Made by a program: the position numbers and the translations under genes. A DNA stretch of 64,000 nucleotides from an uncultured cyanobacterium. GTDB taxonomy: Bacteria > Cyanobacteriota > Cyanobacteriia > PCC-6307 > Cyanobiaceae. Shown piece after piece: positions 1-64,000 of the stretch; position 1 is the first letter of the stretch, and the number at the start of each line of letters is the position of its first letter. The stretch lies in NCBI GenBank assembly GCA_903935205.1, contig CAIZQU010000114.1:1-64000 (forward strand), given 5' to 3'. The notes beneath the pieces are model-generated. The model made no database searches, had not been told where the DNA came from, and worked only from the letters and a program-made list of their open reading frames with translations.

Positions 1-2
1 TA

Positions 3-2885
3 GCCGTCTTCACGCTAGACTCCGATAATCCTGACAACTATGACTTTACCGATGAACGCTTATATGAGTATCTCGAAAGCTTCGGCCAAGCATTTGCGGA
101 TCGAATATATTCTTACTTTGTAAAGAGAAACAATGCGATTTTAAGGAATATCATGGCTAGCATAGGCGACAAGCTCGACTACGTTGATCTAATAGACACA
201 ATTATCGCAACTCTTCGTGATGAGTTCAAGTGCGAAGAGTGCGCTTATTTCGATGTAATTAACGAGGTCCAGGACGACTTTGTGAATTATAATGTTACTA
301 GTTCTTACCGATATCCCAGGAAGCTACGGGTTGCCAAAAAAGATGGTCCACCGGTGGCAGGCAAGTCTAGAACTCGTTTTAGGCAGGGAAAAGGTATTAT
401 TGGCAAAGTATGGAACGAGAAAAAACCTCATATTGTCGCCAATGCCCAAGAAGATGATGCCTTCATAGAGTCACCCACGCTAAAGTCATTCGAACTATCT
501 ATGCTAGTGGTGCCTGTGCTTGCCACAAGTAAACCCAATGAAGAAAGAATCATTGGTATTATTTGTTGTCATCAACAAGGTCATCCCGACTTCTTTACGA
601 TTTACGATCAGTTGCTGGTCCAAAATGTAGCAGTTGCTACGGCAAATATCATTGAGAGAACAAGAATTCTGGAATCTCTTAGCGACATTGCTTTAAAAAC
701 GGCAGACATGAGTGTCGATGAAAAAACGCTTAAGTTTTTGTTGCAGACAATCTGTCAATCAGCTTATGCACTTACCAGCGTTAATTCTGCCAGCATACAC
801 TTACTTGAAGGTCCATTTGATGATAACTATAGGAAAAGTCTTAAGCCCAATTTCTCATATCCGGTCAATCACGAGGATCCTCCACGACTGGAAGGGACAG
901 GCGTCACTGATTGCGTGATCAAAGAAATGCAAACGAAGGAATTTTCCATGCGATTAGAAAATTATCACTTTATCAATCCAAAATATCGAGACTTGGGAAT
1001 ACAATGCAAGCTGGTCGTACCCCTAACACTTCAAGACGGCAGTGATAATGGCGCCACTGAACATCCCAAAAGGCTTTTAGGCTGTTTGTATCTTGATAAA
1101 TATCAAGAAGACTCTTTTTCCGATGTTGAAATCTTTACGCTTGAACTATTAGCCAGGCATGCCGCCATTAGCCTGAATAAAAATCTTATGCTTGCTGAGA
1201 AAACAATCAGCACTAAATCTCTCGAGGGCTTGAAAAATGCTATTGACTCGATAGCTGGCCTTGAAGAGCTTAATAGTCTTTTGCGGGAAGTTGCTTGGCT
1301 TGCCTATGAGTTATGTGGTCTCCCCAAAGTTAATGAAAAGCAGCACCAAGTATCTTCTGAAGCCAAGTCAGTTTTACACGCTTCTGATTGGCCAGACTTG
1401 ATAGCATATGTGGCTGAGTATAGTGAGCAAGATGATATTCTTAAAGTAAGAGCAGCCTATCCTCCCCATTATCTTGGCAAACTTGACAAAGAGTTTTTGC
1501 AAGGCAAGGACAATGGGAAAGTAGGTATTTCTGGGCTTGCAATTGGCCTCGGCACTGATGGACCAGCTACAATTAATATCAATGATATCGATAAGTTAAA
1601 AGAGGATAGCAACCCACTTCTTGCCAGGCATTACATAAAGATTAACGACAGAACAATATCACAGCTATCCGTTCCGATTCTAGGAAAGAGCCTCGATGAC
1701 AAAGGTCCCAGAAAATTAGGAGTGATCACACTAGAGCACACAACAGGCTATGCCTTCTCGAATGATTACGTGAATGTTATTAAGCAATTTGCGCAGCATG
1801 TTGCGATTGCATATGGGCGACAGATCAGCAAGGAGGAAATCGAGCACAAAAGACAGGTTGTAACCAGCCTTCACAACTCTTTAGGGGTTATCGTTAGGGA
1901 GCCTTCACAGTCAATGTTGTACAAGGCGGTAACGCAAACAAGGGAGGCTCTGCGAGCCAATGCAGTCTATGTTGTGCCTATTCAATGTGATAAGCCTGGC
2001 TGGATTAAGAATGTTGGTGCCCAAGGCGAGCTAAAACTACAAATGGACAAATGCGTTCCCGCTGTAGATGACATCATCAAGAGAGGAAGTTATAGAATTG
2101 CAAGCCAACTGAGCCATACCAGCTATCCTATTTCAGAGAATAGCGCCGAATTGTCTTTTGAGGATGTTACAAAGCAGGTCTTTGAGGAGCAGAGATACAA
2201 AATAGTCAAGTCTGGATTTGGCTATGGGTATTGCTTCCCTTTCTCGTCGGCGGACGAACGTATTGGTGTCGTCTGGATTCTTCTTGGCCAATCTTCGAGC
2301 ACTCCGAAGCGTTCATTTGATGAAGAGATCATTAGCAGCTACGTGAATACGATTGCACTTTCATATGCCAACTCAACACAGTTTCATGATCTGATTACGA
2401 GGAGTCAAAATGATCTTGACCAACAGATGAAGAAGGACAATACAAATGTAAGGCGTCAATCAAATTTTTACTTCTTATTGGCCTTCTTTACTTCAGGGAC
2501 TGGCATTATTATCCTTATGTTGGGTATTTTCCTGCTATATTCTGACGGCAACAGCAATTTCGGGGCAAGAAAATGGAATGCAATCAGTCTCGGAGCACTC
2601 GGAACTGGTTTGGCCTTGGAAGTCTGCACAATTTTGGTTTTTCGACAGTTAGAAGCGGCGAACAGAAGGTTGGATCAGTATCACCGTGAAAGTCTAAGCA
2701 TTGGGCAGCTTAATATTCTCCTTTCCGCTTCTAATCAGGTTTCTCAAGCCGATAGTCTCAAATCCAGCTTGATCGAAGGCGCCAAGGCTAAATGGCTTGC
2801 GGGTTCTGAGGTGGGGAAGGCTGAGCCAGGCGAATCAGCGAAGTCCCGATGGTTTGCAGGCCCTGAACGTGGCAAGGTTGAGTAG
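3..2885 (+). CDS. Multi-GAF sensor protein with C-terminal two-helix membrane domain, 5' end outside window
   Basis: The frame is open from the left edge, so the first in-window Met (base 153) is probably internal: the 50 codons before it read like the final strand and helix of another GAF domain. From that Met, four GAF-like modules follow at about residues 10-165, 185-345, 355-560 and 575-745. Two membrane helices (about 775-800 and 815-840) are followed by an amphipathic stretch (NRRLDQYHRE). This layout resembles the cyanobacterial TRADD-N-associated membrane domain described from predicted conflict systems; that assignment is by eye. The extreme C-terminus is a short duplicated unit (AKAKWLAGSE / AKSRWFAGPE). 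The gene is strikingly AT-rich compared with everything downstream, suggesting recent acquisition. GAF domains bind small ligands or mediate dimerisation; the ligand is unknown. No kinase, cyclase or HTH output domain is visible in the part present. Confidence 0.85.
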   Translation, partial: AVFTLDSDNPDNYDFTDERLYEYLESFGQAFADRIYSYFVKRNNAILRNIMASIGDKLDYVDLIDTIIATLRDEFKCEECAYFDVINEVQDDFVNYNVTSSYRYPRKLRVAKKDGPPVAGKSRTRFRQGKGIIGKVWNEKKPHIVANAQEDDAFIESPTLKSFELSMLVVPVLATSKPNEERIIGIICCHQQGHPDFFTIYDQLLVQNVAVATANIIERTRILESLSDIALKTADMSVDEKTLKFLLQTICQSAYALTSVNSASIHLLEGPFDDNYRKSLKPNFSYPVNHEDPPRLEGTGVTDCVIKEMQTKEFSMRLENYHFINPKYRDLGIQCKLVVPLTLQDGSDNGATEHPKRLLGCLYLDKYQEDSFSDVEIFTLELLARHAAISLNKNLMLAEKTISTKSLEGLKNAIDSIAGLEELNSLLREVAWLAYELCGLPKVNEKQHQVSSEAKSVLHASDWPDLIAYVAEYSEQDDILKVRAAYPPHYLGKLDKEFLQGKDNGKVGISGLAIGLGTDGPATININDIDKLKEDSNPLLARHYIKINDRTISQLSVPILGKSLDDKGPRKLGVITLEHTTGYAFSNDYVNVIKQFAQHVAIAYGRQISKEEIEHKRQVVTSLHNSLGVIVREPSQSMLYKAVTQTREALRANAVYVVPIQCDKPGWIKNVGAQGELKLQMDKCVPAVDDIIKRGSYRIASQLSHTSYPISENSAELSFEDVTKQVFEEQRYKIVKSGFGYGYCFPFSSADERIGVVWILLGQSSSTPKRSFDEEIISSYVNTIALSYANSTQFHDLITRSQNDLDQQMKKDNTNVRRQSNFYFLLAFFTSGTGIIILMLGIFLLYSDGNSNFGARKWNAISLGALGTGLALEVCTILVFRQLEAANRRLDQYHRESLSIGQLNILLSASNQVSQADSLKSSLIEGAKAKWLAGSEVGKAEPGESAKSRWFAGPERGKVE

Positions 2886-2957
2886 GGCCAATAGAGGGTT
2901 TTCTGATTCACAAGGCCAGGAGCGATCGCGGCGGTTTCTCGATCAGATTCTCTGAGC

Positions 2958-3151
2958 GAGGGGCGCAGGCTTTCGGCTTGGTCGCGGAACAGACCGGCTG
3001 GCCAGCGATCCGATCGGGTCTGGCTTGGAGCTCGATCCGGCTTGCAGCGAAACAACCCCAGCGGGGGCGCGCCCTGGTGGCGTTCGGCAGGCTCTGGCCG
3101 CGGCCATCCGACCGGTTCAGCGGAGCTGAGGGGCGCAGGGTTTCGGCCTGG
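2958..3151. repeat. Pair of 24-bp direct repeats 170 bp apart
   Basis: Bases 2958-2981 and 3128-3151 share GAGGGGCGCAGG-TTTCGGC-TGG with two mismatches. They could be a small duplication or the ends of a lost insertion; there is no gene between them. Confidence 0.6.
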
Positions 3152-3485
3152 GACCCAGGACCTGGCTCGAATGCTCAGCTCCCCAGCAGAGGTCATCGGC
3201 CGCGGTGCCACCTGGGGCGATCTGCCGCGCCGTCGCCATCGGTTCGGCCAGCCTGCGCACGCCCCGCCGCAGGCTGGATCGGAGCGATCGGGAGGGGAGA
3301 TCAGCTGGCTGCGGTGATGCCCCGGGCTGGAGATCACACAGGCCTGCCAGCAGCCGAAGTCATCGCTGTCGAGCACGGTCGGCGAGCCAGCCCCCTGGAG
3401 CTGCAGCCCCGCGGGGCTACGGATGGAGGAGCGGGGCAAGGGAAGCGGGCCGAGGCCCTGCCCCATCCCACATTCCACATCCCAT

Positions 3486-3513
3486 ATCCGCCATCCGCCA
3501 TCCGCCATCCGCC
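3486..3513. repeat. Heptamer tandem repeat (ATCCGCC) x4
   Basis: Four perfect copies of ATCCGCC, preceded by degenerate relatives (CCACATTCCACATCCCAT). This resembles the short tandemly repeated heptamers known from cyanobacterial intergenic regions. Confidence 0.85.
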
Positions 3514-3609
3514 AGGCTCAACCATGTCATCAGAACGCAAGTTAGCCGAGGTTGCTAACACTCAGCCCGGCTGCAGCTGAGAACAACCCCCCGCTCGTTA
3601 ACCTGCGAG

Positions 3610-4536
3610 ATGATTGCAAACCGAACGTTGATGGCCTCCAGAACAGCCGCCAGATTGTTGGATTGGTCTATCGGGAGGCTCAGGAACGCTCCGACGCGAT
3701 CCGGCTGGCTGAGCCGCTGGCCAAGGCTGGCCCCGATCCTTCTGGGCGCCACGGCCCTGATCGGTCAGGTCGCCCAGGCGGCCCCGCAGCAATTCCATGG
3801 CCTGATCGAACTTGACTACGGCAGCAGCCTGCCGGGCGCGCCAAAACACAGCCGCTATTTTGTTGATTTTGTGCTGGATGATTCGGTGCTCGACACCGAC
3901 AACACCGTGTTCGAAAATGATCTCTACAATGCCAACGGCATCCGCGGCATCACCACCACCGGTGTCTTTGATCGGCCCTTCCTATCGCTGAAGCTGAGCA
4001 TCGATCCCAGCAGTAGCGCAACACTGGACCTGTCAGGTCTGAACTTCGAATTGGACAACCCGAATTCCAACTTCTCACGGGTTGTCGATGCCAACCAGCC
4101 GCCCGATCCCCAGGCTCCTCCCTGCGACGTATACACCTGTCACAACGAGCACATCACCCTGATGGCTCGCGACATGACATCGGGCCTGGCCGTCCATCAT
4201 GTCTGGTTCAATCTCTACAACAGCAATTTTTACAATCCGATTTACGCCTCGCGCCAGCTTCTGCTCGATACGAGTGCATCGGGCCTTCCCTTCTCCTTCG
4301 CTGATCTCTTCCTGCACGGCCCCCAGACCCTGGCCGAATTCCGCAGCCATCGCACACCCAACATCGCCGAGCTCCGCGATCCGGTGCTCCTCACCGGCCC
4401 CAACGGCACCGTGGCCTCCGGCCGCTTTCTCAGCCTGGCTTATGTGGCACCGGCCCCGGCGCCCCTGCCCTTGCTCGGCCTGGGTGCTGCCCTCGCCGGC
4501 AGCCGTCGTCTACGGCGCCGGATCAAGGCCGGATGA
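3610..4536 (+). CDS. Exported protein with CTERM-like C-terminal sorting signal
   Basis: A 308-residue protein. A basic N-terminus with a hydrophobic segment (LAPILLGATALIGQVAQA, ending near residue 58) looks like a long signal peptide; a second Met at residue 8 is an alternative start. The body has no family I recognise; it has a DVYTCHNEH stretch with two cysteines and is rich in Asn, Asp and aromatic residues. The C-terminus (PAPAPLPLLGLGAALAGSRR followed by LRRR) has the tripartite form of PEP-CTERM/VPxxP-type signals: Pro-rich motif, one hydrophobic helix, Arg cluster. Such signals are known to direct proteins to exosortase-type or related envelope anchoring. No exosortase gene is visible here. 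Role unknown, probably envelope or extracellular matrix. Confidence 0.8.
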   Translation: MIANRTLMASRTAARLLDWSIGRLRNAPTRSGWLSRWPRLAPILLGATALIGQVAQAAPQQFHGLIELDYGSSLPGAPKHSRYFVDFVLDDSVLDTDNTVFENDLYNANGIRGITTTGVFDRPFLSLKLSIDPSSSATLDLSGLNFELDNPNSNFSRVVDANQPPDPQAPPCDVYTCHNEHITLMARDMTSGLAVHHVWFNLYNSNFYNPIYASRQLLLDTSASGLPFSFADLFLHGPQTLAEFRSHRTPNIAELRDPVLLTGPNGTVASGRFLSLAYVAPAPAPLPLLGLGAALAGSRRLRRRIKAG

Positions 4537-4906
4537 GCCACCATCTCCAGCCGCTGCGGCCCCACCAGAGCTGACCCTGGACCACGCAGGACGAGCTTGG
4601 CTGGCTTGATCGGGGAGTTCGAGGCCTCCAGGCCCAGGAAGCGATCGGCTTGGCCTGGCCCCCACCTCCAGCGGGAGAGGAGCGGGAGTCGCTCCTGCAG
4701 CGAGATCCTTGAGCATGACCAAAAGATCACAAGAGAACAGCACAGTCTTCACCGCCAGCGCCTCAGCCGCCCGCAGTTCCGGAGAGACTGGAAATAACAA
4801 AGAAAGAGATCTTGAAGTTTCATTCTCCTTCAGAAACACCCTATGGATCATCATTCTGTCTAAAGTTTGACCGGAAGTCTTTCCCCAACCATTGCCAGCA
4901 CGACCC
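4537..4906. other. Intergenic region with hairpin
   Basis: No gene seen. It holds an inverted repeat GGAGCG-GGAGT-CGCTCC near base 4680 without a T tract, then becomes AT-richer (about 4790-4870), which probably contains the promoter of the next gene. Confidence 0.4.
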
Positions 4907-4955
4907 ATGTCACAACGGCCCATGTCACCACGATCCAGCGCACTGCGATCCACCT
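4896..4955 (+). repeat. 15-bp degenerate repeat across a start region
   Basis: Four consecutive 15-bp units with the pattern CA-x-x-ACG-x-x-CCATGT (4896-4910, 4911-4925, 4926-4940, 4941-4955). Two units each supply an in-frame ATG for the next gene, so the N-terminus reads as five-residue repeats (MSQRP, MSPRS) and the true start is ambiguous. Confidence 0.6.
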
Positions 4956-5662
4956 TTTCTCTCGGCCTGGCCCTCGGCCTTGGCGCCCTCACCCTCACTC
5001 CCGCCGTGCTGGCGGATACGGTGGCCCGCGCCAATGGGCGTTGCACCCTCAAGGAAAACGGTTTCCAGGCCTACAACGGCTACTGCACCATCAAGCAAAA
5101 GCAAAATGGCGGCACCACAATCTTTGTGGTTGACCTGGAAAACGGCAATCGCTTCCGCTTCGCCGGTCCCAGTCGCCAGCAGCTGCACGTGGAGACCGCC
5201 TCTGGCATTGAACAGAATGTTCTGTTCGAAGATCAGGGCAGCAAGGGAGTCTTCAGCTGGAATGACGGCGCCAGCACCCATCGCCTGTCGGTCAAGACAG
5301 ACACGGTCACCAATCCCAATGCCCAGTTTGATGACCATCCCAGCACCGCCACCGGTTCAACCGTGGCTGGCGCTGCGGTGGGTGCCCTGATCGGCGCCCT
5401 GCTCGGCGGCGGCAAGGCCCCGGCCAACACCGCCACGGGGCTGGAGGGCCAACCGGTGGCCGAACTGCAGAATCTGATCGGCAGCGATCCGGGCTATGTC
5501 GAGAGCCGACTGACCGGTGCGGGTTACACCTACATCCGCTCAGTCCAGAGAGAGAATGGGGTGGATTCCTATTGGCGCCGTGGCGGCAGCTGCATCGATG
5601 TGCGCAGCGTTTTCAATCGCTACCAGAGCGTCACCTACGCCAACTTCAACGCCTGCAACTGA
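4907..5662 (+). CDS. Exported hypothetical protein with glycine-zipper segment
   Basis: About 251 residues from the ATG at 4907; the ATG at 4922 is equally plausible because both lie in a 15-bp repeat. A signal peptide is clear (SLGLALGLGALTLTPAVLA, then DTVAR). The mature N-terminal half contains paired cysteines (GRCTLKENGF, GYCTIKQKQNG) and a beta-rich pattern. In the middle, AAVGALIGALLGGG is a glycine-zipper helix as found in outer-membrane or envelope-associated proteins. The C-terminal part, with two more cysteines (GGSCIDVRS and the final NACN), may be disulphide-bonded outside the cytoplasm. I do not recognise a named family. Probably periplasmic or outer-envelope. Confidence 0.8.
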   Translation: MSQRPMSPRSSALRSTFSLGLALGLGALTLTPAVLADTVARANGRCTLKENGFQAYNGYCTIKQKQNGGTTIFVVDLENGNRFRFAGPSRQQLHVETASGIEQNVLFEDQGSKGVFSWNDGASTHRLSVKTDTVTNPNAQFDDHPSTATGSTVAGAAVGALIGALLGGGKAPANTATGLEGQPVAELQNLIGSDPGYVESRLTGAGYTYIRSVQRENGVDSYWRRGGSCIDVRSVFNRYQSVTYANFNACN

Positions 5663-6081
5663 GCGGTCATCAGCAGGGCCAGGATCCACGGACCCTGGCC
5701 CTTGATCCTGACCCCAACCCCCTTGGCTTGGCCTTCTAGCCCTTAGCGCGTAGCCGGATTGGCCCCAAATCGATGGAAGGTTCCAGCCATGGAGCGAAGC
5801 AGGATCTTGCATCGATCCCATCCGCATCGAGCCCGTGGCGCCGAAGCAACGGCTAGAGCGATGCATCCGCAAAACGATCGCTCCGCAGAACGATCGCTTC
5901 TGAAGAGATCCCGCATCCAAGGCACTGGAGCATTGGCGATCTCCTGCGTCTCAGGATGCGGCCGCGACAGTCGCCCGATTGCGTCTGCCGTTGTTCGGGG
6001 CCTGGTCCATCGACCGATGGCCAACAGGCTCCTGGTCCGACAGAAGCCGAACGGGTGAATGAGGGAACCGAGCGTCGCTTG
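5663..6081. other. Intergenic region between convergent genes
   Basis: About 420 bases with no gene I can support. Around 5866-5900 a 16-bp unit (CGCAAAACGATCGCTC, CGCAGAACGATCGCTT) is tandemly duplicated and carries CGATCG cores. Transcription arrives from both sides, but I see no clear T-tailed terminator. Confidence 0.5.
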
Positions 6082-6771
6082 TCACCCCCCTGCCAACACC
6101 CCCAGCCCGTGCAGACCCTCATAGAAGAGGTAGGCGGCAAACACCAGCGCCAGCACCCCCACCAGCCATTCGGCCTTGTGCTGCAGCCATTCCTCCAGGG
6201 CAGCGATCGGGGCGCGGATCGAGCCGGCGCTCACGATCCAGGCCAGCGGCGGCAGCAACAACAGCGAACTGGCCGCCAGCACGAACAGGCCGCTGATCTC
6301 CACATCGGCGCGCAGGCCGGGGTGGTTGATCAGCAGCAGGCCCGATTCCTTGAGGTAGAAAACCAGATTTTCCGGGGTGAGCAGGGCGCCGGCGGCCCCC
6401 ACCAGCACCAGCAGCCAGGTGGCCATCTCGGGCAGCTTGTTCATCAGCCGCAGGGCCATCCCCTCCTCGCCGATCACCGCCTGGGGGGTGAGCTGGAACA
6501 GGCCCAGGGCCAGCAGGCCACCGGCACCGATCAGGTCGATCAGCACCTGATCGCGGTGGCCGTGGTGGGGGGTGAGGGCCATGCTGCCGCCCACATGGGT
6601 GAGCACCACCACCGCCAGCAGGTTGGCCAGGCTCCAGCCGAGCACGTAGGCAAAGGAGCGACGCAATGGGTCACGGCCGAGCAGCAGCAGGGTCACCACC
6701 CCAATGTGCAACGGGCTGAAGGCGATCCCGATGCCGAACAGGGACGACTGGGTGAACAGGGAGGGGCTCAA
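6082..6771 (-). CDS. SfLAP/GAP-family integral membrane protein
   Basis: A 229-residue protein with six hydrophobic segments: N-terminal pair (FGIGIAFSPLHIGVVTLLLL, then YVLGWSLANLLAVVVLTHVG), a central pair around residues 80-135, and a C-terminal pair. Organisation and the early SPLHI motif match the GAP family, related to the mycobacterial sulfolipid-1-addressing protein Sap, thought to move lipids or small solutes across the inner membrane; the cyanobacterial substrate is unknown. The start is TTG: no ATG or GTG lies close upstream in frame. It is divergent from the acetolactate-decarboxylase-like gene with about 215 bases between them, so the two may share a regulatory region. Confidence 0.8.
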   Translation of the reverse strand: MSPSLFTQSSLFGIGIAFSPLHIGVVTLLLLGRDPLRRSFAYVLGWSLANLLAVVVLTHVGGSMALTPHHGHRDQVLIDLIGAGGLLALGLFQLTPQAVIGEEGMALRLMNKLPEMATWLLVLVGAAGALLTPENLVFYLKESGLLLINHPGLRADVEISGLFVLAASSLLLLPPLAWIVSAGSIRAPIAALEEWLQHKAEWLVGVLALVFAAYLFYEGLHGLGVLAGG

Positions 6772-6986
6772 GGCGTGCGGCGGGAGGGGTCCCGCCGGAG
6801 GCTGCGGCGGGAGGGTGTCTTCAGCAACCCTATCGGCGTGCCGCGATCGATCGCGTCCGAGCCATCAACAGCGCCATCGTGCCCACGGGCCGCCAACCGC
6901 CGCAGCGTCCCAGCCGGCGGCGGCATCCGGAGGCAAAGCACAGATCCAGCGCTAACCAGGAGCAACCCACGGCAGCCCGCGGAGCA

Positions 6987-8138
6987 ATGGCCAGCCTCCA
7001 CATCGCTAACACGGTCTCCGACCTGATCCAGGGAGACGTGCAGGAACACCTGCCGCTGGAGCGGATCCCGCTGGCGGGGGATGTGCTGGGCCTGGGGACC
7101 ACCAGCGGCTGGGATAACGGCGAACTCACCTTCCTCTGCGACGATCCAGCAAGCCGGCAGCCGGTGCACACCCGTGTGTACAAGAGCGAACCTCACAACG
7201 GCGGGCTCCGGCTGCTGGAGCCCGGCCCGGGCCTGCAGCACTTCCCCTTTGCGTGCTTCAGCGCCGATGCCACCGGCCTGCGCCGGCCGGTGCCGCCAGC
7301 GCTGCTGAGCGGAGCGGCCGACCGGCCGCTGCAGGCGGTGGTGGCCGAGGCGATCGCTGCGATGACTGCCGAGGGACTCCTGGAGCCAGCGCCGATCTAC
7401 GGCCTGCGGCTGCTGAGTCGCTGGAGCGGCCTGGTGATCACCGTGGCCTCCAAGCTCTGCCTGGGGCAGCGGCGCCGCAATCAGGGCCTGGCCAGCCTGC
7501 AGCCCCTCGCTGCCGGCCCCGAGGGGCTGCAGGCCAGCATCTATGAGCTCCTGCCCCACTTCCGCCTCAGCGCCGAGGACCCCGGCGATCCGGCCGATCC
7601 GATCCGCTGGCTGAGCGACAGCCTGCAGTGGGAAGGCTGCGGCTTCTACGACACCGCGCCCGAGCTGGGGCGGGTGACGGTGCCCGTGCCGGAGGCCCAT
7701 CTGCATCTGCACGGTTGCAGCACCGATCTGCGCCATGGCGGCCACCTGCTTCACGACCACCCGGCCACGGCGCTGGCGGCGATCGACTGGCTGGTGCTCT
7801 ACCCGCTGCAAGAGATCATCACGCTGGGCGCGGATCTGGCGGTGCGGGATCTCAGCTGGCGCCAGGGGGAGGCGCAGTTCAGCGTGGTGAACCAGGGCAG
7901 CCTGGATGCCAGCGAGGTGGGCGTGGCCGTGGTCGTCAACGACCGCTATTCCGGCCATCGCTATCTGCGGCTGCCCTGGCTGGGTGCGGGAGAAGCCGAG
8001 CGTGTGACGATGCCGCTCCCGCTTCCGGCCGGCTCCCATCGGCTGGAGGTGATTGTGGATCCCGAGCGCAACATTCTCGAGGAGGAATCACGGCGGGCCA
8101 ACAACCGCCAGATCCTGGAGCTGGAGCTTGGGGAGTGA
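6987..8138 (+). CDS. Acetolactate decarboxylase-like protein fused to CARDB domain
   Basis: About 383 residues from the ATG at 6987 (GGAG two bases upstream); an upstream in-frame ATG at 6879 would add an Arg/Pro-rich, low-complexity tail. Residues 1-275 follow the alpha-acetolactate decarboxylase plan: N-terminal NTVSDLIQGDV, then GDVLGLGTTSGWDNGELTFL, and late in the domain HLHGCSTDLRHGGH. The spacing H240-x-H242-x10-H253 is that of the three zinc-binding histidines in this family, which converts 2-acetolactate to acetoin. Residues 284-381 form a beta-rich CARDB-like module ending EESRRANNRQILELEL, typical of extracellular adhesion or matrix proteins. No signal peptide is seen. The combination is unusual; activity may differ from classic AlsD/BudA. 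No acetolactate synthase gene is nearby. Confidence 0.72.
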   Translation: MASLHIANTVSDLIQGDVQEHLPLERIPLAGDVLGLGTTSGWDNGELTFLCDDPASRQPVHTRVYKSEPHNGGLRLLEPGPGLQHFPFACFSADATGLRRPVPPALLSGAADRPLQAVVAEAIAAMTAEGLLEPAPIYGLRLLSRWSGLVITVASKLCLGQRRRNQGLASLQPLAAGPEGLQASIYELLPHFRLSAEDPGDPADPIRWLSDSLQWEGCGFYDTAPELGRVTVPVPEAHLHLHGCSTDLRHGGHLLHDHPATALAAIDWLVLYPLQEIITLGADLAVRDLSWRQGEAQFSVVNQGSLDASEVGVAVVVNDRYSGHRYLRLPWLGAGEAERVTMPLPLPAGSHRLEVIVDPERNILEEESRRANNRQILELELGE

Positions 8139-8291
8139 AGGGGCTGGCCGTTTTCCCCCTCTCAGGCGATGCCTGAGGCTCCCTTGGCCCTGCCCCAGCG
8201 GCTCTCCGGAACGGAGCGTGGGCTGCGCAGCGCCAAGGGCTCGCCCGGCTCGGGGAGGCTGGCCGCCCGTTTCTCCCACCGGGCCGATCCC

Positions 8292-8422
8292 ATGCCCCCA
8301 CGCGATCTGATCCGGCCCCTACTGGCCTCCCTCACCGCGCTCCTGCTGCTGCTGGGCAGCGCCGCACCGGCCTGGGCCGATTTCGTGCTGCCGCCCCTGC
8401 CCTACGCCAGCGATGTACCCGA
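8292..8422 (+). pseudogene. Truncated 5' end of an exported superoxide dismutase
   Basis: From the ATG at 8292 the frame encodes a signal peptide (LLASLTALLLLLGSAAPAWA) followed by DFVLPPLPYASD, which closely matches the start of Fe/Mn superoxide dismutases (F-x-LPPLPY). Homology stops after about 45 codons, where the frame runs into the 3' end of the opposing mazF gene. The metal-binding core is absent, so this is a gene start cut off by insertion or rearrangement. The promoter may still be active and could make a short secreted peptide or RNA antisense to mazF. Confidence 0.65.
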
Positions 8423-8806
8423 TCAGGTGATAAATCCGAGGATCTGGCCCACGATGTCCAGCACCGCATCGAGCTGCTCCTCCCTGAGTTGGCCCATGGG
8501 GTGGGGGCGTGCGCCGCGGGCTTTCCAATCGAACGACTTGATCTGGTGACAGAGCACGAAGCTGTGGGCGTCGGCTCGATCCGGGATGGGTCCAAGATCT
8601 ACGGCGAGAGAGGAACCCTGGTTGTAGGCCGCTGAGGTCATCGCGCAGCCGACGACCAGACCCACAGCCCGGTGGAAGGGTGCGGTGGACAGCACCAAAA
8701 ACGGATGATGGTCTTTCATCTCCCTGCCGGCCTGGGGGGTGTGGTCGATCCAGATCACATCACCCCGATCGGGCAACCAATCGGCCCGCCGCCGCGGTGG
8801 CGTCAT
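8423..8806 (-). CDS. MazF/PemK-type endoribonuclease toxin
   Basis: A 127-residue protein with the family core: PDRGDVIWIDHTPQAGREMK, then HHPFLVLSTAPFHRAVGLVVGCAMTS, and a C-terminal helical stretch. MazF toxins cleave mRNA at short sequence motifs and are neutralised by their antitoxin. The RGD-x-W start, the loop with conserved Arg, and the T-S of strand 3 are all present, so it appears intact. Its ATG overlaps the antitoxin stop by 4 bases, implying translational coupling. Its 3' end abuts the superoxide dismutase remnant on the other strand. The target motif cannot be predicted. Confidence 0.88.
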   Translation of the reverse strand: MTPPRRRADWLPDRGDVIWIDHTPQAGREMKDHHPFLVLSTAPFHRAVGLVVGCAMTSAAYNQGSSLAVDLGPIPDRADAHSFVLCHQIKSFDWKARGARPHPMGQLREEQLDAVLDIVGQILGFIT

Positions 8807-9063
8807 GGGATGAGCTCATTGCCGAGGGGTTCCCAGGCCATCGCTTCGGTGGGTTCGCCCGGCATCGGCCGATAAGCGGCCAGCCGCTCGGCCAGGGGCC
8901 GTCTGGGCTGGACGGGACGGATCAGCACGCCTTCCGGCACCACCTTCAATTCCACGGTCTGGTTGTCGTGGAGCCGTGCCTCGCGGGCCACGGCGGCCGG
9001 CAGCCGCACGCCAAGGGAATGGCCCCAGCGGCGCAGATCCTGGCGAGGGAGCGAGGGGGCCAT
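8803..9063 (-). CDS. MazE-like AbrB-fold antitoxin
   Basis: An 86-residue protein. Residues 7-50 are the swapped-hairpin AbrB/MazE DNA-binding fold (RRWGHSLGVRLPAAVAREA, then VELKVVPEGVLIRP); the acidic, Pro-rich C-terminus (RPMPGEPTEAMAWEPLGNEL) is the expected toxin-wrapping tail. It binds and inhibits the downstream MazF and normally represses its own promoter. It sits first in the two-gene operon and overlaps mazF by 4 bases. Confidence 0.88.
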   Translation of the reverse strand: MAPSLPRQDLRRWGHSLGVRLPAAVAREARLHDNQTVELKVVPEGVLIRPVQPRRPLAERLAAYRPMPGEPTEAMAWEPLGNELIP

Positions 9064-9100
9064 GGGTATGGAAATGTTTAACCTTGAGTTTAAACGTTTG
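9064..9100 (-). promoter_or_regulatory. Candidate mazEF promoter/operator
   Basis: An AT-rich island directly upstream of mazE in GC-rich surroundings. It contains GTTTAAC (9076-9082) and the perfect palindrome GTTTAAAC (9088-9095), overlapping a second palindrome AAACGTTT (9092-9099). The 12-bp spacing of the two GTTTAA elements fits an antitoxin operator. No mapped start is available. Confidence 0.4.
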
Positions 9101-9130
9101 TCTCGGCATTCGGCAGCGGGGCACGGAGCC

Positions 9131-9315
9131 GTTGGGGCCCAGCGGTTCGAGCTGCTGCCGATCCAGCGCCACCATGCGATCCAGGCCGGCGGCTATCGCC
9201 AGGCCCACCGCGATCCATTGATCGGCTGCTGGCCGCTCAGGCCGAGCTGGAGGGGTTCAGCCTGGTGATCATCGATCCGGCGCTGGATGCATTTCCCTGC
9301 AATCTGCTCTGGTGA
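9131..9315 (+). pseudogene. Frameshifted VapC-type PIN toxin remnant
   Basis: The plus strand reads RFELLPIQRHHAIQAGGY then HRDP in one frame and, after a one-base deletion near 9218, DRLLAAQAELEGFSLVIIDP through ALDAFPCNLLW to a stop at 9313-9315. Joined, this is the C-terminal half of a PIN-domain toxin: the LPI-x-x-xHA and HRDPFDRLLAAQA motifs are characteristic, with the catalytic Asp pair retained. The N-terminal half is missing. PIN toxins cleave tRNA or rRNA; this copy should be dead. Loss of one base from CCATTTGATCGG explains the break. Confidence 0.7.
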
Positions 9316-9952
9316 GGCCGCCGACCTCAACCGGGGTCATCGCTTTTGAGCTGGAGGCGGTAGAGCGCCTCCGGGTCGCTGCCGTGGCCGCCGCGGCTCC
9401 AGGGCAGACGGAGCCACCGCTCTCCTCGCTGCCGCGGGCCAGGCTGGCGAAGGCAAAGGCGTAGCTCAACGCGGCGCTGCAGGGCCGCAGCAGCTCCGGG
9501 AGCTGGCGCAGCGGATCGGGGGCGGGCAGGGCGGCGCACTGGCGGCGGAGTGAGAGCTGCACCTGATCGAGGGCGGCATTGGCCTGGGCCTTGAGCAGCG
9601 GCAAGGGGAGATCGGCGGGAGCGGGGCGTGGTCCACCGAGCTGCTCCAGGCGCAGGTTGGCGCTGATCTGCAGGGGCACCAGCAGCAGGAAGCCGAGGGC
9701 GGCGGCGCCGGCCAGGCGGCTGAAGGAGCGCTGGCGGCGCTTCAGGAGGGGATCGGCGGGGTCGAGCCAGCGGCCGATCGGCAGCAGAGCCAGAGCCAGC
9801 AAGGGCAGGCTGGCGCTGTCGAGCAGGGTGCGAGCCAGGCGCCCCTGCCAGCCCGGATCAAAGGGGGTGAAGGGAAAGCGGGTTGTGAGCGCGAGGGTGG
9901 CGAACAGCAGCACAAAGGCCAGGGCGAGGCGGCTGAGGCTGCGCAAGCGCAA
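9269..9952 (-). CDS. HpsJ-like membrane protein with probable C-terminal frameshift
   Basis: Two or three hydrophobic segments (LALAFVLLFATLAL; SASLPLLALALLPIGRWLDP; AALGFLLLVPLQISANLRL) followed by a helical, hydrophilic part. This is the layout of cyanobacterial HpsJ-like proteins, first named for a role in hormogonium polysaccharide secretion; function in unicellular strains is unproven. The start is TTG. After residue about 180 the frame loses the strong G/C third-position preference and becomes Ala/Thr/Ser-rich; a different frame then reads RWLRLPWSRGGHGSDPEALY and ends at 9327, with excellent codon bias. A small indel near 9405 is therefore likely; corrected, the gene would end just short of the opposing vapC remnant. 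It follows the GH57 gene by 54 bases. Confidence 0.6.
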   Translation of the reverse strand: MRLRSLSRLALAFVLLFATLALTTRFPFTPFDPGWQGRLARTLLDSASLPLLALALLPIGRWLDPADPLLKRRQRSFSRLAGAAALGFLLLVPLQISANLRLEQLGGPRPAPADLPLPLLKAQANAALDQVQLSLRRQCAALPAPDPLRQLPELLRPCSAALSYAFAFASLARGSEESGGSVCPGAAAATAATRRRSTASSSKAMTPVEVGGLTRADCREMHPAPDR

Positions 9953-10006
9953 CGCTCGGATCGCGGCAAGGGAGGCCAGACGGCCCTCAACGCCCCGGCA
10001 GCCCCC

Positions 10007-11578
10007 TCAGGGCCCGAGCCGGAAGGCCCAGTCGGCGGCGTTGAGGCCCGGGAAGATGCCGTCCTCCCGTTCCAGTCCGGCCAGCCAGCCGGGATCGGGA
10101 GCGTTGCCGCTCTCGACGGCGCCCAGCAGGCGCCAGAAGCGATCGAGGTGGCGGTGGATCCGATCGCGGGCCAGTTCGGTGGTGGTGCCGGCCCGCAGGA
10201 TGAAGCTCCAGTCAGAGCTCTGGGCGAGCAGCAGCTCACGGCCGGCCTGGGTGAGCCAGCGGCGCTGGTCGGCGGAGCCCACCCCGCGCGACACCCGCTC
10301 CACCATCGCCCGGGAGGCCCGCTGCCATTCGGCCACCACCCAGGAATTGGTCTCATTGAGCCAGTAGTCGTGGTAGCCGCCCTTGCCCCAGCTGGAGGGG
10401 GAGGGGCGACAGACCTGCAGGGCCGGGTTGCCGGCCAGCACGCCCCGCAGGCTCACGAAGCGCACCCCGGCGGCCGGACCCTGGCGGAACAGCTCCTGCA
10501 GGAAGCGGGGCCCCTCGAACCACCAGTGGCCGAACAGTTCGGCATCGAAGGGAGCCACCAGCAGCGGCGTGCGCTCCATGGCCCCAGCCAGGCTGTCGAG
10601 CTGGGCGACGCGACCGGCGAGGTAGGTGGCGGCATGCTCGACCAGCCGCTCGGCCGCCTTGGCGGGCTGGTAGGGCTGCTTGTCCTCCAGGGAGCAGACG
10701 CGGGCGGTGACCCGGTGCAGCTTGAGGCCGAGGGGCCGGCGGCTGCGCACCCCCACCGCCTCCAGCTGGGCCTCGGGCAGATCCCAACCCAGATCACGGT
10801 GGAATTCGCGGTAGGCGCCATCGCCGGGATAGCCGCGGCTGGCGCTCCACACCGGCAGGGTGGATTCGCTGTCGCGGCCGAAGAAGGCCACGCCGCCGGC
10901 GGAGCAGATCGGGGCGTACACGCCGTAGCGAGGCCTGGGCTGGGCGTGGAGCAGGCCGTGGCCATCGAGGAGGCTGTAACGCAGACCGCAGGCGGCCATG
11001 CTGCGATCGAGACCCTCGTAAAAGGCGCACTCCGGCAGCCAGATGCCCAGGGGCCTCTCCCCCAGCAGCCGCTGGTGCTCGCGCACGGCGGTGATCAGCT
11101 GGGCGTGGACCGCCTCGGGGGTATCGCGCAGCAGGGGCAGGTAGCCGTGGGTCGCCGCGCAGGTGATCAGGTCGAGAACGCCGGACTGCTGGAGCTGGCG
11201 GAAGCGGGGCAGCAGGTTGCCGCCGCAGGCCAGGAACTGCTCGGCCACGCCGGCCAGCTGGGCGTCGAGGTCGGCGGCGGCCTCGGCACAGGCGGCCGGG
11301 GCCTCGGTCAGCAGCTGGCGGCGCAGTTCCAGCCAGGGCAGGAAGCGCTCATTGAGGGAGCGATCGCTCAGCAGGGTGAGCAGGGTGGGGGAGAGCCCGA
11401 GGGTGAGGCAGGGCTGGCTGGCCGGATCGGCGGCGGCGGCCTCCAGCACCTGCAACAGGGGCAGATAACACTCCTGCAGGGCCTGGAAGTACCAGTCTTC
11501 CTCCAGGGATCCGGGCTCCCCTGAGCGCACATAGGGCAGATGGGCGTGAAGAACCAGGGCCAGATCCCCTGCGGCCAT
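10007..11578 (-). CDS. GH57 family 1,4-alpha-glucan branching enzyme
   Basis: About 523 residues from the ATG at 11578; an ATG six codons upstream is possible. The N-terminus ALVLHAHLPYVR is GH57 motif 1. GIWLPECAFYEG contains the Glu expected as catalytic nucleophile, and PFDAELFGHWWFEG the Asp expected as acid/base. The C-terminal helical domain (DUF1957-like) is present, so the enzyme looks complete at a typical length. These enzymes make alpha-1,6 branches in glycogen. It is co-directional with, and 54 bases ahead of, the HpsJ-like gene. Confidence 0.92.
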   Translation of the reverse strand: MAAGDLALVLHAHLPYVRSGEPGSLEEDWYFQALQECYLPLLQVLEAAAADPASQPCLTLGLSPTLLTLLSDRSLNERFLPWLELRRQLLTEAPAACAEAAADLDAQLAGVAEQFLACGGNLLPRFRQLQQSGVLDLITCAATHGYLPLLRDTPEAVHAQLITAVREHQRLLGERPLGIWLPECAFYEGLDRSMAACGLRYSLLDGHGLLHAQPRPRYGVYAPICSAGGVAFFGRDSESTLPVWSASRGYPGDGAYREFHRDLGWDLPEAQLEAVGVRSRRPLGLKLHRVTARVCSLEDKQPYQPAKAAERLVEHAATYLAGRVAQLDSLAGAMERTPLLVAPFDAELFGHWWFEGPRFLQELFRQGPAAGVRFVSLRGVLAGNPALQVCRPSPSSWGKGGYHDYWLNETNSWVVAEWQRASRAMVERVSRGVGSADQRRWLTQAGRELLLAQSSDWSFILRAGTTTELARDRIHRHLDRFWRLLGAVESGNAPDPGWLAGLEREDGIFPGLNAADWAFRLGP

Positions 11579-11642
11579 GGAGCTCCCGCGATCCATGCAC
11601 TCTAAGCCTCACGCCCCGGCCGAACGGCCAGCCCGCTGCCGA

Positions 11643-11669
11643 CGCCGGCCCGATCGCCTCGGGCCGGCG
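11643..11669 (-). terminator. Strong GC hairpin downstream of the giant gene
   Basis: A perfect 10-bp inverted repeat CGCCGGCCCG-ATCGCCT-CGGGCCGGCG lies between the giant gene stop and the GH57 start. There is no T tract, so it is a stem-loop terminator or mRNA 3' stabiliser rather than a classical intrinsic terminator. A smaller GGCC-GTTC-GGCC type hairpin follows. Confidence 0.45.
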
Positions 11670-11696
11670 GGCCTTCGCTGGCCTCAGGCGCGGCCA

Positions 11697-14600
11697 TCAC
11701 GACCCCCTGCCGAAGAGCCGGGCCAACAAGGAGCGGGACGCCGGTGCGGGGGACGGGGACGGCGTGCCGCTGCTCGACGCCGCCGGTGTCGTCGTGGCCA
11801 GTCCGCCCAGCTGCAGGCGCACCTCCAGCGCTGGCCGGCTGCCGCTGACCATGCGCAGGGTCAGGCCGCTGCCGTCACCAGCCAGGACCTGGGGCTTGAA
11901 CCAACGGAGGCGGCCATTTCGGTTGCGCAGACCGAAGCGCAGCTGATCACCGGGACGCAGCTCCAGCGTGCGGCTGCTGCCGGAGGAGAGCCGTCCGGCC
12001 TTGCCGCGGAGGCCGGCCCGCAGAACATCCCGCAGCGATGGAGGGCCGTTCTCCCCAGCCCGACACACCAGCACCTGCAGGGATTCACCCTTGCGCAGGC
12101 CGCTGCCACCGGCCTGGAGCTGAACCACCACCGTCCTGGGGGCACCGCTGCCGCCGGCCAGCTCCACCCCGCTGCCGGAGGGGGTCAGTTGCAGGGCCCA
12201 GGCGGCCGCAGGGGCCGGAAGGGAGGGTTCCACCGACGGGCCACGGTCGCCAGGGGATGGGGACGGCCCCGGATCGGTGGGTTGATCCTTGCCGCCGTCC
12301 ACAGGACCGGGACCGGGAACGGGTCCGGGTCCGGGGTCCTGGCGCGGCTCCTGGCTGACGGCGCTGGCGGTGTCGACGATCTTCAGCAGAGCGGCCAGGT
12401 CGTCGATCCTGGAAAGCGGCTGGCCGTCCCGGCTCACCAGAGCGATGGGCGCACCGCGGTAGCGCAGGGTGCCGCCGAGCAGCTCGAAATCGCTGTCCGT
12501 GGCTCCGGGGAAGCGATCGCGCAGGGCCAGGAAGCGATCCCCCTGCGCCACGTGGAAATCGCTGATCGCATCGATCCCCTGACCCCCCGCCGGCAGCCGC
12601 AGCACGAAACTGTCGGCTCCCGCCTCACCGCGCGACAGGGTCGGCCCCTGGCGGGGGTCGAGCACATCGTTGGCGGCGCTGCCCACCAGCTCGCTGCCGG
12701 GGCCCGGGGCCGGCGCTGCGGTCTGACCGGGCACCGCGATCGCGATCGCAGCCACGGACGCCCCAGGATCGAGGCTGAATCCGCTGTCCGCCGCCAGCAG
12801 CTGCACCTGCAGGCGGCTGTTGCTGGCCAGGCCGGCGGGAACCCGGATCGTCAGGGTGCTGGCCGTGGCGCCGGCGGGGATGAACAGCAGCTGGGCACCG
12901 GTGGCGGCGCTGCCATCACTGCGTTGGCTGCCCTGCGGTGCCTCCACGAACAGCTGCACCACCAGCCCCTGATCCGGGGCGGGCTGGCCGAGCCGCACCT
13001 CCACCAGGGCGGTGCCGCCGGGAAGCACGCCATCGGCAAGGGCCAGCAGGCCCACGCTGTGGTCGTCGCTGAGCCGGGAGGTCGTGACGCCACCCTCGGC
13101 CAGGGTCGTGGTGAGCTGCGCCAGCCAGGCCTCCGGGCCGATCGTTCCCGCCAGCAGATCGGTCCAGCGGCCGGTCAGCATGGTCAGCATGGTGGCCTTG
13201 ATGGCCCCGGAAGCCGCCAGCAGGGTGCGCAGCCGCTCCGCATCCTGGCCCGCAGCCAACGCCTGGACCTCCAGGGCGTCGTATGCGTCGGCCAGGCGCC
13301 GATAGCCGTTGACCGCAGCCTCTCGCAGGCTGGGGGCGGCCTGCGGGTGGAAGCCGTCCAGAACGGATCGGAGCAGGGCCACCTGCACCTCCTGCCTGGC
13401 CTGGGGGGTGGTGGCCGCCGCCAGCAGCGGCGCCACCGTCGCGGCGGCGGCGGCCAGCCGGCTGGCCTCCGCCGCCGGGCTGAGCTGATCCCGGGCCGTG
13501 GCGGGGGCGATCAGCAGCAGCAGCGCCGCCAGCCGGCTGTGGCTCAAGGCCTGCCGCAGGCCACGCACGCCATCGCTGGCCATTGCCGCATAGGGCTCAA
13601 ACCGGGCCAGGTCGGGGTCGCCGCTGGTCAGGGCGGCCCCGAAGGCCCGCTGCAGCGCCTGGATCTGGGGTTCGGCGCTGCCGCCGAGGCGCAGCAGGGT
13701 GGCCAGGGTCGTCAGGGGGGTGAGGGCGCCCTCGCCACTGCTGCCCAGCAACCGCAGCCCCTGCATCGACTGGCCGCTGAGGGTATCGATGCCGCCGCTG
13801 GCCACCAGCGGCAGCGGCGTCGCCCCGGCATCAGCCGCCGCCAGCAGGTCGTTGGGCACCGCCAGCCGGAACGAACCATCGGCCCTGGTCTCGGCCGTGG
13901 GTTCACCGGCCTGGTGGATCCAATCGCCGTTGATATCGACCCAGACCTCCGCCGCCTGCAGGGGCGAACTCTCGACGCTGCCGCTGATGCTGACCACCTG
14001 GTCGATGGTCAGCAGGTTGAGCAGGGCCTGGGTGGTCTGCAGCAGGGCGGTGCCGCTGGGGGCCGTGGCGGGCGTGGTGCTGCTGGCGCTGGCCTGGTTG
14101 TTCACCTGGCCATTGGGCAGCGGCGCCACCGCCGCCGCCAGGGGGGTGCCACTGGTGCTGGTGGGCACCACGCTGGTGCCGTTCGGGGCGGCCTGGAACA
14201 CCGGCAGCACCGTGCTCAGATCCAGATCGCTGGCGCTCACCCCCGCGGGCAGCAGGGCGCTGGCCAGATTGGCGGCCGTGATCTGGGGAACGCCGGCGCT
14301 GAAGCCGATCACCGCCTGGGCCAGGGAGCTGCTGGCCAGGGGCAGGGCCGTGTACTGATACAGGCCGCTGCCGGGGTCGAAATGGCTGATCAGCGCACCG
14401 TTGTCATCCAGGGTGTAGACCACCCCGGCGGCATCCTCCAGCCACTGGCTCTGGCTGCGATAGGGGTGGTACTGCGGAACGCTGGCCTGGCCGCTGCCGG
14501 CGGCGTCTGCCTGCAGGAAGGCCAGGGTCTGGAACGGCCACTGGCTCTGGTTGGGGTGGAAGGTGCTGGCGGTGAGCCGCAGGCCCGAGGCGCTGACCAG

Positions 14601-17600
14601 GCTGAGCTGGTCGGCGATCACCAGGGGTAGCGGCGGCAGGGCATCGGCATTGGCGAAGTTGAGCCACTCCAGCCAGACCGAGCCATTGCTGCCGCTGGCA
14701 TCGCTGCCGGCGGTGAGGGTGAGGGCATTGACATCGGTGGCGATCTCGTCCGCCACCAACGTCAGGCTGCTGTCGGCCCCGAGGCTGCTGCTGAGGTCGG
14801 TGTTGATCTGCAGCAGACCGCCACTCAGCAGGCTGATGGCCGTGCCGCTGAGGCTGGACGGATCGCTCACCAGCAGCGAGCCGTTGCTCGTGTTCACCTC
14901 CAGGTCGCCAGCGGCCGCCAGGCTGCCGAGGTTGAGCTGGGTGGGGTCGGTGCTGAGCACGCTCAGATCGCCGCCAGCCGTGGCGGTGAGGCCGCGCAGC
15001 TGGCTGGCCTCCAGGTTGATCGCCCCACCGGCCACGGCCTGCAGCTGGCCGAGGCTGAGCTGGGCGGCGCCGCTGCCCGAGGCCAGGCCGATGCCATCGC
15101 TGGCGATCAGCTGCAGGATGGCGGCGGCGGCCTGGTTCACCTGGGACAGGCTGATCGCACCGCCACTGGTGAGGCTGACATTGCCGCTGGCCTGCAGATC
15201 GCTGACCAGCAGATCGCCGGCGCTGCTGACGCTGAAGCCGATGCTGGCGGCCGTGCCGCCGCCGCTGGTCCCACCGGCGTTGACGGTGAGCGCGGTGGCC
15301 GCCGTTCCCTGCTGGGTCACGCTCAGGGGCTGGTTGCTGGCCAGGTTGAGGCTGGGGCTGTCGACCACGAACTGGCCGCCGCCGAAGCTCTCCAGGCTCA
15401 GCACCGGGGCCTGGAGCAGCACGGAGCTGTAGTCGACCGGTTCGCTGCCGGTGAGCCGCAGGCTCAATTGGCTGGCGGCAGCCAGATCGCTGGCGGCCAG
15501 GCTGCCGGCATCGATCTGCAGGCTGTTGAGGGTGAGGCTGGCGGGGAGCTGCAGGGTGGCGCCGGTGTGCAGGGCCAGCTGGGCGATGCCGCTGAGGGCG
15601 CCCAGCACGATGCCCTGATCGCCGCTGGCGTCGCCGCTCGGGGTGGGGCTGCCGCTGATCACCAGCCCGGACGGTGCACCGGAGCTGTTGGCTGATAGCT
15701 GGATCTCGATCCAGCCGCTATCGCCGGGGGAGCTGGTGCTGAAGCTGGAGCTGCCGTTGCTGGCGGTCACGCTCTGCACCTGGGCGCTGACCGTGCCATT
15801 CGCCGGCAGCAGCAGGGAGGCGGCGCTGAGGTCGAGGACCTCGACCGGGGCCAGGGAGGCGAACAGGCTGAGGGTGCCGCTGCCGGCATCGAGGCTGAGG
15901 GCGCTGGCCGGCGCCTGGCTGGGGGTCACGGCCGCCAGGGGGCCGTTGACCGTGATCGCCGCCGCCTGGATCTGGGGGGCCTGGCCCACCAGGGTGAGGC
16001 CCTGGGCCGCCGTGGCGGCCGCCGTGGCCCCGGTGCCCAGTTGCAGGCTGCCGGCGCTGTTGACCGTGAGGCCGGTGCTGGTGTTGGTGCTACTGGTCAG
16101 CACCGTGCCGCTCAGCAGGTTGGCGGCGCCGCTGCCGGTGCTGTTGAGGGTCAGGCTGCGGCCGCGCAGGCTGGCGAAGGGCTGGGGCTGGCCATCGGCC
16201 ACCGGGGCCGGGGCCAGGCTCAGCAAAGGAACGGTGGTGGTGGTGTAGACGGTTTGCTCCACCTGCAGGGGGAGCAACTGCTGTTGCACCTGCAGCCCGG
16301 GGGTCTGGGTCAGCTGGTAGACGGGCTGGATCTGGTTGATCGGCTGGCTGACGCCGGTTGCGGCGAAGGCGAGGTTCTGGCGGCCGTCGCTGACGCTGAA
16401 GGGAATGGAGGTCCAGTTGTAGAGGTAGTTGTTGAAAAGTTCCGACACCATGCTGCTGTTCAGCTGGGTCTGGGGTTGCCAGATGGCGGGGGCCTGAACC
16501 AGGAAACTGCCCTGGGAGTCACTGGCCTGCGTGGCGGCTGCGGAGGCGAATTGGCCGGCGGAGTTGAGGCTGAGGCCGAAACCGCTGGCCAAGGTGGTGG
16601 TGTTGGTGCTCAGGGCCGGTTGGCCATTCGCCCAGGGCAGGTTGGGCAGCGTGCTGAGGGCCGCGATTCCCGGCAACACGGCATTGGGGCCGGTGGTGCT
16701 CCAGGTGCCATCGCCATTGATCTGGGTGAAAGGCGCACCCGTGCTCTGGATCACCTGATAGTTGCCCAGGGCCCAGGCGGCATCGGCCCATTGCACCTCG
16801 GTGGTGTCCACCGCCGAGGACCAGCCGGTGCCCTGCAACTGGCTCCAGCTGCTGCCGTTGTAGTACTCCACGGCGCCACTGCCCAGGCCGACGAGGACCT
16901 GGGGGAACAAGCTGTTCCAGTTGACCTCCATTGTGTTGACATAGGTATCCCAGCCGGTGCCCTGCAGCTGGGTCCAGCCGCTGCCGTTGTAATACTCAAC
17001 CGCGCCACTGGTGAGCCCCACCACCACTTCCGGGCTGCTGCCACTCCAATCCACCGACAGCTGGCGCGCATTTGACGACCAACCGGTTCCTGCCAACTGG
17101 GTCCAGCTGCTGCCGTTGTAGTACTCCACAGCGCTATCACCCAACCCGACAACGATCTCGGGATTGCCACTGCCTGTCCAATTCACCTCCATCGAGTTGA
17201 TATAGGTATCCCAGCCGGTGGACTTCAGCTCGCTCCAGCCGCTGCCGTCGTAATACTCAACGACGCCATCACCGAGCCCGACAACGATCTGGGGATTGCC
17301 ACTGCTGGGCCAATTCACCTCCATCGTGCTGACATAGGTATCCCAGCTGGTGCCCTGCAGCGAGGTCCAGCTGCTACCGTTGTAATACTCAACGGCGCCG
17401 CTGGTAAGCCCCACCACCACCTCCGGGCTGCTTCCACTCCAATCCACCGACAGCTGGCGTGCATTCGACGACCAGCCGGTTCCTGCCAACTGGGTCCAGC
17501 TGCTGCCGTTGAAGTACTGCACGGAGCTATCACCCAACCCGACAACGATCTCGGGATTGCCACTGCCTTCCCAGTTCACCTCCATCGTGTTGATGTAGGT

Positions 17601-20600
17601 ATCCCAGTCGGTGGTCTGCAGCTGCTCCCAGCCACTGCCGTTGTAATACTCAACGGCGCCACTGCCCAGGCCGACGACAATCTCCGGGGCGCCGCCATTG
17701 CTCCAGTCGGCGGCCATGGTGTTGATGGAGGTGGACCAGCCGGTGTCCTGCAGTTGGCTCCAGCCACTGCCGTCGTAATACTCAACGGCGCCACTGCCCA
17801 GACCGATGGTCGTCTGCAGCAAGGTGATGTCGGAGCCAAAGGCCAGGCTGAAGTCCGTGTAACCAGCCGGCAGCGACAGCACGCCAAGGTATTGCTGATC
17901 ATTGCTGTTGTTGCCCAGGACATTGCCGGAGATGCCCGGTGTCAACTGCAGCGCAATGCCCGTGGCCGGTGACCAGCTGAGGGTTTGGCTGGTGTCATCG
18001 CTGTTGAAAATGAAACTGGTTGAATAGGTCTGCGTGCTGCCGCTGCTGGGGGTCAGGCTCAGTTGCAGCGTCATCGCATCGCTGCCTTCCCAGTCATCGA
18101 TGCGCCACCAGTCAAAGCTGGTCTGGGTCAGCAGGGAGGGATTGAGGGTGGTGCTCTGAATGGCGTTGCTGACGCCTGGCGCATACGATCCCAGATAGCC
18201 CAGCAGATCGCCCTGGCTGGTGGTGCTGACCGTGGTGAGGCTGGAGCCCGTCGGCGAGCTGCTCCAATCGCTGGGCACAACACCGCCGGTGAACTGATCG
18301 TTGATTACCTGCGTGTTGGTGGTGTATGGAGCTGTGAACGAATCAGTGGGTTGGCTTGGGTTGCCGGTTGTCTGCCAGTTGGCGTAGTTGTTGCTGGTGT
18401 TGTTGTTGGTGGCCACGGAGCTGCCGTTCACCCATTGCAGCGCGGCGCCGGCGCTGGGCCGGTAGGCCCCGATCCAGGCCCCGGCGGCGCTCGCCGGCAC
18501 CTGGGCGAGGGCTTGCTGGTTCTGGCCGGCCGAGCCGATCACCGCCAGGTCGCCGCCCATGGCCTGGGCGGTGCTGCGGGCCGTGCTCCAGCTCGTGGCC
18601 GCACCGGTGTTGAGGAAGACCGGCTGGGGCAACAACCCCCAGACCGAGCTGATTGAGCTGCCGTTCTGGTAGGCCCAGTTGCCATTGTTGACCGTGCCAG
18701 TGGCGCTGGTGCCCGCGATGGTGGAGCCATTGACGAACGGCGTGGCGCCGCTGGGGATGGCGGCGGCGGCGCTGGTCACCTGGGCCGCCGACAGTAGCTG
18801 GGCCAGGGAGGTGCTGCCCTGGTAGATCACGCCGTTGCCGTCGCTGACGCTGGGGCCGCTCGCTGAGGTGGTCGGCGCACTGGCCTGGCCGAGGGCATTG
18901 GCATAGCCCGTGGATCCGCTGGCCAGGACATACCCCGTGCCGGTGGTGCCGCTGAAGCTGCCGACGGTCTGGGTGGTGCCGCCCAGCCATTGCGGAGTGC
19001 CGAGGCTGGCGGTGCTGGCGATGTAATCGAGGCTGATGGTGCTGGAACTGGGAGCCGTAAGGCTCGGCAATTGGCTGGCCTCAAGAACCAGATAGTTGTC
19101 GATGCCAAAGTAGTTGGATTGATCGCTATTCAGCACCAGACTGAATGCGGTGACGCCGACAGGAATGGTCAGGATGACGTCGTAGGTCTGTTCGTTATAG
19201 GCTGGATTTCCATAGTGGTTGGCGTAATCTGCTCTGGGCAGGATGGTGTAGCTCGTCCCGTAGCCTTTTGCTCCCTCCCCCGGTACCCAATTGTAGCTCT
19301 CGGTCTGGGGCGCCGAGCTCGCGACTGAAGAGAGCGGTATAGAAAGAGTAAAGTTGTCATCGTAATAACCGCTTGGGGTTGAGCAGTTGATCTGGATAAT
19401 GAGCTCACTTCCGGTGGACCACTCGTCCAGGCGATTGAGGGTGAAATAGATCTGGGCGCCGTAGCCATTCAACGGCTGTGTTGTGGTTTGGATTCCCTGG
19501 TTGGCTCCCTGGAAGGGTCCGAGGAAGCTGCCGTAATAGGCGCCGCTGTCCGAGCTGATGGTGGGCGTCGGCGTCGCTCCAGGGTTGTTGTCTCCCACCG
19601 CCCATTGCCAGCCGCTGGCGCTGTCTGCCGTCTCGAAGCCATTGGCGCCGCTGGTGTTGGTGCCCCCCAGCAGGAAGGGCTCCAGGCCCAGCTGGGACCC
19701 GTAGGCCACAGCTCCACTGTTGGGGCTGGTCGGATAGCTGCTGGTGGCCTGGGTGCTGTTGGCGGCCCAGCCCGGGGTGCTCACCTGGGTTCCGGCTTCG
19801 GCGCTCGGGGTGCCGGCGAAGCTGCGCAGCCCCTGGATCGTGAACGCGCTGGAGCCGTTGCTGCCGGAAGCGGCGTCGGGGTTGCTGTACAGACCCACCG
19901 TCCAGGTGGAGGACGCGGGGGCGCCGCCGAGGGGCTCGGTGTCGCTGACGCTGGCGGCCAGCATCGCCAGGGGCGAGGCGGAGGCGTTCAGAAGCAGGTT
20001 CTGGCTGAGGTTGGTGGCCGTCAGGGCCGATCTGGTCTGGCTGTACTGAACCTGGGCGGAATCGATCCGGGTGCCGGTCCATTCGCTGAAGCTGCCCGTG
20101 CTGTCGGCCACGCCCCCATAGGCGCCGCCGCCGCTGGCATCGGCCAGCAGGCTCGCCCCGCCACTGAGCTGGGGCGCCTGCTGCGGCTCGACCACCGCCA
20201 CCGACTGCACGCCATAGCTGGCGCTGGCGGCATCGCTCGCCAGGGTGCTGCCGAAGCCCAGGGTCAGGCTGCTGACACCGCTGGGAACGCTGATGGTCAG
20301 CAGGAAGGCCTGGCCGTTGCTGGGGCTTGGGCTTGGGCCCTGCTGGCTGATGGGTGTGACCACCCAGTCGTAGCCGTTGCTGCTGCCGCTGATCGCGATG
20401 CTGTCAACCGTGTTCGAGCTGAGATTGAAGCTGGCGATGGCCTGGCCGTTGATGTAAGCACTCAGCGTCTGCCCGGTCCAGCCCGCGCCCAGGCGCAGGA
20501 GCTCGGCGCTGACCACCGCACCCAGGCCGTTGAGGGCATAGGTGTTGCTCACCTCCGGCCCGTTGCCCGCCCCGCTGTTCTGGGCGAACGGTCCGAGGTA

Positions 20601-23600
20601 TCCGGCCCAGGCGCTGCTGCTGGGGCTGCCGGTCACCACCGGCGCGGCGCTGCCATCGGCCAGCTGCCAGCCCTCATTGCTGCTGCTGAAGCTGTTCTGG
20701 GCCACCAGCAGCGGCGGTTGCTGCGGCTGGCCATCGAACGGCACCCAGGCCACCAGGGTCTCCAGATCGCTGCCGGAGGGAGCCAGGGTCATGTCGTCCA
20801 CCACCTGGGCCACGCTGCGGGCTTCGTTCCAGACCTTCAGATCGCGAACGGCACTCACCAGGCCGCTGCTGCCGGCCGCCGCTGCCAGCCCCAGCGCGCC
20901 TGCCCAGGGCTGATCGGCCAGCGGGGCCCCGAGTGAGCCGGAGCCGATCGCCACCCCGTTGCCGTAAAGCACCGCGCTGCCATCGGCCTGCACCACCGCC
21001 GCGAGATGGGTCCAGGTGTTGAGCGGCAGGGCCTGGCTGCTGCTGACGCTGCTGGCACTGGCGCCCTCCCAGCCCGTCAGCAGCGCATAGCCGGTTGGCT
21101 CGATCTGCAGGCTCAGGCCGTTCTGGCTGGACTGGCTGCCCTGCCCATCGGCCGTCAGGCCCAGCACGGTGGTGGTGCTGTTGGATTGGCTCACCATCAC
21201 CCAGGCCTCCACCGTCAGCGCACCGCCCAGGTTCAGCTCCGGCAGGGTCACCTGGGCGCCACCGCTGGCATCGCCCGTGGCCGACAGCCCCAGGGCCCCG
21301 GTGGAGCCCACCGCCGCGCTGGTGAGGCTGTAAAGGTTGGCCAGGGTCTCGGTCTGTCCCTCGATCGCCATCCCCTGCAACGGTCCGCTGCTCGGAACCC
21401 AGATCGCGTTGTTGGTGGCCAGCCAGGGGTTACCGATGGCCGTGCTGCTGGCCACACCATTGAGCAGCTGGTTGCGCTGCACGTTGCTGATGCGGGTGGC
21501 GTAGAGCGGCAGGATGCCGGTGCTGGCCAGAACGGCGCTCACCTGGCTGTTGCTGTAGTCCTCCCAGCGCTGGCTGGCGGGCGGTTCGCTGCTGCCGGTC
21601 CAGTTGATCGCATCGAGCTGGAAGTCGGTGCCGGGGATCAGGTATTCCCGGATCTGGCCGCTGCTCGGGTTGTAGAAACCGTCCTGGATCAGGCCCAGGT
21701 CGTAGGTGAGCCAGGTCTGCCCCACCGTCACCTGCTCCGCCCCCACCAGCGTGGTGGTGGTGGTGGAGATCGGTGTGGTGACGGTGGTGACGGTCAGCCC
21801 CACCAGGGCATCGCCCGCCGGACCGCCGGCGCTGGTGAGGTTGACGACGCTGCCATTGGCCAGCAGCTGGAAGCTGCTGCTGCTCAGCACCTGCACGCCA
21901 TAGGGCGTGGCGGCGGCCGGATCGGTGGTGTTGGTGGTGATCAGGCCAGCGCGGCCGGCCGTCTGATTGGCGGCGCTGCTCTGGTAGTAGAGGGTGTTGC
22001 CCGTGCTCAGGCCGTGGGGCAGCGGGTTGCCGCCGGCCCCCACCAGGGTGAAGGTTTCGCCGCTGCTGTCCACCACCAGGTGCACGTCGCCGCTGAACGG
22101 CAGGCTCTGGTCGGCCAGGGTGGTGCCGCTGGCCACGCTGCGGGGCTGGTCGATCGGCAGGTTGAGCGGTGCCGGTCCCGCCTCCCAGCTGGGGCGGCTG
22201 CTGTCGGCACTCACCTGGATCTGAGGCGCCGTGATGCTGAGATCCCCGGCAACGGCGACGCTGCCGGCCCCCTGCACCGCCAGGCTGCCGCCGGCCGTGA
22301 TGGTGAGCGAGCCGCTCGCCTCCAGCTCGCCGCTGATGCTGAGGCTGCCGCCCACGGCCAGGTTGGCGCTGGCGCCGGGGTCCGTCAGCAGGGTCAGGAA
22401 GCCCTGCAGGTCGAGATTGCCGCTCTGGGGCAGGCTGAGGCTGCCGGTCGTCAGCGCGGCGAGCCGTAGGCCCGAGGCGCTGCGGCCGATGGTCAGGGTG
22501 TTGGTGGTGGGGGTGCTGAGGCTGGCACTGCCGCTCAACAGCGACGCCTCGCCCAGGATCTCCAGGTCGCCGGCGCTGCTGCTGGCGGTCAGGCTGTCCG
22601 CCTGGAGGCCGCCGCTGATGCTGAGGCTGCTGCCCTGGAGGGTGACACTGCTGCCGCTGGGGGCCAGCAGGGGCGTGAGGCTGCCGAGCAGACCGTTGCC
22701 GGTGCTGGGGGGCACCGTCAGGGTGAGGGGCACCAGCCCTGTGGTCGACACCGTCGTGCCCGCCGCTGTGCCCGCCGGCAGGGCCGCCAGCTGCAGATGG
22801 TCGGGATCGCTGCTGAGCACCGCATAGGCCATGCCCTGCTGCAGCGGGTTCAGGGTGCCCTCCTGCACCCCGAAGACCACCACCTGGCTGCCATTGGCGA
22901 GGCCGTGGTTGGGCAGGGTGAAGGTGCTGGTGGCCCCATCCAGGGAGCCGGCCGGCAGCGCCACCGATCGGGAGACCAGGTCGGCGTTGGCCAGGCCGGT
23001 GTCGAGCAGGTTGGTGGCCAGGATCGAACCGTTCAGGTTCAGGGCCCCCTGGGGGGCGCTGATCTGCACCTGGGGGGCGCTGATCACGCCGCCGGAGATC
23101 AGGGTCTGGGGGGGAGCGCCGTAGACGGCGGTGGCGGCGCCGCTGGCCCCCACCGTGAAGCCGAGGCGATCGACCGTCTGTGCCCCGCTGGCGGCACTGG
23201 TGCTGAACAGTTCCGTCGCCGTGCTGATCGAACCGCCGCTGGAGCTGATCACCACGGCGTTGGCGGCCTGGATCGCGGCGGTGGATTGCACGCTTCCGCC
23301 GGCCAGGAGCTGGAGGGTGCTGGCGCTGGCCAGGGGGGTGGCCTGGCTCAGACCGCCGCTGGCGCTGTAGGTCTGCGGACCGACCAGGCCGGTGAGGCTG
23401 GCCCCGGCCAGCAGGGCCAGGGTGCCATCGCCGGCCGCGGCGGTGCCGCCGGTGCTGGTGATCGCCACCGGCAGGGGGGAGTCGCTGGCCAGCAGGCCGC
23501 CGATCTGGACGTTGCCCGCCGTGATCGTCAGGCCGTCACCGGCGGCCGTGCTGCCCTCCAGGGTGATCTGCCCCAGGCTGCCGAGGTTGAAGCTGCCGCC

Positions 23601-26600
23601 GGCGCTGGCGGTTAGCCCGGCCAGCTCCAGCACCAGGGCCTGGCTGCCGGTGGCCAGGCTGATCCCGTTGGCCGCCTGCAGCTGCAGGCTGGCCGCCGGT
23701 GCCCCGAGGCTCTGGCTGGCGCTGGGGTTGAGGAAGAGGGAGCCGGCGCTGGAGCCGTAGGCGAGCGCCGTCAGCAGGGGAGCGGCGTCGCCGCTCACCA
23801 GGGTGGCCACGCTCAGGTCGCCCGCCTGGCTGATCGTCACGCTGGCGGTGCTGCCGCTGAGGTTGAGTTCGGCGATCAGGCCGCTGCCGTTGTTCACGCC
23901 GGAGCCGGCGTTGGGCACCAGCAGAAGCTCCGGCACATCGACGCTGCCGTTGAGCACCATCTCGGCGTTGCCGGCGGGTTGCAGGGTCCAGCTGATCGAG
24001 CCGGCCTCGGCGGTGCTGCGCAGACCCGCGCTCCACTCCAGGCCGCCGAAGGGTTGGGCGGCCGTGCCCACGGCCAGGTTGCCGCCGGCGGCGCTCACCA
24101 GCACCGTGGCCGGGATCACGGCGTCGAGACTGCCGCTGGTCTGGGGCCAGCCCAGCTGCAGCAGGCCCGCGCTCTGGCTGGCATTGAGGCTCAGACCCAG
24201 GCTGGGATCGAGCAGGGTGTCGGCCGGGGGCACCAGGGTGAGGCGCAGCAGGCCGCTGCGGGAATCCATCACCGGGATCTGGCTGCCGCTGAGGCCGGCG
24301 GCCTGGGCGGCGCTGCTGATGGCCTGGTTGAGGCTGGTGATCAGGCTGGCGAAGCTGGGATCGGCCGTGCCGGCAGGGGTGCCGGCGGGCAGGCTCACGC
24401 TGAACGGCACCAGCGTCGCTGGCGCGGTGGTCACCGCCAGAACCATGGTGAGCGCCTGGGTCAGGGATCCCCCCATCACCGCCTGGCTGGGGGCATCGGG
24501 GGCTTCGATCGCCAGGTCGGCCTGGTCGGCGCTGAGGGTGATGGTGGAGGCGTTGAGCTGCAGGGCGGTGCCGCTGCCGGCGCTGGGCAGGCCCTGGCCG
24601 GCCGGGTCGGGGCCGAGGCGCAGCTGGGCCGTGGGGCTGAGCAGCAGTTCGGCGCCGGCGGCGGTGGCGCTGATCGCCAGGCTGTCGCGGGCGATGAGGT
24701 CGTGCAGCAGCAGGGGCGACTGGGGCGCGCTGAGGCTCAGGTTCGGAGCGGCCGTCCAGGCCCCGGTGATGGTGGTGACCTCGCTGCCGCTGCTCTGGCC
24801 GCCCAGCACCAGCGCATCGCTGGCGGTGCTGCTGACGCTCAGGCTGATCGTGGCTGAGGAGGTGGGATCGAGGCTGATGGCGCTGGCCGAGATCGGGCTG
24901 CTGGAGTCGCTGCTGGCCACCGTGCCTCCGGCCACCAGCAGGCCGGCGCTGAACAGGCCCGCGCCGCTGGCCTGGCCGGTGGCGCTGAGGCTGATGCTGC
25001 CGCCGCTCACCACCCCGGCGCTGGGCGCCAGGCTGATGCTGCTGGCGCTGGCGTCGACCGCGCCGCCCACCTGGGCGGTGCCGCTGATCGCCAGGGTGCC
25101 CTGGGCGTTGAGGGTGAGGTCGCCGCTGCCGCTGCTGCCGCTGCCGATCACCGCGCTGCCGTCGAGCACCAGATCGCTGGCCGACAGCCAGCTGCTGGCG
25201 GCATTGCCGCTGCTGGTCAGCGTGGAGCCGCCGGTGCTGCGCAGGGCGCCACCGCTGGTCGTGAGGTTGAGGGTGGCCGCGCTCAGGTTGCCGAGCAGCC
25301 ACAGGCCCTCGCCGCTGGCGCTGCTGCTGACAGCGGCCGGTCCGGCGACGCTGATGTCGCCCAGCAGGGCCAGGAGCTGGCTGGAGCTGAACTGGAAGCC
25401 ACCGGGATCCCCCAGCTCCAGGCTGCCGGCCAGGATCAGGTTGGTGGTCTGTTCGCCGTTGCTGGCGGAGCCATCCAGCAGGGTTGCGGCCACGCCGGCC
25501 GCCTCCAGCTGGGCCACCTGGCCGGGGCTGAGGTAGGGGCTGAGGGCAAGGCTGGCGCTGCCGGGGTTCAGCTGGGTGGGCACCGAACTGCTGAGCACGC
25601 CCTGCCAGACCAGACCATTGCCGGCCAGGCTGAGCAGGGCGCCGCTGCCGCCCTGCACGCTGAGCTGGGCGCCGAGGCCGGCGCTGAGCAGGCCGCCGGC
25701 CTGAAGGCTGACCGGAGCGGTGCTGGCACCGAAGCGCTGCACCGGGCTGGCGGCCTGGAGGGTCAGATCGCCGCTGGTGGCCAGGCTCAGGGCCCCGCTG
25801 CCCGTCAACCCCGCCACCGTGATCGTGCCGGTGCCATCGCTGGCCGTATCGATGCTGAGATCGAGGCTGGTGGCTGCTCCAGCGCTCGGCGAGCCGTCGC
25901 TCAGGTAGCCGTTGCTCAGATACAGATCGCCGCTGAGGGCGCCGGAGAGGCTGCCCACGGCCGTGAGCAGGGGAGCGGCGGCGCTGCCGGCGCCCGCCAG
26001 GCCGTTGAACACCAGGGTGGCGGCACTGATCGCCGGCGCCGTGCCGATCGCCGCTTCCGGGCTGGCGCCGCTCAGCCACACCACCCCAGCGGGGGCCGAG
26101 AGGTCCGTGAGTTCGACGCCGGCGCCGACCAGATCAAAGGCCATCACGGCCCCGGAACCGGCGGCCGCCGCCAGGCTGGCGCTGAGCTGGGTGACCTGCA
26201 CCAGCCCATTGCTGCCCACCAGGCCCCCACCCACCAGCAGCGGCGATACGGCCGTGCCGAAGCTGGTGGCCTCCAGGTTGATCGTTTCGGCCTGGAGGTT
26301 GAGGCTGCCGTCGCCGATGGCGGTGGCGTTGCGGCCGGCATCGACCAGGGCGCCAGCGGTCGTGATGGTGATGGTGTCGGCGGCGAGCACCGCGCCGATC
26401 GGCAGTTCGATGTCGCTCGACACCGACACCGAGCCGCTGCTGCTGAGGTTGAGGCTGGCGGTGTTGGTGAGCGTCACCTGCAGGGGGCTCTGGCTGCTGC
26501 CCAGATCGCCGCCGGTGCTGAGCAATTCCACGGGCCCGGTGGTGTTGGTGATGCCGGCACCGCCGCCAACCTGCTGGATGGCCGCCGCCTCCAGACTCAC

Positions 26601-29600
26601 CAGGCCCTGGGCATTCAGGCCGTTCAGGTTGAGGGTGCCCGGGCTGGCCAGGCGCACGCCGCCGCCGGCCTGCACGGTCAGGTTGCCGCTGAGGCTGACG
26701 CCGACCGGGGTCTGCAGCTGCAGGCTCACCGCCACCACGGTGTTCAGATCGGTGACCAGGGCGTTGGGGGCCAGGCTGGCCGGCAGATTGGCGGTGGTGA
26801 CCGTGGCGTTGACGCTGCCGGCCGTCATCCCCTGCCAGAGGCTGGGATCGGCGAAATCGGTGAGCAGCAGATCCAGGGTCTGGGCTGGGCCGCTGTAGGT
26901 CACATAGCCCTGGTAGGCGGGGGTTTCGGCCAGCACCACGTCGCCGCTGCTGAGGCTGGCCCGGGTGTCCATCACCAGGGTGCCGGGGGTGACCAGCTCG
27001 TTACCGTTGGCGGTGGTGAACTGTTCGCCGCTGCTGCTGGTTTGCTGTTGCCAGAGGGGTTGGCCCTGGCTGTTGGTGGCGCTGAAGTTGACCTGGCTCA
27101 GATCGATCTCGGCCGTATTGCCGAGATAGCTGTAGATCGGCCCCTGGCCCGCGATCGCCATGGGGATCAGGGGGGCAAACTGGCTGGGATCGCTGAAGTC
27201 AGGGGCGCTGCTTGTGGCCAGCGGTGTGCTGCCGATGTACTGGAGCACCGCATAGACGACACCGATGATTTCGGTGGGCACCACACTGCTCAGCAGCTGG
27301 GCATCGGCAGTGGAGAGGTTGTTGTAATCACCATCGGGAATCACAACGAATGTGGCTGAGCTGGTGCGACCCACATCAGCGGCGACGCTGATGCTGAGAT
27401 TGTTGGCGCTGATCGCGGTGGCGCCGCTGCCGCTGGCCACCGGTGCCGGGGGGATGGTGGCGGCCTGGGAGGGGAAGAGCTCCAGGTAGACGGCACGATC
27501 GAGGGGGTAGTAGTAGGTGTTGGTACCAATCACTCGCTGATTGATATAAGCCTGCTGCTGCGCCTCGGGCCGTTGATACACATAGTTCGGGTCGTACATG
27601 CCATCGCCGGTCAGCTGCTCCACCGTCGCCAGGCTGCTCTGATAGGCACTGATGTAACCACTCACATATCCCTCCTCTGTGAGTTGCTGCACCTGGGCGG
27701 GGGTGAAGACAAACGTGCCGCCATCAGCGAAGGGATTGGGGTCGGCGGTCCAGCTGCCATCGGCGGTCTGGGTGGCATTGCGATACTGGATCCAGTAGTT
27801 GTAGTAACTGCTGGCGTCCTGGTTGGCCATTTCCTGGTAGGCCGCATTCAGGGCCGGCTGGCCGGTGATGCTGAACTCCTCGTCCTGCTGGGCCAGGGCG
27901 GCTTCATTGAGGGGATTGACCACCAGCCCGGTGGCATCGAGCAGCCGGCCACCGCCCAGCGTCAGCGTGACATCGCCGCCGGTGACGATGGCGTTGCTGC
28001 CGCTGAAGCCGCTGGGCAGCACCAGCGACAGATCGCCGCTGGCCTGGTTCAGGGCGATCGAGCCATTGCCTGCCAGCTGCACCGCCAGGCCCCCCCCCTG
28101 GCTGCCACCGCTGCCGGTGGCGATGGTCAGCGGTGTGCTGGCGCTGCCCAGGTTGCCGCTGCCCAGGCTGATCTGCAGCAGATTGGCGCTCACGAAAGGC
28201 GCGCTGCCAGCCGGTTGCCGGCTGAGGTCCAGGCCGGCGCTGGAGGTGAGCAGCAGGGTGCCGCCCGCCGAGAGGGCTGGCCCGGCGTCGGCGCCGGGCT
28301 GCAGCTGCAGGGTTGGTGTGCCGCTGCTGCCGCTCACCATGCTCACGGTCAGATCGCCGCCGGCCTGGGCCGAGAGCCCCAGGGTCGCGTCCTCCGCCGT
28401 GGAGCCCAGGCCGAGGTCGATGGCGGCAGCGGCGCTGAAGGCCAGCGGGGTTCCATCGGCGAAGAGCAGCAGCGGGGCGCTGATGGCGCCATCGCTGGAG
28501 CTGATGCTCAGGCCGCTGGCGGCCTCCAGGGACCCGGAGAGGACCACGCTGCCGACCGAACTGATGCTGATGGCGCCGGGATCGTCGCCGGCCATCAGGA
28601 AGCCGATCTGGATCGGCCAATCGGCCTTCATGGCATAGGAATAGAAGTTCTGCAGGCCCGTGATCGTGGTGGTCTGGGTGATGTAACTCTTCTCCCGCAG
28701 CCAGCCGCCGCCGGTGGTCCAGTTCTGCACGGACTGGCTGCTGCCGTTGGAGGCCTGGCTGTAGGTGAGCGCCAGGCCCGTATCGCTGCCGGCGTCGCCG
28801 CTGGTCCAGCTCAGGCCGCTGGCCAGATCATTCGGGGGGGCGGGCTGGAGCGCCTGATATTCCAGCAGCGGCGCACCGGAAACAGTCGTGATCGTCTGGC
28901 TGGTGTAACTGGTATTCGCGGCCAGGGCATTCCACTCCCAGCCGAAGAGATTGAAGGAATTCTTGTCGTACTGGGTGACCGTGGTTTCGGTGGATTGCTG
29001 GCCGTTGGTCCAGGTGTAGGTGATCCCCGCGGTCGGGTTGTAGGTCACGCTGGCGATCGTGTCGGCACCGCTGCTGCTGATCGTCGGGGTGAGCGTTGTG
29101 GCCTGCTGGAAGGTGTAGGGGTTGCCATTGGTGCTGACCTGGCCGGCGCTGAGAGTGGAGACCGAGGCGGTGATCATGCCGTCGGCGCCGTAGCTGTACA
29201 CGGTCTGGGTGGCCGCCGTCTGCGGGATCAGGGCGATCGGCTGGCTGCTGGTCCAGGCGCTGTAGGTGAGCGGCGTGGTCGGGGCGCTGGTCGAAGCCAG
29301 CTGGAGGCTGTCGGCTGCCGTGCTGATCACCACATAGGTGGTGCCGGACTGCAGGCCGGTCACCGGCGAGGCGCTGCTGGTGACATAGCTGTTGCTGCTG
29401 GCGTCGAAGACGACGCTGTTGGTGTAGCTCACCTGCACCTGATCACCACTGCTCAGGCCATGGGGATAGGCAAAGGTCAGGGTGCCGCTGCTGGCGGAAC
29501 CCGTGGTCGTGTCCACCGCGATGGGGACCAGATCCAGCTGCGGCGCATCGACAATGGTGACCGTGCCATCGGCCGGGCTCATGTCGATCGAGCCGAGCTC

Positions 29601-32600
29601 AAGGGTCCAGCTGCTGTTGTTGGTGAACTGGAAGCTGGGTTGGCCGGCGAGGGCCAGCACCTGGCCATGGCCGGTGCTGAGGATCTGGCCGGTCAGCAGA
29701 ATGTCGCCGCCACTGCTGGGAATGTCGTAGAGGCTGATCGTCTGGGTGGCGGTATTCACATAGCCCGGCAGCGGCAGCGCCGTGCCGGAGCTGCTGCTGA
29801 AACTGATGCCGGCCATCGGCGTGCCGCTGCCATCCACCAGGCTGCCGGAGCTGCTGGGGGCAAAGTCCGCCGCCACCACCATCGAGATCTCCGGCAGGCC
29901 GGCCTGGATCAGGCCGTTGATGTCGAGATACAGGGCATCGATGCTGATCGATCCCCGCGACAGGATGCTGCCGCTGCTGGCGTTGCTGTCGGCGGCCAGC
30001 TGGCTGTTGCTGAGGATCAGCGACGACGGGCTGCCGGTGTAGGTGCCATTGCTGTTGGTTGAGGCATCGAACACCTGGGCCTGCAGGGCATTGTCATCCA
30101 CGGCGGTGGTGGGATCGAAGCCGGTGTGGAACCAGCTATCGCTGTTGAGCACGAAATTGCTGGCGGAGCTGATCGTCACCGGATCGCCATTGACCGTGCC
30201 GCTCACCAGAATGCTGCCCACCGTGTTGGTCAGCGTCACCGAACCGGTGGGGTTGCTGATCGTGCCCATCACGTAGAGATCGGGCGACAATGGCGGCTCG
30301 GGTTCACCAGGCAGGGTCACCGATTCCAACGGGTTCTGGCCGATCGTGATGCTGCTCTGCAAGGTGGGGATCTGGGCGATCGCCGAGCCGCTGGCACCAC
30401 CGTCGCCATTCACATACACCCCGCCCGGGGCAAACACCGTGTATTGGCCATCGATCGTGGCGACCACATCGGCATCGCCGATCTGCACATCGCCCAGCGC
30501 CAGGATCAGGGGCGCGCTGTTATTGACGCTGATCGTGCTATCGGTGTAGGCGACAAGATTGCTCGGCGCGCTGCCGCCGTTGAAGGGACTGCCGCCCACG
30601 CTGACGCTGCCGCCGCTGCCGATGGCCGTGAGGAAGATCGAGCCTGGCGATGCGTAGAGATCGGGCAGTTGCAGCACCAGACCAAACACCTGCTGCTCAA
30701 TCACACCCGTCGCATCCATCAGGCCAAGGCTGGTGGCCTCCTGGGTGAGGGTCTGAAGTTCACTGATGTAGCGGGCCTGATCGGCCGGTGAATCGGCATA
30801 CTGATTGATCAGTGAATTCAGCTGCTGCACCTCGCTCGCCAGGTCGCTGCTCAGATCGGCGAACAGCAGTTGCGGCTGGCCGCCGGGACTGTTCCAGAGG
30901 CTGGTGGGCATCACCACCCCGATCTGCTGGGCCAGGGCGGCGGCGCTGCTGGCATCGGCCGGGGTGGGCGGCGCCGGAGCCGCCAGCAGCTGGTAGGTGT
31001 AGGCCATCGTCGGATCGGCCCCGAGGGCGCTGATCTGGGCGGCGGTCAGGGGCTGGCCGGCCACCAGCGGGCTGGCCAGGGGCGTTGTCAGCCCCAGGTA
31101 CGTCGACTGGGTGGCGGCGTCCGTGGCCACCGGCAGGGTCCATACCCCCAGATCGTGCTGCACACCGGCCGCCAGCTGGGAGTCCGCGGAAATGGTGATC
31201 GTGTTGGTGCAGGTGTCGAGGGTGGTGTTGTCGCCGGGAATCGGCACGGCCACCAGCAGGCGCACGGTCGAATCCGACTGGGTGCGGGCGGTGGTCTGCT
31301 GGGACATCAGAACCTGGTTGCCCGACCCGGCCCCGGGGGTGGGGGTGGCACCGACGGTGGCGAACGTGCCGTAGGCCTGCAGATCCAGGTTGCCCAGCGA
31401 CTGCAGCACGCTGCCGCCGCTGATCGTGATCGTGTTCGCATCGGCCACGCCGGCGTAGGCAAAGCTGGGGGTGGCCCCGAGCAGCAGGGTGTTGATCTGG
31501 CTGTCGGCCTCGGCCAGCAGCTGGTTGGGCACCCCGGCCTGGCTGATGCCGCTGCCGATCAGCACCTCCATGCCCTGCACCGTCACCCCATCGAGGCTGA
31601 TGCTGTTCGTGGGGGTGTTGGAGGCCTGGGCCATGCTCGTCCCCAGGCCCAGGGCGCCGGCCATGGCGGAGCTGGAGGCGCTGAGCAGCCCATCCCCCAG
31701 GGCCGAGATGGCGATCGTTCCGGTGGGATTGAGCAGGCTGGCGCCAGCGGCAGCGCTGATCTGCGACTGGGCGTTGTTGGTCAGCGTCGACATGCCCACC
31801 ACCGCCGCGCCGGCGGAGAGGGCGGTGAGCACGCAGTTGTCGGTCGCCTCGATGCTGGTGAGGGCCTGCAGCTGCAGGCTGCCGGGTTGGGACAGGGAGC
31901 CGTTGGCGATCAGCTCGGCGTTGTCGCCGATGTTGATGAAGGCACCCGCCGGGGCCGCTGTGGTGCCGATCGTGGTGGTGGAGCTGATCCCCGCCCCGCC
32001 GATCAGACCGGCGGCGACGCTGGTGGCGTTCTGGTCGGTGGCGTAGAGGGTCTTGTCGAGCTGGTAGGTGGCTTCAAGGCTGAGGTTGGCGGCGCTGAGG
32101 CTGGCTCCTGCGCCGATGGCGATCGTGCCGCTGCTGTTGATCGTGTTGCTCAGCTCCACACCGCTGCCGGCAACACCGATCCCCACCGACACGGCGATGC
32201 CATCGCCGGCGCTGTCGATGGCCTGGGTCAGGGCGCTGATCAGGCTCAGGCTGCCGTTGGCCGCGCTGGCGACGATGCTGCTGCCGCTCCCCAGCTCGGT
32301 GCTGACGGTCTGGGTGGTGGTGTTATTGCCGTTGCCGCCCGCCCCGGCGACCGGGGTTGCCGACATCCCCAGGGCGGCGCTGATGCTGGTGGCTGTGAGC
32401 GTGTCGTCGGAGCTGGAGCGCAGGGTCACGGAGGAGCCGCTGACACTGAAGGGGGTGGTGCCATTGCCGAGCCGCAGCCACACCTCCGGATCATTGCCGC
32501 CGTTGCCCAGGCTGGTGGAGGCGAGCATCACCCCGAACCCGGCTGCCGCCGTGGGGGAGAAGGAGCCGCTGCCGCCGTAGCTGGCGGCGGTGAGCGTGTT

Positions 32601-35600
32601 CTCGGCATCGGCGGCCAGGGTCACAGCTCCGCTGGCGTTGAGGGTGCCGGCATCGAGCAGGGTCCGGCTGGTGCTCTGGCTGCTGCCCTCGGTCACGTTC
32701 ACCGTGACGGCGCCGGCGAAGTCGGCCCCGAAGCTGCCGGCCACCGCGATGGTCTCGTTCTGGGCCAGGGTGTCGGCATTGAAGCTGAGGATGGCGATGT
32801 CGCCGCTGGCCGTGAGGCTGGGAGCACCGGCGGCGCTGGCGCTGAGCTGGTTCGTGGCGCTGTTGGCCAGGCTGCTCTGAACCGTGCCCACCCCGATGGC
32901 ACCGCCAGCGCTGGAGCCAGCCGCCACGGCAACCGCCACGATCTCGGCGTCGATCACGCTGCCGTTCGCCTGGGCGGTGGCGCCGGGGCTGCTGAAGCTG
33001 CCGCTCACCAGGGTGAGATCGCCGCTGCCGGCAGCTCCGGCCGTCAGGGCGAGGTTGCCGCTCACCGTGGTGCTGCTGGCGTCGCCGATGCTGGTGGTGA
33101 TGCCGGCGCCGCCACCGCTCAGGGCCACGGATCCGCCCAGATCCACCGACACCGCCACGGCCTGGGCCTGGTTCACCTCGGCCTGGGGTTGGATGGCGCC
33201 GAGGGTCAGGTTGCGGCCGGCCTGGAGCTGAAGGGGGGTGGAGGCGCCCGTGCCGCCATCGTTGACCACCAGGCTGTTGGTGTTGGCGATGCGGTTGTTG
33301 TTCTGGGAGGCGCCGACGCTGAACGACAGCGCCGAGGTGTTCAGGGTGGCGGCCAGGCTGCCGCCATCGGTCCTGGCCTCGCCCACGCTGGAGCCGGTGC
33401 TGGAGCTGATCAGCAGATCGCGGCCGGCATTGAGGCTGCTGCCGCTGACCGTGGTGCCGACGGAGAAGGCGATGGCCGAATCGTTGAAGGCGCCGCTGAA
33501 GGCACCGGCGAAGTCGCTGTTGGTGACCGCAACGCTGACGGGAACCGCCAGGGCGTCGTAGGTGCTGCTGCTGCTGGCGGTGATGCTGATGTCGGCATCG
33601 CTGGCCGTGCTGGTGAGGCTGCTGTTGCTGAGGCTGGTGCTCACCTGGGCGCCGGCGGCGCCGCTGGCGCTGCTGGCGCTGCTGGCGCTGCTGGCGCTGC
33701 TGGTTCCCAGCAGGTTGGCGGCCTTCACCGCCCCCACCTCGAAGGCGGCACCGGCTTTGGAGAGGCTGACGCCGGCGGCGCCGCTGCCCACGTTGGCGCT
33801 GGCCCCCTGGGTGGCGGCGCTGCCAATGCTGATCGCACCGGCGCTGCTGAGCTGCACGTTGCTGACGCTGGTGCTCACATCCCCGAGCAGGGTGTTGGCC
33901 ACCCCGGCGCCGCCACCGGAGACCGCCATCCCTTCGCCGTCGCCGATGGCCACCGACACCGTCACGGCCACCGCCGTGGCCTGCAGGCTCGGCGCATCGC
34001 CCTGTTGGCGACTGGCGTCGAGCGTCAGCGCTGTGACGCTGGAGCCGGCGGCAAGGTTGCTGAGGCTGGCGCTGACCTCGTTGTTGAGGGTGTTGTCGGC
34101 CAGGGAGGTGCCGATCGTGAGATCCAGATTGGCGCTGGATGCCGACCCCGAAAGGTTGGCCGCCAGGGTGGCCGCCACGCTGAGGGCCTCGGCGGTGGAG
34201 GTGTCGCTGGCGGTCACGCCCAGGGCCCCGGTCTCCAGGAGGGCTGGGGCGGCGGCGCTGATCCCGCCCAGGTCCGCCTGGATCTGCATCAGGGAGCGGT
34301 TGGTGGCCTCGGAACCGGCGCCGGCCGCTCCGATGGCGGAACCGCCTTGCTCGGTGAGCGAGAGGGCGCCACTGCCGGCGGCCACCTGGGCCTGGAGGCT
34401 GCTGCTGTTGCTGGCGCTCACCTGCAGCGCGCCGCTGCTGGTCAGGCCGGAGCTGGTCAGGCTGGCCTGCAGCAGGTTGCCCTGGCCGCCGTCCTGGTTG
34501 GTCACCGGCTGGGGATCACCCCCGGAAACATCGGCATTGCCCTGGGTTTCGCCGATGAAATTGCGGGCCAGGGCGACACCGATCGCCAACTCGTCATCGC
34601 TCTCGCCCCCACCCCCACCCGTGGCGGCCACGCTGTCGACGTTGGCGGTGATCGAGGAGCTGTCGCTGGCCAGCACGTTGATCGCCCCGGTCAGGGCGGT
34701 GCCGTTGGCGCCGCTGATCGTGGCCCCTTCCACCTGGGCCACCGTGTCACCGGTCTGGATGTTGAAGCTATGGGCGCCACCACCGGCCATCCCCAGCTGT
34801 TCGTTGGAGCCGCTGCTGATCGAAGCCGTGATCGCCACGGCGGTGGCATCGCTGCTGATGCTGGTCTGGCGGCTGCCGCTGACCAGCAGGTCGCCGCCGA
34901 GGGTGAGGCTGGCCAGATCGCTGATCGTGGCCCCCACATCACCGGAGAGCGTGTTGTTGGCCAGCGACACGCCGACGCTGGCCGAGCTGTCATCGCCGTC
35001 GGATTCCGTGCCCGCCAGGCTGATCGCCAGCGAGCCGGAGCCGGCACCGGCCTGGATGGTGCGCTCATCGCTGGCCTCGACATTGAGATCCCCCGCGACC
35101 GAGAGGCCGCCGGGGCTGCTCGGGCCAGCGGAACCGGCGATGCTTGCCGTCACATCCCCCTGCAGGCTGTTGGTCACCGATGCACCGCCGCCCACCAGGG
35201 AGTTGGCTCCCTCTTCGCTCGAGCGCGAGATCGCCAGGGAGGCGCTGGCCGCCACGGCACTGATCTGATCCCCGGCGCTCGCCAGAACGCTCAGATCAGC
35301 GTCGAGGTTGAGGGTGTTGGCGGTGATGCTGGCCGAGGTGTCGTTGTTGGTGCTGGTGTTGGTCACCGTGGTGGCGCCGATCGCCACACCGCTGCCGCTG
35401 CCGGTCCGGCCCCGCGCCACGGCCAGGGACCCTGCACCGGCCTGGGCGCTGAGGCTGCGTCGCTGGCTGTTGCTGGCGTTCGCCGTGGCGGCCTTGACCC
35501 GACTGGCGGCTTTGTTGAGCAGCCTGCGCGCCTGCAGCGCAGCGGTGGTGGGGCTGCTGAGCTGGTTGCTGATGCCAGCGCCTCCCCCCGCGAATCCCAG

Positions 35601-38600
35601 CGACGACCCCCCACCGGTGCTGCTGGTGGAGCTGAGGGCCACGGCCAGGGCAAAGGTGGAGATCTGGGAGAGGTCGATGCTGCTCAGGTCCAGGCCCGTC
35701 CCTGAGGCCTCGCTCACGTTCAGATCGGTGTTGGCGCCCAGCCCCACGCTGCTGAGCAGACCGCCGCTGATCGTGGCGGAGGCCTGCACCGCCCCGATCG
35801 CCAGGCTGCCGCTGCTGCTGTCCCCCTGGCCCTGGCTGGCGCTGGTGGTCAGGGCGTCGCCGGTGGCCTGGGCCGCGATCTGGCGATTGGTGCTGCTGCT
35901 CAGGCTGAGGCTGCCCACCGACACGGTGGCATCGCTGCCGCCCTGGATGCCGTTGAGCTGGGCCTGGATCGGGTCGGAGATGGTGTTGTTGGTCACCACC
36001 AGGCCGAGGCCGAGGCTGCCGGTGCTGGCGCTGGCCTGGCCGCTGTCCACGGCCACGGCGAAGCCACCGGCGAAGGTGTAGATGTTGCCGGCGCCCAGTA
36101 ACGGATCATTGCTGAGCACGCTGGCGGCGCTGATCGACAGATCACCGCTGACGTAGAGATCGCTGATGTTGTAGATGCCGGCGCTGATGCCGCCGCTGAG
36201 CTGGTTGAAGGAGAAGGCGCCGGCGATGCCGCCGCTGATGCTGCCGCCCTGACCCGATTGCTTCACCTTGGCGGCGGTGATCGCCGCGCCGGCGGCGTCG
36301 GCCACGATCCGGGAGCTGGCGCTGCGCTGGGCGGTCAGGCTGGCGGAGCTCAGGGTGAGCGATCCGGCACCCGGCGTGGAGGCCGTGGGCGATCCGATCA
36401 GGGCGGCCACGGGCCGGTCGATGCTGTTGCCGGTGCCGGCCCCGACCAGGGCGCCGCCATAGCTGGAGCCAAGGGCCGAGGTGCTGCTGGAGTAGGCGCC
36501 GCTGATCGCATAGGCGCCGATGGCCGATCCGTCCTGGGCCAGCAGGGTCAGGGCGCCGGCGTTGACCGTGCTCGCCCCGTCGATCTGGGCGGTGATGGCG
36601 CCGTTGAGCAGGTTGTTGGAGGCGGAGGCCCCCATCGAGAGGCTGCTGCTGCTGGCGGTGGAGTCAGCGCTGCTGGCGTTGGCCAGGGCGATATCAAAGC
36701 CGCCGCTGACCGCCAGGATCTGTTCGTTGCTGCTGGCGCTCAGGCTGACGCTGGCCAGATCCTGGTTGTCGTCCGCCGATGCGGGCTGGAGGGTGGTGCC
36801 GCTGATCGTGGCGCTGATCGGATTGGTGTAGCTGTTCTCCGCTCCGGCGCCGGCACCGCTGATCGCGGTCGCCGCCAGGGCGCCCTGGGAGGTGGCGTTC
36901 GCGGATGAACCGGCCCCGCTGATCACAACGGTCTGCAGGTCGACGCCATTGGTCTGGGCGGTGATGGTGATCGCTGCTGCCGCCCCGGTCTCCGAGGCTG
37001 TGGTGGTGAGGGTGCTGGCGGCGAGGCTGGCGCTGGTGGCGGTGCTGAGGTCGTTGATGGCGATCGAGGCACCGAAGGCATCGCTGGAGGAACGAGTGGA
37101 GGGTGGCTTGGCGTTGGCATCGGCCGCTGGATTGAGCGGATTGGCCGCCAGGCCCACGGTGCCGGCAAAGGCCAGGGCGTCGCTGGAGTCGGTGCTGGTG
37201 AGGCTGAGCCGGTTCAATCCCAGGGCGTTGAGGTCGCTGACCTGGGCGCTGGTGGCGCTGGCCGTGGAACCGTCGAGGTTCAGGGCCACCGATCCGGGGA
37301 TCGAGAGGGTGGTGCCGGAGGAAACGCCGTAGGAGAGACTGATCGCCCCGGCCAGGGTCAGGGGGCTGGAGCTGCCGTCGCTGGCACCGCTGCTCAGGCT
37401 GACGCTGGTGGGGGAGGCCGCCGAGAGCGTGACGCCGCTGAGGCCCGTGCTCACCTGGCGGCTGATCAGGTTGACACTGGCGGCGCCCGTCAGGCTGCCC
37501 AGGCCGGTGGTGGAGGTCGAGGACCCGCCATCAGCCGCGTCATCGTCACCCTGACTGGGATTGCTGCTGCGCCTGCCGATGGTGAAAGCCCCCGTGGCGG
37601 TGACCAGCTTGGTGGTGTCCTGGGCGCTGAGGCTGATGCTGGCGGCATCGAGATCGAAGGCCTGACCTGCGGCGCTGGCGCTGGTGGGGGCGATCAGCGA
37701 TTGACTGCTGATCGCCAGGTCCTGCACGGCCACCGAGGCGCTGCCATCGATCGGGAAGCTGCGGTTGAGCACTCCCTGGTAGAGCTGGGAGTACTGCTGG
37801 GAGAGGCCAACATCGTCGTTGTATTTGGTATTGGTTTTATCGCCCTGGTTGCTGGTCAGTCTTGTATCGCTCGAGGCCGATCCGGCCACCGCCACCGCCA
37901 CGAAGTCGCCGCCGGTGAGGGCATCCAGCGAAATCGAAGCCAGGGAACTGTCGGCGCTGATGGCACCCAAGCGGTTGCTGGCAGCGCGATCGATGGTGTT
38001 GACGATGACGCCGGTGCCGACGCCAATCGAGTTGCTGTTCTGAACGTCGCCGGCAACATCAAGATCGAGATAACCGTAGTTTTTATAGATCGGGTTGCCT
38101 TTGTTATTGTAGGGGCGATTCGGATCGCGCACTGAAGAGAGATAGCCTTCGGTTGCGGCCAGCGCCAGGCTGGCGGCCTTGATCGTGGCGTTATCGGCAA
38201 TGCTGTTGCTGACGCTATTGCTGAGCTCGCTGTCATCGGCAACGGCCATGCTCAGGGATCCACTCACCCCCCAGTTTTCCGATTTACCCGTTCCTAAAGC
38301 CAGCTGAATTTCAAGGCCGCCGCGCTCGGCCGTGGCGTTGAGATCGCCACTGAGATTGGCAGAAAACTGATCGCTGAAGCTGTTGCTGACCTGGTGGGAT
38401 GAGGCGCTGATATTGACAGCAGCTCCAACACCCTTCTGGCTGACGGTGCCATAGTTGGCCATCTCAGAGAAACTGCCAAGCGACTGCTTGCCTGGCTTGA
38501 CGCCGCTCACTTGGTCGCGGAGGTTCTTGTAGCCAAGGCGCAGCTGAAAAACACCAGCAACGCTGTAGTTGTTGACCAGGTCATAGCTCAACGGAGTGAG

Positions 38601-41600
38601 ATTGACTGCGCTGATGCTACCGCTGAAGTTGTTGCTGGCTTGGCGCTGGTTCTCCTGGCTGCTGGCATTCAGTGACAGGCCAAAATTGACGGCAACGTTA
38701 GTGGTCGTGGTCGTGCCATCCGGATTGAGCTGCCAGTTTGGCGAGAACTTTTCGCCCTTTACCTTCGGCGCTTCCAGGCCATTGCCGCTGGTGAGCTGAC
38801 CGCTGCTCGATAGCCACTGGGTGTTGAGGAGTTGCCTGCCGTAGCGATCCGTTCCCTGGCCCGGGGTTGTCGACTGGACCTTGCTGAGTTCGGCGAGGTG
38901 GCCGCGGTTACGGATATTGCTGTAGGAATTGAGCAGTTCGGGGAAGATGCCATCCTGCAGATTCTTCCAGAAACTGTTCGCCTCATCTGCAATTGTCTTG
39001 CTCAGCTTCCCGGTTGTAGATAGGGCCTTATTGGTGGCAGATTGGTTGCCAGAATTGGCCGAGCTATAGGCAGAAGCAATGCTGACCAGCGGGAACCAGG
39101 TGGCGCTGGGATTGACAACAGAAGCGGTGGGATTCACCGATCCTTGGCTGCTGATTGTGCCGCCGATTGTGTTGATGGCTTGACCATCGATGTCGGTATT
39201 GGTCAGGGCAACCGCCAGCGAGAATTTGGCACTCTCCAGCGAGATTTCGGCGATGGCGCCGGTATTGTCAAGCTCAAACACCGTGCTGTTGATCGCCACA
39301 TCACCAGCAGCGCTGATCCGCGCACTGCTGCCAATGGTCACCTGGGCCACCTGATCGGCGGTGTTCAACGACAGGGCGCCCACCACGCCCCAGGTGGCCT
39401 GGCTGGTCTGGGTCGGAGTGCTCTGTTTCCAGTTGTCAGGGAGCCTTTTCAGCAGCTGGGTTCCGAAAAAGCCGGTCACCAATTTCTGCGTATCAGGCAC
39501 CAGGGCCTTGTACGTCCGCGTGAAACCCTTCGTCCAGGAAGGATTGGCGATGGGTGTGGGCAGGCGCTCCGAGCGCGTCAGCGTCAGCGCCCGGTTGCGG
39601 GCATCGATCGAAGCATCGAGGGTCACCCCGGCCGCATCCGATGGGGAAGCGCTGCTGCTGGCCGCGGCGACCGTTGGGGCGGCGCTGGTCTGGGGAGCAG
39701 CAGCAGCGGAAGAAGAAGCGGCGCTGCTGCTGGGCTGGCTGCTGAGACTGGTGTCCGAACTCACCTGATCCGCAAACAGCTGCACCGGCAGCGAGCGGGC
39801 GAAGTCGATGCCGGGGCGGGTGAGTTGGTAGTTGTCATTGCCGAGGCTGATCAGCTGCAGTTGATCGCGGTTGTTCAGCCCATACACCGGCAGGTTTTGC
39901 TGCTGCCAGTTGTTCAGGGTCAGCTGCAGGTAGTCCTGCTTGGTGTTGGTGCCGCTGCTGCTGAAGATCAGCGGTTGCTGGGCGGCGGCATCGAGAAACA
40001 CCTGCACGCTGTTGCCATCGCTGCTGGCTTGCAGATAAAGCTGCTGTCCCTGGCTGACCTGGGGCAGGGAGGAGGGCGTACCGACCGCCGGTTCCTGCAG
40101 CAGATTGGACGTGCCCGAAAGATATCTTGCCGGCACCAGCGGCGAGCCGTTCACGGTCGGTGCCCCCTGCAGAACAGCCGGGCCCAGGGCGATGTTGTTC
40201 CAGGTGTTGCTGCCAACCACCACATCGCTGGGATCGACCTGCTTGAGCAGCGGGCGGTTGGTTTGGTAGGGGGTGGGATCGATGGAATAGCTGACCATGT
40301 CGCCTGTCCTGGCGTTGAGGCCAGGCAGGGAGATGCTGCTGTTGGCGGCATTGATCGCCGTGGCTGGATCAAAGCTGGTCCACGGTGCATCGAGGCTGAG
40401 CACCGCTGCCGCCGAACTCAGACTCGAGAGGGTGGCCCCCGGCAGCTGCAGCGGGGCGTTGGTGCTGCTGAGCAGGCGGAAGCCCTGGCTCGATTGGCTG
40501 GGGTTGAACACCTCCAGCATCGGGCCCGCCCCCGTCAGCCACTGGCTGGCCTCCGTCAGGGAGCTGGCCAGACCGCTGGCATCGAGCTGGGCGTCGGCGC
40601 CGATGTAGCGGAGATAGCTCCCCACCACGGTGCCAGCGCTGCCGGCCTGCTCCTGATAGACGATCGAGCCATTGCTGAGCTCCAGCTGGCTGGTCGCCTG
40701 GCCATCGGCACCCCAGAGGTTGCCGTTGGCGTCGAGGAAGCCAGCGGCTCCCACCAGGGAGCCATCGCTCTGTTGCAACAGCCCGCTGCTCCACTGCAGC
40801 ATCTGGCCATGCAGGGGCACGGCGGCGCCGCTGGCCGGCACCACCAGCCAGTTGAGGCCATTGACGCCCTCCTCGTTGGCGGCCGTTTCAGAGAGGCTGG
40901 CCACCTGGTTGGCGACCGGCTCCTGGGAGCTGTTGGTGGTGGTGAGCAGCGCCCCGAAGGGAACCCCGGGGGTGAGGGCGGTGAGCAGGATTCCCGAATC
41001 ACCGCTGGCCACGGCCGAGAGGAAGGCCACGGAGCCCACCTCGGCCCCCACCCCCTGGGTGATGCCGGCCGTGGCGTTGATGGCCGAGAGGAACTGGTCC
41101 CGCAGGGTGCTGGCATCGCCGACATCGCTGTCGCTGAGGGTGACCGACACAAATGCCGTATCGGCATTCGGGGCCAGATTCAGCAGGGTGAGGGTGAGGG
41201 TGTCGCCGCTGCTGCCGCCACCGCTGAACGTGATCAGCTCCTGCTGGGCCTGGGTCGCCAGGGAGGCCACCGGATCAGCGCTGCCCAGGGGCTGCAGGGT
41301 CACGGTCAGCTGGGGGTTCTGCCCCTGCTCGAACACGAGCAGATGGTCCGGGCCGGAGCCGCTGGAGAGCAGGTCCACGGCCACCCCGGCCAGGGCATCC
41401 TGGCTGGTGAGGGCCAGGGCGATCCGGCCGGCCCCCCGGGGAATCACCACATACTCCTGGCCGGAGATCAGCCCACCAATGGCGCTGGAGGTGTCGTTGT
41501 AGCCCCCCTGGGCCATCGGGAAGTAGGCGACGAACTGGCCGGCGACGGGCCAGAGGGAGGGATCGTCGCCGAGCAGCAGCTCATCGTTGACCAGGTCGAC

Positions 41601-44306
41601 ACCCTGGCTGCTGGTGCTGATCGGCGTGGCCTGCCTCCGGTAGAGGGCGTGCTGGCTGCCGGTGCTGGCGCCGTCGTTGATCGGAATTGGCCTGGCATCG
41701 GCCAGGGTGAGGGTGGCCGTGCCATCGCTGGGGGTGGTGCCATCACCGTTGATGGCGGTCACCACATAGCTGGCGCCCTGGACGGCCAAGGTCAGGGGCT
41801 GCCAGTCGGCATCGGCGGGATTGAACTGGTCGAGGCTGAACGTCTGGCTGCTGCTGCCGCGGTATTCCAGGGCCGTGCCATCGGTCCAGGCCAGCAGGTC
41901 GCCCGGTTGGACGGTGACGCTGCCCTGGCTGCCTTTGGCCAGGAGGGCCCCCTTGTTGTCATAGAGGCTGATCAGGCCCTTGTCGTCCACCGTGGCGATC
42001 AGATCGGCCGCCGATTGCAGGTCTTGGAAACTGACCCGATCGCCGACGGCGAAGCCCTGGCCATTGGCCACGGTCACCCCGTTCTGGGGAACGGTTGCAG
42101 GGCCATCGCCCACCAGCACCGCCGATGTTGTTGGCGTTGTGCTGCTGCTACCGCTGCTGCTGCCGCTGCTCGCCTGGGTGCTGAGGTTGCTGGGATCGCC
42201 GGCCGCCTGGCCGCTGCTGTCCTGACTTGGCAGGCTGGTGCTGGTCAGCCCCTGGCTGATCGTGCCATCGATCGTGACCGTGGCCGTGGTGTCATCGACG
42301 GCCAGGGCGAGCCCGGTGGTGACATGGCCGTCGCGGTAGGTCTTGCTGACCGTGTCGGCCGTGGTGGAGGGGTTGGCCTCGGCCGTGATCGTGACCGATC
42401 CGCCGCTGCTGATCGATGAGGTCGGGTCCAGGCTGACCCCGGCGGCCGTGACCGTCTGGCCCACGGCCATCGCTTCACCGGGCCGGTCGGCGCTAGGCGC
42501 GAAGTCCTGCGTGCCTGCACCGTCGGTCATCATGACGTACTTGGACACCTCGGCGTGGCTGTTGAGCGCGTGCTTGGTGGTGCTGCTCAGGATCACGTCG
42601 CCAGCGGCCACCAGGCTGCTGTCGCTGATGGTGATGGCGCTGGAGGCCTTGGACATGCCGATGCTGACGGCCAGACTGGGGAACCAGTTCGGGGTCAGGG
42701 CACCGATCAGATTGGCGCCATTGATGGTGGTGACCGTTCCAATCAGAATATTGCTCGATTCGGATGTAATTGCCAGGTTGTTGTTGGTGCCATTGGCCTG
42801 GATCACGGCGTTGGCGATGGCGATGGCATCCTCAGCCGAGGAGATCGCAAACTCAAAGGGAATGAAGATGTCTTCTATCCCAGTTAAGGCGTCATTGACT
42901 TTGCTGCTGAGAACCATCTCAGCAACACCACCCATGATGTCGCCCACGCCACCTTCAAACAGAGGCGCGCTCCAGTTGTCCTGCCATGGCTCGTTGATCG
43001 CCAGGCTGGAGATGGTGATGTCGCCACCGATCAGCTGGGTGGCTGGCGCTCCCTGGCTGGCGCTGCCGATGCTGATGCTGCTGCTGGCCTTCGGCAGCCA
43101 GATCGACACACCCACATCGACGGCCCGGGCCGTGGTGCTGAGGCTGATGTCGCCAAAGCTGGCGCTGGCGTCGCTCGAATCCCCCAGCGAAGAGGTGCTG
43201 ATCGTGACCCCACCAGCGGGGCCGATGATGATGCCCTCCTGCTGGCTGACCTGGGCGCGTGCTTCCGTGTTGACGCTGAAGTCTCCCCCGTAGGTGTAGA
43301 CATTGCCCGTGATCGTGACGCTACCGCTGAGGGCGATGGCATAGGGGTTGCTGGGGCTATCTAAATCGATGCCGCTGATGGTGTAAGCGCCATCGCCGCT
43401 GATGCTGATGGCGCTGAGGCCACTGATCGTTTGGTTCCAGGGGCTGGCCAGGCCGCTGATCGTCACATCGAGCTCACTGCCGGAGGCGCCGCCGCTGGCG
43501 CTGATGCCCAGGCTGCCGCTGGCATTGGTGATGCTGAGGGTGCCATTGGCAAAGCTGGCGCTGGCGCTGCCGTCGAGCCGGCCATCCCAGGCGATGCCGG
43601 TGAGGGCATCGACCCCTGCCAGATCCACAGACCCCTGGCTGTATTCCAGCTGCCAGTCGCCCCTGCCCAGGACGGCCGAGCCGGTTGGATCGTCGGAGGC
43701 GGCCACATCGGTGCCGGTGAGCTCGGCGAGCCTGGTCACCAGCCGCTGGCCGGCGGCGCTGGCGGCCAGGTCGCAGCCGTAGAGCAGCAGGTCGCCATCG
43801 GCGCTGAACAGGCTGCCGAGCTGGTGCAGCGGCTCGCGATGGCGCCAGAGGTTGCGGCTGGTGAGCACCTGATCGCCGATCTGCAGGGCGCCGTCGCTGC
43901 CGTGGCTGAGCAGATGCAGGCGCTGCCAGCCGCCGGCGCTGCGGGCGGCCTCCAGGTGCCGCACCAGGGCTGCCAGTCCCTCGCCGGGGGCCATGGTCAG
44001 GGTGCGAGCGCCGCGGGCCTGCAACTGCTTGCCGAGGTCCAGCACCGAGGCATCGGTGGAGGCGATCACAAACAGATCGCCCCGATCGGCCTGGCCCGGG
44101 CTGGCCGGTGCAAGGCGGCCCTCACCCCCCCAGCCCAGGGCACCCCGATCCGCCTCCAGGGCGATCGAGGCTTGAATGGCGCTGCCAGCGGCCGGATCCG
44201 GTTGCCACCAGGGATAGCCCAGCTCCTTGGCGGCCGAATCCCAGGATCCGGGGACGGCCGACAGGCCCCCTGGCAGCAGAGCGTCGCGTTGGGAAGGGAC
44301 GAGCAT
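11697..44306 (-). CDS. Giant (10,869-residue) DUF4347-containing surface protein
   Basis: One uninterrupted frame of 32.6 kb, about 1 MDa. Residues about 75-245 are a DUF4347 domain (LLSHGSDGALQIG; LLLYGCDLAASAAG), a common opening of cyanobacterial giant adhesins. Most of the rest, to about residue 7600, is Ser/Ala/Gly/Thr-rich, haemagglutinin-like sequence with recurring short beta-strand units, probably a very long beta-helix or beta-sandwich filament; it has very few cysteines. Near the C-terminal third are a LamG/concanavalin-like domain (about 7690-7835), a C-type-lectin-like domain (about 8560-8660), eight tandem 43-44-residue repeats (about 8825-9170), a small beta-domain with VDINGDWIHQAGEP (about 10,125), an RTX-like segment (GSAANDVLDP, GGEAGADSF-type pattern, ISDF) near 10,540-10,640, a Pro/Gly linker, and a basic tail. 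The layout suggests type I secretion and adhesion. The upstream winged-helix gene is a likely regulator. Confidence 0.92.
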   Translation of the reverse strand: MLVPSQRDALLPGGLSAVPGSWDSAAKELGYPWWQPDPAAGSAIQASIALEADRGALGWGGEGRLAPASPGQADRGDLFVIASTDASVLDLGKQLQARGARTLTMAPGEGLAALVRHLEAARSAGGWQRLHLLSHGSDGALQIGDQVLTSRNLWRHREPLHQLGSLFSADGDLLLYGCDLAASAAGQRLVTRLAELTGTDVAASDDPTGSAVLGRGDWQLEYSQGSVDLAGVDALTGIAWDGRLDGSASASFANGTLSITNASGSLGISASGGASGSELDVTISGLASPWNQTISGLSAISISGDGAYTISGIDLDSPSNPYAIALSGSVTITGNVYTYGGDFSVNTEARAQVSQQEGIIIGPAGGVTISTSSLGDSSDASASFGDISLSTTARAVDVGVSIWLPKASSSISIGSASQGAPATQLIGGDITISSLAINEPWQDNWSAPLFEGGVGDIMGGVAEMVLSSKVNDALTGIEDIFIPFEFAISSAEDAIAIANAVIQANGTNNNLAITSESSNILIGTVTTINGANLIGALTPNWFPSLAVSIGMSKASSAITISDSSLVAAGDVILSSTTKHALNSHAEVSKYVMMTDGAGTQDFAPSADRPGEAMAVGQTVTAAGVSLDPTSSISSGGSVTITAEANPSTTADTVSKTYRDGHVTTGLALAVDDTTATVTIDGTISQGLTSTSLPSQDSSGQAAGDPSNLSTQASSGSSSGSSSTTPTTSAVLVGDGPATVPQNGVTVANGQGFAVGDRVSFQDLQSAADLIATVDDKGLISLYDNKGALLAKGSQGSVTVQPGDLLAWTDGTALEYRGSSSQTFSLDQFNPADADWQPLTLAVQGASYVVTAINGDGTTPSDGTATLTLADARPIPINDGASTGSQHALYRRQATPISTSSQGVDLVNDELLLGDDPSLWPVAGQFVAYFPMAQGGYNDTSSAIGGLISGQEYVVIPRGAGRIALALTSQDALAGVAVDLLSSGSGPDHLLVFEQGQNPQLTVTLQPLGSADPVASLATQAQQELITFSGGGSSGDTLTLTLLNLAPNADTAFVSVTLSDSDVGDASTLRDQFLSAINATAGITQGVGAEVGSVAFLSAVASGDSGILLTALTPGVPFGALLTTTNSSQEPVANQVASLSETAANEEGVNGLNWLVVPASGAAVPLHGQMLQWSSGLLQQSDGSLVGAAGFLDANGNLWGADGQATSQLELSNGSIVYQEQAGSAGTVVGSYLRYIGADAQLDASGLASSLTEASQWLTGAGPMLEVFNPSQSSQGFRLLSSTNAPLQLPGATLSSLSSAAAVLSLDAPWTSFDPATAINAANSSISLPGLNARTGDMVSYSIDPTPYQTNRPLLKQVDPSDVVVGSNTWNNIALGPAVLQGAPTVNGSPLVPARYLSGTSNLLQEPAVGTPSSLPQVSQGQQLYLQASSDGNSVQVFLDAAAQQPLIFSSSGTNTKQDYLQLTLNNWQQQNLPVYGLNNRDQLQLISLGNDNYQLTRPGIDFARSLPVQLFADQVSSDTSLSSQPSSSAASSSAAAAPQTSAAPTVAAASSSASPSDAAGVTLDASIDARNRALTLTRSERLPTPIANPSWTKGFTRTYKALVPDTQKLVTGFFGTQLLKRLPDNWKQSTPTQTSQATWGVVGALSLNTADQVAQVTIGSSARISAAGDVAINSTVFELDNTGAIAEISLESAKFSLAVALTNTDIDGQAINTIGGTISSQGSVNPTASVVNPSATWFPLVSIASAYSSANSGNQSATNKALSTTGKLSKTIADEANSFWKNLQDGIFPELLNSYSNIRNRGHLAELSKVQSTTPGQGTDRYGRQLLNTQWLSSSGQLTSGNGLEAPKVKGEKFSPNWQLNPDGTTTTTNVAVNFGLSLNASSQENQRQASNNFSGSISAVNLTPLSYDLVNNYSVAGVFQLRLGYKNLRDQVSGVKPGKQSLGSFSEMANYGTVSQKGVGAAVNISASSHQVSNSFSDQFSANLSGDLNATAERGGLEIQLALGTGKSENWGVSGSLSMAVADDSELSNSVSNSIADNATIKAASLALAATEGYLSSVRDPNRPYNNKGNPIYKNYGYLDLDVAGDVQNSNSIGVGTGVIVNTIDRAASNRLGAISADSSLASISLDALTGGDFVAVAVAGSASSDTRLTSNQGDKTNTKYNDDVGLSQQYSQLYQGVLNRSFPIDGSASVAVQDLAISSQSLIAPTSASAAGQAFDLDAASISLSAQDTTKLVTATGAFTIGRRSSNPSQGDDDAADGGSSTSTTGLGSLTGAASVNLISRQVSTGLSGVTLSAASPTSVSLSSGASDGSSSPLTLAGAISLSYGVSSGTTLSIPGSVALNLDGSTASATSAQVSDLNALGLNRLSLTSTDSSDALAFAGTVGLAANPLNPAADANAKPPSTRSSSDAFGASIAINDLSTATSASLAASTLTTTASETGAAAAITITAQTNGVDLQTVVISGAGSSANATSQGALAATAISGAGAGAENSYTNPISATISGTTLQPASADDNQDLASVSLSASSNEQILAVSGGFDIALANASSADSTASSSSLSMGASASNNLLNGAITAQIDGASTVNAGALTLLAQDGSAIGAYAISGAYSSSTSALGSSYGGALVGAGTGNSIDRPVAALIGSPTASTPGAGSLTLSSASLTAQRSASSRIVADAAGAAITAAKVKQSGQGGSISGGIAGAFSFNQLSGGISAGIYNISDLYVSGDLSISAASVLSNDPLLGAGNIYTFAGGFAVAVDSGQASASTGSLGLGLVVTNNTISDPIQAQLNGIQGGSDATVSVGSLSLSSSTNRQIAAQATGDALTTSASQGQGDSSSGSLAIGAVQASATISGGLLSSVGLGANTDLNVSEASGTGLDLSSIDLSQISTFALAVALSSTSSTGGGSSLGFAGGGAGISNQLSSPTTAALQARRLLNKAASRVKAATANASNSQRRSLSAQAGAGSLAVARGRTGSGSGVAIGATTVTNTSTNNDTSASITANTLNLDADLSVLASAGDQISAVAASASLAISRSSEEGANSLVGGGASVTNSLQGDVTASIAGSAGPSSPGGLSVAGDLNVEASDERTIQAGAGSGSLAISLAGTESDGDDSSASVGVSLANNTLSGDVGATISDLASLTLGGDLLVSGSRQTSISSDATAVAITASISSGSNEQLGMAGGGAHSFNIQTGDTVAQVEGATISGANGTALTGAINVLASDSSSITANVDSVAATGGGGGESDDELAIGVALARNFIGETQGNADVSGGDPQPVTNQDGGQGNLLQASLTSSGLTSSGALQVSASNSSSLQAQVAAGSGALSLTEQGGSAIGAAGAGSEATNRSLMQIQADLGGISAAAPALLETGALGVTASDTSTAEALSVAATLAANLSGSASSANLDLTIGTSLADNTLNNEVSASLSNLAAGSSVTALTLDASRQQGDAPSLQATAVAVTVSVAIGDGEGMAVSGGGAGVANTLLGDVSTSVSNVQLSSAGAISIGSAATQGASANVGSGAAGVSLSKAGAAFEVGAVKAANLLGTSSASSASSASSASGAAGAQVSTSLSNSSLTSTASDADISITASSSSTYDALAVPVSVAVTNSDFAGAFSGAFNDSAIAFSVGTTVSGSSLNAGRDLLISSSTGSSVGEARTDGGSLAATLNTSALSFSVGASQNNNRIANTNSLVVNDGGTGASTPLQLQAGRNLTLGAIQPQAEVNQAQAVAVSVDLGGSVALSGGGAGITTSIGDASSTTVSGNLALTAGAAGSGDLTLVSGSFSSPGATAQANGSVIDAEIVAVAVAAGSSAGGAIGVGTVQSSLANSATNQLSASAAGAPSLTASGDIAILSFNADTLAQNETIAVAGSFGADFAGAVTVNVTEGSSQSTSRTLLDAGTLNASGAVTLAADAENTLTAASYGGSGSFSPTAAAGFGVMLASTSLGNGGNDPEVWLRLGNGTTPFSVSGSSVTLRSSSDDTLTATSISAALGMSATPVAGAGGNGNNTTTQTVSTELGSGSSIVASAANGSLSLISALTQAIDSAGDGIAVSVGIGVAGSGVELSNTINSSGTIAIGAGASLSAANLSLEATYQLDKTLYATDQNATSVAAGLIGGAGISSTTTIGTTAAPAGAFINIGDNAELIANGSLSQPGSLQLQALTSIEATDNCVLTALSAGAAVVGMSTLTNNAQSQISAAAGASLLNPTGTIAISALGDGLLSASSSAMAGALGLGTSMAQASNTPTNSISLDGVTVQGMEVLIGSGISQAGVPNQLLAEADSQINTLLLGATPSFAYAGVADANTITISGGSVLQSLGNLDLQAYGTFATVGATPTPGAGSGNQVLMSQQTTARTQSDSTVRLLVAVPIPGDNTTLDTCTNTITISADSQLAAGVQHDLGVWTLPVATDAATQSTYLGLTTPLASPLVAGQPLTAAQISALGADPTMAYTYQLLAAPAPPTPADASSAAALAQQIGVVMPTSLWNSPGGQPQLLFADLSSDLASEVQQLNSLINQYADSPADQARYISELQTLTQEATSLGLMDATGVIEQQVFGLVLQLPDLYASPGSIFLTAIGSGGSVSVGGSPFNGGSAPSNLVAYTDSTISVNNSAPLILALGDVQIGDADVVATIDGQYTVFAPGGVYVNGDGGASGSAIAQIPTLQSSITIGQNPLESVTLPGEPEPPLSPDLYVMGTISNPTGSVTLTNTVGSILVSGTVNGDPVTISSASNFVLNSDSWFHTGFDPTTAVDDNALQAQVFDASTNSNGTYTGSPSSLILSNSQLAADSNASSGSILSRGSISIDALYLDINGLIQAGLPEISMVVAADFAPSSSGSLVDGSGTPMAGISFSSSSGTALPLPGYVNTATQTISLYDIPSSGGDILLTGQILSTGHGQVLALAGQPSFQFTNNSSWTLELGSIDMSPADGTVTIVDAPQLDLVPIAVDTTTGSASSGTLTFAYPHGLSSGDQVQVSYTNSVVFDASSNSYVTSSASPVTGLQSGTTYVVISTAADSLQLASTSAPTTPLTYSAWTSSQPIALIPQTAATQTVYSYGADGMITASVSTLSAGQVSTNGNPYTFQQATTLTPTISSSGADTIASVTYNPTAGITYTWTNGQQSTETTVTQYDKNSFNLFGWEWNALAANTSYTSQTITTVSGAPLLEYQALQPAPPNDLASGLSWTSGDAGSDTGLALTYSQASNGSSQSVQNWTTGGGWLREKSYITQTTTITGLQNFYSYAMKADWPIQIGFLMAGDDPGAISISSVGSVVLSGSLEAASGLSISSSDGAISAPLLLFADGTPLAFSAAAAIDLGLGSTAEDATLGLSAQAGGDLTVSMVSGSSGTPTLQLQPGADAGPALSAGGTLLLTSSAGLDLSRQPAGSAPFVSANLLQISLGSGNLGSASTPLTIATGSGGSQGGGLAVQLAGNGSIALNQASGDLSLVLPSGFSGSNAIVTGGDVTLTLGGGRLLDATGLVVNPLNEAALAQQDEEFSITGQPALNAAYQEMANQDASSYYNYWIQYRNATQTADGSWTADPNPFADGGTFVFTPAQVQQLTEEGYVSGYISAYQSSLATVEQLTGDGMYDPNYVYQRPEAQQQAYINQRVIGTNTYYYPLDRAVYLELFPSQAATIPPAPVASGSGATAISANNLSISVAADVGRTSSATFVVIPDGDYNNLSTADAQLLSSVVPTEIIGVVYAVLQYIGSTPLATSSAPDFSDPSQFAPLIPMAIAGQGPIYSYLGNTAEIDLSQVNFSATNSQGQPLWQQQTSSSGEQFTTANGNELVTPGTLVMDTRASLSSGDVVLAETPAYQGYVTYSGPAQTLDLLLTDFADPSLWQGMTAGSVNATVTTANLPASLAPNALVTDLNTVVAVSLQLQTPVGVSLSGNLTVQAGGGVRLASPGTLNLNGLNAQGLVSLEAAAIQQVGGGAGITNTTGPVELLSTGGDLGSSQSPLQVTLTNTASLNLSSSGSVSVSSDIELPIGAVLAADTITITTAGALVDAGRNATAIGDGSLNLQAETINLEATSFGTAVSPLLVGGGLVGSNGLVQVTQLSASLAAAAGSGAVMAFDLVGAGVELTDLSAPAGVVWLSGASPEAAIGTAPAISAATLVFNGLAGAGSAAAPLLTAVGSLSGALSGDLYLSNGYLSDGSPSAGAATSLDLSIDTASDGTGTITVAGLTGSGALSLATSGDLTLQAASPVQRFGASTAPVSLQAGGLLSAGLGAQLSVQGGSGALLSLAGNGLVWQGVLSSSVPTQLNPGSASLALSPYLSPGQVAQLEAAGVAATLLDGSASNGEQTTNLILAGSLELGDPGGFQFSSSQLLALLGDISVAGPAAVSSSASGEGLWLLGNLSAATLNLTTSGGALRSTGGSTLTSSGNAASSWLSASDLVLDGSAVIGSGSSGSGDLTLNAQGTLAISGTAQVGGAVDASASSISLAPSAGVVSGGSISLSATGQASGAGLFSAGLLVAGGTVASSDSSSPISASAISLDPTSSATISLSVSSTASDALVLGGQSSGSEVTTITGAWTAAPNLSLSAPQSPLLLHDLIARDSLAISATAAGAELLLSPTAQLRLGPDPAGQGLPSAGSGTALQLNASTITLSADQADLAIEAPDAPSQAVMGGSLTQALTMVLAVTTAPATLVPFSVSLPAGTPAGTADPSFASLITSLNQAISSAAQAAGLSGSQIPVMDSRSGLLRLTLVPPADTLLDPSLGLSLNASQSAGLLQLGWPQTSGSLDAVIPATVLVSAAGGNLAVGTAAQPFGGLEWSAGLRSTAEAGSISWTLQPAGNAEMVLNGSVDVPELLLVPNAGSGVNNGSGLIAELNLSGSTASVTISQAGDLSVATLVSGDAAPLLTALAYGSSAGSLFLNPSASQSLGAPAASLQLQAANGISLATGSQALVLELAGLTASAGGSFNLGSLGQITLEGSTAAGDGLTITAGNVQIGGLLASDSPLPVAITSTGGTAAAGDGTLALLAGASLTGLVGPQTYSASGGLSQATPLASASTLQLLAGGSVQSTAAIQAANAVVISSSGGSISTATELFSTSAASGAQTVDRLGFTVGASGAATAVYGAPPQTLISGGVISAPQVQISAPQGALNLNGSILATNLLDTGLANADLVSRSVALPAGSLDGATSTFTLPNHGLANGSQVVVFGVQEGTLNPLQQGMAYAVLSSDPDHLQLAALPAGTAAGTTVSTTGLVPLTLTVPPSTGNGLLGSLTPLLAPSGSSVTLQGSSLSISGGLQADSLTASSSAGDLEILGEASLLSGSASLSTPTTNTLTIGRSASGLRLAALTTGSLSLPQSGNLDLQGFLTLLTDPGASANLAVGGSLSISGELEASGSLTITAGGSLAVQGAGSVAVAGDLSITAPQIQVSADSSRPSWEAGPAPLNLPIDQPRSVASGTTLADQSLPFSGDVHLVVDSSGETFTLVGAGGNPLPHGLSTGNTLYYQSSAANQTAGRAGLITTNTTDPAAATPYGVQVLSSSSFQLLANGSVVNLTSAGGPAGDALVGLTVTTVTTPISTTTTTLVGAEQVTVGQTWLTYDLGLIQDGFYNPSSGQIREYLIPGTDFQLDAINWTGSSEPPASQRWEDYSNSQVSAVLASTGILPLYATRISNVQRNQLLNGVASSTAIGNPWLATNNAIWVPSSGPLQGMAIEGQTETLANLYSLTSAAVGSTGALGLSATGDASGGAQVTLPELNLGGALTVEAWVMVSQSNSTTTVLGLTADGQGSQSSQNGLSLQIEPTGYALLTGWEGASASSVSSSQALPLNTWTHLAAVVQADGSAVLYGNGVAIGSGSLGAPLADQPWAGALGLAAAAGSSGLVSAVRDLKVWNEARSVAQVVDDMTLAPSGSDLETLVAWVPFDGQPQQPPLLVAQNSFSSSNEGWQLADGSAAPVVTGSPSSSAWAGYLGPFAQNSGAGNGPEVSNTYALNGLGAVVSAELLRLGAGWTGQTLSAYINGQAIASFNLSSNTVDSIAISGSSNGYDWVVTPISQQGPSPSPSNGQAFLLTISVPSGVSSLTLGFGSTLASDAASASYGVQSVAVVEPQQAPQLSGGASLLADASGGGAYGGVADSTGSFSEWTGTRIDSAQVQYSQTRSALTATNLSQNLLLNASASPLAMLAASVSDTEPLGGAPASSTWTVGLYSNPDAASGSNGSSAFTIQGLRSFAGTPSAEAGTQVSTPGWAANSTQATSSYPTSPNSGAVAYGSQLGLEPFLLGGTNTSGANGFETADSASGWQWAVGDNNPGATPTPTISSDSGAYYGSFLGPFQGANQGIQTTTQPLNGYGAQIYFTLNRLDEWSTGSELIIQINCSTPSGYYDDNFTLSIPLSSVASSAPQTESYNWVPGEGAKGYGTSYTILPRADYANHYGNPAYNEQTYDVILTIPVGVTAFSLVLNSDQSNYFGIDNYLVLEASQLPSLTAPSSSTISLDYIASTASLGTPQWLGGTTQTVGSFSGTTGTGYVLASGSTGYANALGQASAPTTSASGPSVSDGNGVIYQGSTSLAQLLSAAQVTSAAAAIPSGATPFVNGSTIAGTSATGTVNNGNWAYQNGSSISSVWGLLPQPVFLNTGAATSWSTARSTAQAMGGDLAVIGSAGQNQQALAQVPASAAGAWIGAYRPSAGAALQWVNGSSVATNNNTSNNYANWQTTGNPSQPTDSFTAPYTTNTQVINDQFTGGVVPSDWSSSPTGSSLTTVSTTSQGDLLGYLGSYAPGVSNAIQSTTLNPSLLTQTSFDWWRIDDWEGSDAMTLQLSLTPSSGSTQTYSTSFIFNSDDTSQTLSWSPATGIALQLTPGISGNVLGNNSNDQQYLGVLSLPAGYTDFSLAFGSDITLLQTTIGLGSGAVEYYDGSGWSQLQDTGWSTSINTMAADWSNGGAPEIVVGLGSGAVEYYNGSGWEQLQTTDWDTYINTMEVNWEGSGNPEIVVGLGDSSVQYFNGSSWTQLAGTGWSSNARQLSVDWSGSSPEVVVGLTSGAVEYYNGSSWTSLQGTSWDTYVSTMEVNWPSSGNPQIVVGLGDGVVEYYDGSGWSELKSTGWDTYINSMEVNWTGSGNPEIVVGLGDSAVEYYNGSSWTQLAGTGWSSNARQLSVDWSGSSPEVVVGLTSGAVEYYNGSGWTQLQGTGWDTYVNTMEVNWNSLFPQVLVGLGSGAVEYYNGSSWSQLQGTGWSSAVDTTEVQWADAAWALGNYQVIQSTGAPFTQINGDGTWSTTGPNAVLPGIAALSTLPNLPWANGQPALSTNTTTLASGFGLSLNSAGQFASAAATQASDSQGSFLVQAPAIWQPQTQLNSSMVSELFNNYLYNWTSIPFSVSDGRQNLAFAATGVSQPINQIQPVYQLTQTPGLQVQQQLLPLQVEQTVYTTTTVPLLSLAPAPVADGQPQPFASLRGRSLTLNSTGSGAANLLSGTVLTSSTNTSTGLTVNSAGSLQLGTGATAAATAAQGLTLVGQAPQIQAAAITVNGPLAAVTPSQAPASALSLDAGSGTLSLFASLAPVEVLDLSAASLLLPANGTVSAQVQSVTASNGSSSFSTSSPGDSGWIEIQLSANSSGAPSGLVISGSPTPSGDASGDQGIVLGALSGIAQLALHTGATLQLPASLTLNSLQIDAGSLAASDLAAASQLSLRLTGSEPVDYSSVLLQAPVLSLESFGGGQFVVDSPSLNLASNQPLSVTQQGTAATALTVNAGGTSGGGTAASIGFSVSSAGDLLVSDLQASGNVSLTSGGAISLSQVNQAAAAILQLIASDGIGLASGSGAAQLSLGQLQAVAGGAINLEASQLRGLTATAGGDLSVLSTDPTQLNLGSLAAAGDLEVNTSNGSLLVSDPSSLSGTAISLLSGGLLQINTDLSSSLGADSSLTLVADEIATDVNALTLTAGSDASGSNGSVWLEWLNFANADALPPLPLVIADQLSLVSASGLRLTASTFHPNQSQWPFQTLAFLQADAAGSGQASVPQYHPYRSQSQWLEDAAGVVYTLDDNGALISHFDPGSGLYQYTALPLASSSLAQAVIGFSAGVPQITAANLASALLPAGVSASDLDLSTVLPVFQAAPNGTSVVPTSTSGTPLAAAVAPLPNGQVNNQASASSTTPATAPSGTALLQTTQALLNLLTIDQVVSISGSVESSPLQAAEVWVDINGDWIHQAGEPTAETRADGSFRLAVPNDLLAAADAGATPLPLVASGGIDTLSGQSMQGLRLLGSSGEGALTPLTTLATLLRLGGSAEPQIQALQRAFGAALTSGDPDLARFEPYAAMASDGVRGLRQALSHSRLAALLLLIAPATARDQLSPAAEASRLAAAAATVAPLLAAATTPQARQEVQVALLRSVLDGFHPQAAPSLREAAVNGYRRLADAYDALEVQALAAGQDAERLRTLLAASGAIKATMLTMLTGRWTDLLAGTIGPEAWLAQLTTTLAEGGVTTSRLSDDHSVGLLALADGVLPGGTALVEVRLGQPAPDQGLVVQLFVEAPQGSQRSDGSAATGAQLLFIPAGATASTLTIRVPAGLASNSRLQVQLLAADSGFSLDPGASVAAIAIAVPGQTAAPAPGPGSELVGSAANDVLDPRQGPTLSRGEAGADSFVLRLPAGGQGIDAISDFHVAQGDRFLALRDRFPGATDSDFELLGGTLRYRGAPIALVSRDGQPLSRIDDLAALLKIVDTASAVSQEPRQDPGPGPVPGPGPVDGGKDQPTDPGPSPSPGDRGPSVEPSLPAPAAAWALQLTPSGSGVELAGGSGAPRTVVVQLQAGGSGLRKGESLQVLVCRAGENGPPSLRDVLRAGLRGKAGRLSSGSSRTLELRPGDQLRFGLRNRNGRLRWFKPQVLAGDGSGLTLRMVSGSRPALEVRLQLGGLATTTPAASSSGTPSPSPAPASRSLLARLFGRGS
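16790..17835 (-). repeat. Eight tandem 43-44-codon repeats inside the giant gene
   Basis: Start points of the conserved segment lie near 16853, 16981, 17110, 17241, 17374, 17502, 17634 and 17766, a period of 128-133 bp. The protein unit has the pattern EIVVGLGSGAVEYYNGSGW followed by QLQ-T-GWDTYINTMEVNW. The W, the VVGL and the YYNGS motifs recur in every copy, as in FG-GAP or tectonin-like beta-propeller blades. Copies are similar enough at DNA level to recombine. Confidence 0.85.
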
Positions 44307-44674
44307 TGCGGCGGCAGTGTTGGGAAGTGGGCGGGAGCGGGTGCCCGGTCGGGCGGTTCAGGAAATGAACCTCAGGGAATGGGGCTCAGGGGAAAGGGAA
44401 TGAAGTTCAGGCGCTGGAGCTGAAGCCCTGGAGCGCGGGGAACGGGGCTCAGGCAGCAGCCAATGGCGGCGAAGGCTTCAAGCGACCGGCCGATGGGGCC
44501 GCACAAGCGGGTTGATCTCGCCGAGTCAGAGGGGCTCGCCAAGGCACAGGGCCTGGCCAAGGCGCAGGGAAACCGCCGAGGCACGGGGCTACGACGGGGC
44601 AAAAGCAGCGCAGAGAGCCGTTGGATCGATCGCTGAAGATTCAGATACAACTCTTTCCTGCCGCACCCTGCGCG
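44307..44674. other. Leader region of the giant gene with 14-bp repeats
   Basis: About 370 bases between the regulator stop and the giant gene start, presumably holding the giant gene promoter; I could not identify a convincing -10/-35 pair. Bases 44359-44400 are three 14-bp degenerate units (CAGGAAATGAACCT, CAGGGAATGGGGCT, CAGGGGAAAGGGAA), and around 44534-44590 an 18-bp unit (GCCAAGGCACAGGGCCTG) recurs. Confidence 0.5.
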
Positions 44675-46138
44675 TCAAATCTTGTTTGAAATATTGCGAG
44701 ACCCTGCCCGCCGCAGGTCCTGGCCGCCATAGGCCTTGGCCATGGCCTGCCGGAAGCACGCAACCGCCGGTTCCTGCTGATAGGGCCAGAGCAGGGCTCC
44801 ATGCCAGAGGATCGGCGCCATGCAACAACGCTCCCGCACGGCTGTGGTGAGCCATTCGGTGGCCAGCCCCCTCTCCCCGAGGGCCAGGGCCAGGAGGCCC
44901 CAGAGGCTCGGGGCTCCCGCGGGCGTCGCCTCCTGCCGACTGGCCTGGTGGTGCACCCTCCGATCCAGCAGGGCGGCGGCCAGGGGCCTCTGGGGACCGC
45001 GGGCCAGGCTGAAGGCCGCCAGGGCATGGAGGCTCGAAAGGCTGTCCTGTTGGAGGATGCCCACCTGCTCCACCAGGGCGGCAGCCTGCTGATGGTTCCC
45101 TTGGAGGGCGGACACCAGCGCCAGCTCCAGCGGCGGCCTGATCTGGGCCCCGCGCAGGGCCACCTGGCGTCGCAGCGCGTCCTCCGCCTCGGGCCATTCG
45201 GCCAGCTGAACGTGGGCAAAGGCCTTCAGGCCCCAACCCTGGGGCAGATCGCTCTGCAACCTTTCGGCCAACAAGGTCAACGCGGCCCTGAACTGGCCGC
45301 TGTAGATCAGGTGGCGAACCCAGCCGAGCAGGGGACGGTCGAGGCTCAGGCGCTGGGGCAGCCAGCTGGCATAGAGGTGATCGCTGCGTTCCGGCTGCCA
45401 GAAGAGGGCCGTCAGTGTTTCGGCATGGATGGCGTCGATGGCATGGGGGTCGACGGCGAGGGAGCGGGCCTGCTGGATCAGCAGCTGCATCTCCAGCCCT
45501 GTGTGCCGGGAGCAGGCCATGCCCCAGCCGGCCTGGAGCAGCAGGCTGTGGCAGAGGTCCACCAGGGCCTCGGTGTGCCGGGGATCCAGGGCCAGGCAGT
45601 CCTTCAGAAGCCGGATCACCTCGGGGAGTTGCCCAGGATCGCCGGAGCGCCAGCGGGCCCAGGCCTCCCGGTGCAGCATGTTGGGGGAGACCGCAGCGGT
45701 TGGCGGGCTAGTCCGGAGGCTGGTGGGCGGAGTGTGCGGCCGGCTGGTGGGCGGGCTGGTGGGCGGGCTGGCAGGCGGGCTGATCCCGTCGGGAGCGGCA
45801 CCGCTCGGTCCCGGGAGCGAGCGGGTCAGCGGCGTGAGTGGGCCGGTATAGGCATAGCCTTTGCCGTAGACCGTCTGGATGACCTGCCCGCCCAGGGGCC
45901 CCCGATCCAGCACCCGGCGCAGGCCATGGATCACCTGCGCCAGGGCACCGGGATCCTGGGGTGGGGCATCAGGCCAGAGGGCCGTGGTCAGGTACTCGCG
46001 GGAGACCATGCCACCGGCTTGCACCAGCAGCAGCAGAGCCTGGCGTTGCAAGGGCTTGAGCTGCAGGGGGCGTCCCTCGAGTTCCAGGATCCCTTGGTGA
46101 TCGAGCCGGTAGGGTCCCAGCCTCCAGCCACGCAGCAT
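44675..46138 (-). CDS. Winged-helix (OmpR/CadC-type) transcriptional regulator with helical-repeat C-terminus
   Basis: 487 residues from the ATG at 46138; an upstream frame extension from 46246 encodes a Cys/Ser-rich tail and lacks domain support. Residues 1-100 are a Trans_reg_C winged helix (LKPLQRQALLLLVQAGGMVS; ALAQVIHGLRRVLD; IQTVYGKGYAY). A linker rich in Pro, Thr and Ser (PPTSPPTS and similar) runs from about 108 to 140. The remainder is alpha-helical TPR-like sequence with no receiver domain or membrane helix, comparable to HilA- or SARP-type regulators. It lies directly upstream of, and on the same strand as, the giant surface gene, so it is a good candidate for its activator. What it senses is unknown. 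Confidence 0.8.
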   Translation of the reverse strand: MLRGWRLGPYRLDHQGILELEGRPLQLKPLQRQALLLLVQAGGMVSREYLTTALWPDAPPQDPGALAQVIHGLRRVLDRGPLGGQVIQTVYGKGYAYTGPLTPLTRSLPGPSGAAPDGISPPASPPTSPPTSRPHTPPTSLRTSPPTAAVSPNMLHREAWARWRSGDPGQLPEVIRLLKDCLALDPRHTEALVDLCHSLLLQAGWGMACSRHTGLEMQLLIQQARSLAVDPHAIDAIHAETLTALFWQPERSDHLYASWLPQRLSLDRPLLGWVRHLIYSGQFRAALTLLAERLQSDLPQGWGLKAFAHVQLAEWPEAEDALRRQVALRGAQIRPPLELALVSALQGNHQQAAALVEQVGILQQDSLSSLHALAAFSLARGPQRPLAAALLDRRVHHQASRQEATPAGAPSLWGLLALALGERGLATEWLTTAVRERCCMAPILWHGALLWPYQQEPAVACFRQAMAKAYGGQDLRRAGSRNISNKI

Positions 46139-46571
46139 CGCCAATGGCTCGGAAAAGGTTTGCAAATATATTGTAGGGCAACTCGAAGAAGCGCACTTTC
46201 CCTGGCCGCTAACGCTGCATCGCTCTGGCCAGACGATGACTCTCACTCATCGCAACCGGCGGCAATCAGAATTTTTCGGGGTATCCAGTAAGCCATAAGG
46301 GCCGATCCAGACCAGCAGGCTTGTTGATCTCACAACCGCGATCGAGCGGAGCCTGGTTGCGTCACTCGCTTGCAATGGCAGGGCCTGAATAGCAAGGCCA
46401 TCCAGCGCTGCGTCGATTGCAGGGCCTGGGTCTCGCCGCTGAAACCGCCCGGCTCGCGGCCCTCGGTCCGCAGCGGAGGGCACGCTTCGGCAGGAGTGGC
46501 CAGGCCGAGGGCAGCCGAGCGGGCCGATGTCTCCCTCTAGTGTCAATCCCAGAGACGGAGAACGGAGGGGG
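46139..46571. other. Divergent intergenic region
   Basis: Lies between the winged-helix gene and the NYN gene. It is AT-richer near the regulator end (46140-46350), where both promoters probably sit. No gene is supported. Confidence 0.5.
46170..46200 (-). promoter_or_regulatory. Candidate promoter of the winged-helix gene
   Basis: On the minus strand TACAAT (46175-46170) is a good -10 element in an AT-rich patch, placing a start about 25 bases before the ATG at 46138. No good -35 is seen at the usual distance, so the promoter may need an activator. Confidence 0.35.
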
Positions 46572-47126
46572 ATGCGCAGGGTTCTGGCGGTGGATGGCCA
46601 CAGCATGTTTTACGCCCAGCAGAAGGTGGGCTGGTTCTTCGACCCCAGGCGGCTGCTGGCCCTGGCGGCGGAGGGGGAGGGCGTGGAGCTGAGCAGTGCC
46701 TTCTGGTATGCGGGCCTGAAGGACCCGTCGGACCAGCGGCCGTTCCGCGATGCCCTGACGGGCCTGGGGTTCACGGTGCGCACCAAGCCGCTGCGGGAGC
46801 TGGCGCCGGGGGGCGGCGGCGGGGCGGAGGGGGAGCCGCAGCGGCATTACGTGCGGGCCAATCTTGATGTGGAGCTGGCGATCGACCTGCTGCTGGTGGC
46901 GGAGCGCTGCGAGGAGATCTGGCTGCTGAGCGGCAGCCGCGACCTGGAGCGGCTGGTGGAGGTGCTGCGGGCCAAGGGATTGCGGATCGTGCTGATCAGC
47001 ACGGAGGGAATGGTGGCGCGGGAGCTGCGCAATGCGGCCGATAGCTTCGTGGACCTTTCGGGGCTGCGGGGCCGGCTGGAGAAGGCCGATGCCCAGCAGC
47101 AGCCGGTGTTCCAGCGCCAGGGCTGA
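46572..47126 (+). CDS. NYN-domain (LabA/DUF88-like) putative nuclease
   Basis: 184 residues from the ATG at 46572, which has a purine-rich GGAGGGG just upstream; a start 15 codons earlier (46527) is possible but adds unconserved sequence. The fold is PIN-like: RVLAVDGHSMFYAQ supplies the first acidic residue, VELAIDLLL the second, and LSGSRDLERLVEVL the third, the usual NYN metal-binding set. Family members act on RNA or are regulatory, as LabA in cyanobacterial clock output. A Gly-rich insert (GGGGGAEGE) sits mid-protein. It precedes leuA by 116 bases on the same strand but probably has its own promoter. Confidence 0.82.
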   Translation: MRRVLAVDGHSMFYAQQKVGWFFDPRRLLALAAEGEGVELSSAFWYAGLKDPSDQRPFRDALTGLGFTVRTKPLRELAPGGGGGAEGEPQRHYVRANLDVELAIDLLLVAERCEEIWLLSGSRDLERLVEVLRAKGLRIVLISTEGMVARELRNAADSFVDLSGLRGRLEKADAQQQPVFQRQG

Positions 47127-47186
47127 GGGGGCCAGCCGCCGAGCCGGCAAGGGGAGACCCCCTGGACCAACCCCGGCCCCGCCCCC

Positions 47187-47220
47187 TAGAATGGGGCTAA
47201 CTCATAGTCATTCCGAGTTA
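47187..47220 (+). promoter_or_regulatory. Candidate leuA promoter with overlapping inverted repeat
   Basis: TAGAAT (47187-47192) matches a -10 element in five of six positions. Immediately downstream, TAACTC (47198-47203) and GAGTTA (47215-47220) form an inverted repeat where transcription would begin, a plausible repressor site. No clear -35. Confidence 0.35.
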
Positions 47221-47242
47221 ACCACCCTTATCTCTGCCTGCC

Positions 47243-48868
47243 ATGGCGCGCGATCCCGGTCGGGTTCTGATCTTCGATACCACCCTGCGCGATGGCGAGC
47301 AGTCGCCCGGCGCCAGCCTCAACCTGGATGAGAAGCTGGCGATCGCCCAGCAGCTGGCCCGGCTGGGGGTCGACATCATCGAGGCCGGCTTCCCCTTCGC
47401 CAGCAGCGGCGATTTCCAGGCGGTGCAGCGGATCGCCGCGGCGGTGGGCCAGGAGGATGGTCCGGTGATCTGCGGCCTGGCCCGCGCTGCCGCCAGCGAC
47501 ATCAAGGCCTGCGCCGAGGCGGTGGCGCCGGCGGCGCGGCGCCGGATCCACACCTTCATCGCCACCAGCGACATCCATCTGGAGCACAAGCTGCGCAAGA
47601 CGCGGGCGGAGGTGCTGCAGATCACCGCCGAGATGGTGGCCTATGCCCGCTCCCTGGTCGAAGACGTGGAGTTCTCCTGCGAGGACGCGGGCCGCAGCGA
47701 TCCGGAATTCATGCATCAGGTGATCGAGGCGGCGATCGCTGCGGGGGCCACCACGATCAACATCCCGGACACGGTGGGCTATGCCACGCCGGCCGAATTC
47801 GGCGCGCTGATCGCCGGCATCAACCGGTCCGTTCCCAACATCGACCAGGCGGTGCTCTCGGTGCATGGCCACAACGACCTCGGCCTGGCGGTGGCCAACT
47901 TCCTGGAGGCCGTGAAGCATGGCGCCCGCCAGCTGGAGTGCACGATCAATGGCATCGGCGAGCGGGCCGGCAATGCCTCGCTGGAGGAGCTGGTGATGGC
48001 GCTGCATGTGCGGCGCAGCTATTTCAACCCCTTCCTCGGCCGCGATCCGGCCAGCAGCGAGCCGCTGACCCGTGTGCGCACCGAGGAGATCACCAAGACC
48101 TCCAGGCTGGTGAGCAATCTCACCGGCATGGCGGTGCAACCCAACAAGGCGATTGTCGGCGCCAATGCCTTCGCCCATGAGAGCGGCATCCACCAGGATG
48201 GCGTGCTCAAGAATCGACTCACCTACGAGATCATCGATGCCCGCACGGTGGGCCTGAGCGATAACCGGATTTCCCTGGGCAAGCTCTCGGGTCGTAGCGC
48301 CTTCCGGGCACGGTTGGAGGAACTGGGCTACAAGCTCGAAGGCGAAGATCTCAACGATGCCTTCCTGCGCTTCAAGGAACTGGCCGATCGCAAGCGTGAG
48401 ATCGCCGACCGCGACCTGGAGGCGATCGTCAGCGAACAGGTGCAGCAGCAGGGTGATGGCCGCTTCCAGCTGCGTTCGGTGCAGGTGAGTTGTGGCACCG
48501 GCATGCGCCCCACCGCCACGGTCACCCTGGAGACGGCCGAGGGCGAGGAGCGCAGCGAGGCGGCGATCGGCACCGGCCCGGTCGATGCGGTCTGCCAGGC
48601 CCTGAACCGGCTGGCGGCGGTGCCCAATGAACTGGTGGAGTTCTCGGTCAAGAGCGTCACCGAGGGCATCGATGCCATGGGCGAGGTCACGATCCGCCTG
48701 CGTGCTGATGGTGTGCTCTATTCCGGCCATTCCGCCGACACCGACATCGTCGTCGCCGCCGCCCAGGCCTTCATCAACGCCCTCAACCGCCTCGTCGCCG
48801 GCGGCCAGCGCGCCCCCCTCCACCCCCAGAAGACACCGCTGCCGCAGGCGGAAACCCAGGCGGTCTGA
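47243..48868 (+). CDS. leuA: 2-isopropylmalate synthase
   Basis: 541 residues. Condenses acetyl-CoA with 2-oxoisovalerate, the committed step of leucine synthesis. The TIM-barrel start [16 protein letters not shown] and the metal-binding [10 protein letters not shown] are intact, as are HESGIHQDG and the C-terminal leucine-binding regulatory domain (about 390-520), so it should be feedback-sensitive. Length is normal for bacterial long-form enzymes. The ATG at 47243 begins the conserved N-terminus; no Shine-Dalgarno is evident. It converges with the CHAT operon. Confidence 0.97.
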
Positions 48869-48920
48869 GGGGCGAGCGTGGAGCTGGGGGGGGAGCTGGC
48901 GCGGCCCCCCTCTGGGGCCC

Positions 48921-48948
48921 GCCCCGTGGGGCCTGCCCCGTGGGGCCT
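48921..48948. repeat. Perfect 14-bp tandem duplication with hairpin potential
   Basis: Two perfect copies of GCCCCGTGGGGCCT between the converging leuA and CHAT genes, with degenerate copies on both sides. Each unit can fold (CCCC-GT-GGGG), so it may act as a bidirectional transcription barrier. Confidence 0.6.
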
Positions 48949-48987
48949 GCCCTCTGGGACTTGCAGGCCAGGCTTCCTGCTCAAGGC

Positions 48988-51900
48988 TCAAAGCCCAGCG
49001 ATCGGCCCCGTTTCTCCGACCAACTGAAAGGCCGCCCAGTAGCGGTAGTCGGCCCAGGCGTTCTTTTTGGGCTTGGTGCGGAATTCCTCCTGCACAGCCA
49101 GGAGAGCCTCCATGCGGCCTTTTCCCTGCTTGAGCAGGGTGTAGTAGCGCTCCATGAAGAAGGCGGTGGCGTCATCATCCACCTTCCAGAGCGAGAGCAG
49201 GGTGCTGCGGGCACCGGCCACGCTGAGGGCCCGCTGCAGTCCAAACAATCCCTCCCCGCTCTGTTGGACCCCGGAGGCGGTGTCACAGGCGGAGAGCACC
49301 ACCAGCTCGGTGCCCCGGAGTTGCAGCTGGGCCGCTTCCTTGGCGGTGAGATAGCCGTCATCGGCGCTGTCCTGGCTGGCCCGGGTGGCCTGGCTGGCCT
49401 GGCTGGCGGAGGGGGCTGGGGCGAGATCCGGCCGCAGGCTGCGATTGGCGCCGGCCAGCACGATGCCGCTGTTGAGCATGGCGTCTTCCCGGCGGGCGGG
49501 CAGGCCCGCAAAGGCGCTGCGCAGGCCACCCGCTGGCGGTGGCGGGGCGACTGTCGGTGGTGTGTCGGAGGCGCTGGCGTAGTAGCCGTGGCTGGCGACA
49601 TGGACCAGAGCGGGGTTCCTGGCGTTGCTGAGAACGGCCGTGGTGGCCCTTGAACGCTGATAGAGATCGGCCCGCAAGAGCTGGCTGATCGCTTGCCCTT
49701 CTCGGGCGGTGCCAGGGAGACGACGCCACCCGAAGCCGCTGGCGGGCTCCGGACCGAAATCCGGATCGGCCAGCACCAGCGGCCGACTGCGGGCGCCGGC
49801 ATTTGCGGTGCTTTGGGGCAATAGGCTGCGGCCACTGCTGACCAGCCGCAGGGCCACGGTGTCCGTGAGGCGGCGTTGCGGATCCTGGGGGGCGGGCAGG
49901 GCGGCATAGGGAATGCGGCTCAGTTCGCCATCGGGGGCCAGGATCCACTGCCTGGCACCGGCCAGGAGCTGCCGCAGGGCGGGGGGAAACACCTTCTCAT
50001 TCACCTGCCGCCAGAGGGCTGTGGGATCGCTGCTGCTGGCCGCAGATTCCTTCCGGGCTTGAGCGATGAGGGGATCGAGGGCGGCGGCGGGGCCCAGATC
50101 CACCGCTCGGGTGGTGCCCGCTGGATTGAGCACCAGGGCGAGGTAGCGCGGGGCACCCCACCGCTGGCCTTCCTTTTGCCGCCCATCGAATGGCTGGTAC
50201 CGCTGGAATTCCACCAGCACAGCGTCTGCCGGCAGCAACCTGGCCACCTGGGCTGGTTCCACCAGTTGCGGTTTCAAGGAGGGAAGCAGGCGATAGAAGT
50301 TTCTTTCCAGCTCTTCTCGGCGATTGCTGAGCTCCTGCCTCTGGGGCGCGGGGATGGTGACATCCGCGAGCCTGGTGGTGAGAGCGGCGAGCTGCTGGGC
50401 TAGGTCCTGGGGGGCGCCGGGGGCCCGCGCGAGCTGGGCCTGGCGTTGTTCGATCTCCAGCAGCAGGCCGTAGCGGTTGAGGCGGGAGAAAAGGGCGAGT
50501 TCGGCGGCGCTGCCGGATCGCTCCGCGCTGGAGAATGGAGCTTGCCAGCTGGAATCAAGAGCATAGATCTGTGCAATGCGTGCGGCTTGGGGCAGTAGCG
50601 GCAGCTGTCCCTGAAGAAAGAGGCTCTGGATGCCGATGCCACGGCGCAGCAGGGGCTCGGCCTCCCCGTAGCGGCCCTGGTTGTCATACAGCCCTGCCAG
50701 ATTGTTGAGGCTGGTGGCGGTATCGGGATGATCGTGCCCCAGCGCCTTCTCCCTGATCGCCAGGGCACGGAGATAGATAGTTTCGACCTTAGCGTAGACA
50801 CCCTGATTATAGTACAGCAGTGCGAGGTTGTTGAGGCTCTGAGCGATATCGGGGTGATCGGACCCGAGCGCCTTCTCCCCGATCGCTAGAGCGCGAAGAT
50901 AGAGAGACTCGGCCTTGGCGTAGGCGCCCTGGTTGCCATACAGCATCGCGAGGTTGTTGAAGCTGTGGGCGGTATTGGGGTGATCGGGCCCCAGCGCCTT
51001 CTCGGTGATCTTCAGGGCGCGAAGGAAGAGGGGCTCGGCCTTGGCGTAGGCACCCTCATTATAGTACAGCAGTGCGAGGTTGTTGAGGCTGGCTGCGATA
51101 TCGGGGTGATCGGGACCCAGCGTCTTTTCCCAGATCGCCAGCGCACTAAGATAGATGATCTCGGCCTTGGCGTACGCGCCCTGGCTGTCATACAGCCCCG
51201 CGAGGTTATTGAGGCTGCTGGCGGTATCGGGGTGATCGTGCCCCAGCGCCTTCTCCCTGATCGCCAGTGCGCGAAGGTAGAGGAGCTCGGCCTTGGCGTA
51301 GGCGCCCTGGTTGTGGTAAAGCCCCGCGAGGCTGTTGAGGCTCTGAGCGATATCGGGGTGATCGGACCCGAGCGCCTTCTCCCTGATCGCCAGTGCGCGA
51401 AGGTAGAGGAGCTCGGCCTTGGCGTAGGCGCCCTGGTTGTGGTAAAACCCCGCGAGGTTATTGAGGCTCTGAGCGATATCGGGGTGATCGGACCCGAGCG
51501 CCTTCTCCCTGATCGCTAGGGCGCGAAGGTGGAAGGGCTCAGCCTTGGCGTAGGTGCCCTGGCTGTCATACAGCACCGCGAGGTTGTTGAAGCTGCTGGC
51601 GGTATTGGGGTGATCGGGCCCCAGCGCCTTCTCGGTGATCTTCAGGGTGCGAAGGAAGAGGGGCTCGGCCTTGGCGTAGGCACCGTGGCTATAGTACAGC
51701 ACAGCGAGGTTATTGATGCTAGTAGCGGTATCGGGGTGCTCGGGCCCGAGCGCCTTCTCATTGATCTTCAGGGAGCGAAGAAAGAGGGGCTCAGCCTTGG
51801 CGTAGGCGCCCTGGCTTTTATATAGTCCCGCGAGGTTATTGAGGCTGTTAGCCGTATCGGGATGATCGGGCCCCAGCGCCTTCTCATTGATCGCCAGGGC

Positions 51901-52542
51901 TCGAAGATAAAGGGGCTCGGCCTTTGCAGAGTCGCCCTGGTTATCATATAGGAATGCAAGGTTATTGATGATGTTGGCGGTATCAGGGTGATCGGGTCCC
52001 AGCGCCTTCTCATTGATCACCAGAGCGCGAAGGTAGAGGGGCTCGGCGTTGGCGTAGGCGCCCTGGCTTTCGTACAGCGTTGCGAGGTTGTTGAGGCTGT
52101 TGGCGGTATCGGGGTGCTCGAGCCCCAGCGCCATCTCCCTGATCGCCAAGGCGCGAAGATGGAGAGACTCGGCTTTGGCGTAGACACCATGACTCTTGTA
52201 CAGCTCTGCCAGGTTGTTGAGGCTTGCGGCGATAGAGGGATGATTGGGCCCGTAGTTTCTCTCCATCCAGGCCAGCTCCTGCTCCTGCAGAGGAATTGCC
52301 GCTTGAAATCTTCCTTGCTGATAGAGCGTCATGACCTGCTCCCGCCACGCCCTCATCTCCGCCGGCACCTCCCCAGCCCCCTCCCTCGCCTGCGCCACCA
52401 GCCCCGCATCAGCTGTCGCCATCCCCCCAGCCTTTACCTGCGGCACAAGCCACAGCAGCAGCCCCGAAACGACCAGCAGAGCAGATCCCAATCGTCTAAG
52501 CGGATGACGAGAGCCGATGGAAAATAGAACAGAGTTAGTCAT
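48988..52542 (-). CDS. Exported CHAT-domain protein with 13 TPR repeats
   Basis: 1,184 residues. A signal peptide is likely (LGSALLVVSGLLLWLVPQVKA). Thirteen 42-residue kinesin-light-chain-type TPRs run from about 90 to 630, each with NNLA-x-LY, YAKAE and ALG-x-HPDTA; the DNA copies are nearly identical, so copy number may vary. The C-terminal CHAT domain (about 800-1180) is a caspase-like fold with an apparently intact dyad: His near 984 (HVASHGYY) and Cys near 1086 (LSACDTASG). CHAT proteins are separase/caspase relatives, often proteases in conflict or developmental systems; exported versions are common in cyanobacteria but their substrates are unknown. Its start overlaps the upstream gene by 8 bases, so the three genes form one operon. 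Confidence 0.92.
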   Translation of the reverse strand: MTNSVLFSIGSRHPLRRLGSALLVVSGLLLWLVPQVKAGGMATADAGLVAQAREGAGEVPAEMRAWREQVMTLYQQGRFQAAIPLQEQELAWMERNYGPNHPSIAASLNNLAELYKSHGVYAKAESLHLRALAIREMALGLEHPDTANSLNNLATLYESQGAYANAEPLYLRALVINEKALGPDHPDTANIINNLAFLYDNQGDSAKAEPLYLRALAINEKALGPDHPDTANSLNNLAGLYKSQGAYAKAEPLFLRSLKINEKALGPEHPDTATSINNLAVLYYSHGAYAKAEPLFLRTLKITEKALGPDHPNTASSFNNLAVLYDSQGTYAKAEPFHLRALAIREKALGSDHPDIAQSLNNLAGFYHNQGAYAKAELLYLRALAIREKALGSDHPDIAQSLNSLAGLYHNQGAYAKAELLYLRALAIREKALGHDHPDTASSLNNLAGLYDSQGAYAKAEIIYLSALAIWEKTLGPDHPDIAASLNNLALLYYNEGAYAKAEPLFLRALKITEKALGPDHPNTAHSFNNLAMLYGNQGAYAKAESLYLRALAIGEKALGSDHPDIAQSLNNLALLYYNQGVYAKVETIYLRALAIREKALGHDHPDTATSLNNLAGLYDNQGRYGEAEPLLRRGIGIQSLFLQGQLPLLPQAARIAQIYALDSSWQAPFSSAERSGSAAELALFSRLNRYGLLLEIEQRQAQLARAPGAPQDLAQQLAALTTRLADVTIPAPQRQELSNRREELERNFYRLLPSLKPQLVEPAQVARLLPADAVLVEFQRYQPFDGRQKEGQRWGAPRYLALVLNPAGTTRAVDLGPAAALDPLIAQARKESAASSSDPTALWRQVNEKVFPPALRQLLAGARQWILAPDGELSRIPYAALPAPQDPQRRLTDTVALRLVSSGRSLLPQSTANAGARSRPLVLADPDFGPEPASGFGWRRLPGTAREGQAISQLLRADLYQRSRATTAVLSNARNPALVHVASHGYYASASDTPPTVAPPPPAGGLRSAFAGLPARREDAMLNSGIVLAGANRSLRPDLAPAPSASQASQATRASQDSADDGYLTAKEAAQLQLRGTELVVLSACDTASGVQQSGEGLFGLQRALSVAGARSTLLSLWKVDDDATAFFMERYYTLLKQGKGRMEALLAVQEEFRTKPKKNAWADYRYWAAFQLVGETGPIAGL

Positions 52543-53344
52543 TGAAAAACCAGGTTCGCTGAAAAATCAAGGAGCGTGGGTCGAATCGCTGAATCTCTTT
52601 CTCTATGATCTCACCAGCCTCCTCGTGGCATTGAACGCTTTTACCCGAGCCTTTACACAGCACCGGATAAATCTCTCCGCTCTTTTCACTGTAAGCCCAC
52701 CCCAGCCTCCTGCCAGCAAAAAGCCCATTTGTACCCGAGGCGCCCGGCGGCTTGCGGGTGAGGGCCGGCACCAGCCATTGCAGCGCCAGCAGCGTGCCGC
52801 TTCTCGGCAGGGGGATGGAAAGATCCCGACTCACGGTTTCACCGGGAAGGATCTGATCATCGCTGCTGAACAGGCGCCCCGTCGCCACCACGCCGGTGCT
52901 GACCAACGTCTGCCCCCGTTCGGCCTGGACTGCGGGGACCTCGCGCAATACCGCATTCGCCTCCGATTCAAACGACTGGCCCGCCCCTGTCTCCATCCGC
53001 TGCATCCCCGTAGCCCACCAGACGCTGGGCAGCAGGTAAAGAGTCCGCGTGCTGGGGTTGGTGGCAATCACCCGCAAGCGCAACCGCGAGGGGCTCGTGT
53101 TTCCGGCTCCTGGCTTGGTCTCAAATACCGCCTGACGCGGTTTGACCTCGATCACCAGCGTCGCTGGCGCCCAGCTCGGCACCAGGATTTCCTTCCAGAG
53201 GAAGGTGTACCCACCCCAGAGCGCGGCCAGCACCACCGCCACGGTTTTGGTCCACTCATGCACGTCTCCCGTCGCCAGCCAGGACGGCAGGCGGAACTGT
53301 CGGAGGAGGGATCGGCGCGGCGGCTCAGGGGGTGGATCGCACAC
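52535..53344 (-). CDS. Single-pass membrane protein in the CHAT operon
   Basis: I place the start at the GTG at 53344 (about 269 residues), because the longer frame from 53518 lies inside the upstream gene and is basic and unconserved in appearance; a GTG at 53263 is an alternative. One membrane helix follows the cytoplasmic N-terminus (TKTVAVVLAALWGGYTFLW). The outside part is beta-rich (LVIEVKPRQAVFETK; LRLRVIATNPSTRTLYLLPS; VSTGVVATGRLFSSDDQILP), reminiscent of an immunoglobulin-like domain. No named family recognised. It may tether or present something to the exported CHAT protein. It overlaps both neighbours (20 and 8 bases). Confidence 0.75.
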   Translation of the reverse strand: MCDPPPEPPRRSLLRQFRLPSWLATGDVHEWTKTVAVVLAALWGGYTFLWKEILVPSWAPATLVIEVKPRQAVFETKPGAGNTSPSRLRLRVIATNPSTRTLYLLPSVWWATGMQRMETGAGQSFESEANAVLREVPAVQAERGQTLVSTGVVATGRLFSSDDQILPGETVSRDLSIPLPRSGTLLALQWLVPALTRKPPGASGTNGLFAGRRLGWAYSEKSGEIYPVLCKGSGKSVQCHEEAGEIIEKEIQRFDPRSLIFQRTWFFND

Positions 53345-54116
53345 GGGCTGGCGGTAGATGACGGGGACGGGGACAGCCCAGTGGTGGCTTGGGCAGGCAC
53401 AGCGCTTTGAGCACCTTCTGGATCGACCCTCCACCGGTGGAGCGATCGAGATCCGCCAGGGCCTGCAACCACTTGGGATCCGGCACCACCCCGGCAGCCA
53501 GGTTGGCGACGGCCGCATCGTCGCAATCGCTGGCCGTACCGCCCAGGCCCGTCAAGAGGGCATAGGAGCGCTGGGCCGCTGTGCCCTGCTGCCCATTGAG
53601 CCGGGCCGGGAACGCGGTGAAGGCAGCAGAAAGCGCACTCCCATCGGCCGGCGGCTGCAGACCTGGAGCCTGCCCCAGCAAGGTGCCACCGAAACAGAAG
53701 GCCTGCAGGTTGGCAGCCACGCTTCCCACCGGGCCGCCGGATGGGGGAGAAGCAGCGGTGAGGGCCTGGCCAAGGGCTGTCGCCAGCCAAACGCCCGCAT
53801 CCCAACGGCCGGCCTGCCTTGCCAGGGCCTCCAGCCGCGGGCGATCGAGCAGGATCCGCTCTTCCTCCGGGCAGTAGAGGGCGAGGGCTTGCGGTGCCGC
53901 CAGCCAGGCCCGGGGGCAGTCCCGCTGGAGCTGGCCGGCCGCCGCGGCGGTGATCGATGGGAAGGCGAGAGCGCTGGTGCGGGGATCTGCCTTCCAGGCC
54001 TGCTCCAAAGCGCTCACCACTTGCTCAATCCCCGCAGGCAGATCCGCGGCCAGCGCGGATTGACCCGACACCAGCGAGGTGCAACAGAACAGTGCCAGGG
54101 GGCGAGCGCGATGCAT
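53325..54116 (-). CDS. Exported hypothetical protein, first gene of the CHAT operon
   Basis: 263 residues from the ATG at 54116, chosen because it begins a clean signal peptide (RPLALFCCTSLVSGQSALA, then ADLPAG); a GTG at 54167 would add 17 residues. The mature protein is Ala/Leu-rich and helical with several cysteines (RDCPRAW, ALYCPEEE, QAFCFGG, SDCDDAA, KALCLPK). Segments YCPEEERILLD and WLATALGQAL recall the HEXXH-lacking shape of neutral zinc metallopeptidase-like proteins, but no catalytic motif is visible, so I assign no activity. It is co-transcribed with the membrane protein and CHAT-TPR gene. Confidence 0.75.
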   Translation of the reverse strand: MHRARPLALFCCTSLVSGQSALAADLPAGIEQVVSALEQAWKADPRTSALAFPSITAAAAGQLQRDCPRAWLAAPQALALYCPEEERILLDRPRLEALARQAGRWDAGVWLATALGQALTAASPPSGGPVGSVAANLQAFCFGGTLLGQAPGLQPPADGSALSAAFTAFPARLNGQQGTAAQRSYALLTGLGGTASDCDDAAVANLAAGVVPDPKWLQALADLDRSTGGGSIQKVLKALCLPKPPLGCPRPRHLPPARVRSTP

Positions 54117-54608
54117 CCGGGCGGTGGTGCTCTCGGTGTCCGTCGCCACTATGGCAACGGCAGCCACCGGTGCAAGCGGGGAACTGGGAGCGGAAGTCAG
54201 CAGCGAATCGACCCACCATTAAGGCCGCCGGGCGCCATGCCCGCAGCACAGGATTGCGGCCAGCAGCCATCGCTGGCCAGAGTGGAAACCTCGGCAGGGA
54301 CACGCCAGCCCACAGGCTGCGATCCGACAGCTATCGCCAACGCCACCGCCATCCGTTGGATCGCAGCCTGGCCGCCCAGGTCGAATTGGATCGCCCGGGT
54401 GCTGTGCAGCGCCGCTCCCCAGCCGTTCTCCTCCCCCTGCCGGAGCCTGGGGAGGAGAGAGCCCAAGACAGCTGAAGCCACAGCACCCGGGAGCAGAGCA
54501 TCCATCGACACCGGCCTGGCCTCAAGGGTCCGCTGGCACCGCACCCAGCGGGCTCAGCCGCCCCAGCCGCCGCTGCCGAGGAGCGCCAGATACCGCCGCA
54601 GGGTTCAG
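54117..54608. other. Region upstream of the CHAT operon
   Basis: Presumably contains the operon promoter. A minus-strand frame 54197-54505 could encode about 102 residues (begins MDALLPGAVASAVLG) but has no recognised domain and lies in the expected leader, so I do not call it a gene. Confidence 0.4.
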
Positions 54609-54816
54609 CGACTTGCTACGGCGAATGGGACAGACGACTTGGTGAGACGAGTTGATCAGGCGAGTTGATCAGGCGACTTGCAACGCCGGATCGGACAGAC
54701 GACATGGTGAGACGAACTGATCAGCCAGCTGGATCAGACGAGTTGGCCTGGCAAATGGATCAGACAACTTGATGAGGCAACTTGGTCAGGCAACTGGATC
54801 AGGCAACTGGATCAGG
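54609..54816. repeat. Sixteen-unit degenerate tandem array, exact 13-bp period
   Basis: The stretch divides into 16 consecutive 13-mers with no insertions or deletions, consensus CGACTTGATCAGG. The last two units are identical (CAACTGGATCAGG), as are units four and five (CGAGTTGATCAGG). Many units contain the palindrome TGATCA or GGATCA. Because 13 is not a multiple of three and the units create stops, the array is not protein coding. Confidence 0.85.
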
Positions 54817-55135
54817 CGATGGCGGCCTCGATCATCGCTGCTGTCACCGGGATCGTCTCCACCGCGTCGGCGTTGTCGAGGAAGGCGTCGAACGAGGTGT
54901 AGCGGCGGATGCAGGGGTCCGCCCCTGGCGCGGCGCAGGCGAGGGACCAGTCGCCATCCTCCGGCTTGACGGCGGCGTAGGCCTGCAGGGCCTCCTCCAG
55001 GTCGGCGCCATCGCCGATCCCCTCACCATGCCAGACCACTTCGAAAAACCCCACGGCAGCACCGGCGCTTCCACCAGGATGACAACTCAGCCAGGGGATA
55101 GCGCCAAACAGGTGATCCGCCAGCGGTGCCAGCAC
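54812..55135 (-). CDS. Hypothetical protein, possibly a gene fragment
   Basis: A 107-residue frame from a GTG start. The C-terminal two thirds read like a natural protein (EEALQAYAAVKPEDGDWSLA; RRYTSFDAFLDNADAVETIP), acidic and with good third-position GC. The N-terminus is less convincing, so this may be the surviving tail of a larger gene. No family recognised. Its last codons overlap the end of the 13-bp array. Confidence 0.4.
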   Translation of the reverse strand: MLAPLADHLFGAIPWLSCHPGGSAGAAVGFFEVVWHGEGIGDGADLEEALQAYAAVKPEDGDWSLACAAPGADPCIRRYTSFDAFLDNADAVETIPVTAAMIEAAIA

Positions 55136-55170
55136 CGACTCCCTAGCACCGATCGACTGTGCCGAAGATT

Positions 55171-55230
55171 GGCCGGAATTGGTCGTGGTTAGCCGGAATC
55201 GACCGAAGTTGGCCCTAGTTGGTCAAGAAG
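55171..55230. repeat. Degenerate 10-bp tandem array
   Basis: Six consecutive decamers (GGCCGGAATT, GGTCGTGGTT, AGCCGGAATC, GACCGAAGTT, GGCCCTAGTT, GGTCAAGAAG), consensus GGCCGAAGTT, with further relatives on each side (55161 and 55231). A 9-bp array (TGGAGCCAG, TGGAGTCAG, TGGAGCCTG) follows at 55311-55337. Confidence 0.65.
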
Positions 55231-55466
55231 GCCGAAGGATTGGCCATGGATCGTTGATCGCCATAGGCCGTCAGGATTCATGCAGCTCCTGGAGACGGCG
55301 CATGGTTTCCTGGAGCCAGTGGAGTCAGTGGAGCCTGAAGCCAGCCGCCGGAAGCCCTGGCGATGCAGATGGCACAGAGAGACCGACGGAAAGATGCCAA
55401 GGAAGGTGCATGGAGCGATGGACGCAGCGATCTGGGGTCAGGTCACAGAATGGAGGGCGCAAAAAA

Positions 55467-55610
55467 GCGCGGACAGAAGGGCGGACAGAAAGGCTGCAGA
55501 AAGTGCGAACTGAAGCACGGAGAGAAGTGAAGAGAACGGTGAAGAGAGGAATGAAGAGAGAAGCACAGAGAGAAGGCCAGAGAGAAGCACGGAACGAAGG
55601 AAGGGAAGAT
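55467..55610. repeat. Purine-rich degenerate 12-bp tandem array
   Basis: Twelve consecutive 12-mers without indels, consensus GCACGGAGAGAA (for example GTGAAGAGAGGA, ATGAAGAGAGAA, GCACAGAGAGAA, GGCCAGAGAGAA). The plus strand is almost all purine for over 100 bases. In one frame it would encode a charged four-residue repeat (KREA, QREG, QREA), but the enclosing frame has no other sign of being a gene. Confidence 0.85.
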
Positions 55611-56026
55611 CCACAGCAACAAGGATGAAAAGGTCGAAGGCAAGCGAAAAGACAGCGTGCCACCGCCTGCTGAACAGGGAAGGAGATGGAAGCGAAGGGG
55701 AGGCAGGGGATCAGCCGAGCCGATGCGCCTGGTGGAGGGGCGCCAACGCTGCGATACGCAACAGCAAAACGGAATGGCCTGGCGCGGCCGCCATTCGCCA
55801 GCCGCGGAGAGCAGAACGCCGGATCAATTCGCCGCGAAGGCAACCCGAGGGTGCCCAGCCCGCGTCGGGATCACAGCCGATGAGCTCAAGCCGAGCACAT
55901 CGCTTCGCCCAGAGGTGATCACCATGCCTTCCCTGCCAGGCCCAAGCCTGCTCATGCATGAAGCCACAGACACCCGATCCGATCCAGTCCGGATGCCAAG
56001 CCGATGATCACAGGCCGGTGCTGAGG
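55611..56026. other. Gene-free stretch
   Basis: No domain or convincing codon bias on either strand. The purine-rich composition of the preceding array fades out by about 55730. Confidence 0.5.
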
Positions 56027-56047
56027 CGCCCCCCATGGGGCGTTTTT
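56027..56047 (+). terminator. Orphan intrinsic terminator
   Basis: CGCCCC-CCAT-GGGGCG followed by TTTTT: a 6-bp GC stem, four-base loop and T5 tract, reading on the plus strand. No protein gene ends just upstream, so it may terminate a small RNA or be left from a lost gene. Confidence 0.6.
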
Positions 56048-56710
56048 CACTGGCCTGATCGCAGAGGCGATGGACATCATGATCCTCCATCGATCGCCGC
56101 TGCGCTGCTGCCCTGAGGCCCTGGTGCCCCTTGCCTCGGAGCACGCTGATCCGGTGGATTCAGGCGATGGGGATGCTGATCGACACCATCTGCAGGGGAT
56201 GCTCGCCGCCATCCATCACCGTCGTGAGATAGTCGTGCGAATGACCGAAGACATCGGGGCTAGGTGAGCGGCCCCCACCAGAGGGGTGAGGTGCATTGGG
56301 TGGGCGAAGCCCCCGATCAGGGGGGGCACCGCCGGCTCCGATGAAACGCACGCTGGTAGCCCTCAGAATCGACACGGTTCTCCTGCCTTGAGCTAGTGGC
56401 GGAACTGCCATTCGCCGCCGCTGGACCTGGCGATGCAGTCAGCGGTTCTGTCGACCAGGCAGGGGCGCAGCAGACAGCCCGTCACCACCGAAACCGGAGC
56501 GCAGAGGCAGGAAAACAAAGCGTTTGCATGGCTGATCACGCCCTGGGGGCCAGGTCCTGCTGCAGGGAGCAGGGAGCAGGGAGCAGGGCTGCATAAGACA
56601 GGCGGAGCGATTGCGGGCAGTCTGGAGTTGGGCCATTCAGGCGGTGTCAAGCATCATCCGCCATTGGTCCTGCATTGCATCTTTGAACGGTTGATGGCGT
56701 AGGCTGTTGT
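56048..56710. other. Gene-free stretch with a heptamer array
   Basis: No supported gene. Bases 56562-56589 hold nearly four copies of GCAGGGA, a second heptamer array like the one at 3486. A strong sense of decay (many short open frames on both strands) precedes the IS66 remnant. Confidence 0.55.
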
Positions 56711-57010
56711 TTGTCAACCGGGGTGGGGATGCAGGGCAATTGACACCACTCGATGGGACACCGCTGCCCTGATCCAGGATGCCCCCGCTGACCGCCGCGC
56801 TTGCGGCCACTGCCCTTACCCCGCTCCGGCGGCTTGAACCCTGCACGCATCGCTGGAGGGCGGTTTGTGGGAGTTTCGGGAGTTGCGGCCGATCCGTTCC
56901 TGCAGCTGAGACAGCTCAGTGGCCTGAACGGTGAGCTGCAGCTGCTCACTATCGTGCCGTTGGACCAGAATGAACAGTCTGGCCTCAGGTGGCTACAACA
57001 GCCAATCTGC
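56711..57010 (-). mobile_element. IS66-family transposase N-terminal remnant
   Basis: The minus strand reads TVQATELSQLQERIGRNSRN then SHKPPSSD, the coiled-coil and NSRNSSKPPSSD-type motif of IS66 transposases, and after a frameshift near 56845 continues FKPPERGKGSGRKRGGQRGH and PGSGQRCPIE, the typical zinc-finger approach. The catalytic DDE domain and inverted repeats are absent. A dead fragment just upstream of the decarboxylase operon. Confidence 0.75.
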
Positions 57011-57236
57011 GTCTGGAATCCCGACAGGAGGTGTTCTCATCCCAATCCGTCCATTCCTGAGATTCAAGCAGGAATCAAGCTGCCGTCAAGGGTTCAGCGG
57101 AGCTGAGGTTCGCAATGAGCCATAGCGCGCCCTGAACGCATACCGATGGCAAACGGACTGAGGAGGTGACTGGAGCCATCATCTGAAGGGCATCAGCTCG
57201 ACGCATCGATCCTCACGGAACACATGGACGGCTGAG

Positions 57237-57265
57237 TTGCCAATTCAGTGATCAGGATTCATAAT
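57237..57265 (+). promoter_or_regulatory. Sigma70-type promoter of the decarboxylase-channel operon
   Basis: TTGCCA (57237-57242), 17-base spacer, CATAAT (57260-57265): each box matches the consensus at five of six positions with ideal spacing. Start near 57272 gives a leader of about 140 bases before the ATG at 57413. Confidence 0.6.
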
Positions 57266-57320
57266 GGATGAATGAAGCTGCACAATCGGCTTCCTAGTAG
57301 TCAAACCCTGACTGCTGGTG

Positions 57321-57342
57321 TTCACCCTCTCCGGAGGGTGAA
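57321..57342 (+). promoter_or_regulatory. Stable hairpin in the operon leader
   Basis: TTCACCCTC-TCCG-GAGGGTGAA: a perfect 9-bp stem closed by a UCCG (UNCG-class) tetraloop, halfway between promoter and start codon. No T tract follows, so it is not a terminator by itself; it could stabilise the mRNA, bind a protein or be part of a larger structured leader. It matches no riboswitch class I know. Confidence 0.6.
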
Positions 57343-57412
57343 AGAACCTCCTGAGTAGCGCCGCTCGGGGGGGCAACTTCGCGCATGCCCTCGCAGGACC
57401 CACCCGCCACTC

Positions 57413-58627
57413 ATGAGATACGACCCCTGGAGCCAGCATGAACAACGCTTCCCCCTGACCGCAGCGCACAAGCAGCTCGAGGCCCTACGCAGCCAATTCC
57501 TCGAGCGTTCAGCCCAATACATCGGCTTCCCCAACAGTCGGCTTCTCTCCTTTAGAGAACTCGGTGATTTTCTACGTTTTAATATCAATAACATCGGCGA
57601 TCCCTACCACCCCAATGCTGGCATTAATACCTGCCACATTGAGCGCGATGTGCTTAGTTTCTGGGCTCAGCAGCTGCACCTCGATCCCGACAGCTTCTGG
57701 GGTTACATAACCAATGGCAGCACCGAGGCGATCATGTACGGCATCGTCCAGGGGCGCGATCGATACGACGAAGCCGTGCTGCTGTTCTCGGAGGAATCCC
57801 ACTACTGCCTCCACAAGATCGCCCATCTGCTGCGTCTGCCCTACCGGGTGATTGCCAGTCACAGTGATGGCAGCCTCGACATGGAGTCGCTCATAGCCAC
57901 TGTCAGGGCACTTCAAGGGCGACCCTTCATTCTGAACCTGACAGTGGGTACCACCTTCCATGGCGCCATCGAACCACCCCAGCAGGTGTTGGAGCTACTG
58001 GAACGGCTGCATTGCAGAGAGTTCCATCTGCATGTCGACGCGGCCCTCTACGGACCAATGCTCACCTGGAGCGAGCAATCACCGTTGTTCGATTTCCGGC
58101 TGCCGATCCACACGCTCTCCTTCTCGGGTCACAAGTTCCTGGGGACCCCGATTCCCTGCGGCGTTGTGCTCAGCCATCGCGATCCCATCAGCCCCTTTCA
58201 GGGCAGCGCCGAGTATGTGGGCTCGCTCGACACCACCCTGTCCTGCTCCCGGGATGGACTCTCAGCGCTGATGCTCTGGCTGGTGATTGAGAGACTGGGG
58301 GAGTTGGGACTGGCCGAGCTGGCCCAGGAATCCCTCCAGCTTGCGGAAGACTTCACCTCACGCATGGAGCACAGCGGCATCCCCGTGACCCGGCATGCCC
58401 ATGGCTGCATCCTCGTCTTCCCGAAGCCGCAAGAGGAGTTGGCCAGGCGATGGCAGCTGGCCACCAGGGGAGATTTCGCTCACCTTGTCACCGTCCCTGG
58501 TGTAACACCCGAGATGCTGCACACTTTCTTGGACGAGTGGATCAGGAGCGAGCCCCGGAGTTCCGGGCCGCTCAGCCCGACCAAACCAGGGATAGACGAC
58601 ACCACTACCCTCAGGGGAATGCGATGA
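57413..58627 (+). CDS. PLP-dependent amino acid decarboxylase, histidine-decarboxylase type
   Basis: 404 residues, group II fold type I enzyme. The sequence follows bacterial PLP histidine decarboxylases: YIGFP near 37-41, NINNIGDPYHPNAGINTCHI (58-76), GYITNGSTEA (97-106, cofactor phosphate site), SEESHYCLHKIA with ring-stacking His130, HVDAALYGP with Asp209 for the pyridine nitrogen, and SFSGHKFLGTPIPCG with Schiff-base Lys241. All catalytic residues are present. Product would be histamine if the substrate is His, but plant-type serine decarboxylases (ethanolamine) share this signature, so the substrate is open. The C-terminus has a 30-residue Pro/Ser/Thr extension. The last four bases are shared with the next gene's ATG (ATGA), so translation is coupled. 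No Shine-Dalgarno at the start. Confidence 0.88.
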   Translation: MRYDPWSQHEQRFPLTAAHKQLEALRSQFLERSAQYIGFPNSRLLSFRELGDFLRFNINNIGDPYHPNAGINTCHIERDVLSFWAQQLHLDPDSFWGYITNGSTEAIMYGIVQGRDRYDEAVLLFSEESHYCLHKIAHLLRLPYRVIASHSDGSLDMESLIATVRALQGRPFILNLTVGTTFHGAIEPPQQVLELLERLHCREFHLHVDAALYGPMLTWSEQSPLFDFRLPIHTLSFSGHKFLGTPIPCGVVLSHRDPISPFQGSAEYVGSLDTTLSCSRDGLSALMLWLVIERLGELGLAELAQESLQLAEDFTSRMEHSGIPVTRHAHGCILVFPKPQEELARRWQLATRGDFAHLVTVPGVTPEMLHTFLDEWIRSEPRSSGPLSPTKPGIDDTTTLRGMR

Positions 58628-60003
58628 CCAAGATTCAGCCCAAACGCAGCTTATTGGCAAACCCTGCTCTACAGGGAGTTCTGTTCACGCTGGCCTGGTT
58701 GTTGGTCACAAACGTGACCATTTACTTCATTTACATGCGTGCTGTCGAAGCTGTCAAGGATGAAATCCGCGAAGGCCTGCTGCGCAACGTTAGCGTCGCG
58801 GCCACCAGCATCGATGGCGATCAGCACCGCCGCTTCACCTCCAAATCCTACCGGCAGGACCCGGCCTATCTAGCCTTCATCGCCTACTTGGAGAGGCTGC
58901 GCAAAGCCTCCAAAGATGTGCGCTACCTTTACACCAACATCCTCAAGGATGGGAAGGTGTATTTCATCGCCAACGGCAGTCCTCAGAACGACAATGACAA
59001 AGACGGCAAACCCGATGAAGCCCCGGCCCTGATGGACCCCTATCCCGATGCAGGCAAGGCATTGCTCGACTCCCTGCATCATCAGCAACCCGCCGTCGAT
59101 CGCGAGCCTTACACCGACGTCTGGGGAACCTTCTACAGCGCCTACGCCCCATTCAAAGACTCCCGCGGCCGCTTCATCGGCACCCTCGGCATGGATCTGG
59201 AGCTGCGGACCCTGGAGCAGCGCCTCAAGCCCATCGGTATTGCGGCCCAGCGAGCGGCCTTCACCTCAGGCATCCTGGCGATTCTGTTCGGTGCGGCCGT
59301 CTGGTTCTTCCGCAGCCGCAACGGCATCCTTGAGGCGATGCGTCGCATCGCCGAAAGCCGCCTGCATAAGGTCGAGGATCAACGCCGGCGGGAACGCACC
59401 GCGGCAGCGGCCCAACTCGAGGCCGTGGCGATCCGGATCGAAAGCCAGGCCGTCGCGCCGACTGGTGAAAGCGGCAGCGGAATGGATCACGGCGTCCCGT
59501 ACGCCTCAGCGCTGAAACGCTATGCCCTGGCCAGGCAGGGGGTGCGCTCTGAGCATACCGAGAACTTTGATCCCGTCGCCCTGTTGCGCCGCACCCTGCC
59601 AGCGGACATCTCCATGCAGGTGGCACAGAATGTACCCTCGATGATCTGGGGCAATCCCGAGGAACTCAGAGAGATCCTGCACGCCCTTTGCTTCCACCCG
59701 TTCAGCAACACCGCTCTGGGATCGCTGAGACAGCTCGGTATCAATACCGCCCGCGAACAGCTCAACAATCTCGATCTGGAGATCTTCCTTCGCTTCGCCG
59801 ACAAAGACAACGACCGTGACGTCGAAGTCCTGATTCAAGACCGCGATCACCCTGAGCATGTCTTCGATGAAGACTCGCTTGTGTTCGCCACCTGCTGTGA
59901 ACAGGTGCGCTGCCTAGGGGGCAGCCTGGTGCATCGAAAGGATGGCGGACGGAGCGAGCTGGTAGTACTCACGCTGCCCTACGAAAAATTCCGCGAGATG
60001 TGA
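58624..60003 (+). CDS. Cache-domain membrane receptor with degenerate histidine-kinase ATPase domain
   Basis: 459 residues from the ATG at 58624; a longer frame exists upstream but overlaps the decarboxylase. TM1 about 18-38, extracytoplasmic Cache (PAS-like) sensor about 41-205 with RYLYTNILKDGKVYFIANG and DVWGTFYSAYAPFKDSRGRF, TM2 about 212-230, coiled coil 235-275, then a HATPase-like domain 315-455 (NPEELREIL; CLGGSLVHRKDGG; VVLTLPY). The N-box is replaced by HALCFHPF, the DxGxG loop by QDRDHPEH, and no phosphoacceptor His region is evident, so it is probably a pseudokinase. A DNDKDGKPDE loop in the sensor looks like a calcium-binding DxDxDG loop. Cache domains commonly bind amino acids and amines. 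Between decarboxylase (4-base overlap) and MFS gene (3-base gap). Confidence 0.85.
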   Translation: MTKIQPKRSLLANPALQGVLFTLAWLLVTNVTIYFIYMRAVEAVKDEIREGLLRNVSVAATSIDGDQHRRFTSKSYRQDPAYLAFIAYLERLRKASKDVRYLYTNILKDGKVYFIANGSPQNDNDKDGKPDEAPALMDPYPDAGKALLDSLHHQQPAVDREPYTDVWGTFYSAYAPFKDSRGRFIGTLGMDLELRTLEQRLKPIGIAAQRAAFTSGILAILFGAAVWFFRSRNGILEAMRRIAESRLHKVEDQRRRERTAAAAQLEAVAIRIESQAVAPTGESGSGMDHGVPYASALKRYALARQGVRSEHTENFDPVALLRRTLPADISMQVAQNVPSMIWGNPEELREILHALCFHPFSNTALGSLRQLGINTAREQLNNLDLEIFLRFADKDNDRDVEVLIQDRDHPEHVFDEDSLVFATCCEQVRCLGGSLVHRKDGGRSELVVLTLPYEKFREM

Positions 60004-60006
60004 GCG

Positions 60007-61185
60007 ATGAATCAGCCGAAACGGGCCACACGGGACAACCAAGCCCTGATCGCAGTGGGGGCGCTGATCCTCGCCACGGCCGTTGTGCAGGCGGCCGTGG
60101 GTTTCAACACCGTGCTGTTTCCGGTGCGGCTGCAGACCTACGGATTCAGCAAGGCACTGATCGGCCTTTGTCTGGCCTTCGAGATGGGCGCGGTGCTCTC
60201 GATCGTCACCTCGATCGATCAGATCCTCGCCCGGCTGGGGCTGGTGGGCACGATGGCCTTGGCCACCGGCCTTCGCCTGGGGATGCTGCTGTTGCTGTCC
60301 AACACCCGCAGCCTGCCGGTGTGGTGTCTGGGAATCTTCTGCTTCGGTGTTGGCACCTACCTCTGCCTCATATCGCTGCAGACCTGGGTCAATGCCATTC
60401 CACTCGGCAAGCTGCGCGGCCTTGTGAGCGGCTGTTACAGCTCAGCACTGTCGCTCGGAACCGCCAGCGGCCCGATCCTGTTCAACCAGTTGAACATCAG
60501 CGAAAACAGTCAGGCCTTTCAGGACAACATGCTGATCGTGCTGATGGCCCTACTGCTGGTCGTTCCCTTTCTCAACAGTGCTCCACGCATCTCCGGCCAG
60601 GGTCGGCTGCGGATCGTCTATGTAATCCGCATGGCCAAGGTGCCGATGCTTTCCTCCTTCGTCGGTGGCGTCACCTTCTTCGGACTGCCAGCCTTTCTGA
60701 CTCTGTACGGGATGATGAATGGCCTGCCTCTGCAGAGCGCCTCGCTGCTGCTGACCGCCTTCATGCTCGGGTCGGTGACTCTGGGACTGGTAGTGTCAAG
60801 CCTCTCTGATCGGGTCAACCGCAACCTGCTCACCATCCTGTGCGTGCTGATCGGCGTGATCTGCTCGGTGTATCTGCCACTGGGGATCTACAACTACGGC
60901 ATCGCCCTCAGCCTGCTGTTCGTCTGGGGTGGTGCAGCCGGAGGCATCTATGCCACAGGGCTGGCGACGGTGGCCGATCTGTTCCGGCAAGAGGATCAAG
61001 TGTCCGCCAACGTGGCCTATTCGATCCTTGACAACATCGGCGGCATCACCGGAGTGCTGCTGATTGGTTTCTTGATGGGTTCGGGGATCTCGGACGGCAT
61101 CGTTTACGTGATTGTGCTTACCGCTCTTTGTTATTTCATCTATTGCTTATCACAACTTCTCCACAGTCCTGAACATGCCAACTGA
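60007..61185 (+). CDS. Major facilitator superfamily transporter
   Basis: 392 residues, 12 hydrophobic segments in two sets of six with a central break near residue 190-215 (SAPRISGQGRLR). Motif-A-like SSLSDRVNRN lies between helices 8 and 9; the equivalent in the first half is SIDQILARLG. The shape resembles small-molecule exporters of the YcaD/sugar-efflux type. In this operon the obvious hypotheses are export of the decarboxylase product or substrate/product exchange; direction cannot be read from sequence. Starts three bases after the Cache gene stop. Confidence 0.88.
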   Translation: MNQPKRATRDNQALIAVGALILATAVVQAAVGFNTVLFPVRLQTYGFSKALIGLCLAFEMGAVLSIVTSIDQILARLGLVGTMALATGLRLGMLLLLSNTRSLPVWCLGIFCFGVGTYLCLISLQTWVNAIPLGKLRGLVSGCYSSALSLGTASGPILFNQLNISENSQAFQDNMLIVLMALLLVVPFLNSAPRISGQGRLRIVYVIRMAKVPMLSSFVGGVTFFGLPAFLTLYGMMNGLPLQSASLLLTAFMLGSVTLGLVVSSLSDRVNRNLLTILCVLIGVICSVYLPLGIYNYGIALSLLFVWGGAAGGIYATGLATVADLFRQEDQVSANVAYSILDNIGGITGVLLIGFLMGSGISDGIVYVIVLTALCYFIYCLSQLLHSPEHAN

Positions 61186-61239
61186 TCCTGTCAGCATCGC
61201 CATCCGCCCCGTCAACAACTGCCTGCCCACAACCCAGCG

Positions 61240-62490
61240 ATGAGCCACCCCCATCCTCCACGACAACCAAAACGGCGGAATTCCCTTCAGAAGCCCTGGA
61301 ACCTCTCGGCGATGCTGCTGGCCCTGCTGGCCGTCGTGATGCTGGTGACGGCCGTGGCCTCGGTGGACCAACCAGCCATCACGACCGGGGACTACCTGGA
61401 GCTGGCCCCTGGCAATGACGCCGGCATGCTTCGCAGGGAGCAGGGACTCCCCAACCTGCTGAAACGGGACCGTGGCGGCTACATAGCTTCCGCCCATGAT
61501 GGCGAAAACACCAAGCCCGGCGAGGTGATGACCGTGAAGATCGGGATGTATGCGATGAATAACCACAACATTGATCTTCAGGTTCCTTCCTTCGAGGGCT
61601 CCGGCTACTGGTGGATGAAGTGGGACGACAAGCTACAGACCTATCTGAAAGAAAATAATCTGAAGATCTGGCGAGTCATGGTGCCGATCAATCTACTGAA
61701 GCTCACCCGATCCTCGGATTCAGTATTCGTACCCACTGGGAACAGTGAACCGCTACGCATGAAGGATGGCAGCTGGTACATCACCGGTTCCTACAGTGGC
61801 GTTTTCTTCGTGGATCGGATTGACTTCCGACGACACCCGTTCACATCCCTGAGCCTGCCAATCATGATTGAAGCAGACGATATCGCACTCAGCCATAATC
61901 GGCTGCACCTGCTTCCGGATATTAAGGGAAGCGGCATCGGCCAGTTCGTGCACGCAAACACCGCCTGGGTGAATCGCGGCTTGTCGCTGATCACCTATAA
62001 ACATCACTACGACACCGATTTTGGATTCGGAGAACCGGCCTCTGACTTCAGCCAGCTCGTGTTTGCGGTGAAGTATGCCAGCAGCGCCTGGGCAGCTTTC
62101 TGGAAGGTGCTGGTGCCGCTGATTATTGTGGTCGCGATGATCGCCGTCATCACCAAGCTGGATACGGAGCATTTCAACACGCGACTGACGCTTCCTGTCT
62201 CGGTGCTACTCACACTGGTGTTCATGCAGCGGTCCAATGACGCCAGTCTTCCCAGACTGCCCTATCTCACCTTCTTAGATGAGGTCTATGTGGTGGCGTA
62301 CATCCTGACACTGGTCTCATTCATCATCATGCTCTGGGCTTCCCGCCGATACTACATAGCCATCAACATCCAGGATCCCGACTTGCAAGCGATCGAGCTC
62401 GACAAGCTCACCAAGTGCGATGACTACTGGCCAACATTTACGATACTAACTGGCATCATCTCCTTGATAATAGCCTGGCTGACGGACTGA
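61240..62490 (+). CDS. Pentameric ligand-gated ion channel (Cys-loop receptor superfamily)
   Basis: 416 residues. A signal-anchor-like helix (21-40) precedes an extracellular domain of about 240 residues. Family hallmarks in order: VKIGMYAMNNHNIDLQVPSF (beta1), YWWMKWDDKLQTYL with the W-x-D-x-x-L element (124-136), YITGSYSGVFF, and the Pro-loop RRHPFTSLSLPIMIE (197-211; cysteines absent as in other bacterial members). Four membrane helices follow: M1 about 285-305, M2 about 312-332 (NTRLTLPVSVLLTLVFMQ), the M2-M3 link SLPRLPYLTFLDEVY, M3 345-367, M4 397-414 at the extreme C-terminus. The LPRLPY link and RL-x-x-x-x-S-x-LLT pore are very like ELIC, which opens with primary amines. An unusually long insert (about 215-275) in the extracellular domain is odd. 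Lies 54 bases after the MFS gene. Confidence 0.87.
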   Translation: MSHPHPPRQPKRRNSLQKPWNLSAMLLALLAVVMLVTAVASVDQPAITTGDYLELAPGNDAGMLRREQGLPNLLKRDRGGYIASAHDGENTKPGEVMTVKIGMYAMNNHNIDLQVPSFEGSGYWWMKWDDKLQTYLKENNLKIWRVMVPINLLKLTRSSDSVFVPTGNSEPLRMKDGSWYITGSYSGVFFVDRIDFRRHPFTSLSLPIMIEADDIALSHNRLHLLPDIKGSGIGQFVHANTAWVNRGLSLITYKHHYDTDFGFGEPASDFSQLVFAVKYASSAWAAFWKVLVPLIIVVAMIAVITKLDTEHFNTRLTLPVSVLLTLVFMQRSNDASLPRLPYLTFLDEVYVVAYILTLVSFIIMLWASRRYYIAINIQDPDLQAIELDKLTKCDDYWPTFTILTGIISLIIAWLTD

Positions 62491-62886
62491 TGAAGCCACA
62501 GCGAAGCCGCTGAACCGAACCCTTAGCCTGAGGCATCAATACGCCACAAGCACGGAACTCGAAGATCAGCATGATTCTAGAGGGCTGTGCTCACTGGGAG
62601 TGGCCACTGGAAACAACTCCAGGATGAATGAGAGTCCTCATCCGGCCAGACTTGGCCGCATCAAAGTCTGTCCTGATATCCCTTGGCGGGCTGAGGTGGT
62701 CTGTCTTTTCTGGCCGTATCCATTCGAGGGCTGAGATGATACCAAGCGCCCCCTGACCCTGCTAAGCTCTTGATGGCATCCCCAAATCCCATAGGCATCT
62801 CAGACTGAGACAGCATGCGCTGGACAACGCGCCGGCCGGGATTCCAGAAGCGGACTGGCTGGCGACGCCAAGTGTCATCCGATCCT
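62491..62886. other. Gene-free stretch after the operon
   Basis: No gene supported; a minus-strand frame 62661-62903 (80 codons) lacks any recognisable domain and good codon bias. No T-tailed hairpin found immediately downstream of the channel gene. Confidence 0.5.
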
Positions 62887-63420
62887 TCATCCTGGCCCAG
62901 CAACAGGAGAATGAGCCGCTGAGTCTGTCAAGCGACAGCGAAAACTGGTCCGGCGCTTTGCATCAATACCTGTCACCTCCAATTGGGGTCGCGACAGGAT
63001 TGGCATTCCCTCTGTCTCCGACTCCTCTCCTGTTGATCGCCGAGACCCCGGCAACCGCTCTGCTCTGGCTATGCGCCATTCCTTGACGCGCCGCTCCATC
63101 GCACGCAGCTGACCCTCGTGAGAAGTGCCGGGAGCAAGCCTGATCAGCCACCTGAGGATCTCGGCGGCGGTCAAGCCGGTCTCACTCTCAAGCCACTTCT
63201 CGATCTGCTCTCAGTGCTCCAGAAACAGCGTCCGCTGCCTCGATGTGTCACCCCGTTTCTGCCTGGGTTCCGGCAGTGGTTGGCTCTCCTGCCAAAACCG
63301 CAGCAGGTTCCTCAGAAACCGGCTGAGCGTGCGCTGCCCTTGTTGTCCTGCCTGGCTCGCTCCACGGGGTGGACCACTGTTCGTGTCACCAGAGGACCAA
63401 AAGCGGATGTCGCATGACAC
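62887..63420 (-). mobile_element. Transposase/integrase remnant with in-frame stop
   Basis: The minus-strand frame reads SRFLRNLLRFWQ, SRQRTLFLEH, stop, EQIEKWLESETGLTAAEILR, then EGQLRAMERRVKEWR: the N-terminal DNA-binding region of integrase-catalytic-type transposases (LTAxELxxxL ... GQLRTLQRRVKEWR). The stop at 63211-63213 is TGA where TGG (Trp, LFLEHWEQIEKWL) is expected. The catalytic domain is missing. Confidence 0.72.
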
Positions 63421-63842
63421 ACCGATGTCTGGCGGGAGTGGACGGAGTGGCAGGAGCAGCCGCCGTGCCGGGAGCGCATCACCGCAAGGCGCCGGCGCGA
63501 CATGGTGGAATCAGCGCGGTAGTGGATGGGAGCTCGCCTGATGGATCGCTTCACGGTGGAGGATCTGAGCCAAGCGGTGGGCGTGTCGCCGCGGCAATTG
63601 CAGGACAGCTTCGGGCAGGAGAGCGGTCGCTCGCCGAGGGCGGAGGCCAAGAGCCTCAGGCTGCAGCGCCTGAGGGTTCTGCTGCTCGACCCCAGCCAGG
63701 ATCAGCGCCGCGTCACGGGACTGATGGCGGCAGCCGGCCTGATCGTCTCGGGGGGCAGCTCCGCTAATACCGCCAATGGTGGGGTGAAAGCCCGAGTCTT
63801 ACGCGGCTGCGTCGCCAGGAACGCGACCGGCAATCCGCATGA
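63418..63842 (+). pseudogene. Broken AraC-family regulator
   Basis: The plus strand encodes an AraC-type C-terminal HTH: RRRDMVESAR, an in-frame TAG at 63520-63522, then FTVEDLSQAVGVSPRQLQDS, GRSPRAEAKSLRLQRLR, and after a one-base loss near 63768 YRQWWGESPSLTRLRRQERD. The pieces align in order to one HTH domain. The N-terminal effector domain is gone. It may once have controlled a neighbouring operon. Confidence 0.65.
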
Positions 63843-64000
63843 AAACTGACCGCGTCTGGTTGATCGTGCACCTGCTGCTCGGGCTGGCGTGGATCGCAGG
63901 CCTGGCCAGCCAGGCACGGGGCGATTCCGGTATCGGGGCCACCGGACCACAGGTGTTCGTGATGCTGGTGGGTGCCGGCTGGCTGCCATCGCTGCCGCTG
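63839..64000 (+). CDS. Exported or membrane protein, 3' end outside window
   Basis: 54 codons to the window edge. The start ATG overlaps the AraC remnant's stop (ATGA). A hydrophobic N-terminal helix (VWLIVHLLLGLAWIAGLASQ) suggests a signal peptide or first membrane helix; another hydrophobic stretch begins at FVMLVGAGWL. Too short to assign to a family. Confidence 0.5.
   Translation, partial: MKTDRVWLIVHLLLGLAWIAGLASQARGDSGIGATGPQVFVMLVGAGWLPSLPL

Follow-up and report, generated by a model that had tools for sequence, protein, structure and literature searches.

An open reading frame in the window (the whole 64,000-nucleotide stretch of uncultured cyanobacterial DNA analysed here) encodes a 383-residue protein in which a zinc-enzyme domain resembling acetolactate decarboxylase (AlsD) is joined to a C-terminal CARDB domain (Table 1). 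On balance, we favor the reading that this protein is a cytosolic zinc enzyme on its own branch of the AlsD/C11orf54 superfamily, and that it probably decarboxylates a 3-oxo acid other than acetolactate. The preliminary description of this DNA had proposed both the fusion and a divergent enzyme with a new substrate. Profile searches, the predicted fold, and all 16 family members scanned bear out the fusion, and a divergent enzyme with a new substrate is the likeliest reading of the evidence presented below.

Table 1. Positions in the window of the AlsD–CARDB gene and its principal parts.
Feature	Position	Strand	Basis
Whole coding sequence, ATG to stop, 383 aa	6987..8138	+	Open reading frame
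AlsD-like zinc-enzyme domain, residues 1–284	6987..7838	+	Domain-only model; hhalign to cyanobacterial AlsD; MAFFT
C-terminal CARDB domain, residues 285–383, replacing the AlsD tail	7839..8135	+	PF07705 match; 3idu_B fold match
E46, equivalent of the presumed catalytic Glu65 of AlsD	7122..7124	+	Alignment; conservation
T152-VAS-K156-L-C158 motif, with T152 at the AlsD Arg145 position	7440..7460	+	hhalign; three MAFFT runs
Putative zinc-site motif H240-x-H242-x10-H253-x2-H256-x-H258	7704..7760	+	Conservation counts

A search with the two Pfam profiles named in the preliminary description gave a divided result: CARDB (PF07705) matched residues 297–373 at 28.7 bits, above its cut-off of 22.7 (E = 1.6e-6), whereas the acetolactate decarboxylase family (PF03306) matched residues 7–50 at 18.6 bits, below its cut-off of 25. 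The NCBIfam AlsD model, TIGR01252, scored 10.8 bits against a cut-off of 180.65; by comparison, it gives 219 and 221.5 bits for two true AlsD proteins from the protein's own bacterial family. Because both the PF03306 and TIGR01252 scores lie under their cut-offs, the protein is not called AlsD by sequence alone. The N-terminal AlsD motif noticed earlier, GLGT..GE, is present, as is the zinc signature H-x-H-x10-H, in the form H240-x-H242-x10-H253; both are shared with AlsD/BudA. Homologues start at roughly the same position. Judged by eye, no hydrophobic stretch is seen in the N-terminus, MASLHIANTVSDLIQGD, in agreement with the earlier remark that a signal peptide is lacking, and the protein is probably cytosolic. 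Since no signal peptide is evident, the label "adhesion-type" that had been attached to the CARDB module is unsupported.

AlphaFold2, applied to the whole protein (pLDDT 86.7, pTM 0.84) and to residues 1–290 (pLDDT 85.2, pTM 0.86), predicts an AlsD fold followed by a CARDB fold. When compared with AlsD crystal structures, the whole model gave 1xv2_C as its best Foldseek match (E = 2.8e-9) and VIA-align Z scores of 18.7–19.8; the domain-only model gave a best Foldseek E value of 2.8e-10 and Z scores of 17.9–18.6 (18.6 for 1xv2_C). Foldseek TM-scores to AlsD by query length were moderate, 0.44–0.55 for the domain, in keeping with a distant relative. The fold shared with AlsD/BudA (4bt2, 6j92, 1xv2) extends over ~215 residues, and the CARDB-fusion protein differs by an insertion at roughly residues 160 to 214. 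The C-terminal part of the whole model matched the CARDB structures 2kl6 (Foldseek E = 5.7e-5) and 3idu_B (VIA-align Z 14.7, 101 residues, rmsd 1.8), although, unlike known CARDB domains, this one is fused to a zinc-enzyme domain in a protein without a signal peptide. Profile–profile comparison (hhalign) with 14 cyanobacterial AlsD sequences gave E = 2.2e-7 for full-length rows and a weaker E of 8.4e-5, at 60% probability, for domain-only rows. Searching PDB sequences with the protein alone returned no match at E ≤ 1, and the family profile brought up only weak rows, at E = 0.16 and up.

The same architecture recurs in other genomes. With the alignment as query, 73 pattern matches in named genomes yielded 43 loci of the AlsD–CARDB gene, all titled cyanobacterial; most belong to Cyanobium, Vulcanococcus, and Synechococcus (including WH7803), with some unplaced cyanobacteria and one metagenome-assembled genome titled Prochlorococcus. 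Scans of named genomes with the single protein (33 pattern matches) and of viral contigs (42 pattern matches) yielded no relative. At E ≤ 0.001, the gene was matched in 6 of 60 relatives, 14 of 386 phylum-sample genomes, and 39 of 196 genomes of its own bacterial family, counts that all take in the window's own genome. Among the 39 are three weak matches (G447, G493, and G504) and three copies in pieces (G456 and the split copies of G287 and G464); the co-occurrence counts given below use the 36 genomes that remain when the three weak matches are left out and G456 is kept. Distant members outside the family are 47% (G046), 41% (G161), and 36% (G171) identical. Both Pfam families were matched in 16 of 16 members scanned, at E values up to 10, and the fusion is thus a fixed trait of the set; these proteins form a conserved two-domain family. 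A literature search on AlsD–CARDB fusions and cyanobacterial AlsD homologues returned no title on this family, which is no proof that none exists.

Alignment placed the AlsD zinc ligands H194, H196, and H207 (4bt2 chain) at H240, H242, and H253, and Glu65 at E46. In a conservation count of 57 rows, with gaps excluded, two rows repeating a twice-fetched gene, and some rows being fragments, each of these histidines was found in 55 of 56 rows, the lone exception being the broken copy L087, and E46 was unchanged (54/54 rows). The position of AlsD Arg145 was mapped with hhalign and with three MAFFT strategies on 45 family rows merged with 14 AlsD rows; all agreed on T152, which is threonine in 55 of 55 rows. 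Equally constant were K156, C158, H256, and H258 (55/55 rows each), and R164, H191, and D283 are further invariant polar residues. We take Glu65, Arg145, and the C-terminal Glu253 to be the catalytic residues of AlsD and, from the chain range, presume that Glu253 lies in the AlsD tail. All three MAFFT alignments end the AlsD-like domain at D283–L284, and because CARDB comes at once, this tail has no counterpart in the family; in the alignment, on which this observation rests, CARDB adjoins directly and no conserved glutamate occurs within 20 columns past L284. Another glutamate from elsewhere in space could stand in for Glu253.

Measured against the features that the preliminary description had singled out for a decarboxylase, the fold is matched and the first glutamate is kept, whereas the arginine is an invariant threonine and the C-terminal glutamate lacks a counterpart. 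Because the metal ligands, E46, K156, R164, H191, H256, H258, and D283 are invariant, the active site appears changed rather than decayed, and a retained metal site and glutamate within a new invariant set are easier to reconcile with a shift in substrate than with decay of an AlsD. Acetolactate is most likely not the substrate, since Arg145 has given way to an invariant threonine and CARDB replaces the tail with the second catalytic glutamate. The missing pair of AlsD catalytic residues also means that decarboxylation itself is not secured.

These substitutions bear directly on the possibility that the protein is an acetolactate decarboxylase after all, one that relies on different residues (K156 in the role of Arg145, for example) and converts acetolactate from the branched-chain amino acid pathway into acetoin. 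We consider this improbable. The common fold and zinc motif speak for it, as do the window's genome, which has no PF03306 match, and the small overlap between intact AlsD and the CARDB-fusion gene, which occur together in 2 genomes compared to 5.1 expected (196 genomes, P = 0.07, relatedness ignored). However, those same two genomes hold an intact AlsD in addition to the fusion gene, the catalytic arginine is missing from every one of 55 rows, and the tail glutamate has no equivalent. Moreover, tblastn (E ≤ 1e-5) over the 64-kb window returned neither AlsS nor AlsD nor a pyruvate-decarboxylase-like ThDP enzyme, confirming the earlier statement that no acetolactate synthase is nearby, and tblastn likewise returned none in the DNA flanking the 43 named loci (up to 10 kb, less where a contig ended). 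Thus, with T152 in place of the arginine, CARDB in place of the tail glutamate, and new invariant residues, identity as an acetolactate decarboxylase is not supported.

The preliminary description had also regarded acetoin production as atypical of cyanobacteria, which is too strong. Of 196 genomes in the family, 30 have a PF03306 match above cut-off, as do 20 of 377 phylum-sample genomes; two genomes of one genus (G375 and G528) have an AlsS–AlsD pair with both members above NCBIfam cut-offs; and one review cites acetolactate decarboxylase in connection with acetoin fermentation by picocyanobacteria of the deep Black Sea (PMC8955281). The acetoin trait is thus not foreign to these bacteria, yet the CARDB-fusion gene is no evidence for acetoin. 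Separately, in G020 and G417, both of which carry the fusion gene, the AlsD match is limited to C-terminal pieces covering the zinc motif. At L124:2839-3693 and L125:2734-3591, AlsD lies beside AlsS and has an extra N-terminal stretch of ~50 residues that looks ribbon-helix-helix-like by eye; the NCBIfam AlsD model begins at residue 52–53 in these two proteins.

Structural comparison pointed to one further relative. In the VIA-align list for the domain-only model, rows 1–9 were AlsD or AlsD-like and row 10 was human PTD012 (1xcr_A; Z 13.3, 227 residues, rmsd 4.7), with the next row at Z 6.8; PTD012 was absent from the best 50 Foldseek rows for either the whole or the domain-only model. C11orf54/PTD012 (DUF1907, PF08925; 1xcr) has in common with our family the fold, three zinc histidines, which we take to be H266, H268, and H278, and a GGH-x-H motif; by eye, the family's GGH-x-H after the zinc site resembles PTD012 more than the GGH-x-L of AlsD. 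PTD012 differs in its H-x-H-x9-H spacing (x10 here), in having no CARDB domain, and in showing no detectable sequence similarity to the family, with no signal in the profile comparison (hhalign E = 0.17). PF08925 matched 0 of 16 members at E values up to 10, a range in which HMMER filters drop most matches above ~0.1, and the absence of DUF1907 matches from 194 cyanobacterial genomes is uninformative because the controls gave none either. Human C11orf54/PTD012 has been reported as a 3-dehydro-L-gulonate decarboxylase, which recently tied it to AlsD: both are characterised decarboxylases of this fold and act on similar 3-oxo acids (PMC12435205). As PTD012 is the lone non-AlsD row above Z 6.8 and is a reported decarboxylase, the most parsimonious guess is that the CARDB-fusion family decarboxylates a 3-oxo acid.

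An earlier report that PTD012 hydrolyses p-nitrophenyl acetate (PMC12435205) raises the alternative of a zinc-dependent esterase or lactonase, in which a zinc-bound water attacks the ester or lactone and the extra invariant H256 and H258 could act as general base. This, too, seems unlikely, because PTD012 is reported as a decarboxylase in that same paper and hhalign detects no sequence link from our family to PTD012. Least probable is a non-enzymatic zinc-binding protein with a structural or sensing role, in which CARDB would bind protein partners; CARDB domains are often ascribed binding roles and two catalytic positions have been lost, but the invariant set of ligands and polar residues listed above suggests a changed rather than a decayed active site.

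Gene order was compared across 44 loci, the 43 named loci and the window, with each neighbor family identified from one example. In 23 of the 44, a gyrA-type gene is found no more than six genes away, and in 20 it lies directly upstream; lycopene cyclase is within six genes in 22 and directly downstream in 17; and a GH57 protein is within six genes in 22, the window among them. Genes in the gyrA loci overlap or nearly touch, which suggests an operon with housekeeping genes. We rejected the idea that the gene beside gyrA lacks its own start, as an in-frame ATG closely precedes the gyrA stop codon in all seven loci concerned (L048, L050, L054, L060, L062, L063, and L068). The neighbors in marine strains, WH7803 for example, are a PurQ-like amidotransferase, an LD-carboxypeptidase, and a fructose-bisphosphate aldolase, and in eight loci one cluster directly precedes the gene, its single scanned example having a YCII-related domain. 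The commonest neighbors are housekeeping genes and give no pointer to the substrate.

Within the window, Pfam identified a PemK/MazF-type toxin and MazE-type antitoxin pair directly after the gene (8423-9063, minus strand), in the place that lycopene cyclase occupies in many relatives. A single open frame at 11697-44306 (minus strand) encodes a giant repetitive protein of 10,869 residues, surface or exported by eye, and the protein encoded at 3610-4536 (plus strand) has, by eye, a PEP-CTERM-like C-terminal end and no Pfam match.

In one distant member, G161, the gene follows a ThDP enzyme and an MFS transporter after 107 bases. This ThDP enzyme is nearest to indolepyruvate/pyruvate decarboxylases (TIGR03393, 413.9 bits, below the cut-off of 946). 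G171, which belongs to the same genus, has the identical gene order, and the two therefore count as one observation, which speaks for the favored reading but comes from a single genus. In the G171 copy (L090:6748-7704, minus strand), nothing matches residues 1–49 of the closely related G161 protein, E46 included; this copy is truncated, changed, or misassembled. Of the 196 family genomes, 16 have a homologue of the ThDP enzyme at E ≤ 1e-100; 7 of these 16 belong to the 36 that carry the gene, compared to 2.9 expected (P = 0.013; relatedness is ignored and the figure carries little weight). In those 7 genomes, the ThDP homologue sits on other contigs or more than 200 kb from the gene, and the other 29 have none at this threshold. 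In G375 and G528, a homologue of the ThDP enzyme is located near the AlsS–AlsD pair.

The analysis establishes the gene, its distribution and conservation, the aligned substitutions, and, as predicted models, the two folds; for the favored 3-oxo acid decarboxylase, we infer a cytosolic location, zinc binding, decarboxylase chemistry, and roles for the new residues and for CARDB along the following lines. A zinc ion would be held by H240, H242, and H253 with help from E46, and would bind the oxygens of the 3-oxo acid and stabilise the enediolate left once CO2 leaves. Binding and protonating the substrate probably fall to K156, H256, and H258, and CARDB probably serves to close off the active site or to form the dimer. 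A more specific version, which we offer tentatively and think doubtful in its full detail, is that the family represents a third superfamily branch, marked by the zinc triad, the glutamate, a Thr-x3-Lys motif with an extra His pair that replace the arginine and tail glutamate of AlsD, and a CARDB lid, and acting in picocyanobacteria on a sugar-type or ThDP-made 3-oxo acid. We know of no gene assigned to such a decarboxylation in picocyanobacteria. Strains whose genomes are complete, Synechococcus WH7803 among them, carry the gene, and its function is therefore directly testable. If true, the existence of a third branch, strongly conserved and with an altered active site, would illustrate how the fold can move from one substrate to another and would indicate a reaction that awaits assignment in picocyanobacteria of fresh and marine waters.
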